DNA of 64,000 nt from contig JACCIC010000280.1 of assembly GCA_018907035.1 (NCBI GenBank), positions 310,001-374,000 on the forward strand, given 5' to 3'. Shown one piece after another: positions 1 to 64,000 of this stretch. Origin of the DNA: Sycobia sp. Sy_11. Taxonomy: Eukaryota > Arthropoda > Insecta > Hymenoptera > Epichrysomallidae. The position numbers were made by a program, and so were the translations under genes. Numbering within the stretch: the stretch's first letter is position 1; each line of letters opens with the position of its first letter. The notes below the pieces were generated by a model. That model searched no databases. It saw only the letters and a program-made list of their open reading frames with translations, and was not told where the DNA came from.

Positions 1-776
1 CCAAATTCTTCTGCTTATATTGAAACAAGCAATATCAGTATATAGACCAACACGTGTGTAACAAAATTGGTAATAAATATTGTTTGCCTTCATCTTGCCA
101 ACAGAAGCACAGCGATGGTCTAATTAAATGTATAGAATGATATTAGATTAATGTAATCTATCATCGTTAAAATGTATATTTTTGTAGTAAGATAATACAT
201 TGTGATCGTTGTCGATAAAAGTCTGGAATGAATTGGTGTAAATTTGGTAAAATACGATACAAATTAAAAGAACCTTGTTATATGCAGCTTATACGAAGCA
301 GTATGGATAAAGAAGAAAAGAAGAATCTTTTTTAGTTTATAATTTCGAGAGACGGCAAGATATAGTGTATCAAAATAATTCAAGCAAAACAATTCATGTA
401 TTTAATATGTTGTAATTAAAAAGATATGCACGAATTGCTTGCATTTAGACGATGTTTCCGATCCGTGCAATACTTACAGAATTAATATATATTTGATGAA
501 TACGAAATAAATATGTATATATTAGGAGGTATACTTAATTTTATGACGAACTAATAGTTTTCGATGATCCCGTTCCCTGTTTGATAGATCTTAGTATACG
601 TAAAAAATCAGAATACAAATAAATCAGTTGCATCGCACATAATTCTAGTGAATTTAACGTTCAACTTACTTTAAAGAGATTGACAGAGTAGTGTCTGAAC
701 AAACAGATAATACCAAGTGTGACTTTCAATAGAGTAAGATCGAATACAATTTATTAATAGTGACAATTATTTTAAT
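1..776. other. AT-rich sequence without recognised feature
   Basis: No reading frame of recognisable family, tandem array or inverted repeat was seen here. Base composition is strongly A+T biased like the rest of the intergenic background. Confidence 0.5.
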
Positions 777-2059
777 GAACATTGTCAAATATCACCCTTC
801 CGCTCTTTTGCTCTTCATTCAAAGCTTTATAAAAAGTGTTACAATGGTTGGATTTACTTCAAATATGCGCTGTTTTGTTTGATAATCTCTTTCCATCTAG
901 GCGGCAACTTCATAATACCCCTCTTGTAGAAACCCCTCTCCTTATTTGCGAAGAACTCGGACAGCCAATTTTCACAAACCTTTTTTGAGTCCAACTTTAC
1001 ACCACCAAGGGCGTTCGACATGGACAGGAACAGGTGGTAATCACTTGGCGCTAGGTCCGGGCTATATGCTGGATGCGATAAAACCTCCCATCCGAACTCC
1101 CGCAGGTTCTGACGAGTCATCAACGAAGTGCGTGGTCTGACGTTGTCCTGGTAGAACACTACATCCTTCCTGTTGGCCAATTGTGGACGCTTCTGGTCGA
1201 TAGCCTGCTTCAAGCGGTCCAGTTGTTCACAGTAGATGGTAGAATTAAGCGTCTAGCCATATGAAGCAGCTCATAGTGGATGATTCCCTTCCAATCCCAC
1301 CAACCATACAGGAAAATCTTCCTAGCTGTCAATCCCAGCTTAGCCACTGTTTGGGATGGTCCACCGGCCTTGGGCTACGGCCATTTTCACTTGATATTGT
1401 CGTATGTGATCCATTTTCCGTCGCCAGTTATCATCCGCTTCAAAAATGGGTCGAGTTCGTTCCGTTTCAGCAACATATCGCAGGCGTTGATTCGGTCTAG
1501 AAGGTTTGTTTGCTTCAAATCATGCGGCACCCAAACATCAAGCTTTTTTGTATACAGCCTTCTGCAGATGGTTTAAAATCGTTTGGTGACTAACTCTCAT
1601 CCCCTGGGCTATGTCACGAGTTGCCACATGCCGTTCTAACTCGATAAATTCCATGATTTGATCGGTATTCGTGGTCACAGGTCTTCCGCCGGCTGGTTTA
1701 TCCATGGTGCCGTTTTCACCGGCTCTGAGTGGTCGAAACCATTCTTCTGCGGTTTGAAGTGATAGCGTGCCATCCACCAAAATACCATTAATCTCAAGGA
1801 ATGTTTCTCTAGCGGATTTGTCTTTGACGAAGGAAAACTTTAAAATAGCGGGTATTTTGGCGTTAGTGAACTCCATGTTTACACATCTATAACTTTTGAA
1901 CGCAATATCCAAACTAATCATGCATAGCGTCGTTTTTACGTTATGTCAAGACCTTTCAAATGAAGTATAGTATTGCCCGATACGAGCTCTGCAGCGCTTT
2001 GTACATAACCGCGAAATTCATAAGACAAAAAGGCGGAAGGGAGATATTTGACAACCTAA
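777..2059 (-). mobile_element. mariner element, family A, copy 1
   Basis: The right end reads as a terminal inverted repeat (TIR) ending in ACAACCTAA followed by TA, and the left end carries the matching TTGTCAAATATC motif, although its outermost bases and TA are mutated. Length is about 1.28 kb, normal for mariner. Copies at 9210 and 22322 share the TIR and coding sequence. TA is the usual mariner target duplication. The family assignment rests on the transposase inside. Confidence 0.9.
854..1876 (-). pseudogene. mariner transposase, family A, frameshifted
   Basis: A DDD-type mariner transposase would cut and paste the element as a nuclear DNA-binding enzyme. The start ATG is at 1876 and opens with MEFTNAKIPAILKFSF. 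The N-terminal helix-turn-helix half runs to about 1538 and ends KAVYKKA-stop because of an A-run length change. The first catalytic block reads TGDGKW instead of the usual TGDEKW (near 1420). After further frame breaks the C-terminal third is open at 854-1213, with the second catalytic Asp in YQDN and the third in SPDLAPSDYHLF. At least two frame disruptions plus the E-to-G change make it inactive. Confidence 0.9.
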
Positions 2060-3157
2060 TATTATTTTTGTCGATTAATTTCGTCACTGCTCGTATAATT
2101 ATTATTATTTTGAAGATGTAGCGAATAAAATTTTTGGCATTTCTAAGCAGCCGTGGTTAATGTCAGAATTTTAACCTAAAATTCAAAAGTTTCTTTTTAC
2201 TTTGGCCCTTCTACCTAGAAATTAACTGTGATCACTAGAAAAGATTATTATTTGTTAAGATTTTCATTAACTACATTATCTTTAAAATTACTTTATATAA
2301 ATGTATAAAATAGGACCAGCATTTTATATTCGACTTCCACATTTATTTCAAAGTCATCTACGAAATTTCTCTATAATGTATTGTCCTTATATTCATGTAT
2401 TGTACTCATACATTATACTATGTATTTTATATACATAGTAAATGTATCGTACTTATATTTTTTCTTAATTAAATTCTACAGCCACACGTAACCGTTCTTC
2501 ATTCAAAAAAAAAAATAGTTAAAACTTAAGATACTAATAAAATGATATGTCAGGATTATATTCAATTATTTATGATTGAATAAAAAAAAAGTATTAAAAT
2601 TAAGTTTAATACTTTCTTTAATTTAATAAAAATAATTCAAGTAATTTAAGTTTAATTCAATAATTCAAAATAGTTTAAGTTTCAGAATTCAGGTTGGCTG
2701 AAAAAATTGTGTCAAAGTTTATTTGTTAATTAAATAACAGAAAAAAGTAAATGTATACAGATTCCCTTAGACTAAAATGACATATCAGAATTGTATTCCA
2801 CTATTTTTGATTTACATAAAAGAAAGTATTGAAATCTATGTTTGCATATGCAAGTTTAAGTAAATATACATAAGCATCAATTCGGGTAAGTTTTGAAATT
2901 ATTACTTATTATTATTCAATAAAAAAAGTAGCATATTAAAAGTGTACTTATGCATTCACTTATTTATAATGTGAGAATACCGTACTATTATAATCTATTT
3001 TATAAGTTATTTTGACATGTACGTTTAGGCCCGTCTTTGAAGAGTTTAAGATAATTTAAATGGTTAAAAAATATTGAGAAATAGCATGTTTTAAAATTAA
3101 AAATTGTACTTATGTCAGCTGTTCTGAATTAAATTAATACATATTTTTATCGGTTTT
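2060..3157. other. AT-rich sequence without recognised feature
   Basis: Only low-complexity A+T sequence with short direct repeats, such as recurring AATTCAAGT-like words near 2600-2690. No coding family was recognised. Confidence 0.5.
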
Positions 3158-3600
3158 ACGGTCTTTATACTATCATATATTAGCTAAAATAATGAGGGTC
3201 CGACTGTCCTTGTTTATATTCACCCCTATAGAATCTGAAATAAAACTTATTATTACTACGATAAATTATATTGAAACTGAATTATATTATACTGATCTGA
3301 ACTGAACTGAATTGAACTGAACTGAACTGATTTAACAGTTTAGTTCTTGAGGATGAACCGTAGCGGTTAGAAACGTCGGACAAGACAGCAATTCTAAATT
3401 TAAGGTGGTGAGGGCAGTCAGGTTGTCCTTTACTAACATAGAATAGCACTTTTATTTTTTTTTTACTTATTATTGTATTTTTATTTTTATTTTATTATTA
3501 ATTTTATTTTATTTTTATTTTTAATTTGAATATAATTTATTGTAGTAATAAGTTTTATTTCAGATTCTACGGGGGTGAATATAGCAGTGACTGAATATAG
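3158..3600. repeat. Penelope-like element terminal repeats, inverted arms
   Basis: Bases 3215-3272 and 3527-3583 form an inverted repeat, with TATTCACCCCTATAGAATCT on one arm and its near complement on the other. The same arm recurs at about 25425, 55905, 56230 and 63235, several of these beside PLE coding fragments, so I read it as PLE terminal repeat. Between the arms lie an (AACTG)n run, a ribozyme-like block at 3345-3385 and the word TTGTCCTTTACTAACAT, which is also found at 56520. PLE terminal repeats are known to be arranged in direct or inverted orientation. Confidence 0.6.
3292..3331. repeat. (AACTG)n pentanucleotide repeat
   Basis: About seven units of CTGAA/AACTG with one T substitution, inside the PLE terminal repeat region. 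Confidence 0.85.
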
Positions 3601-3654
3601 CAGTGAATGCATCTCACTTACTCACCTACTCCCGAAAATATAAGATTCGCAGAA

Positions 3655-4275
3655 AAAATGTCTACAATAGAAATATCCGTTTTTGTTCTCAATTTCTCAA
3701 ATTTTGTAATACAAGTTATTCTTAAATTAACCATGATGAATGAATCATTTACTTTGATACGTTCCCGTACATCTTCTATTCTTGATTCTCAATATCTCCC
3801 TCATATTGAAGTGTCATTTAATAAAACTTATGTTTTTGGTTTAGTTTATCTTTTAACATTTCACTCATTTCCCAATATTGATAAAAATATGAATAAATTT
3901 TATGTCGATAAAGAAGTAATTACCCTACCGACCGACAGGTATGAAATTGAAGATATAGAAAATTATCTGAAGGAGAAATTAACTTCTAAAGGTAGAATAT
4001 TAAGTCTTAAGCCTAACAATATTACGCTTCGGAATGTTATTGAGTGCAGTCATCAAATCAATCTTGAATCTAACAATTCATTTGCAAACTCTTGGGCTTT
4101 CAACAACTGATTTTGACAGCAGATGTTATACACATTCCAATTTGCCAGTGAATATTCTAAAGGTACAGTCATTGATAATAGAGTGTAGTGTTATAGTCGG
4201 TGCCTATATAAATGAGCGCCGCGTATACACAATTCAAAAATTCTTTTATATGCAAAGTAAAACGAAGTTTTACAT
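3655..4275 (+). pseudogene. Virion-type protein of polinton-like DNA virus, degenerate
   Basis: An open frame from about 3607 to 4110, continued in another frame to 4279, resembles a family of unnamed proteins often found in insect genomes beside double-jelly-roll capsid-like genes. Recognisable pieces are LPTDRYEIEDIENYLKEKL (near 3930), a SLKPNN block (near 4010) and, after a frame change, a segment near 4150-4210 ending in an IECS..GAYINE-like stretch. The frame change lies in 4030-4110, and the C terminus is lost. Membership of a Maverick/polinton-like or adintovirus-like element is inferred from recall of family patterns plus the next feature. No reconstruction is given. Confidence 0.5.
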
Positions 4276-4559
4276 ATAATTTATCTTCTAGTAACCGTCA
4301 AGTGCATAAATCATATTACGCATTGTCGATCAAAACGAAGATCTAGTAAATTTTTGAGAAATTATAAGTATCAGATTAGTTGTTAAACAAGTAGCTGAGT
4401 GAGCGATGGGATTTATTTAAGTCGCTCCTGGGTATATAAATAGCTAGTTATGTCAGTAAACGACCATTCTTTCGCCGACTTTCAAACAAAATTTTGAGGT
4501 ATCAAAGTATTTTGACTTACACCACAGAACATTTAATTCCTGAAAAGTATAGGTCTAAA

Positions 4560-4795
4560 AGTTTGTGCTCCTGATGGAAAATCAATTGTATTTTTTTCAA
4601 CTGTATGCAACGAAGTAGCGGCTGTTCTTAGTATACAACCTCTTGCCGCACTTGATAATCCAATTGTGTATTACGAGGTTCATAATCACCATCCACGCTC
4701 ACCAGCTATACACAACAACAAATTTTAGTAACAGTGATGAAATTCGTATATCTCGTCAACATCAAGATTTTTGCTTTCTTCCTTCATTCCGTTCG
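4560..4795 (+). pseudogene. Double jelly-roll capsid-like protein, N-terminal fragment
   Basis: A frame running from about 4561 to a stop near 4725 has the character of the N terminus of insect-genome double jelly-roll proteins, the major capsid fold of polinton-like viruses. A shifted frame continues near 4735 with DEIRI followed by a Q-x-Q-D stretch typical of the first beta strands. It ends abruptly near 4795, where PLE sequence begins. It follows a gene that often accompanies it, which supports the call. Only about 75 codons remain, with a stop and a frame change. It could be another repetitive protein. Confidence 0.45.
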
Positions 4796-5150
4796 TTACG
4801 ATTTTAGACAAAATGATTTACAAATAGTAAGAGAATTTTTCATTAATAATAGATATCAAATTGAATTTATTAAATTAGTTGCTCAGATATTGTTTGAGAT
4901 TTATAATACCGAAAAAATAGACATAATCCACGAGTTGATATTAACAGAGGCAAAAGCATTGTCTTACCATATGTTAGAGAATTATCTGAAAGAATTCGAA
5001 GAAATTTTCGGAAATATAACATTCAAATTTTCTTTAAAATTAGCAATAATTTAAGTAAGTTGTTTAATAATTGCAAAGATAAGGATGATTTATGTTTACA
5101 ATCTGGAGTTGTTTACAAAATTAAATGCATGGATTGTAATAAATAGATTT
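4796..5150 (+). pseudogene. Penelope-like element, RT end to endonuclease start
   Basis: Penelope-like elements encode a reverse transcriptase (RT) followed by a GIY-YIG nuclease. This fragment has the linker between them. It reads FINNRYQIEFIKLV (4838-4880), then a frame change near 5040, then LFNNCKDKDDLC and VVYKIKCMDCN up to about 5150, the cysteine-containing lead into the nuclease. The same words occur on the minus strand at 11400-11500. The GIY-YIG core itself is missing because the mariner at 5160 follows directly. Confidence 0.65.
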
Positions 5151-5159
5151 TTTCGTTCT

Positions 5160-5841
5160 CCGCTCTTCTTAAGGTCGCTGGATTGATTGTTTGTTTCTGG
5201 GTCGTAAGCATAGGCCCAAGTTTCATCTCCACTTGTTATGCATTCTATCTTGTCCTAGTAGTCCGAAAGCATCATTTCGCAGACCTCCATGCGAAACTAT
5301 TTTACCAAAAAATTGAGTGTTTTGGGCATCGATCGAGATTTCACTCTTTTCAGGCACAAAATTTGTTTTAAAATGCTGTTAATTGACCCATTTGGAATTC
5401 CAACAATATCAGCAAATGCTTTCATAGTCATTCGACGATTCTACAGCACCAATTCTTTGATTTTATCGACGTGTGGCCCATCAGTAGATGTTCTTGGTCG
5501 TCTTTGATGTGGTTCGTCTTCAACGCGTCCTCGACCTTCTTTGAACAATTTTTGTTAATCAAAAATACTTGTTCTTGACATTGACTTCTCACCACTTCGC
5601 GCACAAAATTTAATGCTACTTTTATGTTGAATAATTTCAGACATTAAAAAATCGTAGAGACAATTTTTCATTGTTCACAAAACACAAGCGTAACTATATG
5701 ACAAATGAAGATAATTGTTTGAAATTGGCACATATAACTCTGACAGTACTACCAACTTAAAAATAAAAACATTGGTCCGAATCGAGAAACCCGGGAAGAA
5801 GAATAAGTATGAAATCTTACTTATATTTGTATACAGTAGTA
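5160..5841 (-). pseudogene. mariner transposase, family B, copy 1, truncated
   Basis: Read on the minus strand, an N-terminal helix-turn-helix half leads to the first catalytic Asp. Visible words are STDGPHVDKIKELVL, ADIVGIPNGSIN and SGDETWAYAYDPET. One in-frame stop follows KELVL and others occur before the catalytic block. The second and third catalytic Asp residues are absent because the copy ends near 5160. The right end carries a TIR-like ACTTATATTTGTATACAGTA shared with the copy at 33490-34252. Confidence 0.75.
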
Positions 5842-5845
5842 TAAT

Positions 5846-6474
5846 ATCCATAGTTTTGAGCTTGTTGGTATGGAGCCCTATTTTACCGTCATATCTTTTA
5901 TTCAATGTAAAGAAATATAGCCTATGTCACTTCTGAAATTAATATAACATATAAAAACCAAATCATAATTCCTCGTCACAAATTATGTGCAGTATAATTT
6001 CGTATACATAACCATTTAATAAGAGAAGACGGCGAAAGAGAGAGAGATTTACCCACATAAGAGATAATAAAATTTACTCAAATCAATACATAGACATAAG
6101 ATAGGGATAGTGTAAGATTAAACTGAAGAACAAAAAGGATAATATGGACTAAAATCAGCACTTGTTTAAGATACTAATCCCAAAGTTGTATATAATTTTT
6201 CAAATGAACTAGCCTGGTATTAATACTTTAAGCTGACTACTTTGAGTTGGTATTTGTGATTCAAGATGCTTCGTACTGACCGCTGATGAAACTGACTATA
6301 AGATCATTAACTGAATTTATTGATGAAAGTAAAATGATTTTCAATAAAAAACATAGCCTTTGTCCTTCCGAAGATAATATAAAATATATATATCAAATTT
6401 CCGAGCAATCTATTCATTAGTTTTTTTTTTAACGTGTAGAAACAAACACACGCGGCCTTATAAATTAGTATTAC

Positions 6475-6477
<3 letters not shown>
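5846..6477. other. AT-rich sequence without recognised feature
   Basis: No recognisable coding family or repeat. A short GA-rich patch (AGAGAGAGA) lies near 6035. Confidence 0.4.

Positions 6478-6522
<45 letters not shown>
6478..6522. repeat. (TA)n microsatellite
   Basis: About 21 TA units that run directly into TTGTAACCG, the proposed edge of an LTR. Confidence 0.95.
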
Positions 6523-6525
<3 letters not shown>

Positions 6526-7090
6526 AACCGAATGCATGTCCGCCTCGAACATGAGGACGGCGTACTCGGCTATTATAAAATGTGCCCTGGATTAGCCCGA
6601 GGTTCCAAAAAAATCCGGCAAGGGAGAGGGGCAGTCCGCGACAGGCGAAATACCGTATGCACGTGGAACGGGAATAAATCAAAAAGCGTCTAATTTAATA
6701 AGACCTGTGGATACAACTACATGCGAAATCACAGGCAAGAGATCGCAAGCCGGGAGCCGTCACGTGACGGCGCATTTGAAGGCAGGAAAGAGAATTGTTT
6801 AAAATACATTTTTTTTTTCGTCGAACATTGTCGAGGTGATGATAATTTTTAACATATGCTTATCTCTGTGTGCGCGTATTTTGGCGACTTCGCTTTCGTC
6901 TTCGTATTCTACAAAATCCAACGGGCTCTAATTGCTGCTATTCTGTGGTAGAGACTGACAGCTCTTTGAAATAGGGAACTATTACTTTCGAATTCTCACT
7001 CCACCGTTATGATGTCTGTCTCTAATTCGCATAAGTTATTCTGCTAGTCAATAAAGTCGTCTGAGGGTTTACTATCGCCATCACTTATAA
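6523..7090 (+). mobile_element. Candidate solo LTR inserted in (TA)n
   Basis: The stretch starts TGTAACCG directly after a (TA)n array, the same junction as at 15977 and 25618. It holds a TATA-like word (CTATTATAAAATG near 6571), GC-richer sequence, and an AATAAA signal at 7050-7055 close to the proposed right end, in the order expected of U3, R and U5. A 16-bp perfect palindrome lies at 6756-6771. The right border and a target duplication could not be fixed, so this is a tentative call. Confidence 0.35.
6756..6771. repeat. 16-bp perfect palindrome with CACGTG core
   Basis: GCCGTCACGTGACGGC equals its own reverse complement and contains an E-box (CACGTG). It may be a dimeric transcription-factor site or chance. 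Confidence 0.6.
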
Positions 7091-7759
7091 TGTATTATAT
7101 CATATAGAAGTAACGAGCTATCGAGTAAAGACGAAGAAAAAATCGTCCAAAAGTGTCCAAGTTGGAAACGCTGAATAGATAGCTGACACGTGCGAGGGGT
7201 CAGGAAAAATGGGATAAAATAGCTCCTTGTTTATACGTGAAATACAAAACCTATACGGTAGCGTATGATGACGGAGGGGCAGAGAGGGGGGATGAGCAAG
7301 AGAGTAAGCGAGAGAGAGAGAAGTGCCAGAAAGCAAACAATCCTTCCATCCATGGGAATTCCCAGGCACCGCGCCGCGCGCTACAATATATATATATTTA
7401 TGTACAGGCGGCACGGTGCAGCGTGCGCGCGCGCGCGCACCGTAATATATAATAGCACTGCGCGCGCCCGCCACACTTATGACCGTACGTGAATAAACGC
7501 GCGCCCGTACGAGGGGAAGTCCCCGCGCGCGAGCGCGTTCCTCTAATGCACCCCGTATACATGCCTATACACGCCGTAATGGGGGACGTGTGTGCCCGTG
7601 TGCACATGCATGTGTGACTAAGGGTGCCTGTACGTGTGACCTGGTGCGACGGCGGGCGAGTTGTCCGACGCGGTCCTTCCTCCGCTTCTCCCGGTCGCGT
7701 TACCCCCCGATGCTTGCACGGAACAACTTTACTCTTTGCGCACTGCCTGTACAGATGTA
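7091..7759. other. CpG-rich patch without recognised gene
   Basis: 7320-7720 is unusually GC- and CpG-rich for this window and includes an alternating (GC)n tract at 7421-7438. Many overlapping short frames exist on both strands, as expected when stop codons are rare, but none shows a family signature. A promoter or an old GC-rich repeat is possible. Confidence 0.35.
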
Positions 7760-7785
7760 AATATATATGTATATATATATATATG

Positions 7786-7837
<52 letters not shown>
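7760..7837. repeat. (TA)n microsatellite with TG interruptions
   Basis: Nearly 80 bases of TA repeat interrupted by TGTA and one AATA step. Confidence 0.95.
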
Positions 7838-7840
<3 letters not shown>

Positions 7841-9209
7841 TACGGCGAGTGCGCACGCTGCCCGATCGCTCAGCGTACATAATACGGCTCCCCCTCTAGT
7901 CGCCAACTACCGCCCCCCCCCATCCCGCCGCCCACGTATCCACCGACGCCAACCTCACATTGTTTCGCTCGTTGATTTCGGATTCGGAATGCCCGGATGC
8001 TCCCAAGAGACTCGCGCAATTCCCGATCATTAAAAAATGAGACTGTGGGAACGATACAGATATGACGGGTCCGATGACTCTCTTGTTAACAAATATTTTT
8101 ATTCTTCATTTCTCTTTTCTTTTTTTTTATTCTTTCGTTTACTGCGTATTCTTTATAGGGCTGAGCGAACGATGAAATAAAGTAATTGCGATGGACAATT
8201 TCAGGAAATTTCAAAGGCTTGAAGATCTCTATTATGCGCATCTATAAACGTAATTTTAATTTTATTATTAAACTAATATATTTTTACAGATAATTTGATT
8301 AGGAATAAGTGAAACTTAAATATTGGATCAATGAAAATCCAAAAAATTATTCAATATTCCCTAGATATGTATATATAGACTTTTCACAGCTAATCGTCCC
8401 TGTCGTTTACTAAACCTTTTCCAATATAAATTTTGAATTTACCCCGATCTGATGAGTTAAATAGTATATTTTATTAAGTTCCAAATATTTCCGTGTTAAT
8501 CCAAAACCCTCTTCAAGCGATAAATAAATTATTTAATCCAGTTGAGACCAATTGGCTAAAATCTTATGATATGTCCTGCACTCCGTATAATTAGATGTGT
8601 TAAGAACGATTGTAAAATATATACTTTACTAAACGATATAATTCATGCGTTGCTTGAAGAGGACGATGTGTACTACTGTGAAAATGTTAAAAGAAGTATA
8701 AATTATTTTGTTCGTCACATTGAAGAATTCTAACTATTGATCTATCAAGAACAATGAAATCTATTTTCTAAGGATAACATTTAAAAAAAAATTAGGCACA
8801 ACCTTATAATAACAGTTTTCCGCCAGTAGAGTGAGATCTCGTGAAAAATAAAAGTTATGCCAATAACAAAATGAAGCAGATGTTCGTTTTCGTGGCCGTT
8901 TAAATAACAGACAGACAGAGAGACAGAGAGAGAGAGAGAGAGATGGTCCCCTCTCCGATTGGCCGCTCTGGCAGCAGCGTGCAAGCGAAATACATCAGAT
9001 CATCGGGGATTGGGCGATATATATATATATATATATATATAAGTACGCCACGGCATAAGCGGCAGCAGCAGGCATCGCGTCAGCTCGACGCGCGGCGTGA
9101 ATTCCCACACATCAACAGGTCTCGGGAGGGCCGTACGGTAAGGGCCCCCGTCGCTTTCCCCCCGCTCGCCGGCACCGCATGGCTGGCTGTCATTTAAATA
9201 ATGGAAGCA
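7838..9209. other. Intergenic sequence with two microsatellites
   Basis: An (AG)n tract is at about 8908-8943 and a (TA)n tract at 9018-9041. A GC-rich patch occupies 9045-9180. No gene family was recognised. Confidence 0.5.
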
Positions 9210-10094
9210 TTAGGTTGGCAAATATCTCCCTTTCGACCTTTTTGTCTTATAAATTTCGCGGCTATTTACGAAGCGCTACAGAGCTCATATCTCGCAACAC
9301 TATACATCATTTTAAAGGTCTTAACATCACATACAAAACGACGCTATGCATGATTAATTTGCATATTGCGTTCAAAAGTTATAGACGTGAAACATGGAGT
9401 TCATTATCGCTGAAATTCGCGCTATTTTAAAGTTTTCCTTCGTCAAAGATACATCCGCTAGAGAAACATTCCGTGAGATTAATGGTATTTTGGTGGATGG
9501 CACGCTATCACTTCAAACCGCAGAGGAATGGTTTCGACCATTCAGAGCCGGTGAAAACGGCACCATGGATAAACCAGCCGGCGAAAGGCCTGTGACGACC
9601 AATGCCGATTCAATCATGGAATTTATCGAGTTAGGCCGGCATGTGGCAACTCGTGATATCACCCAGGGATGAGAGTTAGTCACCAAACCATTTTAAACCA
9701 TCTGCAGAAGGCTGGATACAAAAAAGCTTGATGTTTGGGTGCCGCATGATTTGAAGCAAAGAAACCTTCTAGACCGAATCAACGCCTGCGATGTGTTACT
9801 GAAGCGGAACGAACTCGACCCATTTTTGAAGCGGATGGATACTGGCGACGAAAAATGGATTACATACGACAATATCAAGTAAAAACGGCCGTAGTCCAAG
9901 GCCGGTGGACCGTCTCAAACAGTGACTAAGCTGGGATTGACGGCTAGGAAGATTTTCCTGTATGGTTGGTGGGATTGGAAGGGAATCATCCACTATGAGC
10001 TGCTTCATATGGCTAGACGCTTAATTCTACCATCTACTGTGAACAACTGGACCGCTTGAAGCATGCTATCGACCAGAAGCGTCCACAATTGCCC
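9210..10094 (+). mobile_element. mariner element, family A, copy 2, 3'-truncated
   Basis: The left TIR TTAGGTTGGCAAATATCTCC is intact. The transposase frame starts at 9394 (MEFIIAEIRAILKFSFVKD). It is frameshifted at 9670 (stop right after DITQG) and again at the A-run near 9722, giving the same KKA-stop as copy 1. The first catalytic block TGDEKWITYDN is intact near 9840-9875. The copy ends at about 10094 in DQKRPQL-like sequence just before the second catalytic Asp, where another mariner begins in the opposite orientation. Confidence 0.9.
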
Positions 10095-10600
10095 AATCAT
10101 TGTCATGCTGTAAATTCAATTTTTCATGCCTTTCGTTGTATTGCGGTGGTTTGTTTTTCAATGCTCCGATTAAACGCATCGAGAACCATCACCTGTGATT
10201 ATTTCAGTCAGTTTTAAGAACTCATAATATACTACGCCGAGCTGGTCCCATCAAGTACTGAGCATGACCTTGGAACCGTGAATATTCGGTTTGGCCATCG
10301 AAGAAGAAGCGTGGGCAGGATATCCCCATGATTATCGTAACAAACCCATTTCTCGCTCCCAGTCACGTGATGCAAAAATCCCATCCATCTTTGTCTTGCA
10401 AGCAGCTCTTTACAAGCAAACAAATACCGTTCAATATCTCTCGGCATCAATTCGTACAACACCGAATTTCCTTGTTTCTAAATCATTCCCACAACTCTCA
10501 GGCGTTTTAAAATGGCTTGATGCGTCGCTCCCAATCACCCTTCCAACGCCATGCTATACTTCGACGCTATGGCTCCTCATCAGGGACTAAACTAAACCTT
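10095..10600 (-). pseudogene. mariner transposase, family C, internal fragment
   Basis: On the minus strand the central transposase is readable: helix-turn-helix end HQAILKRLR (near 10510), then YELMPRDIER (10415-10462), LLARQRWMGFLHH, and the first catalytic block as TGSEKWVCYDN, with Asp replaced by Ser. Further on come WDQL..VYYE and, near 10105, a QHDN block with the second catalytic Asp. Both element ends are missing. Stops and frame changes interrupt it. It is the same family as the copies at 41535 and 54173. Confidence 0.75.
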
Positions 10601-11270
10601 ATATTCTAATCTATATATACCCATCCCCACCACCAAATTTAGTCAATTAAATATAAATTTCCCCTCTACACAAATTGTCCAAAACCAATCAATTTAATAA
10701 GGAATGATAAACACTGTCCAATTTACCAGACTCTAACATTAAATTCACATTATTTCGATTCCTGAAAATGAGAATACCGAAGATTTTGCTTTAAAAAATA
10801 GCGTGTATACGGAATCACACATAAGGTGAGGGAATACTTGCTATAGGAAAATCTTGAGGCTTTCAAAAGAGGTAAACAGGTTATGCTTCCTAAAAGCAAT
10901 GATCCGTGCTGTGTCGGGAGCCTCCCAATATTTTCGTTAAACAAGCTATTCTACGGACTTATATGGAGATAGGTCGTATTCTAACTTTGAGAAAATATTG
11001 GGAAGTTCGAAATCAGGTGACGTGTTCGGTTTGCCACCTCGAGCTCTCCGACCGTCAGGCTGCGCGAGAGTTTGGGCTGCGTTCGGCGAGTGAAGCTTAT
11101 CGCTCGAAATTTGACCCCATTGAGACGGGAGTAGAGTTTATAAAAGCGCAGTATGAGCGCTCGGAGATACATTCTTTTTCTGATCCCTGCTTAAGTAAGT
11201 TATTGTATTAATCATATTTTATTTTATTCAATTTTTAATTTAAATATACTTCGTATTGTTAATTTCTTAT
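10601..11270. other. Unassigned sequence with a TATA-like site
   Basis: No gene family was recognised. A TATA-like TTTATAAAAG at 11137-11146 follows a moderately GC-rich stretch (11020-11130), which might be an old LTR or promoter. The short frame at 10906-11211 shows no family signature. Confidence 0.35.
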
Positions 11271-11271
11271 T

Positions 11272-11650
11272 CTAATAATTAAACCTCCCAGTGTATTGTT
11301 CAATTACAATGTGAGCTACGTAAACTATATTTATGTTCATAAATTCTTTTTTTTTTAAATATCTACCTGTTTGTCCAATATAGTATCTATCACAATCCAC
11401 GCAATTAACTTTGTAAAGAACTCCTAATTTTAAGCATAAATCATCCCTATCTTTGCAATTATTAAATAATCTACTCAAATTATTGCTATTTTTAAAGGAA
11501 ATTTGAATGTTATATTTCCGAAAATTTCTTTTAATTCTTTATTTCAGACAATCCTCTAACATATGGTAAGACAATAATTTTGCCTACGTTAATATCGTCT
11601 CCTGCACTATGTCTATTTTCGTTATTATAAATAGCAAACAATCTCTCAGC
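11272..11650 (-). pseudogene. Penelope-like element GIY-YIG endonuclease fragment
   Basis: The nuclease of a PLE nicks target DNA to start retrotransposition. The minus-strand frame 11272-11478 reads LFNNCKDRDDLC, then VLYKVNCVDCDRYYIGQTGR, which holds the GIY-YIG signature as YYIGQTGR with the paired cysteines just before it. Upstream (to about 11650) PLE linker sequence is visible in other frames. The frame ends early at 11272, so most of the nuclease domain after the first motif is lost. Confidence 0.8.
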
Positions 11651-11695
11651 AATTAATCTATTAATAAATTGAATGGGATAACCATTGGATAAAAA

Positions 11696-11716
11696 AAGTT
11701 ATCCATTGGATAACTT
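11696..11716. repeat. Inverted repeat, 10-bp arms
   Basis: AAGTTATCCA, a single T, then TGGATAACTT. It lies between the PLE fragment and the end of the Gypsy element and may mark an element edge. Confidence 0.7.
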
Positions 11717-11831
11717 TATGGGCAAGGGAGGCCTCTCGACGAGGGGACTCGACAGTCTGGTAGAGGCCCCGGGACTGTACGATGGAGTAGGAGAAGTCTC
11801 GCTGGCGTACGTTACCTCGGTGGGTCCGCGG

Positions 11832-12575
11832 CTAATTGGCCTGTTGACGGGCTATGGCTTGGGCCCGAGTACGGTGAGGGGACTGGTGCCGCGGTGGTGC
11901 TGAGCACTGGCTTCTCCTGGGGCGACCTAATTTCCGCTTCACCAGGGGTATGCCACTATTGCAGGCGGTTTTGCGGCTATGAGGCTCAGCAGGGGCTCGC
12001 GCTTGCGTCCTTCGACGAGTTATGATTCGCGTCCTACGCGGTCTCCCTAACCTACGCGGCGCGTCATCGGCGTTAGGTCGTTTGGTATTGCCCGCGGGGG
12101 TATAGCTTCGCACGCTCGTACCGGGATTACGCTGGCGCCGTATGCTCACCAGCGGTGTTACAACGCGGTTTCGCTCGCTCGCTTCGACATTACAATCAGA
12201 CGCATCGCAATCACGCTCTTCGCCCAAAGGCTCTTCCGTGTCGGAACCGCTATCATTTTCGGGGTCGTGGTCTCGATTGTAGGGCTTCAGGTCGGCGACA
12301 TGATGCTTACTAGCATCTCTTCTCGTACAGTCGATCAGTCGATAGACATTCGTGCCGAGTTTCTCTATGATTGTAAAGGGCCCGTCGAATTTCGAGGCAA
12401 GCTTGGCGCTGACGCCTTGTATGCCTGTCGAGAGGATGCGATTACGTCGCCATACGCGATCGTCAATCGCGTAATGAACATCGCGACGTCTCGCATTATA
12501 ATAGCGAGCTTGCTTCGCCTGTGCTTGCTGCGAGTTTTCCGCTGCCTTTAGATGGAGATCAGATAACTTCTCCAT
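11832..12575 (-). pseudogene. Gypsy 1 integrase C-terminal basic domain
   Basis: A 247-residue frame continues the integrase. It has the usual DRVWRRN and SKFDGPFTIIEKLG of the C-terminal fold, then HHVADLKPYN, then an acidic and a strongly basic tail. The tail has two AT-hook-like cores, RLGRPRRTR (near 12045) and KLGRPRRSQ (near 11920). AT-hooks bind the minor groove of A+T DNA, so they may help target choice. The frame overlaps the catalytic-core frame in another phase, marking a frameshift near 12570. Confidence 0.75.
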
Positions 12576-13173
12576 GCGCTCTTTCCAATGCTGTAGAGCA
12601 ATCTATGGAGCAAGACTCCTCAATGAAGGCGATTATCGCGGTCGTTAGAGTCCTATTAACCCTCTCTACCGCATGGGCTTGAGCGTGATAAGGGGGTATC
12701 GTTGAGTGCTCCACCTTATTATCAAATTCGGTGCCATTGTCCGATAGAAATATTTCGAGCGTACTAAAGCGTAAAAATGCGCGATCTTTCAACTCGCGGC
12801 GAATCGTTTGTGCATTCGCCTTTCGGATAGGGATGCACACTACTCAGCGAGTGAATAGATCCATGAAGACGAGTAAGTACTCGTATCCTCGGGTAGATCG
12901 TGGAAACGGACCCATTATATCTCCAGCTACTACTGCCCAAGGGCGGGTGACCGTTCGATGGCCTATCAGGCCAGCTGGTGTAACCTGCTGTACCTTACAT
13001 TGCTGGCACACGGTGTAGTCACGGACAAACTGTGTCACATCTTTGTGCAGTGAGGGCCAATAGTATGATCGTGCAATACGATAGTACGTCTTATGTCGTC
13101 CGAAATGACCAGCTGTGGGCTCCTCATGACATTCATGAAGAACGGTACGGCGATGTTCTTTAGGCACGACCAA
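12559..13173 (-). pseudogene. Gypsy 1 integrase zinc-binding and catalytic core
   Basis: Integrase inserts the cDNA into the host genome. 12844-13173 holds the H-H-C-C zinc domain (AGHFGRHKTYYRIARSYYW, then CQQCKVQQ) and the first catalytic Asp in VAGDIMGPFP. A stop at about 12842 breaks the frame. 12559-12840 continues with the second Asp in LSDNGTEF and the catalytic Glu in HAVERVNRTL. All three catalytic residues are present, but frame breaks at 12842 and near 12570 separate them. Confidence 0.85.
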
Positions 13174-13239
13174 CGTCCACGCATCCTGGTCATCAACTAG
13201 ATCTTCGACGGCAGGATCGGGACGGTAGTAGTATAGTCG

Positions 13240-13644
13240 TTACCCAACGACTTTCCAGTATGGGTGGTCGGTCGGATCGCTCACCACTTTCTTACGAAGG
13301 CGCAAATAGCAGGGGTCTTGCACATCGTTGAAGCCGAGGGAGGCGACTGCGCAGGTCGGCTGATCTTCGTACAAACGAGAGAGGACATCTAGTACGCAAT
13401 TTAAGATACCTTTCCGGTGGATGACTTCGAAGTCATATCCCTGTAATTCCAAGACCCAACGGGCGAGTTTGTCCGTGGGGTTGCGGAATGAGTGCAGCCA
13501 ACGAAGTCTGCTATGATAGGTTATCACCTGGAAGTGATAGCCCTGAACGTACGGGCGAAATTTATGCACAGCCCATAGCACGGCGAGGCACTCACGTTCG
13601 GTGACCGAGTAATTACGCTCAGCTGCAGTCATCGCATTCCACAA
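13240..13644 (-). pseudogene. Gypsy 1 RNase H domain
   Basis: RNase H removes RNA from the RNA-DNA hybrid during reverse transcription. The frame reads ERNYSVTERECLAVLWAVHK, then a conserved HFQVITYHSRLRWLH block. The usual TDH is TYH, so a catalytic Asp is replaced, and the usual Q is R. It then reads LARWVLELQGYDFEV and a VLSRL end. The N-terminal part of the domain is missing at the deletion junction. Confidence 0.8.
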
Positions 13645-13659
13645 AGTCTCCCGGGCTAT

Positions 13660-13789
13660 AATTTCCTGCCAGTCTGCGGTATAGTCTGGTTCTAGTTCTA
13701 TCTAATTCTAGTTCCGTCGTAATGATGTTTGTCTCCTCCTCGCATAGGCTTTGGACCCAGTCCTTAAACTCGTTTGGCGGGTTTGCCAT
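13660..13789 (-). pseudogene. gag-like N-terminal fragment joined to RNase H
   Basis: ATG at 13789 opens a frame starting MANPPNEFKDWVQSL, followed by an acidic stretch and ELELDRTRTR. It continues to about 13640, where the RNase H sequence starts in another frame. It is placed as gag because it is the first frame of the element, but the sequence itself carries no diagnostic motif. It may be only an N-terminal coiled segment. Confidence 0.4.
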
Positions 13790-15113
13790 CTTTTATTTAT
13801 TTAGTTGACGAAGAGCTGGAGGAAGACAAACGAACAAACAAAACAAAAAAACGTGAGAAACGGGAACACGGAACAGCAAAAGGAACTCTTTGTTCCTTCT
13901 TTATAATAATAAAAATGAAAATAAACCAAAAATAGAACAGAGCGAGAATTTTCAAATCAATTAATTACAATTGTTAGATCAACTGCAAAATTAATTAATG
14001 CACTTGGTAAATAACAAATTTCTGGTCCTTCTTCAGCAATTAGTAAACAGCAAAACCAATAGAAATCGTAGAAATATAAATTCTAGGAATTTTAGAAATC
14101 ATAAAATAAGAAACATATTTGAGAGAATTTATTTTTTAATTACTTAATTAATTAATTAACAAATATTAAATTATTCAATAAATTAAATAATTAAAATAAT
14201 CCAATGAATCAATTATTTAATCATCTCTCAATTGTTACTTTATCTGTATATTCTATATAATACTTATAAATATTTAATACGACATTTATAATTATTTATG
14301 ATACAAATATTAAATTTAAAATACTATTTATAATTATTTACAAAACAATTTAGTGTACTAATTTATAAACTATATAGATTCTATTTATTTGTTTATTCGC
14401 TGATTGTTAAACTGTTTAGTGTTCGCTGTTTTCCTTGCGCAAAAAAAAGAAAACAAAGAACAAAACATTTTTGTTTGGCAAATATTTAAAAGCCGACAAT
14501 GTGGAGAGACAGTGGATTGTGAGGGCGCAAAAGTTATAGGCGACTAACGCAAAAGAAATATGTAAGAAACAGAAAAAAAACAAAAATTTTATTCTCACCA
14601 CAAAAGGAAAAAAAAAAATTTTTCCAAAAATTTTACGAAAATTTTCCGAGATTTTCACTTTTTTCATAATATTCATTCAAAAAAAAAAAAATTTTTATTT
14701 TTCAATTTCAAAAAAAAAAAAAATTTATTTTGAAAATTTAAAAAAAAACATTTTGGTTTTTGTATTTTCGAAAAAAATTTATTTTTCAATTTCAAACAAA
14801 AAATTTTATTTTGAAAATTTAAAAAACAAATTTTTTGTTTTTGTATTTTCGAAAAATACTAAACTACAAAATATTAAAATATAAGAATATCAAAACGAAA
14901 ATCCGAAAGCGAAACGCATAAAAGGAAAAATAATTTTGATCAATGAAATTGGGAGCAAAGAAAAATTTGCGTTTGTCGCATGTATACTCGTATGTATGGC
15001 GTAGAGTCGCGGTAGTGTGTGTATGTGTATATACACAGATCGCCGAATTCGCAATTTTTATACTTGTCGTGTCGCGACTATGTATAGAAATTTGTTGTAT
15101 TTACGTAGAACAG

Positions 15114-15116
<3 letters not shown>
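13790..15116. other. A+T-rich leader or LTR region of Gypsy 1
   Basis: Very A+T rich with long A and T runs. It may include the leader and 5' LTR of the element to its left, but no TG...CA pair or primer-binding site could be fixed. It holds the tandem duplication at 14698-14855. Confidence 0.4.
14698..14855. repeat. Tandem duplication, about 78 bp unit
   Basis: Two units, each running TTTTCAATTTC, A-run, TTTATTTTGAAAATTTAAA, A-run, TTTTTGTATTTTCGAAAAA. They begin near 14698 and 14776. Confidence 0.75.

Positions 15117-15161
<45 letters not shown>
15117..15161. repeat. (TA)n microsatellite
   Basis: About 22 TA units. Confidence 0.95.
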
Positions 15162-15165
<4 letters not shown>

Positions 15166-15166
15166 G

Positions 15167-15194
15167 GTCCAGGTATACGTATGTATACCTGGAC
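15167..15194. repeat. Perfect hairpin, 12-bp stem, 4-nt loop
   Basis: GTCCAGGTATAC, loop GTAT, then GTATACCTGGAC, directly after a (TA)n array. Confidence 0.85.
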
Positions 15195-15199
15195 ATCGT

Positions 15200-15935
15200 A
15201 TTCTACCTACCCAAAAGAAAATTCTATAGCAGTCGTCCCGAGACATCTCCTATATTCTGAACATGATACTCTTCATAAGCCTCGTCACGAGACACTTGAA
15301 CATCTTTTTTAACCACCCGAAATCAAGAAATAATATAAGTATATTATATATAATAATACAATTATAAGTATAGTAATCGACGAAAATTTTAGATCTACCT
15401 CGAGAGAAATTTTATAAAATATTTTTATTTTTATCAAACCATATATTAAAATTCATGATATGCTTATGAAATTTAATGCATTTAAGAAAATAAATTTAAT
15501 TTAGCCAATTTAAATAATTTCTTGTTAGACAATAAATTATATTTTTTTAATTTAAAAAATATCGTTTCAACTAAATCAATTAATAAGTTTAAATAGATAT
15601 TTTTTATAATTAAAATAGTTAAATTGAACAAATATTTCGTTCTTTCAATTTCAAGAAATATATTTATTTAATATTATCAAATTTTGTTTCAATGTACATA
15701 AAATTACAAAAAATATCTCAAACAATAGTTTTAAATCACTTCAAAATATATCTTTTCTCAACAAATGTTTTTTGTTGGATAATTTTGTGATTATTTTATA
15801 ATCATCATAAATATTTTTGCCTATCGAATGTATAGACCCTGCATACCAGCTTTGCCCCGGTATATCTGGCCTGTCCGTCACGTCGGCTCGACAGAGCCAG
15901 CTGCTATTGCAGTGTAGCGTCTATATATACAGACC

Positions 15936-15938
<3 letters not shown>
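15200..15938. other. AT-rich sequence without recognised feature
   Basis: A+T-rich to about 15830, then a GC-richer patch (15838-15920) directly left of a (TA)n array. No family was recognised. Confidence 0.4.

Positions 15939-15976
<38 letters not shown>
15939..15976. repeat. (TA)n microsatellite at LTR border
   Basis: TA repeat that runs directly into TTGTAACATAAGC, the proposed outer edge of the Gypsy 2 LTR. Confidence 0.95.
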
Positions 15977-15979
<3 letters not shown>

Positions 15980-17043
15980 AACATAAGCACTTTGGTGAGA
16001 GCTAATTCGTGCTCCGGCTTAAAGCGCCTCGGCCCCGATCGCGCAGCACGCCATCGGATTCTTTTCACCCCACCAAAGACTATGTTCTATTCGTTTTAAC
16101 TTGCATAAACGAGTGGCTCCGGCTCAACCCGCCTCGGCCCCTAGTCGCTCAACGCGCCACTAGGTTCGCCTGTGCAAGATAATTTATTTATAATTTTTTA
16201 CGGTGCGTACTATACTTTGGCCTACGCTCAACACGCCTAGGCCCTTGGTCGCTCAACCCGCCACCAAGTTTGTTCTAATACACACCGAACCGCGAAATCC
16301 AATTCTCACTCTCACTCAACCCGCCAGAGTTCGAATTGGATTTTATTTTATTTATTTGTATTTTTTGTCTTCTTTTCGTTGCTGGATGTTAGGATCCAAT
16401 TAAATTTCTATTTATTTATGAATAAGAAAATTTATTAACAAAATATAAAAATAATTAACAAAAAATATAAAAACTAATAAACTTATTTATTTCGGCATTT
16501 GCCAACTTAGCCGCTGCTATCGACTTGTTTAGTCGCGCCATTATCCGCTGTAACAAATAAAATCATAAAATATATTTATTTTATGAAGTAGAAATTTAAC
16601 AATTATGATTAACTTAAAATTAACGCTCTGCGTGAGCGTAATTGCAAATTTTATTTATTTTCTATTCTACGTGATCGCGTCCCGCCCTGAGTGTGCTGAG
16701 ACTTGTCGCCCGCTATAGCGCCGACGACAAGTTCCCCTCGAATAGCCAGTTTCGAGGTCGCTGGCACACTGAATTTTCGCAATCAGTGCGGCTCTATTTG
16801 AGAATTGGGAAAGAGCGCTCGCTCTCCCCTTACCGCACTGTACCGCGCCTTAGAACTACGCAGCGCCGTCGCCGCCTGCGGCCCGAGAGCGCTCGCTCTT
16901 CTTCGCCACTGCCGGCGCTTTATCCCCGCGCCGCGCCTCGCCATGAAGCCTTCGGCGCCCCCCCTTCGCCGCATCGCGCCGCTCGCGACATCGCGACTTA
17001 TCTACAATATATAATATTTGCGCGAGACTATTGTCTCGTCGCA
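15977..17043 (-). repeat. 3' LTR of Gypsy 2
   Basis: Read on the minus strand the LTR starts TGCGACGAGACAATAGTCTC directly after a purine tract (GGGGGAAGGGGAAG, complement of 17046-17061) and ends TTATGTTACA at the (TA)n array, so it has TG...CA ends and a length near 1.07 kb. The middle (16690-16990) is GC- and CpG-rich and may hold the promoter. The end nearest 15977 carries the hairpin array. The 17043 border is uncertain, because some similarity to the 21.1-21.2 kb copy may extend beyond it. Confidence 0.55.
15990..16343. other. Array of hairpins with constant 13-nt loop, copy 1
   Basis: Seven hairpins share a 13-nt loop close to CGCTCAACCCGCC but have different stems: CCGAT/ATCGG (16035-16057), CCTAGT/ACTAGG (16140-16164), GGCCTA/TAGGCC (16219-16243), CTTGGT/ACCAAG (16244-16268), ACTCT/AGAGT (16308-16330) and two short CCG/CGG ones (16014-16032, 16119-16137). 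They are grouped in modules closed by outer stems: CTTTGGTG/CACCAAAG, CTTGCA/TGCAAG, CGGTGCGTA/TACACACCG and AAATCCAATTC/GAATTGGATTT. Three modules form three-way junctions with two inner hairpins, and the last has one. A diverged copy is at 58352-58586. Function is unknown; an RNA leader structure or protein-binding array is possible. Confidence 0.8.
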
Positions 17044-17061
17044 TCTTCCCCTTCCCCCGAG
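17044..17061 (-). promoter_or_regulatory. Candidate polypurine tract
   Basis: On the minus strand GGGGGAAGGGGAAGA lies directly before the proposed LTR start. Such tracts prime plus-strand DNA synthesis in LTR elements. Confidence 0.45.
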
Positions 17062-17129
17062 AAGAGTGAAACGCGGATACATAATAGACAATGAAACGTA
17101 GATTAATTTTACCGCTCAACTACATTATT

Positions 17130-17730
17130 TTATTCCGCCGGACTCACTGAAACAAATTGTGAGGAAACCGGTTTCGCGCATATAATAACTTTTATATAAC
17201 AACAACAAAAAAACAAACCTTTAGGTTTCCCTACTCGGACTGCTCCTGTATTTGCGTCTATCCTGATGCGCCAGCACAGACCGTTGTCACGAGCCCTATA
17301 CTCTCGCACTCCCGGCGGGATCTCCGGCCCATTTGGGATTTTCACCTTCTTGGGCGGTAGGGGCTCCGGGATGGAAATCCGACAGAATCCTTCCGTCGGA
17401 TACGGAGGCACCGTGAAAGATGTGTCCCGCTGATGCCGATGGATTGGCGGGAGAGTGATAAGCGGCGGTAGAAAAGCTAAGGGTCTCGGGCGCGTCTGCA
17501 ACCGCTCCAGCCGCACCATTGGCCTCCTGACCATAGCCTCCAGGACCGCCTTACTTGTCGGCCGACATTCTACCGTTGTCAGTGTCTGCTATGGGGTGGG
17601 CTGAGGGAAATATCCCTCATCTCCAGCCACCTCCCCGAAGTACGAGGTGTCCTGAGCATCTAACCAATGCTCGAACTCCTCTTACAGCTCCTGCGGCGTC
17701 ATGTTCATGATTGCGTTCATAACTGTTCTT
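17130..17730 (-). pseudogene. Unrecognised frame between integrase and LTR of Gypsy 2
   Basis: ATG at 17730 opens a frame reading MNAIMNMTPQEL, a stop, then EEFEHWLDAQDTSYF, later a second in-frame stop (after PQPTP), then an open stretch 17130-17534. That stretch is rich in Pro and contains PNGPEIPPGVREYRARDNG and a WRIRIDANTG piece. About 200 codons in all. It lies where an env or extra gene would be, but no signal peptide, membrane segment or cysteine pattern is visible. The EEFEHWLD-like start resembles the gag-like start at 13789, so it could be misplaced gag. Function is unknown. Confidence 0.4.
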
Positions 17731-18120
17731 AATCACGGTTGATCTTATACTGATCAAATTATTTCTTTTTGAATTAATTCAGTATTAAAGTTAGAACGTT
17801 TTGAACAGTGGGCAAGGGCGTGTTTGTTTACATTTATTTCCCGACTCGACAGTACGTTCGAGTTTATCGTCGAGGTAGGGAATTGTAAAGCCCATGCCTA
17901 TATACAAAATTATTTGTATACTTGATCGATCATTTAAACTCTATGTCTTGATCCTGTGTTTTTGCAGAATATACATTCTCCATCGTGAGTCCCGTTTTTT
18001 TTTTTTTTTTTTAAGAAAACAACCTCTTTCCCCCCGATTCATTTCCGAGCCGTATTGCTAATTGGTTTTTAACCAATGTACATTAGAATCTTTTACATAC
18101 TAAATTATATCTATTATTAA
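17731..18120. other. Spacer of Gypsy 2
   Basis: Non-coding sequence between the unrecognised frame and the tandem repeat, with a T-run at 17995-18012. No motif was assigned. Confidence 0.4.
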
Positions 18121-18250
18121 CTCGCCATACAGGATTATTTACTCGCTAATACAATTATGAACACGCTATGTACAAAATTATTAACTCGCTATATAAAATT
18201 ATTAACTCGCTATATTAAATTATTAACACGCTATATACAAAATTATTTAC
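18121..18250. repeat. Short tandem repeat, about 23-27 bp unit
   Basis: Five imperfect units of the type ACTCGCTATATACAAAATTATT. They lie downstream of the pol stop of Gypsy 2. Confidence 0.75.
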
Positions 18251-18349
18251 AGAGATATCGTTTACTTAATTATCCTATTTACTTATTACTATTGTCGGCA
18301 ATGTACAATATTTTACAAATTTACAAAATTAATTATTATTTACAAAAAT

Positions 18350-19260
18350 TCACGTATCGTAACCGGTGTACGGTTTTATGTCCTTGACATGAATTTTTTC
18401 TATTAATTTCCCATCTGCCCCTTGCAGATTAAATATGACTGGGGAAACTTTCTTTATTATTGCAAATGGCCCACTATATTTTTCGCAAAGCTTTGCATTG
18501 AGCTGATTTGCTTTGTTTGACAGTATGTGTTGACGCTTCAGGACTTGTTGGCCAACATGTGGCTGCCAATCACGTCGGCGTAAGTCATAATATTTTCTCT
18601 GCCATGAGAAAGACTGTGCCGCTTTTATTTTGGCGAGCTCAAGTGCTTCTTGAATATTCCTTATCGTTTCTTCTGCTTTCTATTTTGAACGCTGTCCTAT
18701 TTCTTGTTTCAGGCTACCTGGTGCGCTTAGCTCTCGTCCGAAATTTAAATAAGCTGGCGTATAACCCGTGCTATCGTGCATGGCTGTGTTATACGCGAAT
18801 GAAATTTCGTTTAGATAATTATCCCATGTTTTTTGGCACTTATCTATGTACTGTTTTACCATAGTTTTTACAGTGTGATTTACCCGTTCTACAGGATTGC
18901 ACTGGGGTGAATACGGTGGCATAGTTCGATGAGTAATTTTCGCACTTTTTAATATTTGGCGAAACTCATTCGAAATAAATTTTCTACCGTTATCACTCAC
19001 TATTACTTGCGGGCATCCAAAACGTAATATAATTTGTTCTTGGATTGCTCGTCCTACGGCAGCACCCGTTGCTTTTCGTAATGCATGTAGTTCGATCCAT
19101 TTCGTTAATCGATCCTGCATTACAAGACGCATAATATGTCCGTTATTCGATCGCGGGAGAGGCCCCACCAAATCAACAGAGACCATCTCCCATGGCTGTG
19201 TTACATTTGTCGCGTGCATTCTTCCCGCCGGGGAATTATACACGCGTGTACGTACCATGT
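18350..19260 (-). pseudogene. Gypsy 2 integrase core and C terminus
   Basis: Minus-strand frame 18680-19258 holds the catalytic core: first Asp in SVDLVGPLP, second Asp in VIVSDNGRKFIS, and the Glu in NPVERVNHTVKTM. All three are present. The zinc-binding half lies in the preceding frame and is separated by a frame break near 19250. After 18680 another frame break leads into the C-terminal fold (LNAKLCEKYSGPFAIIKKV near 18460) ending at a stop at 18350-18352 after KPYTGYDT. Function as integrase is clear, but the gene is split in three frames. Confidence 0.85.
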
Positions 19261-20724
19261 GGCTTCACGGAACATGCCTGGCCAGTAGTAGCTTTTAGCT
19301 AATTTTGCTAAAGTTTTATCTACTCCTAAATGTCCTGCTGTGGGATCATCGTAGTTTTCTTTCAATATTCGCTGTTTTTCTGAGTCATTTATACATATTT
19401 TCCACTCGCTTAATTCATTTGTTTCATTAAAATCAAGCGTGTGTGATATGTGCCGATACAATCTATTGTCTTCTATCCTGTAATCCGGAAAATCATTCGG
19501 ATTTTCTGATATCGATTTATAAGTTTTCTCGTACCATTTATTTTCCGTTTTCGATATCGCATTTATTTCGACTGGATTCCGTGATAGTATGTCGGCCACG
19601 TTGTTTTCTGTCCCTTTTCGATACTGTATATCGAAATCCCATAGAGCTAATTCCAGTGTCCATCGTGCTAACCTTCCTGATGGATTATCTAACTTCTCCA
19701 ACCATTTTAATGATTGGTGATCCGTTACTACCGTAAACGGATAACCTTCTAGACATGGGCGCATTTTCCATATGCCCCACCGCACAGCTAAACATTCCAA
19801 TTCAGTGACGGAATAATTTTTTTCTGCTGGATTTAGTGTGTGGCTGGCATATACAATGACGTTCTCTTTTTCTCCGTCTATCTGTGTTAGCACGGCGCCT
19901 AGGCCATGTAAACTCACATCTGTTTGCAGGACAAAAGGCAGATTCCAATTTGGACATGCCAGAACAGGAGCTTGCGTTAAGTTTTTCTTTAGTTCTTCAA
20001 AAGCCGTTGCTTGATCCTGTGTCCATGTCCATTCTTTTTTCTTCTTTAATAGTATACTTAACGGTGCTGCTTCTGTTAAACTAATTTGCCAATAGCTATT
20101 TTTAAGGTCAATAGTTGATAGTATTCGTGCACCCTCCAACTTATCAAGAATTGACTGTATTTGTGGCAGTGGATAACCATCTTTTTTCGAAACTTTATTT
20201 AGACAGCGAAAATCAACACAAAATCGAGGTTTTCCGTCTTTTTTCCTTGCGATTACCACAGGACTACTCCATGGGCTGTCTAACGGTCGTATTATGCCCT
20301 CCTTTATCATTTTATCAACTTCCTCGTTGATAATTTTTTGCATTACCGGGTTTCTAGCTCGGTAACGTTGTTTTAAAGGCGTAGTGTCCGTCAGTCGTAT
20401 TTCATGTTTCACACAAGGCGTAGCCCCTTTAATAGAATTAAATTTTTCCATTTCCGTATGTATAAATTTTTCTAAATCTTTCTTTTGCTGTGTTGGTAAC
20501 TCTTGTAATCCTGTTTGGTTCTGAATACTTGAAATTTGATTTATAAATATATTACTATTTCTAAGTTTTTTGCCTTTCAATAAAACGTCGATGTCCAATT
20601 TAGTTAAAATATCCATTCCTAGGATAATTTTACAACTTAATTTATTCAATACGTAAAATTCTTGATTTACGTAATAATTTTTTATCTTGACTGTGCCTTT
20701 TATCCCTTTCATTTCAGATATCAA
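19201..20724 (-). pseudogene. Gypsy 2 RT (deleted), RNase H, integrase zinc domain
   Basis: A 507-residue frame. The RT N-terminal half is normal: MIKEGIIRPLDSPWSSPVV, then GKPRFCVDFRCLN, YPLPQIQSILDKLEGA and STIDLKNSYWQI (palm motif with first catalytic Asp). The sequence then jumps to KKKEWTWTQDQATAFEELKK, the start of the connection and RNase H. About 150 residues, including the YxDD catalytic motif, are missing, yet the frame stays open. RNase H follows (VLQTDVSLHGLGAVL, ELECLAVRW, VVTDHQSLKW) and then the integrase zinc domain (AGHLGVDKTLAKLAKSYYW). The frame ends where integrase shifts phase. Confidence 0.85.
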
Positions 20725-20880
20725 TACACCGTTTGCCAGTATTGCTGCTTTGTATTTTTCTACCGCAGTTCAATTGCATTTATTTATGCAATGGTTCGCC
20801 ACGTCCGACCGTATAAAAGAATTAACTAAAGCTGTGTCAACTACTGCTTTATACTTCTTTTAGCCTATTTTTACTATTAC
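20725..20880 (-). pseudogene. Gypsy 2 aspartic protease, N-terminal part
   Basis: Upstream of the RT frame the minus strand reads VVDTALVNSFIRSDVANHC, the flap and active-site region of a retroviral-type protease. The usual D-T/S-G is DTA, so the Gly is substituted. An in-frame stop lies just before (near 20862) and another after HCINKCN. The rest of the fold continues in the 19201-20724 frame (IILGMDILTKLDIDV). Confidence 0.7.
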
Positions 20881-20894
20881 AAAATAGCATAAAT

Positions 20895-21090
20895 CTAATT
20901 GTTGGTCGGCCGGGCCTGTGATGGTCCGGCCGCGATTTCGTTTCCCAACTTTTGGCATTTGCAATCGCGCGAAAATACGCCGTCTTTGCCACACCGGGTA
21001 CAAAATTTTCTTTGCGCGTTTTTACATTGGAAACGTGTATGGCCTTGTTACTTGCAACGCCAGCAACATGTACTTTTGTCATACGACGTC
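20895..21090 (-). pseudogene. Gypsy 2 gag nucleocapsid zinc knuckles
   Basis: Two CCHC-type knuckles are visible on the minus strand: CWRCK-stop-QGHTRFQC (about 21022-21066) and CTRCGKDGVFSRDC (20961-21002). In the second the His is replaced. The first has an in-frame stop. Zinc knuckles package genomic RNA. Capsid and matrix parts of gag are missing to the right, where LTR-like sequence begins near 21118. Confidence 0.75.
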
Positions 21091-21117
21091 GTAATTGCCA
21101 TAATTGCATTTCGTGGT

Positions 21118-21200
21118 TTCACGACTCGCGACTTCGCGACTTATCTACAATATATAATAAAACGCTTTCGAGTGGTTGAGAAGGAGTGAAAATTCTGCTC
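21118..21200 (-). repeat. LTR remnant of Gypsy 2, right side
   Basis: Shares GCGACTTATCTACAATATAT and neighbouring words with 16985-17015 of the left LTR. It is joined directly to gag knuckle sequence, so a deletion removed the rest of this LTR and most of gag. Confidence 0.6.
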
Positions 21201-21580
21201 GCTTTACATGGAAAAAGCTTAATAAAAATTGTGCGGAGATGGAAGTTCGGATCTTACGGTAGACTTCGCTTTCCTAGAAATCCATTGAATGAGGAGAAGA
21301 AAAGAAGCAAGCGTGGGGGAGCAGAGATCTAGCTTTCCTCTTTCTCTACGCTCACTACATATCCCCACTCGCATTTCTTCATATGCATGCTATTGAGCAA
21401 CCGCCGCGCAGCCAATTTTATCGTGTAATTTGACACGATTATATTCGAGTATCCACTCCTCTCTACAATGAGAAACAACTGATGGAGAAATAAATATACT
21501 GACAATAAATTATTTTAGAAAAAATGATAAATCCAAATATATATTCAAAATTGATATATATTTAGAAATCTTGATGATAC

Positions 21581-21620
<40 letters not shown>

Positions 21621-22321
21621 TTTCATCCTGTGCATAAATTTCTATATAAATTTCGAAACTCGGCTATTATAAATTATCTCATTAATTTATGAAGCTGCAT
21701 TTCCGATAAACCTATTTATTTTTTAGATGGCTTATATATATTTTTGTAAACAATATATGCTGTTATTTATAGGAATACATATAAAATGCATTTAGCCATT
21801 GGCTTGAAAGATCCATTGTTTTAAGACGTTATTGTGTTGTATAATTTATTTTTTGTTATTTTATCTCGAAAGATTTTAGAAAAATATTTTGTATTTATAT
21901 TATTCTGGTATATGAACAGTTATTTGTTTAACTATGAAAAAATTTACAATATAATTACATATATTATTATCTTGCAATTTTTATCTTGATATATTAATGA
22001 ATTTACAAAAAATATTTTATATAATCTTTTTATAAAATAATAAAAGATTTATAAGTTCTTTATTTCTTAGTATGCTAAGAACATATATTATTATGTTTCC
22101 ATTTATCACAATTACTAGGACATCTGACCATATTAGTAAATTCATTTTTAATTTTTATAGAATATTTTCGTGATAATACATTTAGAACTTTCGGAATGTA
22201 TTTTATATAAAGTTCTTATAATGTACATGAGAAGATGTAATTACTTACTATGCTAATTACTGATTATTTGGTAATTGATTTAACAATATCAAGATTTCTG
22301 AATATATCTCAATTTTTAATA
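21201..22321. other. AT-rich intergenic sequence with microsatellite
   Basis: Holds a compound (TA)n(TG)n array at 21580-21620. No gene family was recognised. Confidence 0.5.
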
Positions 22322-23532
22322 TTAGGTTGTCAAATATCTCCCTTCCGCTTTTTTGCTCTTCATTCCATGCTTTATAAATGTGTTACAGTGGTCAGATTTA
22401 CTTCAAATATTCGCCGTTTTATTCGATAATCTGTTTCCATCTGGACGGCAACTTCATAATACCCCTCTCGTAGTAACCATTCTCCTTATTTAAGAAAAAC
22501 TCGGACAGCCACTTTTCACAAGCCTTTTTTGAGTCCAACTTTACACCACCAAGGGCGCTTGACATAGACAGGCACAGATGGTAATCACTTGGCGCTATGT
22601 TTGGGCTATATGGTGGATGCGATAAATACTCCTATCTGACCTCCCGTAGCTTCCGACGAGTCATCAACGAACTGTGTGATCTGGCGTTGTCCTGGTGGAA
22701 CACTACACTCTTCCTGTTGACCAATTGTAGACGCTTCTGGTCGATTGCCTGCTTGAAGCGGTCCAGTCGTTCACAGTAGATGGTAGAATTAAGCGTCTAG
22801 CCATATGGGAGCAGCTAAAAGTTGATGATTCCCTTCCAATTCCACGAAACACACAGCAAAACCTTCCTGACCGTCAATCCCGGCTTGGCCACTGTTTGGG
22901 ACGATCTACCGACCTTCGAACGTTTTGGGTTCGAGTTCGTTCCGTTTCAGCACCACATCAAAGGCATTGATTCAGTCCAGAAGATTTTTTTGCGTCAAAT
23001 CATGCGGCACCCAAACATCATGCTTTTTTTCTATCTAGCCTTCTGCAGATGGTTTAAAATGGTTTGGTGACTAACCTCATCTCCTGGACGAGTTGCCACA
23101 TGCCGGTCTCGCTCGATAAATTCGATGATTTGATCGGTATTCGTCGTCACAAGTCTTCCACCGGCTAGCTTATGCATGGTGTCGTTTTCACCGGCTCTGA
23201 TTCGTCGAAACCATTCCTCTGTGGTTCGAAGTGATAGCGTACCATCACCCAAAATACCATGAATCTCCTGGAACGTTTCTCTAGCGGATTTGCTTTTGAC
23301 GAAGGGAAACATTAAAATTGCGCGAATTTCGGTGTTAGTATACTCCATGTTTACACGTCTATAACGTTTGAACGCAATATCTAAACTAAGCATGCATAGC
23401 GTCGTTTTGTGCGTTATGTCAAGACCTTTCCAATTATGTATAGTATTGCCTGATACGAGCTCTGTAGCGCCTTGTACATAGTCGCGAAATTCATAAGACA
23501 AAAAGGCGGAAGGGAGATATTTGACAACCTAA
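22322..23532 (-). mobile_element. mariner element, family A, copy 3
   Basis: Both TIRs are present, TTAGGTTGTCAAATATCTCC at the left and its complement at the right, flanked by TA at 22320-22321 and 23533-23534. Length is 1211 bp, about 70 bp shorter than copy 1, mostly from loss within the middle of the transposase. Confidence 0.93.
22445..23350 (-). pseudogene. mariner transposase, family A, decayed
   Basis: The ATG of family A is at 23350 (MEYTNTEIRAILMFPFVK). The N-terminal half is readable to HLQKA near 23040 with one frame loss where VATRDIAQ-like sequence is shortened. A TAG stop and an A-run shift follow. The part around the first catalytic Asp is deleted (the sequence jumps from NELEP-like to the PNS-like stretch near 22920). 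The C-terminal part survives in broken frames to about 22445. Confidence 0.85.
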
Positions 23533-23534
23533 TA

Positions 23535-23806
23535 TATATTTTGATTTATCGTTTTTTCTAAAATAATTTATTGTTAGTAGATAATTTTACATTATTTATC
23601 TTATCGTTTGTATTTCACTATCTTCTAGTTGATATAATCATTTCTAGCATCACTATTAGGAATATATACGTGTGATTGTGAAGTCTAATTAGGAAAAAAT
23701 ATCATGTATATAAATACAATGCATTATAGAGAAGAGTTTTTAAATAATTAGAATGTCCAATACACCATACTTGCTTTATTTCACATACTTTTGTAGAAAG
23801 TAAGAT

Positions 23807-23847
<41 letters not shown>

Positions 23848-24001
23848 GCATATATATGGGAAAGGAAATGAAGATCCCAATCCGAAGAGCAAATTCCCTT
23901 TTGCTGGCGTTGTTCTTCTCCGTCTATCACACTCCGCCCCCTCCTCTTAGTTACGACGTGCACCAAGTGGATTTTGAGGTACAAATATAAATTTTAAAAT
24001 A

Positions 24002-24037
<36 letters not shown>

Positions 24038-24552
24038 AAAATCTTGTTAACAAACATTACTAAAGTCATCTTTGTTTCGTAACTTAACTAAACTTAACGA
24101 TACAAGTTTGAAATATTCAAACAATTATGAATTGGTACTAGTAGTAGATTATGCTATAGTATATTAGTAACATATTTTGTATTAAATTAAGTTTCTTTGA
24201 TAATATCAAGTATTTACTATGATAAAAGAAGCATTCGTAGATATTCAATCTACAATTGATTAATTTCAATTTACTCGTTGAACTGGGAACTATAGTTTAT
24301 TTTGTGTAGTGTTCAGTAAAAGCTGGTAAAAGATACTATTACTCAATGTTGTTTAACATTCAAATTACCATAAAAGTTTCAAATCCGGGCCTGCAAGTAA
24401 ATGTTAAAATAATTTTTAAATTATATTTTATAGGACTGTATTCTCACGTTATAAATACGTGAGTGCATAGGAACACTTTCAATAAGCAAATTTTATTGAA
24501 CAATAATAAGAAATAATTTTCAAACTTACATGAATTGGTACTCATGCATATT
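23535..24552. other. AT-rich sequence with two (TA)n arrays
   Basis: (TA)n arrays at 23808-23848 and 24006-24033 flank a GC-richer 140-base stretch. No gene was recognised. Confidence 0.5.
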
Positions 24553-24777
24553 TACATACGAGAGTGGATTGATAAGTTTCCGGCCTGATCAAGAGATTGC
24601 GCCACTATGCCTACCTTGAGGTGGCGTTCTATAGTACCATCCTTAGATAGCTTGTAGCTATAGTTTCAATCCGTTCACCATGTTATTTTAGGTTCGACAG
24701 CACGCTGAACAAGACGCCTCTGCATTTTTCGTAAAAATGGAAAAGCTGGAAAATCGTGCTGTCAGCAAAGATGACGC
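24553..24777 (+). mobile_element. mariner 5' fragment, family D
   Basis: A TIR-like GTGGATTGATAAGTTTCCGG is followed about 175 bases later by ATGGAAAAGCTGGAAAATCG, a start (MEKLENRAVSK) like that of mariner transposases beginning MEK.EFRAVIK. Coding similarity stops at a (CG)n patch at 24776-24790. Only the first dozen codons remain, so the call is tentative. Confidence 0.45.
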
Positions 24778-24789
24778 GCGCGCGCGCGC

Positions 24790-25222
24790 GTGTATATATA
24801 CACAAGTATATAGGAATTCAAACGCACGAATATGTGCACTTATTTTAATTTGTTTCCAAATATCCCGTCTCGAATATTGCTTGGTATTGCCTCCCTTCAT
24901 TTCTTAAGATTCCCTTCTCTCCCCTTTATGACACTGCAACTCGTTGCAGCTGCATTAACTACTATATTACGCTTGCTCGCCCTCTTTTCCCCTTTCGAGC
25001 TAAACGCTCATCGTCGCTTGCACTGTTGGCACACGTATTCCTACTAAACATCGTAGCTCCAGATTACATCCAAACTGTGTCCATACGATCCGCGTGAATG
25101 TGTGTCGATTGTCGCCCAAGTGCAAGACATTCTACGTCAAAATTTGAACCAGTCTGTCGCCAAACAGTCGGTAATGTGGACGGATTTTGAATATGTGTAT
25201 ATATGCGTGGGTGTAGGTACAA

Positions 25223-25223
<1 letters not shown>
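24790..25223. other. Unassigned sequence
   Basis: GC content rises in 24950-25190. No coding family was recognised in the open frames. Confidence 0.35.

Positions 25224-25276
<53 letters not shown>
25224..25276. repeat. (TA)n microsatellite
   Basis: About 26 TA units. Confidence 0.95.
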
Positions 25277-25281
<5 letters not shown>

Positions 25282-25424
25282 AAATATTCTTTCTTTATTA
25301 ATAATTAATTTATTAAAATACGTAAATAATTAAAAACCATTATAATACCTATATGAAATAATATGAAATAATATAAAATAATCTAATATAATGTATTATA
25401 ATATAATATAATAATATAATATTT

Positions 25425-25535
25425 GTTTTTATTTTCGATTTTTAATATAATTTATTGTAGTAAGAAGTTTTATTTTAGATTCTACCGGAGTGAATATAAA
25501 CAAGGACAGTATAACTGTCATTATTTTATCTTATA
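25425..25535 (+). repeat. Penelope-like element terminal repeat
   Basis: Matches the right arm at 3527-3583: TTTATTGTAGTAAGAAGTTT, then TAGATTCTACCGGAGTGAAT and AACAAGGACAG. An isolated PLE end without coding sequence. Confidence 0.6.
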
Positions 25536-25561
25536 ATGACTGCATGACCGATGAAAATATT

Positions 25562-25565
<4 letters not shown>

Positions 25566-25617
<52 letters not shown>
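25566..25617. repeat. (TA)n microsatellite
   Basis: Runs directly into TTGTAACATG, the third instance of this junction in the window. Confidence 0.95.
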
Positions 25618-25619
<2 letters not shown>

Positions 25620-25620
<1 letters not shown>

Positions 25621-25654
25621 AACATGTATAGGTTACCTTACCTTATACATGTTA
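25620..25654. repeat. Inverted repeat, 11-bp arms, at (TA)n border
   Basis: TAACATGTATA at 25620-25630 and TATACATGTTA at 25644-25654, separated by 13 bases. Confidence 0.8.
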
Positions 25655-25698
25655 ATTACTACTACTAATGATGAAAAAAGGAGGGAAAAAGGGAAAAA

Positions 25699-25721
25699 AG
25701 AGAGAGAGAGAGAGAGAGAGA
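25699..25721. repeat. (AG)n microsatellite
   Basis: About eleven AG units after a purine-rich lead. Confidence 0.9.
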
Positions 25722-26011
25722 ATGAGAATATATTATGAATATAATATAGCTTAATAGTTTTTCTGAGAAAGTCGAGTCTAAAAACGCTGATAGAAATCAT
25801 AATAATTAAATAGGTACTTGAGAGTATAAATCAATTTTCAATATTTGCTCGGAGATGGAGATCATTAGAGATTTATTGATTTCTAAACATCTTGATTGTG
25901 TGACCGGCCGGTTGTTTTTTTTAATAAAGAAAATATTTTTGAACGAAGTTCAAAATTTAAAAATTCCTGGACGAACATTGGGTGGAAAAGTTTCAGCGTT
26001 GTATGATAAGG

Positions 26012-26224
26012 TTTTTTTTTTTTTTTTTTATATAATTTAACGTCGCTTTATTTATGCTTCCAATTATCGGTGCTAATCAGCGACGGAGGTCTACGATGTG
26101 TTTGTAAACAAAGCACATGTAAATTATTATAGCGGTGCCTGTATCAATCGGCCGAGACCGGGATAGAACTCGGGTCACCAAGTTACTAGTCCTTCGCTCT
26201 AGCGATCAAGCCATCGTAGGCCTC
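26012..26224 (-). mobile_element. tRNA-derived SINE with 11-bp target duplication
   Basis: A short retroposon copied by LINE machinery. The direct repeat GTATGATAAGG flanks it at 26001-26011 and 26225-26235. On the minus strand its 5' part (26224 to about 26145) looks like a tRNA: a box A-like TGGCTTGATCGCTAGAGCG and a box B-like GAGTTCTATCCC about 35 bases on, the internal promoter of RNA polymerase III. Its 3' end is a poly(A) tail, seen as the T-run at 26012-26028. Length is about 213 bp. The near-perfect target duplication suggests a fairly recent insertion. Confidence 0.85.
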
Positions 26225-26365
26225 GTATGATAAGGTTGGTGGATCTTATTAATATATATCTAATTAGGTCTGGTTGGACAATAATTTTTTGTCATCCGAT
26301 TTTATTCAATATAACGTAATTAATATAAATATCTGATTATCGTAGAAAATTGGTTTAGCAAAATA

Positions 26366-26931
26366 AAGTGTGAGAGAGATAGAGAGATAATAGTATAGAA
26401 TATAAATCATAAGAGCAACAAGCGCGTACACAGATTTCAGTAGTAGTTCCTCTTGTTTTTCGTAAGCTGGCGCTCTTGTTGCTTTATCTCTCTGTTATAC
26501 TTATAAATTATTATTTCACATCCTGTGTGAATGGAACCGTGCGATAACATAGCGCGGATGCATATTAGGTAGGGGTAGTATCTCATTTATTATAATTTTA
26601 TGTAATTTAATAAATCTAAAATTTCTTTTTCTATTGAACTAAAAAGATTTTCTTTTTCTTTTTATTATTAATAGAAAATATAATAATATCCCCCCTGTAC
26701 CTGAAAATAAACCCATCCTTTCCTGGATTATTAATTATCTATCAGTATAATTTATTATTAATATCTATTAAAAAGAAATAAATTTCAGGTTAAGAGGTAA
26801 GTTCGAGAAAAAATAATGTAAAGAACCTATGGTCTACCGAAATTGTTTTTAAAACAATTTAATCAGTTCGGGATTCTGTACACCTCTGTTGCTTTTACCG
26901 GGCGTTTATTAGATAAGCAGCCCGTTACAGA
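26366..26931 (+). mobile_element. Candidate LTR with primer-binding-site-like end
   Basis: The stretch begins TGTGAGAGAGATAGAG and ends GCCCGTTACA, followed after a few bases by TGGCCACCAACG, which resembles a tRNA primer-binding site. It contains inverted AGCAACAAG / CTTGTTGCT arms (near 26413 and 26476). No partner LTR was found, so it is a tentative solo or leader remnant. Confidence 0.3.
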
Positions 26932-28544
26932 AATGGCCACCAACGTACTTTAGACATTCTAAAGGAAATTATTTTTTTCTCTTTTCTCTCTTTGTGATTC
27001 ATTCTTTTCGTCAAAGGCACTTGGCGAATACGTCAATTTAGAGCCAACGAGAGAAAAAATTTTTTTTGTATTTCTATGGAAATTTTTCTTTTCTTATAAT
27101 TAATAAGAATAAAAATTAAAATTTTTTTCTCTCGTTCCTCGAACTGCCTTTAAGGATGTGGTTAAAAGATAAAAATTTTTTAAATCTTTTATTATATAAG
27201 AGCATAACGGAGTCTACCCTCCTTACCACATTAGGTCGATAACGACTAGGTGTTACACCCGTAGATTTTCGGGGAACCTGGAACACGATGAATATCTCGC
27301 GTGATGCACTGTCATCGAATCACCTAATAAATTTTCCAGAATCTTATTGTTATTTGAATACTTTTTGTCATATTTATCTGTTATATTATTCTTTGACAGA
27401 GTGTGATGCGAATGTAAAATTTTTTGTAAGTTTGAAACCACTGAAATACAGCACCTTCCAAGCCTCTCTAACATATAATCGGAAAATGTATTTCTAATAA
27501 ATTAAAGAGAGTGTATATGTTATTTTTCTTAAATATATTTATAACAATCAAATTAGAAAAATGAATGTTATAGACAAAGTTCTCCGAATTTTATGGTGAC
27601 AAGCATTAAAAACTTTGTATATAATAACATATAAATGACGATATATGAAACAGTAGAGAGTTTATTAAATATTGTTTTAAACAAAATTTGGAGACCTACC
27701 TACAATATATTTTTTACATTCCATATGTTTTTGCTTTATAGCTAGAATTTTATAAGTAAAGTCACAGATTAAAAAGTACTTATATCATGTATCATCTCAG
27801 CAGCGGGGTAGATCCCTGACATATCGACTGTAACTTGGGATGCTTATAGTAACTGAAAACGCTTATTATTCATTGCGTTTTTCTCGATAATTATTAGCTT
27901 TATTGCAAAAATGAATAGAACATAAAAAATTCATTTGAATAGGATCTACAACTCTTGTTTGAACAATTTTTTTTCTAAACTCGAAATATTCCTTAAATCT
28001 TGGTTTTTATCATTTTTACAAAGTTTGCGTGCCTGGTGTTGCGACATCCAGATTAAGTGCATCAGCGAACGATCATTCCACTCTTCAGTACATTCAACGG
28101 AATCATTTAAACTAATTTTCGGCCGAGGATAAATTGGTCACTAAAATATGTCGCTGGCTCCCGGACTATAATATTATAACAGTTCTATCCCGTGCTCTCA
28201 GCTTCTACGCCGTATTTATAAAAACCCGATAAAACTCGAAAAACATAACCTAGAAAATGCATTTGTTTCATATTTACGACTGCTGGATCAAAAATGGATC
28301 CACGTTTCATACACCGTTTGACGCTCCAACTGGTGGATCAATAAATAACCACCACGGATCCTGTGATGTCTCTATCCTGTAAAAATAAGCTATAGCGCGC
28401 GAAAAATGTGCCGTTTGAAATTTAATATTTTAGAATATTAATTAAAATTATTCTACTATGTAAATGAAATAAGAAACGATATTAATTTTAAAGTTAGCTT
28501 TATTAGATAAGTATAATACTGCGCGGCTGCCGAAAGCGAAGTGT
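26932..28544. other. Unassigned, mostly AT-rich sequence
   Basis: 26932-27240 could be leader of the LTR candidate to the left. The remainder shows no recognisable coding family. A frame at 27935-28132 has no family signature. Confidence 0.35.
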
Positions 28545-28772
28545 TTATATCCGCAAAAACATTTCCATGCACACCCCCGCACACATCGCAACTCCCCACC
28601 CCAAGTATAGCGAGCGCCAATCCGCGCATCGACGGTCCTTCTCCCTTGCTGGTTGTGCACGCTGCAGCTGCTCCCATGCAGCGTCGCTTAATTGCGGGAA
28701 TTCCTCGGCGGTCATAAATGTGCATCGTCTCGCTTCAGCTATGCGCGTGTATTTGTTGGCCATCGAACTCAA
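28545..28772 (-). CDS. Unrecognised short ORF in GC-rich patch
   Basis: A 75-codon minus-strand frame starting MSSMANKYTRIAEARRCTF, continuing with AEEFPQLSDAAWEQLQRA and a basic stretch. The composition is more protein-like than neighbouring frames, and the patch is GC-richer than its surroundings. No family was recognised. An old exon or gag fragment is possible, as is chance. Confidence 0.2.
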   Translation of the reverse strand: MSSMANKYTRIAEARRCTFMTAEEFPQLSDAAWEQLQRAQPAREKDRRCADWRSLYLGWGVAMCAGVCMEMFLRI

Positions 28773-29500
28773 TTATAGAATGTAGTTCAAATATTTATTT
28801 GAACGGAATGCCCATACATATCGATTCTATATGAATAATGTATATTTTTAATGTCCGTGTCCTTTGCGCTATCAAGTGATTCAATATTATTTGTATTCAT
28901 AAACTATTATAAAATACATATTTGCTATAGGTATAAAATACTTATTTTTGATTGTTTAAGCTATTTTTTTATTACATAATTATATTTCGCGGTTATAAAA
29001 GGAGTGTAAAAGGACATGACAAAATACGGTTTCGTGACACGTCGAATGTAGTCGTATTACGTCACAATCCACCCGTTGCTGCTCCAACTGGTGGCGGTAA
29101 GTTGGACCTTATCTGGACACAAACAGACTTCCAGATTGGAGCCAAGTAGTGCTCGACAATCCATGTTATCTGGGCATGTTATCTGGGTCTTTGATGGATA
29201 AAAATCATATAAAAATTATAAAATAAAATGAACATTTTGACTGTTACATTAATGTTACTTTATTTTGCAACAATTTTACATTTATATTTACACAATCATT
29301 AAATAGATACTTTTGACTAGAATTTATAAATTTTAACTACAATCTACACTCCATAAGAGTGAGTATGAGAATTGAAAAATATATTTAATATAAATTTTAT
29401 TGAAAAGAATCCGTTTCCGTCTGATACTCATATAATTTACTTCTTTAATGTCGTAATAATTTATATTGGAAAGTAAAATAATTTTTATTGAACTTTTTAT

Positions 29501-29582
<82 letters not shown>

Positions 29583-31889
29583 TCTTTCTTTTCATAATGA
29601 TATAATATAAGCCGAATCGTATATTTCTATAAATTTAAAGTAATTACTTATAGAATTCTAAAAATTAATAAGTAGTATTCTTTTGTGGTTTTTTATATTT
29701 ATGTTTGAGTTTAATTTAAATAGTATTTTGAGTATATAATAGTTAAATAAGTATAAATAACTTATGATAATAAGCTAAATTTATTTTTCAACTGCTTTAA
29801 TTAGTATGTTTATATTTTAATGTTAGTAATGTAAGTAATATTTATGAAATACAATTTAAAATGTTATTTTTACAATTAGTTCGATAATTTTTTGTAGTAA
29901 GAAGGTCAAGCAATAATCCAATAATAATAGATTTATATAGTTCCTGTTTTGTAAAAGAATTTTAAGTTTTAGACGATGGATTGCCTATTTTATGGGATAA
30001 TTTTTCATATAAATTATTTATTTTTTTTTTAGAAGGCTGAGAATCATTGAAAACTTATTTGAAAGCAAATTATTATAATTATTGGAGATTTATTTTTTAT
30101 TTTATATTCATAAGAATATTAAACTTTAGCATATGAATGATAGTACATCAATCTTAAAAATATATTGAATAATATGGAAGTTTGAAATATAATTATAATC
30201 ATTTTTTGTTATTTAATTTTTTTAAGTTCAAGTTATTTGTATTTTAGATATTTTTGATTTTAAGATCAGTTTCATGAATTTGTTTCATGTTGGAATGATG
30301 TTAGTACAAAGAGTATTTTCCCAATGTTTTCAATAACATTATCATGATAATTATTTCAGCTTAAAATGGTGGATTAGTATACGAATTGGTCAATTGTTGA
30401 TGACGATAGTTTAAGCAATTATTGAACCTTTAGTTATAAATTATTTTCAAGGTTTTGTGAACCTTGACAAGTTTATGAAACTATTTGTTCAGCATGAAAT
30501 ATAAGTGTAAAAATTGTTAAGTTATAGCTTAAAAAATTCATGACTTATTAAGAAGATATCTTTTGTTTTACATTTAATAGATATTTTTCAAGAATCAATT
30601 TGGTTGACTGCATTTACTTAAAATAATTAAATTTTTTTGATTAAAATGTAACAATTCAACGCTATTTAAAATGTAGTTTTCAAAATATTTAAAGGATATA
30701 ATTCTATAAAAAATGATATCCATTCAAATATTTTGATATGTCATTCAAAAGTATGTTTGTATACAAATCTTTGATGATAAATATTAATATTATTAATTAA
30801 TAAGTATTGATGTATGTTTTTGCTGTATTAACTATATAGAAGTCGGGCAGGACTATGGTTTTATATCAATTGACATATTTATTTTATATTATTTTATTCT
30901 TAAAAAGTATTTTTTATAAATATGGTTGCAGAGGGATTTGGAAAATCAGATTATAGAAATTCACCAAAAATTTATATATATTTATGTTAGCTGAAAAATG
31001 ATGAGCGATTGAATGCTGGAGAAATTAGATTAGGAAAAGAATCTTTGTAAGTAAAATCTGCTGACACATGGGTCGTACTGATTAATGTATTGGGTTAATT
31101 CTGAAAGGTTTCCTGTAAGTTGAAAAATTTGAAAAGGTCACCAGTAAGTTGCGAGTATAAGAGATGAACAGCCAAGGACATAGGGGGACGTGGTTCAGTA
31201 GTAACAGCAGATACATTCAATTTTTTTACTGGAGAATCGCGGAAAACTCCTTTTAAAATTAAAAATTCACTCGAAGAAAAAAGACAGTAGGAAGTTTCAA
31301 GAAAAGGTAAGAGGAAATGCATATTCAAACTCAAGATATGTTAGAAAATAGTAAAGAACGTAAAAGTAAAGAAGTCTATGAATGGATAGTCTAGCACAGT
31401 GGTGATGCTATATAAAGGTAAAAGTACGGATTGAGCCACCATGCAGGGGCATACACACCAGGAGACGAGCCTGGCACAACGGAGCCCGTAACACCAAAAA
31501 TTTTGGGTTTCAAATTTTTATTATCATTTCAGATTGCATGCATTTATTGAATTTATAAATATTTTTATTAATTAATATTTTATATCATATATCTTTTTTT
31601 CTGTGCGTAAATCGACTCTGATTCGCCTGCCAGCCACCCTCGCGTCATTTGTTTCCGAGTATTAACAGAAGGATTTAAATGAACAATTTATAAATAAAGA
31701 AATAAGAATTAGAGGGATTTTCTGAACGAAATTTAAAAAGAAGTGATTTGAGAACTTAGACGAGGCAGTGTCTGTAGCATTATAACGGACTGAGTATAAA
31801 TTTCTTTGTTTCTTTTGGTTAGATCCTTCCTAGGTGGAATAAATTAAAGGTAATGGCCAGACTATTTGTCATTTTTATAAATATTATCA
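28773..31889. other. AT-rich sequence without recognised gene
   Basis: Holds the compound (TA)n(TG)n array at 29504-29582. The rest is low-complexity A+T DNA. A GC-richer stretch near 31390-31500 contains CCTGGCACAACGGAGCCCGT, unassigned. Confidence 0.5.
29504..29582. repeat. Compound (TA)n(TG)n microsatellite
   Basis: About 24 TA units followed by about 15 TG units. Confidence 0.95.
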
Positions 31890-33451
31890 AATTTGAATCT
31901 TATTGTTTTCCGACGAACCTGCTGGCACGCGCTTCGGACCAAAATATCCCATTTTATCTCCCATACATGTACATCTTTTGACGATCTCTGTTTGAGGATC
32001 CGGACGGAGAAGCAGGTCGCGGCTTTCGAGTGGGATCACCGTACCTGGAGATTATTTCTAGTCGAGAATCAGACTTTGAGACCAGACCAGAAATAACTAT
32101 GGCGGCGAAGAAACAGAACGCGAGCGACGTGGGCTTGGTTCAATTGTTGGACCAGTTTCACGGAACATTCGAGCTGTACGATAGAATACGTCGACTAGAC
32201 TGTACTGATTAGCGACCGCAGGAAATCGGCGCAAATGCGCAGAGCCACCAAATCGTATGAAAGAAGCGCATATTGTGGGCAAAACTACGCCGTTGGAATC
32301 CGACATTGTGCGTATCCTGGTTGGTTCATGATGATGCCAGTGAATGGCGGTTCTAGAACCCCTATGAGAGGATACGGAGCTTATCGCAGAGCATATCGGC
32401 AGTTGTCCGGGGTACAGTGACGATGATTATCGTCACATGCTTCACTAAAACCTCGGTTTTGACGACTTCGGGAAATTTCAGGGTGACGACGGCCACGTCG
32501 ACGGCCTAGGCGATACCCGGGATAATTACGACTACAGGTCTAGTTGATCGAATATGAGAATTAGAACTATTACAAGAAGAAATTCTCCCATCGGACCGGC
32601 AGTGACAGCGAGAGCCAGGACTTGTGGAGTCCCAGGGCCTGCCGAACTCGGGACCGTCTGAAAGGATCAGACAAGACCAAAGGGAGACTGTGGAGTCCTC
32701 GAAGAGAAAGAAAATAAAATCACGTGGCGTGGCTCCTATACCGATGATAAAAGTAGTGGAAGTGGCACCGATAGTTCTGGTAAAATCCACCAAAAGATAC
32801 GAGTCAATCGTGAGCAAGAAGGGTGTCAAAGAGGTACCCAAGAAGTGGCAGAAGCAGAGGTTGAAGAAGACGAAGATAACAGCAATGCCTAGAACAGCGG
32901 AGACCATTACGGGAGTCCCGATATTAGAGACAGAATTTAAGAGCCTTAAAGTTATGCCGTACTAGTTAAGTCTCTTCTTCATCGATGTCCAAAATACATG
33001 TAATGTAGAATAAAACGCTGGAAGATTTTAAGGTTTCTGTTTCAATTGCAGGGAAATAGACTATTGTGTATCGGATAGCTAGGAAGCATCAGATTGCGAG
33101 GTGTAAGAAAACAAAGTACTGATAAGGGACTAGGTATCAAAAAATCATTTTATCGACGGAGAGAAGCGACAGGTGTAGCAGAGATGGACAAGACAGCAAA
33201 CGAATCAGGCAATACACATGAAAGGCTAAAACATTATGAGTGAGATAGAGTTTCCACTGTAACGGTGGCCAAATGGTATACCATTCGATTAGTTGACACA
33301 GAACTACCCCGAAGTAGAATTCAAGGGAAGGGGCGAAGTTGTGATGAATAGAGAGAAATGAAGGGCTTCGAGCTGATGAACGCAAAGGTGTGTGAAGGCG
33401 TTGGAATTAAAGCGGTATCTTCCCATCCCTGTGACGGATTTGCTTGACGCC
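31890..33451. other. Higher-GC block of unknown nature
   Basis: Composition is clearly different from the flanking A+T sequence and fits coding or old retroelement DNA. Several frames of 60-130 codons exist on both strands. None shows a known motif. A decayed gag or pol region is possible. Confidence 0.35.
32624..32965 (+). CDS. Unrecognised Lys-rich ORF
   Basis: A 113-codon frame starting MESQGLPNSGPSERIRQ, rich in Lys and Val, with no recognised domain. A second frame across the same bases is Ser- and acid-rich (GSGTDSSGKIHQKIRV), which may instead be the original reading. It may be a remnant of gag. Confidence 0.2.
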   Translation: MESQGLPNSGPSERIRQDQRETVESSKRKKIKSRGVAPIPMIKVVEVAPIVLVKSTKRYESIVSKKGVKEVPKKWQKQRLKKTKITAMPRTAETITGVPILETEFKSLKVMPY

Positions 33452-33484
33452 CGTCATCTATGCCCGTAACGAGCATAGATGACG
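33452..33484. repeat. Perfect hairpin, 12-bp stem, 9-nt loop
   Basis: CGTCATCTATGC, loop CCGTAACGA, then GCATAGATGACG. It lies just left of a truncated mariner and could be an intrinsic fold of an element end. Confidence 0.85.
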
Positions 33485-33489
33485 ATGAG

Positions 33490-34252
33490 GAGCAAGTTTT
33501 TATTCTCGTATTCCGGAATCGCCATTAGTTCCTTCTTTGATTCCGCTTTTATTTCTTCGATTTTTTATTCGTTCGATTAATCGGTTATTTCTGGATGTAA
33601 AGTGTAGACCCATTTCTCATCACCAGTCATTATGCGTTCCAACTTGTCCTGATAGTCCGAAAGCATTGTTTCACAGACCTCCATGCGACGCTGTTTTTCC
33701 GAAAAATTGAGTGTTTTTGACACCAGTCGAGATTTCATCTTTTCAGGCACAAAATGTCTTTCAAAATGATGGTAACTGAGCCATTTGACATTTCAACAAT
33801 ATCAGCAAGCGCTCTAGTAGCTAATCGACGGTTTTGTAGAACCAATTCTTTGATTTTGTCGACGTGTAGCCCATCAGTAGATGTTCTGGTGGTCTTGTTG
33901 CGGTCCCTCTTTAACGCGTTCTCAATCTTCTTTGAACAATTTATGCCAATTTAACTACCAAAGGCCTTCTGCAATATTGTGAAAATTTCGGCGACCGATA
34001 TTTTATTTCGTACACAAAATTTAATGCTACTTCTTTGTTGAATAATTTCAGACATTATAAAAACCGAAGAAACAACGTTTCTTTGTTCAGAAAACACAAG
34101 CGTAACTATATGACAAATGAAGAAAATTGCGTGAAATTTGGCACAGACAACACTAACAGTACTACCAACTTAAAAATAAAAACATTTGTCCGAATCGATA
34201 AATCCGAAAAATTTAAATTGAAAAGTCTTACTCATATTTGTACACAGTAGTA
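33490..34252 (-). pseudogene. mariner transposase, family B, copy 2, internally deleted
   Basis: Start near 34055 on the minus strand reads MSEIIQQRSSIKFCVRN. The N-terminal half is visible as LHVDKIKELVLQNRRLATRA and MEVCETMLSDYQDKLERIM, then the first catalytic block TGDEKWVYTLHPE (near 33610). It then jumps to a C-terminal piece with ELMAIPEYEN near 33520. The middle, with catalytic residues two and three, is deleted, about 350 bases compared with a normal mariner. The right end has the family B TIR (ATTTGTACACAGTAGTA). At least one frame change is present. Confidence 0.75.
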
Positions 34253-34519
34253 AGTCTAATACTTTATAAAATAATATTTCATGCTGGGTTGTCTAATTTG
34301 AATTATTTTGTAGTTATAATACATCATTTTAATTAATACATGATTTATGTTCATTATACTGAAAATCAATTGTACACTATATTATTTCCTATTAACGATA
34401 TAGTTAAATGCAAGTGAAAAAATATATAGAGTTTTTTATACATTGCTTTTGTAATAATGTTGATTTTTTTATTTTAAAAAACGTGACAACGTGTGAAAAT
34501 TTATAAAATATAAAATTGC
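34253..34519. other. AT-rich sequence without recognised feature
   Basis: Nothing was recognised. Confidence 0.4.
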
Positions 34520-35100
34520 GCCATGAGTCTACAACCATATTTGTATTTGGCACCACTAAGCGTCGCACCCGACGCCGGCTGATTCTCGTTGTCCGCCACC
34601 GTGAGAACTCCTCTTTTTTCTGATTTCGGGACACTTGCTATGCGCATCAGATCTTCTCGCCTCGGTCGCTAGAGAAGCGTGGAGCTCAGATAATAGGTGT
34701 GGAGCTAGTGAAGAGCGAACAAGAGAGAGCGAAAGAAGACAAAAATAAAGAGTGAGAGTAGAAAGAAAAAAAGAAATGTCGAGTAAGTGAGAGAAAAAGC
34801 GACAGTAGAAAGAACGAACGAAGAACAAACGAGAAAGGTAGTGAAGGAGAGAAATAAAGAAAAAGATATAAAAGAAGGAGAGAAAAAAAGGACGAAGGCG
34901 CGAGAAAAGGAGGTAAGAATTAGAGAAGAGTGAGCAATAAAGCAGAGGGCGGAGAAAGAAGGTGAGAGAAGGAGGATACGCCGTGCCCTGGCGCTGGACT
35001 CTCAGCACACCTACACCACCAAACTTCCACCAACGGACCGTTGGCACCATCATTGTTCTCCCACCGAGCAATGATGTATACGTGAGACTTTGTCCCTCTC
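34520..35100 (-). repeat. Polypyrimidine-tract repeat, copy 1
   Basis: On the minus strand it has a GC-rich head, about 240 bases almost entirely of pyrimidines (complement of 34700-34960), then CTCACGGTGGCGGACAACG and TCGGGTGCGACGCTTAGTGG. The last two words recur on the plus strand at 39375-39440. The family is unknown. The layout could be a retroelement leader. Confidence 0.55.
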
Positions 35101-35901
35101 GCGTGAGGACTGCGGTTGTGTCGGCCGCGACGGTGACCGGGACGCGACGGGTGGGGCTTCCTCGAGAACCGCGTGGATGTGCATAAATCCGCGAATAAGT
35201 GAATAAAAGGAAGGGCTATAGAAAAAATACCTTTCTGGACTCCTTTTTTACCCGTATTCCCGTCACATGCGTGTATATGTGTTTTTGTTTTGTTCTCTCC
35301 TTTTCAAGCTGGCGGGGCTCCTCCAATGATTTTTGGAATTAGGTGAGTGAATGAAATAAGTGAAGTATATATTTAGTAAGTTTCCAGCATTTTTTCCCAA
35401 AATGTGAGATTTCATTATGAAAACATGATTACATATCCTTTATTCGAAGTATTTTCCATCGAAACATACATTTTTGGATGCTTCTGATGAATCTTTATGA
35501 ATTCTAGATCAAAAAATTTCTTGTTTTCTTAAAATAATAATAGCACATTGTGTATATTGTAATATTATTTTCCCATAGGAGGGCGCTTTTTCTTTCTCAA
35601 AGCAATGCACAAAAAATTGAACGTCAAACTCACAGAATTAAACAATGTTAAACCCCCCTCCCTCCATGTATTAGCCATGCTTAGATAGAGCAAGCAGGTA
35701 TAAAATCTAAAGGTCCAAATGATACTGGCTCTGGAATAAGTTACCCTATCATAAAATGTAATTCGTTGGGTTTAAAAAAAAATAATATCGGTTTTCTCTT
35801 AAGGTTATACGTGCAATTTACTTGAATTGAATAAAATAAAATTAAATAATTCCTCTTATTTGGAAATTACTATAGTATGTTAAGAAGAGATGTAGGATTG
35901 G

Positions 35902-35948
35902 GTGGCGGGGGTGCAGGGGGTGAAACCCCCGCCGGGGGTTGGGGGACG
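35902..35948 (+). other. G-rich block, possible G-quadruplex or hairpin
   Basis: Four runs of five G occur within about 45 bases, in an A+T-rich background. GGCGGGGGT and ACCCCCGCC can also pair as a 9-bp hairpin. Confidence 0.6.
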
Positions 35949-36324
35949 GAGCCCGCCTTTTCTATAAATAAATAAGACTAATCAATTGAAGATTATAAGT
36001 TTGTTAATAATCTACGTTCAAATTAAAATTTTTAAATATTTAATAGCACAATAAATAGAATTTTAAATTAAAACTAATTAAAAAAAAGATATAGATAATT
36101 TTTAATACTTAAAAAACAAAAATTTTTATTATAAATTTTAGATAGAATAAAAATCTTATTTCATTTTAAAATCTTGAATACCTAACTCAAAGTGCAAAAA
36201 AAGGTCGAATCCGCGGTCGACTGGTGTATATACTCGTAAGTCTAAAGATCGTAAATGCCAGATGTTGCACAGGCACAGAAAACTGAGAATCCTACCGGAC
36301 TACACAATTCCGTCCATTCGCTTT

Positions 36325-36428
36325 TCCTCCCAAGGGAGGGAAAGTAAAATTCTGCTTTCTGATTGGTCGGGAATCAGCCATAAACACTTGTCCTCCCTAG
36401 GGAGAAAAAGTAGTATTTTGCTCCCTCT
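36325..36428. repeat. Two-copy repeat with CTCCCWAGGGAG palindromes
   Basis: Units at 36325-36360 and 36391-36428 both run TCCTCCC-W-AGGGAG, AAAGTA, ATT, TGCT. The second core CTCCCTAGGGAG is a perfect palindrome. Confidence 0.7.
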
Positions 36429-36510
36429 AGACAGCTGCAGAAAATCGTATTTTGCGCCCCGAGTGCGGGAAATACTTTTATCGGTCTTACAGCGTTTATA
36501 CTATAATATA

Positions 36511-37746
36511 CGAGGGGAGGTCAATAAGTCCTTAGAAAATCTAAGAGGCTCGTAGTATCGCAAATGGTCTGTTTCTAGTAAGCATCGTTCCTCATTAGGT
36601 ATTTGACAAAGTTGCAGGCATATTCATCTAGTGGTTTCGTTTTTATCGTCATTTGGAGTAAATAACTTTTGTTTTCTTAAGAAAATCGAAAAAAATGAGT
36701 TTAGAGCGGTGATTAAACATTTCTATTTAAAAGGCTTAACAGCAAAAGAAATAAAAACTGAGTTGGATTCAGTTCATGGCACATCTGCCTCTGTTTTTAC
36801 AACAGATTACAATTGGATAAATGAATTTAAACGTGGCCATACATCAACAGAAGATGAACATCGTTCAGGACGTCCCGTAGATATGAGTACCCCGGAAATG
36901 ATCGATACAATCGACGATATGGTGTTAATTGACCGAAGAATAAAATTGCGTGAAATATTTCAGGCCACAGGGGTTTCAAAAGGTACCGTCGTTTCAATTT
37001 TGCACGAAAGTTTGCTATGAAAAAAGTGTCTGCGAAATGGGTGCCGTGTTTGCTTTTAGCTGAGAACAAACACAACCGCGTGGTCTCTTCTAAGGCTCTT
37101 TTGGAGCTCATGCGTCGAAACCCAGATGACTTTCTGCATAGATTAATCACTGTAGATGAAATATGGCTATACCATTATACTCCTGAGAAGAAAAAAAAGT
37201 CTAAAAATGGATTATTAAAGGTGAATAAACTCCAAAGAAGACAAAGATGGTGAAACCAACTGGAAAGATTATGGCTACTGTGTTTTGGGATGCACGCGAT
37301 ATTATCCTTGACTATTTGGAAAAGGGACAGACGATTACTGGAAAGTATTATGCGTCATTATTAAGTCAGCTACATGAGAAAATAAAAGAAAATCGTCCTC
37401 ATTTGCATAAAAAATTTTCTTTCTCCATGATAATGCACGAGTGCATATATGTGCAGCTTCGATGGCTAAAATTCGGGAATTGAAGTTTGAACTGATAGAC
37501 CATTCACCGTACTCACCAGATCTGCCCCCGAGTGACTTCTTATTTCCAAATTTAAAAAACTGGCTCATCGGACAATGGTTTACGTCAAATGAGGAGGTCT
37601 TGCTCACACAAATGCTTAAAAAAATTAGTGATACGTCTATCAAAGTATATTGAACTAGAAGAAGATTATATTGAAAAATAAAAAAAAATTTACCCCTAAA
37701 AAATTGTTTTTCTATTGTTTTCAAAAGAATTATTGACTTACCCTCG
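36511..37746 (+). mobile_element. mariner element, family E
   Basis: TIRs CGAGGGGAGGTCAATAAGTC and complement of CGAGGGTAAGTCAATAATTC, each flanked outside by TA (36509-36510 and 37747-37748). Length is 1236 bp. It lies between PLE-type inverted words (36480-36505 and 37818-37850), so it appears to have inserted into an older PLE end. Confidence 0.93.
36685..37670 (+). pseudogene. mariner transposase, family E, frameshifted
   Basis: The expected start codon is ATC at 36685, followed by EKNEFRAVIKHFYLKGLTA, so the start is lost. The N-terminal domain is intact to HESLL at 37017 (GRPVDMSTPEMIDTIDDMV linker). A frame change leads to 37017-37253, with WVPCLLLAENKHNR and the first catalytic Asp in ITVDEIWLYHYTPE. 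A further change at 37250 opens VFWDARDIILDYLEKGQTI. The second Asp block near 37428 (HDNARVH) lies in yet another frame, and the third Asp is in SPDLPPSDF (near 37517). At least three frame breaks. Confidence 0.9.
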
Positions 37747-37748
37747 TA

Positions 37749-38939
37749 TTATACTAACACAGTTAGATGGTTCTTGTTTTTAATCACCTTCGAAGCATTT
37801 CCCATAGAAATTAAAGTATAATATTATAGTATAAAGACTGTAAGATCGATAGAAATATTTATTAATTTAATTCAGAAGAGTGGACATAAGTACAATTTTT
37901 AATTTTTATTTTATTTAATTATGTAATATAATTTCTTATGAGTTTGATCATAAACATATCAATTTTTATTAATTTTGTTGCTTTATATAGCGCAAAATTA
38001 AAGATTCTTTTTGTATGTTCATCTCTGTAATCTTTATAGTTTTAGACTACATCTAAGTATTTTACGTTCGAATATTTTAATTTTTTTCAGTTTTGTAGTT
38101 AAAGATTATATTAAACTCTACAGGGGATGATTATATAAATCAAATGGTATGGACATTTATATAAACATAATATGGCAAGACTTTGAGATCATAAGCCTGA
38201 ATAAGTCATGTAAGAAATTATATTTGGTTTTTGATTTATGGGCAGGCAATAGATATTGTATGGTTTACTGAAAATATTAGTTGCTTTATATAATTGCATA
38301 TTAAGATGTACGTTCAGTCACAATAAGTAATCATGACAGACGACCATATTTTACCGATGTTACAAGCGTGATACTCACATTGTTGTTTCTAATATTAAAA
38401 TATCTTCAGGTATTTTTGATATTTTTTGATGCCTTATCGTTGATTGGGTTGCGAAACAGTATCGTCTCGCATTTACTGGTATTTATGTCAAGATGTCAGT
38501 CATATAAAAATATCCTTATTTTATCGTACAGAAGATACAGTTTTGATTCTACATTAAGTATTGTCTACCAACTATGTAACCAATAAGGTCGCCGATCAAG
38601 GCTTCATGATAAGGATTTTAAATAAATTATATTTATCTCCCAGCGCCTACGAACTCGAAATATAGCGATGGCAATAGCCGTTGCTTTTCGGGCGCTCCAT
38701 TTTAATTCAATAATGTAAAACTTTTACTTTTGATGCTTTTCTATTATTTAATTTTTAGCCCCAGTAAAAGTATATACATATACTTTTCTTATAAGAAAAA
38801 GAATCAACACAAAGGAGAACGCACACACGGGAGGCGAAGGTGCGTGGATGTACGGTCGGAAGAACACAAAAATATATATGCGGCCGATCGATTCACTTCT
38901 TTTGTTCTGTCTTTATTCTACGAAGACAAACTAAAATCA
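37749..38939. other. AT-rich sequence with PLE-end words
   Basis: Apart from the inverted words flanking the mariner, and a PLE-end-like CTCTACAGGGGATGATTATA near 38115, nothing was recognised. Confidence 0.4.
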
Positions 38940-39455
38940 TTTCAGCGTGATTACGGCACCCGACGCGACCGCGGTCCTCGGCCGGGAGAAACTAATATTA
39001 TCGCGTATAACACACTCGAAATTCGTCGCGCACCTACCTCGTCAATCTCCATAGGGTGGTGGTAGTTCAGGGGGTCCATCGTTGGAAGGTGATAGTCTAC
39101 CCAGGCTCCGGCGTCAGAGCACGAGGTCATCATCGTTTCCGCTGGTCTCTAATCTCATTTCCTTCTTCTTTATTTCACTGCTTTTATTTCGTTTTGTTTC
39201 TCACATCTCTCGTCTCTTGACTCTGTTTCCTCCGTCCTTTCACTCTTTCGCCTCTCTTTCGGCTCTTCTCCTTTTCTTTCACCTCTTCTGGCTCACTTCT
39301 TTCTCCTATCTTTCTTTCACTTTTCACGAGACTCAGTCGGCGTCGCGAATTTCGCGAAGAACGAAAAAGGGGTGGGTACTCACGGTGGCAGACGGCGGTG
39401 TTTGGGCAGCATCGGGTGCGACCCTCCTGCGGCGCCAAATACAATTTTGGCCCCG
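38940..39455 (+). repeat. Polypyrimidine-tract repeat, copy 2
   Basis: Plus-strand counterpart of 34520-35100: GC-rich head, pyrimidine tract at 39135-39330, then ACTCACGGTGGCAGACGG and CATCGGGTGCGACCCTCC, then GGCGCCAAATACAATTTTGG. The two copies are inverted to each other, about 4.4 kb apart. Confidence 0.55.
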
Positions 39456-40867
39456 AATAATGAATTAACAATAACATTAAGATTGAAAATAATAATTAAT
39501 AATTGAGTAAAATACACATAAGGCAATTATAATAATGAAAACTAATTATACTTTTTACTTGATATTAACAATAAATATTAAGAATTCCCATAAATTTCGC
39601 AATACAAGATTACGTTAATACATCAATTTATTAATATGATTGTATAAATTATCATTTAGAAAATACGTATTATGCTTTTTTTCATACGTAGAAATGAATT
39701 TCGGAAATCGAACGCAACCTTGTACAATGCTTTCATTTGACTCTTAGAAAACAAATAATAGTATCGATTATTATATGTTATATAATAATATAACATAAAA
39801 ATATCGTGAAATCATAGTAACACTTGTCAAAATAAAAAAATCATTAACACTATTACAAAATGCAAACGCAGTAAATAAAAAATAAAATCTTTGGAATCGT
39901 TATCTTGGCTTATACATATCTCGTATAGTTGAATAGTCGTCTCGAACGACACATGTATTTGATGAGTGCTAAATTCTTAAAGTTTAATCCGTGCTTATGT
40001 ATTACGTGTAATTGTCAGTATATGTCGCAATTTTTATAACATGTGTATCATAATATATTTTCTTTTATTTTGACACGCATGCCTTTGCCTTATATAACAG
40101 GATTCGGTGTATTTCTTCATCGTTGGCTCATCGGATGATTGGGAGCAGTCGGGCAATGTGCGCGGACATGAATGCGAGCGGTGATGTAAGGGATTGGGAG
40201 ACGGAACCGAGCACAAGGTGTGGCGGTGCACGCACGAACGCCTTAAGGTTACACGATTCAAGGATGCCACGCTCGCCTGGATAAGTCGGTGCACGCGTCT
40301 TGTGACCCGTCAAATATATATTCATAAGAAACTTGTGGAATATAATTTAAACGTAATAAAGTATAATATAAATATAACATAAAAATCTGACTTGCATGGT
40401 TCTATTTATAACTTACAATCTATTGTATTATTTTAGTAAAATATATTTAATTGTCTTTTTGTTCATATAAACATAACTGAGTTCTTTGATTTTTCCCCAT
40501 TTTACCAAAAACTTCCTTTCCTTTGAAATGGATCCTGGTGTAATCGCGTAAGGTATAATGAGCGAGAAAGAAAAACGTTACAGACTAAATAGTTAATTTC
40601 ATTGACAATATTTTTGAAATTCAGTTTTAGGAGCATTTTATTTCAAGTTTTATTATTTTCTATTGGGTAGTAACGTTCCTATCGACCTCGATGTAGCATA
40701 CGCGGTAATATTCCAGGGTCATTCTAGAGGGGAGGAAGTATTACAAAGAGCGGGTTCTGGATCGGGTAAAATAATTTATGTTATGATGTATTCATGCAAC
40801 AAATAAAAAATAAGAAATGGATAAGCGAGATATACTTTAAAAAATCTTAATAGTACAAATATATTAT
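39456..40867. other. AT-rich sequence without recognised gene
   Basis: A GC-richer stretch at 40120-40310 carries overlapping frames on both strands with no family signature. The rest is A+T-rich. Confidence 0.4.
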
Positions 40868-41050
40868 TTAGCACTACTTTATTGATTCAGCACTAGTTAC
40901 CGCACGAATACCCGGCGCTGTTTTCGACGCGGAGAAGTTATAACTTATACGAATCGAGATCATTATAATAAGGATACAACTATAAAGAAATATTTAATTC
41001 CGCTGGTCTTTTGAGGAGCGCTTCCCAGCCAGGATAATTTCATTTTCATG
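40868..41050. repeat. Unclassified repeat related to 59466-59790
   Basis: Shares CGCACGAATACCCGGNGCT and a TTCCGCTG...TTGAGGAGC word with the later copy. The words look like LTR-end or structured leader sequence, but no borders were found. Confidence 0.5.
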
Positions 41051-41534
41051 GTGCTAGTGCTCTTTATATTACATAACAAGTATACATTAACAAGTTACAT
41101 AACACGTATGGACATATATACGAGTACAAATATATATACAAGTAGCGTATATGGAAATATTATAGAATTAATATAATGCGGACGTTTGCATAAGTGCGCC
41201 CTTAAAAATAATTTTGTAGATACGGCGATGCATAGATTTTCTAGTCCTAACTACCGCAGTATCTACTTTAATGCTGACGTGAGCCTTGGTGAAAAAGAGC
41301 TGGAGCTCGGGGTCATGCGTTACAGCGGGAAAGCAGGCTTAACGCGGCTCTCGCTCGCTGGGCGAAACCAATCCCCTGCCGCATAGTTAAAAATTATTAA
41401 CCAGCGGGAAAGTGAAAGAGCATATGTTGCGTGTTCTCTTTATTGAGTTTGCCGATGTGCTCGCGTGTCTTGGGTTCATGTGATACTTAGTTTGCGCGTG
41501 CTTTGTAATCAGAAACTTATGAAACTTTACGCAT
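41051..41534. other. Unassigned sequence
   Basis: A GC-rich patch at 41290-41390 with CTCGCTCGCTGGGC recalls the GC-rich centre of the Gypsy 2 LTR, but the resemblance is weak. Confidence 0.3.
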
Positions 41535-42320
41535 CATTTGCTTTCGGAAACTTATGGGGCGGAATGTATTGGTTTTAAAGACAAGGAATTAGACATTTTG
41601 CTGGATGAGAATTCATGTCAGATTCAAGGAGAACTTGCGGCATCGTTGAGCATCACGCAACAAACCGTTTTCCTGTTCCTAAAAGCATTGGGAAAGTGCA
41701 TGCCGTACGAATTGAAGCCGAGAGACATCGAAGGTCAATTTTGCACGTCCGAAATGTTGCTGCAGTGGTAGAATAATAAATAATTTGTGCAACGTATGGT
41801 CACTGATAATAAAAAATGTGTTTATTATGATGACCATAAACGTAGAAAATCTATACAAAGCCCAAAGAGCCCGTCTAATCGACGCTGAAACAAAATATTC
41901 ACGAAAAAGTCATGCTTTGCATATGGTGGGATCAAAAAGGTATCGTATACTACGAACTGCTTCCGAGTGTTTAAATCATTGTTTGAACATTACACGAAGA
42001 TGAACGGAATATGAGACCAGGCATAAGTCCATCATTTTTCATCACGATAACGCTCGGAAATATGTTACCAGTACGGTCCAAAACTATTTATATAGTCCAG
42101 ACTTCGCACCATCTAACTACCACTTGTTTTGACTAATGCAGAATACTGTTATGGGAATATGCTTCAGTTTAGTAGAGAAAATCTAGAATTCGCTTCAAAC
42201 ACAAGAAATTTTTTTGGTCTGCAATTCATGAATTGTTAGATAGATGGGAAAAAGTTATAGCTTCCGATAGACGATACTTGGAGTAAAGGACATGTAACCA
42301 TATTTTTATAATTAAACCTC
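41535..42320 (+). pseudogene. mariner transposase, family C, copy 2, decayed
   Basis: Visible parts in order: DKELDILLDENSCQIQGELA and ITQQTVFLFLKALGK (41580-41700), YELKPRDIE and CTSEMLL (41705-41765), IIKNVFIMMTINVE at the place of the catalytic TGDEKW block, which is lost, then HMVGSKRYRILRTA in a shifted frame, and C-terminal RWEKVIAS (near 42245). The third catalytic block survives only as decayed sequence near 42095-42130. Stops and frame changes are numerous. Confidence 0.75.
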
Positions 42321-42679
42321 ACATTTTGAAGAAAAAAAACGATGAAAACTTACTTGTAAACCCAATATATAGACGAAAACATATATTTTGTAATGAAATT
42401 TACAAGTTTTATTTAAAAAAATTTAGTAAAAAATTTAAACTTACTTCATATTCTATTATTAACGATTCTATTATTAAAACCTTTAAAAAAAAAAGAAAAA
42501 CACGTTTTATAAACTAAATTTTTCTAATTTGGCTTAATCATCTAGAAGGCGTATAATATAGATATAAAAGAGACATAAAACAATCGCTGTGTGAAATAAC
42601 TCAAATACTTCTGAAATTCATTTTTTTAAATAAGCGTGTTTCACTAAATTTGATAGAAAATTTTTGATAACAAATACTT
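42321..42679. other. AT-rich sequence without recognised feature
   Basis: Contains a Lys- and Asn-rich chance frame at 42326-42517. Nothing was recognised. Confidence 0.4.
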
Positions 42680-43438
42680 TGTAACATCGAGCCACTAATT
42701 AGAATAAAATATTATTGATTTTAATAACCAAACGAAAATATATTTAAAAAAATCATAACATAGATGTAAACATTAAAGTATATATATATATTTATCTATG
42801 TACACACATATATACACATACGAACACATATATATATGTATATAAATTAAAGTTTTGTAGAATGAAGTAAAGGTAATAGAAATAAGAAGAAAGAATAAAA
42901 TAAAATAAAAATAAAGTTTTGTAGAATAAAAATCGAACCTAAAATCACTAAATTTCGTCTAGCATGTCATCATCTTATTTGGGCAAGGCCAAGAACTTCG
43001 TAATACCGCCGAAATAAGGCGTTGTCTTGCGCAATATCATACGTCAGAAGCGTATGTTTTTCCTACGAAGGTCTTTGAGGTAGCACAATATGTACATTAG
43101 AGATGCGCTAGTGTACAATTTTTAATGTTTAATTTATAGTAAAATTAGTACTTTTAACAACTAAACCACATTTTTAATACAACAAATAGTTAGCACAAAA
43201 ATTATAATAAATGTTTATAACAAAATTTATAAAGTTACATAAATATTAAGGCTAGAAGTAACAAAAATAAATAAAGCAATAAAATAAGCTGTAAAAACGA
43301 GGAGCAGAGAGGGATTGCGGATGATTATGATTTTTTTCCCCGATTTTTCCACAAAATGCATTCAGTTTCAGTCCAGTAAGCAGTGCCAGTCCAGTAGAAG
43401 TCTCGGTAGAAGAAGCAGCCAGTCAGGAAGTCGTATCA

Positions 43439-43489
<51 letters not shown>

Positions 43490-44015
43490 AGTAAGTAATA
43501 AACATAATTATAATTCAATTACTATTTTTCGTTTTTTTCTTTCTTTCCTCTGTCTCATTCTTTTCCATAATCTGGGGAAGTGGCTGGTTCTGCTCTATGG
43601 TAGGACTGTACATGCCCCTCTCATTTTTACTCACGAATATACACAAACACATATTTTCTCTGTTAGGGAATTAGGTCGGCAGGCCGAGGCGAATGCGATT
43701 TTTCTTATGAAAGAAAAGGAATTCGTATTCAAGTAGAGCCTTGGACTCTGGTCTATTTAATCAAGCTTAGGAAACACTCTAAGGTATAATAACCGAAAAT
43801 AACTATCATTGTATTATTGTTATTCAATTATTTAATAATCCCGAGTTAGTGGAGGAAACTCCAGGCTCGTTCGACGCTACATTCAAAGGCAGACATACAT
43901 ATATTAAGAAAAAATATGGGTGATCTTTGAACAAAGTTAATGTACACGAAAGGACATATATGCCCAGACGTCGCATTATACTTTGAATTTTGCGGGCTCA
44001 GCCGGGATTTCAACA
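42680..44015 (+). repeat. 5' LTR of Gypsy 3
   Basis: Starts TGTAACATCGAGCC and, by position of the primer-binding site, ends GGGATTTCAACA (TG...CA). The part 42680-43928 is shared with 51910-53319. It contains a (TC)n array at 43442-43488 that is followed by AAGTAAGTAA, a possible splice donor. If only the shared part is counted the LTR would end near 43928. Confidence 0.8.
43442..43488. repeat. (TC)n microsatellite in 5' LTR
   Basis: About 23 units. The matching array in the 3' LTR is about 2.6 times longer. Confidence 0.95.
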
Positions 44016-44017
44016 CT

Positions 44018-44034
44018 TGGCGTTAAACAATTGA
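44018..44034 (+). promoter_or_regulatory. Candidate primer-binding site
   Basis: TGGCGTTAAACAATTG begins two bases after the LTR end. A TGG start is usual because tRNAs end in CCA. The tRNA was not identified. Confidence 0.45.
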
Positions 44035-44185
44035 AGTAGAAAAATAACAAATAATAAAATATAACAAATAATAATAACAAAAGCAAATAACAAACTAATA
44101 CTTCTGATAATAAAAAAAAACACCTAAAACAAACAAAAGCAAATTCACAAAGTAAACAGTAAAATACATGTACAAACAATAATAT

Positions 44186-44193
44186 ATAAAACA

Positions 44194-44224
<31 letters not shown>

Positions 44225-44285
44225 TATATAGATACTCATCTGTATGTAAAACAAAATATATTTAAAAAAATGTATATACATACAC

Positions 44286-44339
<54 letters not shown>

Positions 44340-44434
44340 CATATTCAGTTACATATAAAACAATAAACAATATAAAATAGAATATAAGCTACAATACAAT
44401 ATATAAAAATAAAAATAATACATATATCTATCTA

Positions 44435-44489
<55 letters not shown>

Positions 44490-44536
44490 AAAATAAATAA
44501 ATAAAAATAATAATATATATATATATATATATATAT
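44186..44536. repeat. Cluster of (TA)n arrays in leader of Gypsy 3
   Basis: Arrays at about 44191-44230, 44288-44335, 44438-44480 and 44513-44536 separated by A-rich spacers of similar wording (ATAAAACAATA). Local duplication of the leader is likely. Confidence 0.9.
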
Positions 44537-44550
44537 ACGAAATAAAATAA

Positions 44551-45660
44551 ATGATACCAATACCAGACTCCGAAGTAATAAGTATCTATACAGACACTAG
44601 GTTACAACGCCTAGAACAAAATATTGATGCATTAATCGGCAACGATCATGGCCGTTGGGAATTTGGGAACTATTTAGATAAAAGAATAGACCAATTGGAA
44701 AAAGCTCTGAATTAGGAATAAGCCGAAAATAAACAATTGAAAGATACGATATTACAAATATATTCCCTGCTCGCAGAAGAGCAGGACTAATTCAAAAATT
44801 CAGAAAGAAGAGAACAACAGATTATAACCTTGCTAAAGGAAAAGCAAAGAGATGAGAAATTTACAAACAATTATTGCCACAATTATAAAGGCTACTATAA
44901 GCCTACACAAATCACCTAAAAAGGAGGATACTGAAACTCTAGAAAGCTTAGAAAAGGTGTTTGAACAACTTTCCTTAACGGAATAAACCTCACGACTAGA
45001 AGTGGGATTAAATATAAAAAATTAATAAAAATTTTATTTTCAAAAAAAAAAAACAAACCATTTAATGATAAAAAAGGAGGGAGAACACGTAAGAAATGAA
45101 TATAACAAATCGTCGAAAAGCCTAAATCGGGATGCTACAAGTTAAACAAATGAATTAACATTAACAAATTAATAACTCAACCTCACCATTTGAAAAATTT
45201 AAAAGAAATAAAAATTAAAAATTAATATGACCAAGCACTAAAGCCTCTCAGCTACAAACGATAATACTGCAGAAGTAGCAATAGACCGTCGTCTATAACA
45301 TGCCAGCTATGCAATAAGCCTGGCCATACAGCTAACTTCTGTCGAACTAATCAAACGAATAAACAAAAACCTATTCCGAAATGCCAAAAATGTGGAAGGT
45401 TAGGGCACTCTGAAGCTACATGTAGGGTACGCGATCCCTCTCAACAAACCGCAGCCAGTTCTAACAGACCCACATGCGCTTATTGCAAGTATACAGGACA
45501 CTCAAATCGGAATGTCGAAAGCGACAATATAATCAGGGAAATGGACAAAGTCCCCAGAACAAGAGCGCGAACAGAGGGACTTACGACAGACAAACGCGTT
45601 CAATGAACACAAACCAATTAGCGAATCTGCTAGGCGAACTAATACCCTTGGAGCCACAAT
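44551..45660 (+). pseudogene. Gypsy 3 gag with zinc knuckles
   Basis: Gag forms the particle and binds RNA. ATG at 44551 starts MIPIPDSEVISIYTDTRLQ, a likely coiled segment running to a stop after EKALN (near 44713). Broken frames follow. No capsid domain is recognisable, so it is probably deleted. Nucleocapsid knuckles are clear: CQLCNKPGHTANFC (45301-45342), CQKCGRLGHSEATC (45382-45423) and CAYCKYTGHSNR... (from 45475), which loses its last Cys through a one-base deletion. The frame with these knuckles ends near 45540. Confidence 0.8.
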
Positions 45661-45664
45661 AAGC

Positions 45665-45943
45665 AACTACGTCCCATACGTAGAGGTTCAGTTCGGGCCA
45701 CAATGTCTTCTTTATTTTATGATAAACAGTGGATCTGAAGTAAGCATTATCAAAATATGATCAATACCCAAAGGGGCACACATAAACGAATCAAAAATTT
45801 ATACACTAGCAGGAGTGGAAGATAGTAAAGAAACAACTCTAGGTATCGTATTATTAAAAAAACTTCTTGTAGTATCAGACGATTTTCCTATTCCATACAA
45901 TAGAATCATAGGATCAGAATTCTTAACAACTCATCATAGCTAG
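45665..45943 (+). pseudogene. Gypsy 3 aspartic protease, first domain (degenerate)
   Basis: Retroviral-type proteases cut the polyprotein. This first domain reads YFMINSGSEVSIIKI, with the catalytic D-S/T-G changed to N-S-G, then a stop in the next codon, then VVSDDFPIPYNRIIGSEFL, the usual C-terminal half. It ends with a stop near 45943. A second protease domain follows at 46002. Both share the DFPIPY/HFPIPY and I-I/L-G words, so they are homologous but far diverged. Confidence 0.75.
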
Positions 45944-46001
45944 CCAATCGACGAACGTACGACTAGGAAATGAAACCTTAGGCATCCCTACATATAGCAT
46001 T

Positions 46002-46976
46002 GTGAATATTCACGTCGAACAGGAAACGGAGTTACTTCCTACCGTGACTATCAAGAACCCAATGGGCGGCAAATGTAGATTCCTAGTAGACACAGGATCT
46101 CAAGGAAATTTAATAAAAATAGGAACCATACCCCATCAGTTCAAAATCGATGAGTCACAGAAAGGACTCTTGAGGAGGATAAGCTCAGAACAATTTTCCA
46201 CCCTAGGAACTTTAAAACTTAAAGTTTTGGGAGGAATCTCTAGTTTCCACGTCGTCTCCGATCATTTTCCAATACCGTATTCCGGTATTTTGGGGGCACG
46301 ATATTTAAGCGACGTTCGAGTAACACTAAACTACGGGATGAAACGACTAGAATTTCTTCATACTCCCGACCAACCGATTGAATTTGTATCACCAGAGATT
46401 CTTCGCAAAAATTTAGCCGCGGAATTGGAAGAAGGAGGAATACACCATACAGTAGACTCGTTACTTGTGAATGCACCTACCGATAATCAGAGCAACGAGA
46501 GCGAAACAGACGATGAACAACAAAGGCTGAACGAAGAATTGTTACACATAGATGATAATGATACAAATGAATTTTTAAATAATTACTTCGATAATGAGAG
46601 TATATCCACAAAGACGCTTTATTCACTTACGCAACAACTAATATTTGAAGAACTGAATATCCCCTCAAAGGGAGTAAATAATGAAGGCACCGTTTTCCCC
46701 ACGGAGAGCTTAACTTCCGTGCAAACCGCATCTATAAGGGATATAATACGGACAGATCACCTTAATGAAGCCGAAAAAGAATATGTACAGCACTTAGTCG
46801 AAAAAAACCACGATATTTTCTTTCTCACCGGAGATTCATTGCCTGAAACAGATACTATAACTCATAGAATAAAAAACGCATATGAAGAACCAGTCAATGC
46901 TCGACAATATGAATTCCCTTACTCGCTCAAAGAAGAAATAGATAGACAGGTGAATGATTTATTAACCAAGGGGTGA
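46002..46976 (+). CDS. Gypsy 3 second protease domain and linker to RT
   Basis: A 324-codon frame. Near residue 29 it reads CRFLVDTGSQGNLIKI with an intact D-T-G active site. The second half has DHFPIPYSGILGARYL, the hydrophobic Gly segment of the fold. An acidic linker follows (DNDTNEFLNNYFDNESI), then DHLNEAEKEYVQ and ITHRIKNAYEEPVNARQYEF, the usual lead into RT. A one-base loss in the G-run at 46970 ends the frame before the RT. Only this domain could be active. Confidence 0.8.
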   Translation: MNIHVEQETELLPTVTIKNPMGGKCRFLVDTGSQGNLIKIGTIPHQFKIDESQKGLLRRISSEQFSTLGTLKLKVLGGISSFHVVSDHFPIPYSGILGARYLSDVRVTLNYGMKRLEFLHTPDQPIEFVSPEILRKNLAAELEEGGIHHTVDSLLVNAPTDNQSNESETDDEQQRLNEELLHIDDNDTNEFLNNYFDNESISTKTLYSLTQQLIFEELNIPSKGVNNEGTVFPTESLTSVQTASIRDIIRTDHLNEAEKEYVQHLVEKNHDIFFLTGDSLPETDTITHRIKNAYEEPVNARQYEFPYSLKEEIDRQVNDLLTKG

Positions 46977-47605
46977 TAGAGAACTTCGATTCTCCATTTA
47001 ATAGACCAATTTGGATCGTAAAGAAGAAAGCAGATTCACAAGGTCGACCAAGATGGCGAATGGTGCTCGATTACAGAGCTTTGAATGAAAAAACGGTAAG
47101 CGATGCATATCCACTGCCGAATATCACTGAGATATTTGACCAAGTAGGAGGTGCAAAATATTACTCCGTACTAGACCTTGCATCAGGGTTTCACTCAATT
47201 AAGATGGACCCGAGAGATGCACATAAAACAGCTTTCAGTACGCCGTTTGGACACTATCAATTCATTCGTATGCCTTTTGGGTTAAAAAATGCACCCGACA
47301 CTTTTCAAAGGTTAATGGACACCTTATTCAGAGGACTACAAGGCAGAGAATTGTTTGTGTACTTGGACGACATTGTGATATATGCAAACACACTGGCAGA
47401 ACATGATAGAAAATTGAGTCTACTATTAAACAGACTTCGAGACGCCGGATTGAAGTTACAAACCGACAAGTGCGAATTTTTGAAAAGAGAAGTGAATTAT
47501 CTAGGATATCGTTTGAGTGAAAAAGGACTTAGTCCCGACGAAAAAAAGATAGAAGCTGTAAAAGACCACAACCGAAAAACGCAAAGAACGTGCTTCTTGG
47601 TTTAG
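46973..47605 (+). pseudogene. Gypsy 3 reverse transcriptase
   Basis: RT copies the RNA into DNA. The frame holds RWRMVLDYRALNEKTV, YPLPNITEIFDQVGGAKY, the first catalytic Asp in SVLDLASGFHSI, FSTPFGHYQFIRMPFGLKN and the catalytic FVYLDDIVIYAN, then CEFLKREVNYLGY. All palm motifs are intact. The frame is cut from protease by the 46970 shift and from RNase H by a loss near 47580, where the LGLAGYYRRF tract starts in another frame. Confidence 0.9.
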
Positions 47606-48307
47606 CCGGATATTACCGCAGATTTATTGAAAGATTCGCTGCAATTGCAAAGCCATTAACAAAATTGCTGCAAAAAGACATAACATTTGAGTGGTCGAAC
47701 AAAACCGAAGAAGCCTTTCAGACTTTAAAAGACATTCTATGCAATGCACCCTTATTACAATTCCCCGACCTTACTCAACTATTTAATATAACAACTGATG
47801 CCTCAGGGTACGCTATAGGAGGTATTCTGTCCCAGGGAGAAATAGGGAAAGATGGGCCCATAGCATATACTTCTAGAGTTTTACGCAATGCAGAACTTAA
47901 ATACGAGGTTTACGAAAAGGAAGCCTTAGCAGTCATACATAGCGTGCAGGCATTTCGTTCCTACGTATATGGAAGGAAAATAACAATCATCACTGATCAT
48001 CAACCCTTGGTTTAAATCAGCAGACCTGAATACACGAGTACAAAAATGGCGGTTCAAACTCTCCGAATATGATTATACCGTCTTGTATAAACCAGGAAAA
48101 CTAAATTCTAACGCAGACGCATTATCACGAAATCCACCTCAAATAGTCACAACAAATATCGTGACGAGATCAGGACGAGAACTCAGTAATGCGCCAGGAC
48201 GCACGGATAAAAATAAATCAAATCCAAAGATAACTACACAACCAAAGAAGAGAGGACGACCTAAAAAGATTACACAAGGGAAATCGGAAAATTTCCTTTA
48301 CCAATAA
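47590..48307 (+). pseudogene. Gypsy 3 RNase H and chromatin-binding tail
   Basis: 47590-48015 has the connection (LGLAGYYRRFIERFAAIAK) and RNase H: FNITTDASGYAIGGIL with a catalytic Asp, YEKEALAVIHSVQAF with Glu, and ITDHQPLV with Asp. The frame shifts at 48013, and 48083-48307 ends the domain with YKPGKLNSNADALSRNP. A basic tail with an AT-hook core KKRGRPKK at 48245-48268 follows, then a stop. Catalytic residues look intact but the frame is broken. Confidence 0.85.
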
Positions 48308-49560
48308 TAGAAAACAAAAGAACAAAGGATATTACGCAAGGGGAAACTAATTCAAAATCTCCGATAAGAAAAAGGCCCACGCGTGACACGGTTCTACAGG
48401 CGCCTTGTTATGCCGAAAGCGAACCGGAATCACACGAAGAGTTTGAGGCTGAACAAACAGCCTTACCTCAACTGATAACCGCTGATCAGCCAGAAGAGAC
48501 AAAATCAATATCCTCCATCGATTCGTCAGTTAGCCTCAATCACGACAAGGAATACGAGGTTGAAAGAAGCAAGGTAATAGAAACCAAAGATTTAATATGC
48601 CACCGCAAAGATAACATCGTTTTCTTTGTAACTAGCGATGGAAAGCCCTGTGACGACGGAGCTAAAAAACTACTGGAAAACAATGGCATAAACATTAATC
48701 CAATGTATGTTGGAGATGTCCAACAAATAAAAGGGTCGCACTGCAAAAACCTCTTTGCATTATGCATACGAGGAGAAATACCCATATCCATGACTATAAT
48801 AAAAACCAATATATACAAAACTGAGTCGATCTTAAAGGAAATTCTAATCAAAATAGGAGAAAACATTATTAGCATTGCCAAATGCAAGAACATTGAAAAC
48901 ATTGAATGGCAAGACATTCTTGAAAGAATAAAAGCATCTTTTACGAATTCCCCGATTAAAATTATCATTTGCAGTGACACCCTTAAATTCGTTCCAAAAG
49001 AAAAGAGGGATGAAATTTTCTACGAATTACATAAGTCACCAATAGGGGGACATAGAGGAGTATCCAAGACATATAACTGAATCAAACAGAGGTATTATTG
49101 GAATAACTTAAAGGAAGACATTCAAAGAAGAATACAACAGTGTTTGGATTGTCAACTTAAAAAAACAGTGAGATTAAAGACCAAACAGCCAACGGTGATC
49201 ACCGACACCCCCGGTACACCCTTTTATAAAATAGCTTTAGATGTCGTAGGGCCATTAACCCCTGCTAAACTTGGAAACGAATACATCTTGACAATGCAAG
49301 ATCAATTCTCTAAATTCTGCGTAGCAGTACCCTTACCAGATAGACTGTCCACTACCATAACAGATTCTTTTATAAAAAAATTTATTTGCACCTTCGGAAC
49401 AACAAAAATCATTCTAACAGACCAAAGGAAAAATTTCCTTAATAGCTTAATGAACCGCATAGCTAAACGGTTTAAAATAAAGAAACTACGGACAACCGCT
49501 TTCCACCTGCAATCCAATGGATCGATAGAACGCTCACATCACGTTTTGAGCGAGTTCTGA
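48308..49560 (+). pseudogene. Gypsy 3 integrase, N-terminal and catalytic domains
   Basis: 48310-48700 codes a spacer with acidic, repeat-poor sequence in a frame continuing to 49078. Its end holds the start of the zinc domain (H-K-S-P-I-G-G-H-R-G). A stop at 49078 cuts it. 49144-49560 begins CLDCQLKK and runs through the catalytic core: first Asp in IALDVVGPL, second Asp in IILTDQRKNF and Glu in SNGSIERSHHVL. All three catalytic residues remain. A stop after SEF at 49558 ends the core. Confidence 0.85.
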
Positions 49561-50109
49561 AAACAATATACTACCAACGATGAGGAATGGGACTGTTGGT
49601 TAGACATAGCCATTTTAAATTCTAACACTTGTGTCCAAGAAAGCACCAAGCATACACCGTATGAATTAACTTTCGGTAGAATCGCCAGGTTGCCTTCTCT
49701 CGATCCTTTAAGAGAAGGAGATTTATTACCCACGTACAAGGGATATCTAGTGGACTTAGTCACACGGCTGAATGGAATCCAGAAATTAGCCTACGACAAT
49801 CTAGTATCCTCAAAATATCGTTCGAAGAAATACTACGACAGAAAAATTAATCCACAGAATTTTAAAATAGGGGATTATGTATTTCTACTGTCTGGTCCTA
49901 AGCCAAATAAATTTGGAAACCATTACTCTGGACCTCATAAGATACTAGAAGTGTTGAACGAGAATAATATTAGGATTCAAGTAAATAAAAGCAGTAAGAG
50001 CGTTCATGCAAATAGACTTCGCATCTCTTACATAAATAAAGAAACAACAGCTCAAAAGAAAAAGGATAGAAAGAACAAGACTCAAAAGAAAAAGACAGAA
50101 GGAACATGA
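49561..50109 (+). pseudogene. Gypsy 3 integrase C-terminal domain
   Basis: After the stop, broken sequence leads to 49690-50109: YYDRKINPQNFKIGDYVFL and NHYSGPHKILEVLNENN, the usual small beta-barrel of Gypsy integrases, then a Lys-rich tail (KKKDRKNKTQKKK) that ends the polyprotein. Such tails help chromatin binding. Confidence 0.8.
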
Positions 50110-50439
50110 GAAACCAGATTAATCAGTGTCACCCTTAGCTAAGAAAATAATTATTTCTATCATTTTAAATATTTTAAAAAACATTTTTTTTTATATAATA
50201 AAATTTATATCTATACATAAATAAACTTCGCATTCACAGCTATTCTACCTAACGCTTCATATCCTCCCTACTAACCCTATAATAAAATAAGCATACGAAT
50301 ATTATTGAGAAGCTTATCACTTTAAGAAAGAAAAAAACACAAAACAGACGCAATTAGCTGTTTATACATGCAATTTTTCAGTTGTCTACAAAGGCCGAAA
50401 TCGAAGTCACGACTAGTTTCTTTCTTATGCCAACTATAA

Positions 50440-50461
50440 TAACTATTTCTTTTCCTTGCAG
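50440..50461 (+). promoter_or_regulatory. Candidate splice acceptor for env
   Basis: A pyrimidine-rich TTTCTTTTCCTTGCAG ends at 50461, 35 bases before the env-like ATG. In env-bearing Gypsy elements env is made from a spliced RNA. The donor was not fixed. Confidence 0.5.
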
Positions 50462-50496
50462 AGTACGCAACTAACCTCTTTATGATTTCAGAAAAG

Positions 50497-51560
50497 ATGA
50501 TATCCCTATACACGATACTTTTTACATTATTTTTCGTCACCCCGATAAAACAATGATAGGATACAATTGTGGATCTAAGATCATGAATATAACAACCATG
50601 TCGTTATTAGACGTCGGAGAATGCAATTTTCCTCAACTCTACCCTATAAGCCAACTTACTTATATACAGCTATTTTAAATTAACGATTTTCAAGAAACCG
50701 AAGCATTACAATGTAAAATAGAGGTACGGAGAACCATCTATTACTACGGAATGCATTCGTATAATTCTGTTGTTAATAATGGCAAAATGGAATATTTGTA
50801 TGACATCAGTAGAGATAGTTGTTTACAATTATATTTAACTGGGATAATCAAATTCGGACAAAATCACGTTATAAACGTGATCAGAATTAACCATTATATA
50901 TTCCATGACCTTCGCCGGAAGCATAAGCAATGACGTAACCTGCGCGGGGGCTTATTATAGCGACCCCTATTGAACTTGGAATTCTGTTATTGTCCAAGGA
51001 ACCCTTAAAATCACCCTATCACAGCAATGTGCGCGAGTAAATTTACAAGACGACAAAATTCATCTACAATCGGGAACATCATGTCCACTATCGGGAAAAT
51101 TCTGTATAGACGCTACAGATGGATATACTTTCTGGGAGTGGGTCCCTAATAATGATTGCCACTTTAATGAATATGCACTTTAAGAACCGAATACCCAAAA
51201 TTAGTTATCTTCGAAACAACAAAGGGTATAACGTTTGCCAAATAGAGTACATTATCTAGTAGTAATTTGGATATTTTCGCTTATGTAAATGCAAAATTCG
51301 TATATCTGGAAAAACATGTAAAAAGACAAATGCTTAACTTATACCGCAACATAGTGACAGAGCGATGCCGGGTAGAACAATCTTATCCTTAAACAATCAC
51401 TGACGAAACAAGAGGCAGGAAACAGTTACGAAATGATCGCTCAACCAGAGCCAGAGCCGGAACCCAAGCCAGAACCAGTACTAAACACTATCGACGAGAC
51501 AAAAGAAAAACAAACGTTTTTTTCTGCAAAGTCATAAAAATAAATTCTCAACTCACGCGA
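50497..51560 (+). pseudogene. env-like glycoprotein remnant
   Basis: ATG at 50497 starts MISLYTILFTLFFVTP, a signal-peptide-like stretch, quickly followed by a stop. The next about 900 bases hold, in several broken frames, a Cys-rich ectodomain: a CG...NITT...SLLDVGEC stretch (50570-50620), a GMHSY word (50751), a DPY-stop-TW word (50967) and a TDGYTFWEWVPNND word (51115-51160). These recall glycoproteins of chuvirus and mononegavirus-like insect viruses, which are known to be captured by LTR elements. At least five stops or frame changes interrupt it, and no membrane anchor is visible. It is not functional. Family assignment is from recalled patterns and no reconstruction is given. Confidence 0.55.
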
Positions 51561-51909
51561 CTTTTCCAGAATTAGACGAAATAATAAAAGTAAATTTCTT
51601 ATTTCCATAATTTCCAGATTGAATTTCGCATAAAAATTCTAACATGTATTAATGTAAGTAGAGTAGGTTGCGATACAAAGAATCATATGAACCCCACGCA
51701 TCTTCGAGGTTTACCTATGGAGATTTTTTCCCACTGGTTTTTCTTTCCTTAGGATTTCCCTCGTTCACAGACACTCTGCTCTGGGCAAATGCGAAGATCG
51801 AATGGGGAGGAAAAAAATTTTTGTCATATGTACACTACTTAACGCCGCATTACCCTAACTGAGGCGAACGATTGTTTTCATACTTCTAACAACCGTCTTA
51901 CGCAAGGGG
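51561..51909 (+). other. Spacer and purine tract before 3' LTR
   Basis: Non-coding remnant of the env end, ending ACGCAAGGGG directly before the LTR at 51910. The last nine bases fit a polypurine tract. Confidence 0.6.
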
Positions 51910-52167
51910 TATAACATCGGGCCACTAATTAGAATAAAATATTATTGATTTTAATAACCAAACTAAAATATATTAAAAAAAAGCATAACATAGATGTAAA
52001 CATTACAGTATATATATATATATATATTTATCTATATACACATATATACACATACGAACACATATAAATGTATATAAATTAAAGTTTTGTAGAATGAAGT
52101 AAAGGTAATAGAAATAAGAAGAAAGAATAAAATAAAATAAAAATAAATAAATATATATATATTAATA

Positions 52168-52171
<4 letters not shown>

Positions 52172-52231
<60 letters not shown>
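52172..52231. repeat. (TA)n microsatellite in 3' LTR
   Basis: About 29 TA units, not present at the matching place in the 5' LTR. Confidence 0.95.
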
Positions 52232-52236
<5 letters not shown>

Positions 52237-52757
52237 GTTTTGTAGAATAAAATCGAACCTAAAATCACTAAATTTCGTGTAGCATGTCATCATCTTATTT
52301 GGGTGAGGCAAACAACTTCGTAATACCGCCGAAATAAGGCGTTTTCTTGCGCAAGATCATACGCAGAGCGTATGTTTTTCCTACCAACGGTCTTTTAGGT
52401 AGCACAATATGTACATTAGCGATGCGCTAGTGTCCAATTTTTAATGTTTAATTTATAGTAAAATTAGTACTTTTAACAACTAAACCACATTTTTAATAAA
52501 ACAAATAGTTAGCACAAAAATTATAATAAATCTTTATAAAAAAATTTATAAAGTTACATAAATATTAAGGCTAGAAGTAACAAAAATAAATCAAGCAATA
52601 AAATAAGCTGTAAAAACGAGGAGCAGAGAGGGATTGCGGATGATTATGATTTTTTCCCCCGATTTTTCCACAAAATGCATTCAGTCTCAGTCCAGTAAGC
52701 AGTGCCAGTCCAGTAGAAGTCTCGGTAGAAGAAGCAGCCAGTCAGGAAGTCGTATCA

Positions 52758-52884
<127 letters not shown>

Positions 52885-53476
52885 AGTAAGTAATAAACAT
52901 AATTATAATTCAATTACTATTTTTCGTTTTTTTCTTTCTTTCCTCTGTCTCATTCTTTTCCATAATCTGGGGAAGTGGCTGGTCCTGCTATATGGTAGGA
53001 CTGTACATGCCCCTCTCATTTTTACTCACGAATATACACAAACACATATTTTCTCTGTTAGGGAATTAGGTCGGCAGGCCGAGGCGAATGCGATTTTTCT
53101 TATGAAAGAAAAGGAATTCGTATTCAAGTAGAGCCTTGGACTCTGGTCTATTTAATCAAGCTTAGGAAACACTCTAAGGTATAATAACCGAAAATAACTA
53201 TCATTGTATTATTGTTATTCAATTATTTAATAAAAATTATTAGAGGAAACTCCAGGCTCGTTCGACGCTACATTCAAAGGCAGACATACATATATTAAGA
53301 AAAAATATGGGTGATCTTTTATGTGTATTTTAGTAGTTTACGGTTTGGAGAATACTTACCTATAGACTACTTTCAATTTTCGATATTCAGGCAAATTTAC
53401 CATCTAATTTTAGTATTTAAATTAAGATATTGAATTCACTTTAGTATTTTATAGTGAACCTTATATCACAATTTAA

Positions 53477-53725
53477 ATGTGTAAATATTTCAGTATGACA
53501 GAAATCAATAGAAATTTATTTCCTACAATGCTTCATAAACATATTCAAATTACTCTTACATCCATTATCGCTACATTCTTATCAGTTATAATTTGCGAGA
53601 CGTTTGTGAGGATTCTTACAGTTTATGAATGTTACTACAGTTCTTACTTATATTGGATTCAGTTGCTCGACTACGGAATGTTATACTTGATTACAAAAAA
53701 AATTTATTGTGATTCATTTCATGAA
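53477..53725 (+). CDS. Possible exon, hydrophobic, ends at splice donor
   Basis: An ATG frame of about 83 codons with two or three hydrophobic stretches (for example HIQITLTSIIATFLSVIICE near residue 21, and a second near residue 58). It ends at GAA|GTAAGT (donor at 53726), a perfect consensus. An insect membrane protein, such as a receptor exon, would fit, but no family is recognised and it lacks support. It may be chance in A+T-rich DNA. Confidence 0.2.
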
Positions 53726-54172
53726 GTAAGTATATGGAAAAAATTTAATTTGTAATTATGTTTAAACTAATAGTTTAACTAAATTAACAAATATTTTTGC
53801 TGATTTTACAAATTTATAGAATGCTCTAATTAGAATAATAGTCAGTTATGATAGTTAATCGTCTATGTTTAGGAATGCCTCCATAGAATCGGACTACTAA
53901 ACAATAATAATAATAAATATACTTTTGTTAACTCTTATGTGAGCAACCGGGTACCGGGGTACCCACCGCGTTATATTTTTATCGATTATTCTTACTTTTA
54001 TATATTTATCATCCTTATCTTTACAATTGTTAAAGAAGCTCCTTATATTATTATTATTTTTTAAGTAAATATGAATATTATGCTATTTAAAATTGCTGCT
54101 AATTCGTTCTGAGAAACTTTTACATATGGTAACAATACAATTTTATTATTATCATTTTTATCTTTCATATTA

Positions 54173-55065
54173 TTAGGTGTACAAATAAGTTTCCGCCGTT
54201 TTGAAAAGATGGCGCCATCGATAAGATAACATCGAAATTGTTAGCTGTAAAAAGTTGTATAGTATATGTTGATATCAGAAAATAGGATAATCTTTTAATA
54301 CCTCTGACTTTTTGCTAGCATTATTTAGTTTTTGTCGTATTTAGATGTCAAATTTTGAGCGAAGTAAGCGTCATTTGCGGGAATTGTTAATTTACTTCTT
54401 TTATTTAAAGCAATCTGCAGCTGCAGTACATCGGATACTTATAGAAGCATATGGTGATGTTAATTTGATTGAGAAAAGTTATCGGGAGTGGTTGGATGCT
54501 TTATTGGAGGAGGACTTGGATGCTTTATTGGAGGAGGATCCATACTAAACGCAAGAAGAGCTGGCACAAGCGTTAGAAGTGACCACATGTTGCAAAAATC
54601 GTACAGGAAACGTTAGAAGCACTGGATTGGAACGTCCTACCCCACCCACCGTATTCACCAGATATTCTTCCTTCAGACTACTACCTATTCCGGTCGACAA
54701 CTCATGGTTGGCTGAGCAGTATTTCTTTTCTTAAGAGAAATTGAAGAAATGGCTCGATTCGTGGATAGCCTCAAAAGACGAGCAATTTTTTAGACGGGGT
54801 ATACACTTACTGCTCGAAAGATCGTCTAAAGTAGTAGAAGGTGATGGGCAATATTTTGAATGACATTATTTGTTCCTTTTTTTACAATATCAATGTAATA
54901 GATGAAAACAAAAAAAGAATCTCTTTATTAAAATCAAAAAATTGCCTGTTCGGGCATAATGTAATAGTGTGTGAACCGGAGCCACGAATTAGCGTTCACC
55001 GGACACGCACTGTTAGAATATATATTCCTTATTCCTTTATAGCGGAAACTTATTTATACACCCAA
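54173..55065 (+). mobile_element. mariner element, family C, nested and deleted
   Basis: TIRs TTAGGTGTACAAATAAGTTTCC and the complement of TTGGGTGTATAAATAAGTTTCC, flanked by TA at 54171-54172 and 55066-55067. Length 893 bp, so about 400 bp are missing. ATG at 54345 starts MSNFERSKRHLRELLIYFF, a normal family C start, with EAYGD following. A duplicated acidic word (LDALLEEDLDALLEED) precedes a stop at 54546. Sequence then jumps past catalytic residues one and two to the third block near 54640-54700 (PHPPYSPD-like) and an SWIASKDEQFFRRGI end. Confidence 0.92.
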
Positions 55066-55067
55066 TA

Positions 55068-55850
55068 TATTCTCTAGTATTATTATAAAATCCTTCGCCT
55101 TCAATTTTTGTATTAGTTCTACTAGATAAAAATTATTAATTAATATACCTTTAAATAATTTTGAATTATCTTTTCTGAAATCTTTGTGCAATAAATTAAT
55201 TGCTCTGTCGATGAATCCCTTTATAGTACCTATCTTATTTGCAAATGGTTGGTGTGAGTTCACAGTTTGTAGTCTACCTGACCATGTAGGTTTCCTATAC
55301 CATTTTAATTTTACTCTGTTATTACTAATTCTAATAACATTGATGTTAAAAAATTTAATTTATTAATGAATTCTGTTGCTTTTTTAAATTTACTTCTATC
55401 ATGGATGGAAATCAAAATATCCACTATTTTGTCTACACACCTTTTTGGTTCAATTGCAAAAATAAAAAAATAAAAATTCTGCTACAATTGTAAAGACGTC
55501 ATTGTCACATCTTTTATAGATAATTGGATCTAAATATAACATAGTCGATGCAATATTTTTTAATTTTTCCATTATCAAATTACCAATAACCAGTGATCAA
55601 GGTAATTCTATTGGATATCTTTGTTCTTAAAAATTTTTTTGAAATAATGAAATTCTATTGTTAAAAATTACATTTATTGCAGTAATAAATTTATCTCTTG
55701 TTATTTTCGTATGTATACTATCTTCTTTCCACTTTTCTTCTATTATTTCTTTAAATAAATCGCATGGTATATTCGTAAACAAAGATACTGCATCCAATGA
55801 AAACATCATACAATTATTCGGAATAATATTGTCCTTAACTAACAAATATC
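55068..55850 (-). pseudogene. Penelope-like reverse transcriptase fragment
   Basis: Two readable pieces on the minus strand. 55627-55845 reads MFSLDAVSLFTNIPCDLFKEI, the RT motif with the first catalytic Asp (FSLDAVSLFTNIP), and EEKWKEDSIHTKITRDKF. 55054-55263 reads SHQPFANKIGTIKGFIDRAI, a conserved PLE block after the palm. Between them stops and frame changes break the palm, and a YRKPTWSGR-like lead is visible near 55290. The gene is inactive. Confidence 0.85.
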
Positions 55851-55860
55851 AATCTCGCAG

Positions 55861-56545
55861 TTGTATAAAATAATATATTAATATTTAAATAATTTAACAA
55901 TAACAGTAAGGCTGTCCTTGTTTATATTCACACCTGCAGAATGAGAATTATAAATAATTATTAGTTTAAATATTACTGTTAGTGAAGGATAATCTGACTA
56001 CCTCTACCATTATTGCCGAGCCGATGTATACGGTGTTGTCCAACTACTTCGGATCATCAGGGAGTACTGAAACAAAATTCTAATAACAAAATTATATGTA
56101 CTTCATCCTCCCATTTTTTTCCATTACATTATGTACCCAATTAAAATATTGATATTAAAATTAATTTACATAATCGGTCTTACAGGCGTGTAAAATAATA
56201 CGTTAATAATTCAATAATTAAATAATGAGACGCACACTGTCCTTGTTTAGAATCACCTCCGTAGAATTTGAAATATTAATAAAAATTAGTCAAAATATAT
56301 AATGCGATGGTTTTTATTTATATTTTGAGTCTTGGCATGACATGTTTTGCAGGTTCCATTTGATGTGTCCAATTGAAAGTTTGACGTTTTTAACCATACA
56401 GCGGCTTGAAAATTTTCCTCAGTGAAAAATTTAAACTAAAGTTTAGTCCTTGAAAATGAGTCAGAGCGGTTCGAAATATTGGACATTAAATGTAAATTAA
56501 GTTACAGGTGGGGGCAGTTAGATTGTCCTTTACTAACATAAAATT
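55861..56545. repeat. Penelope-like terminal repeat region
   Basis: Directly right of the RT fragment. The word CTGTCCTTGTTTATATTCAC (55911) and its diverged copy CTGTCCTTGTTTAGAATCAC (56230) are in tandem, each preceded by AATAATTTAA-like sequence. At 56440-56490 lies a CTTGAAAATGAGTCAGAGCG word with GAAAT, the ribozyme-like block seen at 3345. At 56523 TTGTCCTTTACTAACAT repeats the word at 3423. Confidence 0.65.
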
Positions 56546-57086
56546 TAGATGATTTTATTTTAATTATGATTGATTTCTATTTTCATTTAATATTTACTTA
56601 ATAGTAATTTCCATTTCACATTCTGCAGCTGTAATCATAATTTTGGATAATCTGACTGTTATGATATTACTATAGTATATTATTGTACAAAGATTGTAAG
56701 ATTGATAAAAATATTTATTAATTAAAATGCAAAAGTAATTTAAATACAATTTTAATTTGCCCAAAGATGAATGCATGGATCGAATTGAATCAATATATAT
56801 AAAACATATTTCACTGTCCACTACATATTTGGTAAATAGGATATATTTTTCCTTGTTTTGCGATAAGATTTACACATGACGATCTAAACCATTTTCTATT
56901 TTTTTGTGAATAATGCCAATTATCACTCCATAAATGATTATCTCCACGAATTATTATAATTTAAATATATGAATGATTTATAGAAATTTTATACTCATCT
57001 GTCAGTCCACAGTGATAATATATTTACATGCTTTTCACTAAAATGCTTTTTAAAGGTTTTTCGTGAGTTCATCCAAATAATATCAA
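56546..57086. other. AT-rich sequence without recognised feature
   Basis: Includes another weak PLE-end word near 56690 (GTACAAAGATTGTAAGATTG). No gene was recognised. Confidence 0.4.
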
Positions 57087-57500
57087 TTTTTTTTTTGAGG
57101 AGGAGAAAAATCCTTTATGGATCCCAGGGACCGGTCCCCGGGTATGTAGGACTCACATGTAAAGGCATACCCACTAAAAAACTACCACCTCAGTGCATTC
57201 CCCTCGACTGCTTCTCACAGCACTGAAAAGAGCTGCGAATCGGGGTCGACAGGCGTGCACCGAGGAGACCTCCTCAGGATGGCGTAAATGCAGTCCAGGA
57301 ACCGTCTATGAGGACATTACTTCTAGGCTGCGCCATCCTATTCACCCTTACGAGCTTACACGCCTTCTTCGATCCTTCCTTTGTGGTCCAGGATGGACTG
57401 CAAAAATTACAAATCTTGGAGCACTTCTCCGGGCTCTCCAGCATCAGCCGGATGATATTTTCCGGTTTAGACTAGCGAAGGCGCTTGTTTGAGGCAGGCG
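57087..57500 (-). mobile_element. LINE 3' end fragment
   Basis: A T-run at 57087-57096 (poly(A) tail read on the minus strand) is followed by GAGGAGGAGAAAAATCC, a GC-rich tract and a 12-bp palindrome GGGACCGGTCCC at 57127-57138. This layout recalls the 3' end of insect non-LTR retrotransposons. No RT domain is included, and no target duplication was seen, so the clade is not assigned. Confidence 0.45.
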
Positions 57501-57769
57501 AATCACGCATACGTGGGCAGCAGTTAGGCAAGGTAGATGTTCTCGCGCTACGAACAAAAAGTCTAAAAACTCACAATCTGTAAGACAGTCTTTGGGTTAT
57601 TGTAAAAAACTGTTATTTTCACAAGTATAATTATACCGGTGTCTTACTTATTTCATCAATCTCCTGTCCATAGTTTTTATATTATTCTACAATATTATGA
57701 TAGATTTACAAATATGTAAAATTGTGAGTAAGAATTTATTTATACTTTTGAAATCTTTATTTATTCTTC

Positions 57770-58330
57770 TTAATCTAATTCATCTCCCTCAAAATAATAC
57801 CCGCCGGATGCAATGCAACTATGCCAACGCTTTTTTAAATTTTCAAAACATTTTTTATACTCGTATTCCGGAATGGCGATCAGTTCCTTCTTTTATTCCA
57901 AAACCGTGTCCTTGAAGTGGTCTTTTGAATTTGCTGAACAGCCAGAAATTACAAGGTGCTAAATCACGCGAGTACGATGTTTGTGGAACGATATTGGTTG
58001 AATTTTTGGCAAAAGATTCACTTAAAACTAATGTAGTGTGAGTTAATGTATTATCGTGATGTAAAAACCAAGAGTTCTCTTTCCAGAAATCTGGTCTTTT
58101 GAGACCAATAGCTTCACATAAGCAATGTATAACGATTAAATAATATTCTTTATTAATCGCTTAGCCGGTTGGAAGGAATTCAAAATGCACCACACCATAC
58201 TAATCGAAAATAACAGTTAGCACAGCCTTGATTTTTCAGCTACTTTCACCTGATTTTGGATTGGTATTTTTTGGATGATATTGTTTCTTGATCGAGTCAA
58301 GTCGGGTTCTTTTCGCTACACCAGTTACGA
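57770..58330 (-). pseudogene. mariner transposase, family F, copy 1, C-terminal half
   Basis: Read on the minus strand from 58330: TRLDSIKKQYHPKNTNPK, then a frame shift, VVHFEFLPTG near 58160, KRPDFWKENSWFLHHDN with the second catalytic Asp (near 58065), then SRDLAPCNFWLF (near 57960) in which the third catalytic Asp is Asn, and KRPLQGHGF. It ends with FENLKKRWHSCIASGGYYFE near 57790. The N-terminal half is missing. Beyond 58330 hairpin-array sequence starts. Confidence 0.8.
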
Positions 58331-58351
58331 AATATTTTTCTTCACGTTTTG

Positions 58352-58586
58352 ACTTGCAGAAACGTTGCTCCGGTTCAGCCCACCTCGGAACCTGACCGCT
58401 CAATTCGTCGTCAGGTTCGCTCGTGCAAGTTTCTTTCAATTTCCCGGTGTTATTTAAACTATAGGTTTGGCCTACGCTCAGCCCGCGTAGATCCTTGGTC
58501 GCTCAGCCCGCCACCCAGTACCTACAGTATAAATATTTAGTTAATCTCAATTCGAACTCTCGCTCAATCCACCAGAGTTTTGAATT
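58352..58586. other. Array of hairpins with constant 13-nt loop, copy 2
   Basis: Diverged relative of 16100-16343. Outer stem ACTTGCA/TGCAAGT (58352-58358, 58424-58430) encloses CCG/CGG and ACCTGAC/GTCAGGT (58390-58416). The second module has outer stem ACTATAGGT/ACCTACAGT (58458-58466, 58520-58528, one mismatch) and inner CTTGGT/ACCCAG (58494-58518). The last has ACTCT/AGAGT (58556-58578) within AATTC/GAATT. Loops stay close to CGCTCAACCCGCC. Versus copy 1, CCTAGT/ACTAGG has become CCTGAC/GTCAGG, with both arms changed together. The first module of copy 1 is absent, cut off at the mariner. Confidence 0.8.
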
Positions 58587-58911
58587 AGTCATTATTTATT
58601 ATTCAATTCAAAAATAAAATTTTTAAATATTCAAATAGAAAATGAGAGTGCTACGACCATTCCCCTCTCACCGTTCCGTACCCCGAAGCTCGCGGTACTC
58701 GCTCCTTACCGTGCCGTGCGGCGCCGTAGTACTTTCGGCAATACCCTGCACCGCACCGTCTACTGCCCGCGGTGCTCGCGTCGGTCCGTAGAGAAACAAC
58801 GTTTGTTCGAGCGTCTTCGAGCGTGCTCGGTTTTCTTTCTCTCTCTATTTGATCTTTTTGATCTTTTTGATTTTCTGCAAGATTCTTCTCGCGAGGACGA
58901 GACTTTATAAA
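58587..58911. other. GC-rich LTR-like sequence right of hairpin array
   Basis: Same order as in the Gypsy 2 LTR: hairpin array, A+T spacer, GC-rich stretch with CTCGCTCCTTACCG (compare CTCGCTCTCCCCTTACCG near 16820), then CTCGCGAGGACGAGAC. A TATA-like TTTATAAAA is at 58904-58912. Probably a diverged solo LTR of the same family. Confidence 0.45.
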
Positions 58912-58945
58912 AATTCTATATTGTATTATAATACAATATAGAATT
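58912..58945. repeat. 34-bp perfect palindrome
   Basis: AATTCTATATTGTATTA is followed at once by its exact reverse complement. It lies at the right edge of the LTR-like region and overlaps the end of a TATA-like word. Confidence 0.9.
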
Positions 58946-59099
58946 CCATTACTTTATCACAATTTATTAGTATATGTGATATAACAATTACTATTTATAT
59001 ATCACAATTTATTATTATTTCTTGTTAATCAATATGTGCGAGCTTATGGCTCGTCATAATTTAAAAATTTGAAAACAAAAATTTATTTTACTGATTGTA
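58946..59099. other. AT-rich sequence
   Basis: Nothing was recognised. Confidence 0.4.
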
Positions 59100-59250
59100 T
59101 GTTTAATGTAGCTTCATGTTACGGGGTTCCCAAAATTCATAAAGAGAAATTTACCTAAAAAATGATAATATCATTAAGTAAATTACTAATGTATCAGATT
59201 GCTAAATTTTTATCAGATTTACTAGTTAAGGTAATTGATAAAACCAACAC
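59100..59250 (+). pseudogene. Penelope-like RT fragment
   Basis: Reads YGVPKIHKEKFT after a frame change near 59120, the conserved GLPKIHK-like block before the PLE palm, then YQIAKFLSDLL. Only about 45 codons remain, with frame changes. Confidence 0.6.
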
Positions 59251-59465
59251 TAACGTTGATGTTTTTTATTTTTATTATTTTTTATTTATATTTTATTTAT
59301 ATTTTATTAAGTTTTATATATAAAAATATATATAATGATTTATTCAAAACGAAACTCTTGTTACAAACTTTGGCACGTTTATGTAACAGAATAAAAATAA
59401 CGAAATCTAATTACTAAACAAATGAAATAAAAGTATCACAAAAATGAAAATAAGCTGAATATAGG

Positions 59466-59790
59466 TTAATTATTTGGCACTATTTATCGCACGAATACCC
59501 GGTGCTATTTTCCACGCGGGCAGTTCAAATAAATCAGGGTAATTTTAAATCGGAAAAAAATAAAGGTATACTTAATTCCAACACATTTAATATATATTTA
59601 ATTCCAGCACAATTAATGTATATTCAATTCCAGCACAATTAAAGTATACTTTATTCCGCTGCTTTGTTGAGGAGCATCTCGCAATTAGAATTACAATCTC
59701 TTCAGATCAGAGAAATTATTAACTGCCTGCTTTTTAAGGAGCGGCTCGCAATCGAGATCAAGCCAATAATTTATTTCGGAAACGTATTTG
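59466..59790. repeat. Unclassified repeat related to 40868-41050
   Basis: Contains CGCACGAATACCCGGTGCT near 59486. Three tandem AATTCCAGCACAATTAA-like words lie at 59575-59650, and two GCTTTNTTGAGGAGC-like words at about 59660 and 59730. It could be an LTR end of an unknown element. Confidence 0.5.
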
Positions 59791-60264
59791 GTCTGGATTT
59801 GATTGAGCTTTGGATATACGTTTAGCCTCGGGAGGAGTTCATGTGAAACAACTTTATCGGAATCAGTTCACCGGCCGCACTGCTGATTTTGCCATTTGCA
59901 AGCCAATTTATATTTATTTTGTCAGTTAATTCTATCGCCGCTCGTGTAACATCGGACGAGCCATCGCTTTGATAATAATAATAATCATGATGATAATAAT
60001 AATATATCATAACAATTGTAACGTAATAACTATAATATTAATTTATAATAGTTATAATACAAATTTATTATCATTATAATCATAAATTTTATTTAGTTTA
60101 ATTTAATTACAGAGTTTAATAATAATTAGAACGGATAATGATTTATATCGAATAATTTGTAATGAATTATTTATAACGAGTTATAATCATAATTTATAAA
60201 GAATTCGATTGATCAATAATTATAATTCGTTATAATGTTGCGTTTATAGATTAGGATATGCGTA
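59791..60264. other. AT-rich sequence with TAA/ATT runs
   Basis: Holds many short ATAATAAT-type words (59970-60130). No gene was recognised. Confidence 0.45.
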
Positions 60265-60610
60265 TATACGAGGTGTGTTCAAAAAATAACGAGAATTTTC
60301 GTTTTATGAAAAAAATATTTATTTACTCATCAATATCTACTTTGTCCCCTTCAAAGTAACCCCCCTCGGATATAATGCACTTGTGACAACGCTTTTTCCA
60401 ATCCTCGAAACACTTTTGAAACTCAATCTTTGTAATAGCTTTGAGCTCTTTTAACGATTCGCTTTTAATCTCATCTATGCTTGTACAACGACGGCCTTTT
60501 AACGTTCTCTTTCTTTTTGGAAATAGAAAAAAGTCACATGGAGACATATCTGGCCAATATGGAGACTGCCTCCATAAGGACGATTACCTCAGAATGCCTA
60601 TACAGTCTTT
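60265..60610 (-). pseudogene. mariner transposase, family F, copy 2, C-terminal piece
   Basis: Left end carries a TIR-like CGAGGTGTGTTCAAAAAATAACG. The minus-strand frame 60323-60547 reads MSPCDFFLFPKRKRTLKGRR (third catalytic Asp in PCDFF), then KELKAITKIEFQKCFEDWKK and YFEGDKVDIDE up to the stop. Upstream only a SPYWPDMSP stretch remains. The rest is lost. Confidence 0.8.
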
Positions 60611-60975
60611 TGTGACATCCAATTTACGTAACACAAGTCCCTCCCTGCTTTCCCTTGAGCCTAGTTCATGGGTTAGGTAAATCTAATTGTTTTCAGGCGC
60701 GTATATTTTTATTTCTTTATCGGGGTCACGCACGCGACTGTTGTCTTCCGATTAATAACGGATTATTTTATTTTTGAATAATTATTCAAAATTAAAATAT
60801 TGCAAGTTTAAGCTATATATTAGCTACACAACTAAATTGTCACATGTTAGTGTTTCCATACGTAAAAGGTTTATCAAATAATTAACTATTAACATCAAAT
60901 TTTATTTCACGTTGAAAATTGAGAAGGGTGATATTCTATAAATATTATTTAAATTAATTTAGTGAAGTGTATATA

Positions 60976-60976
<1 letters not shown>
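60611..60976. other. Unassigned sequence
   Basis: Nothing was recognised. Confidence 0.4.

Positions 60977-61024
<48 letters not shown>
60977..61024. repeat. (TA)n microsatellite
   Basis: About 23 TA units. Confidence 0.95.
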
Positions 61025-61026
<2 letters not shown>

Positions 61027-61219
61027 AAGGTAGAACTTTAAACTTAGTTTCCGACCTTCACGTTTAGATAGATTTTTTAGACAAGTAGTAAAAAAGGTTA
61101 GATGTGTCGGATCTAGTATATAGTTTTTAGTTTCCGCATTTACCAATAAAATTCAGTTAACAGGTGTCATCATTTGTGTAAACATTATAATTTTTTTATT
61201 AGTCAAAACTGAATCGAGA

Positions 61220-62110
61220 TAAAGCGTTTCTTCAACATGTCCTTTTGCACTGTTTTGAAAAATGGCAGCAGAAACTTATCGATTGCTTGAAGAATGTTTT
61301 GGCGGACAAGCTCTATCGCTTACAACATGTAAAGAGTGGATTCGGCGGTTTAGAAGCACAGATCTTAATGACAAAGAACGTTCTGGATAAAAGAAAAAGT
61401 TTGAAGATAGTGAATTACAAGCATTATTGGACGAAAACTCAACTCAAACGCAGAAAGAACTCACCAATAAGCTAGGAGTCAATGCCAAAGCAGTTAGTAA
61501 ACGTTTACATGCGATGGAAAAGATTCATAAAGAAGGAAAATGGATGTAACATCGTTTGACCGAAAGTGCCATTGTTAATCGATACAACATCGCACTGTCT
61601 TGTCTTGTCAGACTAAAAAAGAAGAATTTTCTGTGACGTATTGTGACTGGTGATGAAAAGTGGGTCTACTATGACAACCCTAAATGCAAAAAGTCATAGG
61701 AGGATCCAGGCCAACCGTCCACATTGATACCAAAATGGAACATCCAGGGCCAAAAGCTCGCTGTGGATTTGTTGGGACCGACAAGGTGTACTGTATTACG
61801 AGCTACTAAAACCGAATCAAACCATCAACATCAAAGTAATTCTCTTGCATGACAACGTTCGGCCATATGTTGCGAAATCCATAAAAAACAATATTGGAGC
61901 TGGAATGATATGTTTTGCCGCAGCCAGCGTACTTGCCAGACACATCGCTTTCTGATTACCACCTATTCAGATCGAGCAGCACGACCTAGTTGGTACACAC
62001 TTCCGACATGTTGAAGAAGTGCGAGAATTCGTGGATGATTGATTGCCTTGAAACCGTCATCGTTCTTTCGCCACGATATCGCCAAATTGTATTATGCAAG
62101 GGTTTTATTT
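61220..62110 (+). pseudogene. mariner transposase, family G, frameshifted
   Basis: Pieces in order: AAETYRLLEECFGGQALSL (61261-61320), CKEWIRRFRSTDLNDKERSG, a stop, KKKFEDSELQALLDENSTQ (61400-61445), KAVSKRLHAMEKIHKEGKWM, a stop, then VTGDEKWVYYDNPKCKKS with the first catalytic Asp (near 61640). Further frames are shifted: a LLHDN-like second block near 61848 and LPDTSLSDYHLF-like third block near 61940. At least two stops and two frame changes. TIRs were not fixed. It is close to family C and the mauritiana-type mariners. Confidence 0.8.
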
Positions 62111-62114
62111 TAGT

Positions 62115-62200
62115 TTAGTCCTTGCAGCTAAACTGTAACCGTTTGAAATTCCGGATATTAAATATAAATTTAAATTTAAGGTTGTGAGAACACGCTAAAA
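62115..62200. repeat. Penelope-like tail with ribozyme-like block
   Basis: TAGTCCTTGCAGCTAAACTG, then CCGTTTGAAATTCCGGA, resembles the CTTGAGGATGA...GAAACGTC block at 3345-3385. It is strongly decayed. Confidence 0.4.
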
Positions 62201-62869
62201 GAGATCTACGCATTTATTCCTATATATCAATACCAGCTTGTTATAATAATATAGTAGTAGATCATGAAAGTGAGAACTGTTTGATTTTATATCCTACGTC
62301 TACCCTAAGTAATATGAGGTATTCAATAGGGAATCTTTCGCTCAAAGAGATTTTTCTGACATCTATCTTAGAACGCAATAATAAATTTGTTTAAAACATG
62401 TAAATTTAATTGCATCCTGAATAATGTTTTCTTTGATGTATTTCATAATACGGACCGTATTAAATACATGTAGCAGTGTGACTTTTTGATATAGAGTTGG
62501 GTGAAACTAAAACTATATCGATAAGCATATATCATATGCTAGAGTACGTGATTTAAGCTTTGGGTGCTGTCCCTGTCAGTACGGCTAAACGTAAGGTAAA
62601 GGGGGCGATATAATTATTTCATCCGCTTCGCGAAATTCTTCTGTTACACGTACTTTTGAACATTTGCGCATAATGCTAATGTAAAAGCGAGCAGATTTTT
62701 AAAACAGCAAACGCGTTTATGTTATAAAACATAGTTTCAGTCTATTGTTTTTCTGTCAAATATTTTCTATTTATGATAACACACATAAAGTTTGTAGAGA
62801 TAATGACACTAATTTCGTACTAAAAATGATTAATTAAACTCGCGATTGTTCCTAATCCATCAGATGTTG
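62201..62869. other. Unassigned AT-rich sequence
   Basis: Nothing was recognised. Confidence 0.4.
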
Positions 62870-63210
62870 AAAACATTTAAAAATTAGATAACACATTCAG
62901 TTTTATATTCGAATTAAATAATAAGGTTTGATATTTTGGAAAGAATATTGAAAATTGTATCAATTACAATCCTAAGAATATTACTACAGAATTTCCTAAG
63001 AGTTTTCTGTCGATTGATAAGAAACTTGAAATGCATTTAATATAAATAAAAATAATCTTTTAAAGAAAATAAAAAAAACATTAGTTACTTCCTGACAAAG
63101 GTGATGTTATACTTCTAATATTTAAGTCTGGTTATTTTAAAAAAATAGAAGACATGCTTTCGTATCAAAATGATTATTTACTTATTATTAACTTCGAGTA
63201 GATTTTAAAT
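62870..63210 (+). pseudogene. Penelope-like N-terminal fragment
   Basis: Near 63080-63175 the plus strand reads in shifting frames LVTS, KGDVILL and KKIEDMLSYQNDYLL, like the PADKGNxxV...Y..KM..LL block before the PLE RT. The upstream part 62870-63060 is compatible with the N-terminal region but carries stops. It is followed by a PLE terminal repeat. Confidence 0.5.
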
Positions 63211-63224
63211 TTACTAATAAAAGT

Positions 63225-63800
63225 ATATTCACTAATTTTTATTTTTATTTTAGATAGTACGGGGGTGACTATAAGCAAGAACAATTTGACAGTCATGATT
63301 TTATTATAAACTTTTTATTTTATCTTATAATACTGATAAATATATTTGTTACTTTGGTTTCTCAAAGTCGATATAAGTACAATCTTCAATTTTAAACGAA
63401 GGATAATATTTGGTGTTAATAAAAAAAAATATTTTTTAGGACAAATTGTATGAGATAATTTATCGAAACGAAGGGGTTAAATATTTTGTAAAAATTATAG
63501 ATAATTAATCAGTGTATAAATATTTTTTCCGGGCAAATGAAATAAGTAATTGGTGGGGATAAATTCTTATAATGTTTTTCAGGCTCTGAAGATGAACTGG
63601 TTGATTGTGAATAAATGAACGGTTCAAAACATTACACAGACGTAGGTACATCGACTCAATAATGGTTGTGGAGCAGTAAGGTTTTTATTACTAGTAATAG
63701 TATATTGACTCATTTTTATTTTCGTTCCAGAGTATATGGGATCACTATAATCCAAAACAATTTGATTGTTATTATTTAATTATAAACATTTTTTATATGA
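63225..63800. repeat. Penelope-like terminal repeat words
   Basis: Two copies of the terminal word: ATTTTAGATAGTACGGGGGT (63250) and a diverged GTTCCAGAGTATATGGGATC (63725), each followed by a GACAGTCAT- or GATTGTTATT-like word. A CTCTGAAGATGAACTGG...AACGGTTCAAAAC block at 63585-63638 is another ribozyme-like remnant. Confidence 0.5.
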
Positions 63801-64000
63801 CTGTAAGACCAATAATGTAACAATAACATTTATATAACAATAAACTTATCCAGTCATGTTTATATACTAAATAATAAATTACATTTTCAGTAAATATGAA
63901 ATTAATTTTAAAATCTTTCCATACATATTTGAATTAAAATGTTATTATGTATCTATCACTCTAAAAAGAATCTTTACAATTAAACTAATATTGTATTGTT
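63801..64000. other. AT-rich end of window
   Basis: Nothing was recognised. Confidence 0.4.

What the first reader, a model, noticed from the sequence alone, without database searches (positions are those of the whole stretch)
15990..16343. Hairpin array with constant 13-nt loop and changing stems in a Gypsy LTR
Seven hairpins carry nearly the same loop (CGCTCAACCCGCC) but different stems, and they sit in pairs inside longer outer stems, giving three-way-junction modules. Stems are complementary even though their sequences differ, which is hard to explain by simple tandem duplication. By my LTR reading the array is at the LTR end nearest the primer-binding site, so it would lie in the RNA leader. 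I do not know of a described leader of this kind.
Basis: partly seen in the sequence, partly recalled or inferred. Interest (0 to 1): 0.88.

Follow-up and report, generated by a model that had tools for sequence, protein, structure and literature searches.

The report
Repeated twin-hairpin RNA leader in Gypsy retrotransposons
A family of insect-type jumping genes carries, at the start of its RNA, repeated pairs of hairpins whose loops stay the same while their stems change in a matched way, which points to an RNA signal that something, perhaps the element's own coat protein, recognises.

Summary
The array is real. It fills the U5 end of a 1067-nt LTR (window 15977-17043, minus strand = sense) of a Ty3/Gypsy element whose pol pieces lie at 18683-20724. 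In 5' LTR copies a lysine-type primer-binding site (PBS) follows the array directly, so it should lie in the genomic RNA leader. The unit is a three-way junction of two hairpins ending in GGC-GNGYUGA-GC(G/C); the window LTR has three such units and one single hairpin. Across 26 distinct units 91% of pair cells form standard pairs and 10 of 14 pairs change on both sides; outer stems match their own partner, not swapped ones (0 of 20,000 permutations). The motif occurs genome-wide in several families. In family D, whose Gag is 40% identical to that of the window's family, a single unit lies about 190 nt after the PBS, before gag: it moved across the PBS but stayed in the leader. Rfam has no match. 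Gag carries CCHC zinc knuckles, so a multivalent Gag-binding packaging signal, working like the paired GACG hairpins of murine-leukaemia-type retroviruses, is my best mechanism; it is inferred, not shown. Against it: related families with the same PBS lack the unit, and a three-copy sublineage lost it.

The parts
15977..17043 (-). LTR (3' LTR of the local Gypsy element); sense reads 17043 to 15977, TGCGACGAGACA...TTATGTTACA
   Evidence: edges shared by copies elsewhere in the genome, ends and flanks, sequence
16295..16343 (-). M1: single hairpin with the constant loop (16313-16325) on a longer stem
   Evidence: fold, loop match
16201..16287 (-). M2: three-way junction, loops 16250-16262 and 16225-16237
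   Evidence: fold, model R1 75.7 bits (this unit is in the model's training set)
16096..16182 (-). M3: three-way junction, loops 16146-16158 and 16121-16133
   Evidence: fold, model R1 79.1 bits (in the training set)
15980..16086 (-). M4: three-way junction nearest the PBS side, loops 16040-16052 and 16016-16028 (second one decayed here)
   Evidence: fold, model R1 55.6 bits (in the training set)
17044..17058 (-). purine-rich tract (polypurine-tract position) just upstream of the LTR in sense
   Evidence: sequence; function inferred
18683..20724 (-). Gypsy pol pieces (RT/RNase H, integrase); fixes the sense strand
   Evidence: Pfam RT_RNaseH, RT_RNaseH_2, Integrase_H2C2, rve; RVT_1 just under its cut-off; frames
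58302..58600 (-). second, diverged array (family B): units 58467-58520 and 58364-58417, single-hairpin loop 58561-58573
   Evidence: self-comparison 70%, model R1 61.6 and 63 bits (58364-58417 is in the training set), fold z -3.2

Best explanation
The array is a structured cis-acting signal in the 5' leader of a Ty3/Gypsy retrotransposon RNA, built from repeats of one RNA unit: two hairpins with a near-constant loop (GGC-GNGYUGA-GC[G/C]) on an outer stem. Selection keeps the loops and the shape, not the stem sequence. Most likely the loops are bound by the element's own Gag through its CCHC zinc knuckles, several copies giving multivalent binding, so that genomic RNA is chosen for packaging and perhaps dimerised. 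Shown: anatomy, covariation, leader position by LTR/PBS anatomy in several families, zinc knuckles in Gag. Inferred: transcription through the array, Gag binding, packaging.
For: LTR/PBS anatomy. Covariation: 26 units, 91.2% standard pairs versus 84.6% after shuffling and 23-44% when slid; 10 of 14 pairs with two-sided change. Outer stems: own partner -16.4 versus swapped -10.4 kcal/mol, 0 of 20,000 permutations as good. 259 exact-motif loops with 60 distinct stem pairs: 4.97 of 6 pairs versus 3.05 swapped, 0 of 2000. In family D the unit sits after the PBS: 39 of the 100 listed PBS places (of 154) have its 3' edge 142-211 nt downstream, and 8 of 16 sampled PBS sites match R1, all after the PBS. 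The window LTR and the family D locus L074 share chiefly this unit (52 nt, 86.5%), though Gag of L025 (window's family) and L074 is 40% identical. Gag of the window's family has CWRCKQQGHTRFQC plus a second Cys-rich motif, and 30 of 46 homologues have a CCHC match. Intact family D edge: 64 places, hairpin-deleted junction: 3.
Against: No binding, packaging or transcript data. Six of 16 sampled PBS sites belong to families without the unit nearby, five of them with a related Gag, so it is not universal. A family D sublineage with three places shares a deletion of both hairpins, so loss was tolerated at least for a while. The strand test is weak: in stems G-U 34 versus A-C 27, 22 versus 16; sense outer stems better in only 19 of 30. 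The family D leader folds only moderately well (z -2.77, 1 of 100 shuffles as good), and a cut-short array copy (L068) no better than shuffles (z 0.01).
Confidence: 0.45

Rival explanations
1. The units bind a host RNA-binding protein or the ribosome: nuclear export of unspliced RNA (as the repeated loops of constitutive transport elements do, recalled) or internal translation initiation of gag.
For: Repeated identical loops in a leader suit any RNA-binding protein; the LTR carries splice-like signals, so export of unspliced RNA could be a problem to solve. In family D the unit is between PBS and gag.
Against: Nothing here tests it. In the window's family the similarity to Gag starts about 118 nt after the PBS and the array is on the other side of the PBS, an odd place for an IRES.
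Confidence: 0.25
2. A DNA-level array: protein-binding repeats acting as enhancer or insulator, as the tandem repeats in the gypsy 5' UTR do.
For: Such repeats are described in Gypsy 5' UTRs (PMC3286476, passage). A constant core repeated seven times looks like a binding-site array.
Against: A DNA site needs no matched change of both stem arms or of the outer stems. Cruciform DNA would covary too, and the strand test is not decisive.
Confidence: 0.12
3. A small selfish hairpin unit that spreads by itself and lands in LTRs and leaders.
For: Same unit at different places relative to the PBS in different families.
Against: Of 37 distinct clusters 26 have an LTR-end-like heptamer 28-37 nt after the last loop, too regular for scattered insertion; Gag of the families is homologous, so common descent plus a shift is simpler.
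Confidence: 0.08
4. The loops pair with the primer tRNA (D-arm), helping primer placement, as extra tRNA-binding boxes do in Ty1 (recalled).
For: From recalled tRNA sequence, GYUGAGC could pair with the common D-arm GCUCAGU; the array abuts the PBS.
Against: The one candidate tRNA place read was not a tRNA gene by ARAGORN. Pairing of 7 bases with that stretch was reached by 247 of 500 shuffles of it, so such pairing is common by chance. Untested on the real tRNA.
Confidence: 0.07

Closest known systems
GACG-hairpin pair of murine-leukaemia-type retroviruses (Konings et al. 1992, title seen only in a reference list; GACG tetraloops, PMC516450 passages)
   Same: paired hairpins with the same loop in the RNA leader; the passages say GACG tetraloops of alpha- and gammaretroviruses are involved in packaging and may contribute to dimerisation
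   Different: 7-nt GNGYUGA loop with a short G-C closing stem in place of a GACG tetraloop; usually three twin units plus single hairpins; mostly before the PBS, inside U5; no function shown here
Osvaldo lineage of Ty3/Gypsy elements (PMC3286476, section 13 read, table passage)
   Same: long LTRs (997-2055 bp there, 1067 here), tRNA-Lys PBS, mostly 4-bp duplications; that paper also reports a 29-30 nt conserved stretch across the LTR/PBS boundary of three mosquito elements, thought to be under constraint
   Different: no hairpin array or RNA structure is described in the section read; lineage here not tested by an RT tree
Ty1 and Ty3 leader RNA (PMC4974528 passages; PMC11381356 passages)
   Same: structured 5' end carrying tRNA annealing, dimerisation and packaging functions
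   Different: packaging sequences are said there not to be precisely defined; no repeated constant-loop hairpins in the passages seen
gypsy 5' UTR insulator repeats (passage in PMC3286476)
   Same: tandem motif in the leader region of a Gypsy element
   Different: DNA-level regulatory repeats; no matched stems required

Membership tests
Ty3/Gypsy LTR retrotransposon | LTR pair with TG...CA ends, PBS and purine tract, pol with RT, RNase H, integrase | tested here: met
   (pairs at C65 and C80; the window copy shows one LTR only)
Osvaldo lineage | PBS for tRNA-Lys | tested here: inconclusive
   TGGCGCCCGAACAGGGAC next to the LTR end; that this is the tRNA-Lys type is recalled, and the host tRNA was not found
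Osvaldo lineage | long LTRs of about 1-2 kb | tested here: met
   1067 nt in the window
Osvaldo lineage | 4-bp target-site duplication | tested here: met
   9 of 9 copies with host DNA on both sides (L004, L005, L006, L018, L019, L020, L021, L022, L028); L019 needs one substituted LTR base
Osvaldo lineage | place in an RT/RNase H/integrase tree | not tested
   no named reference elements were compared
GACG-hairpin pair of gammaretroviruses | two neighbouring hairpins with the same loop in the leader | tested here: met
   leader position by anatomy, no transcript
GACG-hairpin pair of gammaretroviruses | GACG tetraloop | tested here: not met
   loop is GNGYUGA closed by G-C pairs
retroviral-type packaging signal (psi) | bound by Gag and needed for packaging | not testable with these tools
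   only CCHC knuckles in Gag were seen
any Rfam 15 family | score at or above the gathering score | tested here: not met
   no match in the window; 8 weak matches in window 15900-17100, all far below their gathering scores

The most novel reading that the evidence does not exclude
The twin-hairpin unit is a portable Gag-recognition domain of insect Ty3/Gypsy RNA: it stays intact while LTRs and leaders around it turn over, multiplies in U5 (three twin units plus single hairpins in the window's family), and has crossed the PBS in one family. It would be a defined packaging signal for Gypsy elements and a case of a packaging signal that is duplicated and moved as a module.
Probability: 0.4. Interest if true: 0.85.

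Novelty: new variant of a known kind. Interest (0 to 1): 0.72.

Why it matters
Papers on yeast Ty1 and Ty3 say that packaging sequences are not precisely defined (PMC4974528; PMC11381356; passages), and a study of insect endogenous retroviruses found LTR and 5' UTR to be the most divergent parts, with only short motifs at the LTR borders and the PBS conserved (PMC12992720, passages). A covarying leader unit shared by diverged Gypsy families gives a concrete RNA to test for Gag recognition, and a covariance model with which to search other insect genomes.

Tried and rejected
Rfam: nothing. Related DNA outside this genome: an RT piece and a Gag alignment found no relatives in IMG/VR, nor did the Gag alignment in the prokaryote genome set; the single IMG/VR motif match (L094) keeps the loop but not the stems and was dropped as chance (left out). 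So there is no cross-species DNA test. Protein homologues of Gag exist in a bee, an ant and a Trichogramma wasp, but no tool here gives their DNA. Strand polarity by G-U versus A-C counts: weak. tRNA pairing: of three places found one was read and is not a tRNA gene, so inconclusive. The whole genome could not be searched with the covariance model, so counts by family are from samples. A repeat search with the window's second array did not complete and was dropped.

Rows dropped: I aligned 25 of the 35 units listed, leaving out L055, the second of L063, L078, both of L079, both of L081, L087, L089 and L090 (damaged, recombined or near-duplicate by eye); A2 has those 25 cores plus one from window 58364-58417. 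In one search hairpins with fewer than 4 of 6 Watson-Crick pairs were dropped (274 of 391 kept); one search repeats the swap test without that filter. One search keeps damaged units. In one search eight motif loci with a single loop only (L036, L056, L064, L066, L067, L077, L080, L086) were set aside before the count of 37.

Paper searches: searches gave 0 papers; searches listed no paper on such an array as far as titles and abstract starts show. Subscription papers and preprints were not searchable.

Full report
What was checked. The window lies in a 621-Mb assembly without a name.

The array. The minus strand folds into one single hairpin and three two-hairpin junctions at -148.9 kcal/mol (z -6.65, 0 of 100 shuffles as good), the plus strand at -112 (z -4.98, 0 of 100). 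On the minus strand the loop reads GGCGGGUUGAGCG; it is better drawn as a 7-nt loop GNGYUGA on two G-C pairs, with a G.G mismatch (first hairpin) or a third G-C pair (second hairpin). In 159 distinct hairpins position 5 is any base, position 7 is C or U (157 of 159), and the others are largely fixed.

What carries it. Copies elsewhere share the edges 15977 and 17043. The LTR is TGCGACGAGACA...TTATGTTACA in sense; 10 of the 27 copies have TGGCGCCC... directly after its U5 end, the window copy has a purine-rich tract before the U3 end, and 9 of 9 copies with host DNA on both sides show a 4-bp duplication. LTR pairs about 6.6 kb apart are seen at C65 and C80; their two LTRs are 94.5% and 88.8% identical. 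The pol pieces on the minus strand make the window copy the 3' LTR. The array occupies the last 367 nt of the LTR, next to where the PBS stands in 5' copies. Whether RNA starts upstream of it was not seen; AATAAA motifs lie before and one within the array, so U5 or late R is the likely place.

Genome-wide. CGCTCARCNCGCC occurs 1712 times against 186 for the reversed pattern. I read the clusters among the first 100 listed places and found several families by their stems. In 37 distinct clusters with two or more loops, 29 have a TGTTACA-like LTR end within 130 nt after the last loop, 26 of them at 28-37 nt; 8 have none, among them three family D clusters (random stretches of the same loci: 788 of 3250). 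The family C copy L075 has two single hairpins and three junctions, z -5.4 in sense and -3.7 in antisense. Family B (window 58302-58600) is about 70% identical and folds at z -3.2; L066 shows it next to a PBS. A cut-short B copy, L068, folds no better than shuffles. By Gag the families differ in depth: the C locus L081 is 82.5% identical to family A Gag over 200 residues, the B locus L066 29-49%.

Family D. In L074, L076, L084 and L085 one unit each was found by the model, and in the three that were printed (L074, L076, L084) it lies after the PBS and before the gag start. The L074 leader folds at z -2.77, 1 of 100 shuffles as good. Of the first 21 listed PBS places I fetched 16, leaving out two already held (both on C5) and C30:172456, C30:910880 and C33:431559; 8 of the 16 have the unit by R1, all after the PBS; two (L096, L098) are family D copies lacking both hairpins; six lack it. 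In the list of 100 of 154 PBS places, 39 have the intact 3' edge of the unit downstream, one at 142 nt and 38 at 189-211 nt; 11 of 50 such edges in that range of contigs have no listed PBS. The Gag of family D (L074) is 40% identical to that of the window's family (L025), and the window LTR and L074 share chiefly the 52-nt unit at 86.5% identity; a weaker 79-nt, 68% match lies elsewhere. The hairpin-deleted junction has 3 places against 64 intact, both counted by exact short patterns; L096 and L098 share further differences from two intact copies, so this looks like a sublineage and not decay of single copies.

Is the structure selected? On 26 distinct units 91.2% of 362 cells pair, against 84.6% after shuffling and 23-44% with the partner slid by 1-3 columns; 10 of 14 pairs have two-sided changes (shuffled mean 4.7, 1 of 500 reaching 10). 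The alignment was made by sequence, but the structure was taken from folds of members, so the slide control leans towards it. The outer stems were not part of that structure: among 30 units less than 80% alike, own 5' and 3' flanks pair at -16.4 kcal/mol on average and swapped ones at -10.4, with 0 of 20,000 permutations as good; 17 of 30 rank their own partner in the best three, 13 do not, and these include damaged or recombined units. Loops with the exact motif and no stem filter: 259, with 60 distinct stem pairs, 4.97 of 6 pairs against 3.05 swapped (0 of 2000). Relatedness is not removed by these shuffles, but whole-stem exchanges across families are hard to explain otherwise. A strand test by G-U versus A-C was weak (34:27:16), so action as RNA rather than DNA rests on position and on the better sense fold.

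How it may work. Gag of the window's family has CWRCKQQGHTRFQC followed by a second Cys-rich motif in several loci; the family D piece read ends before that region, but homologues 66-72% identical to it (P0001-P0003) have the knuckle. Zinc knuckles of retroviral nucleocapsids prefer exposed G in loops (recalled), and the conserved loop begins G-N-G. The nearest known parallel is the pair of GACG hairpins in murine-leukaemia-type leaders, whose loops are said to be involved in packaging and perhaps dimerisation (PMC516450 passages; the 1992 title seen in a reference list). I therefore favour multivalent Gag binding for packaging, at 0.45. Export or translation through a host factor is next. The lack of the unit in related families and the deleted sublineage mean that it cannot be an absolute need of this lineage.

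Known or new. No paper on a constant-loop hairpin array turned up in ten searches of an open-access library, so novelty is provisional.

Noticed in passing
window about 16834 and 16551 (minus strand); similar TTTGTTTCAG in the LTRs of L101 and L103: Splice-like signals inside the LTR: GGTAAG and, nearer the array, TTTGTTACAG; comparable acceptor-like stretches stand in LTRs of a family with and one without the unit, hinting at a leader intron.
   Followed up: no
L096, L098 and place G000:C107:821811: A sublineage of family D (3 places by exact pattern) has lost both hairpins with the same junction.
   Followed up: partly
L097, L099, L100, L102, L103, L109: Copies with the same PBS, five of six with a related Gag, but no unit within about 400 nt before and 350 nt after the PBS.
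   Followed up: partly
P0017, P0042, P0043: Gag homologues in a bee and an ant are annotated as 'activity-regulated cytoskeleton associated protein'-like, i.e. Arc-like names on retrotransposon Gag.
   Followed up: no
window 1173-2060, 9209-10096 and 22327-23542: Repeats of 85-93% identity; 23034-23501 carries the HTH_48 domain of Mos1 transposase, so probably mariner copies.
   Followed up: no
window 42905-43928 and 52226-53319, with RT at 46973-47602: Direct repeats of 96-98% identity on both sides of an RT region: probably the LTRs of another retrotransposon.
   Followed up: no
window 15939-15976; L011, L012: Some copies sit next to (AT)n repeats, which hides their target duplication and may reflect a target preference.
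   Followed up: no
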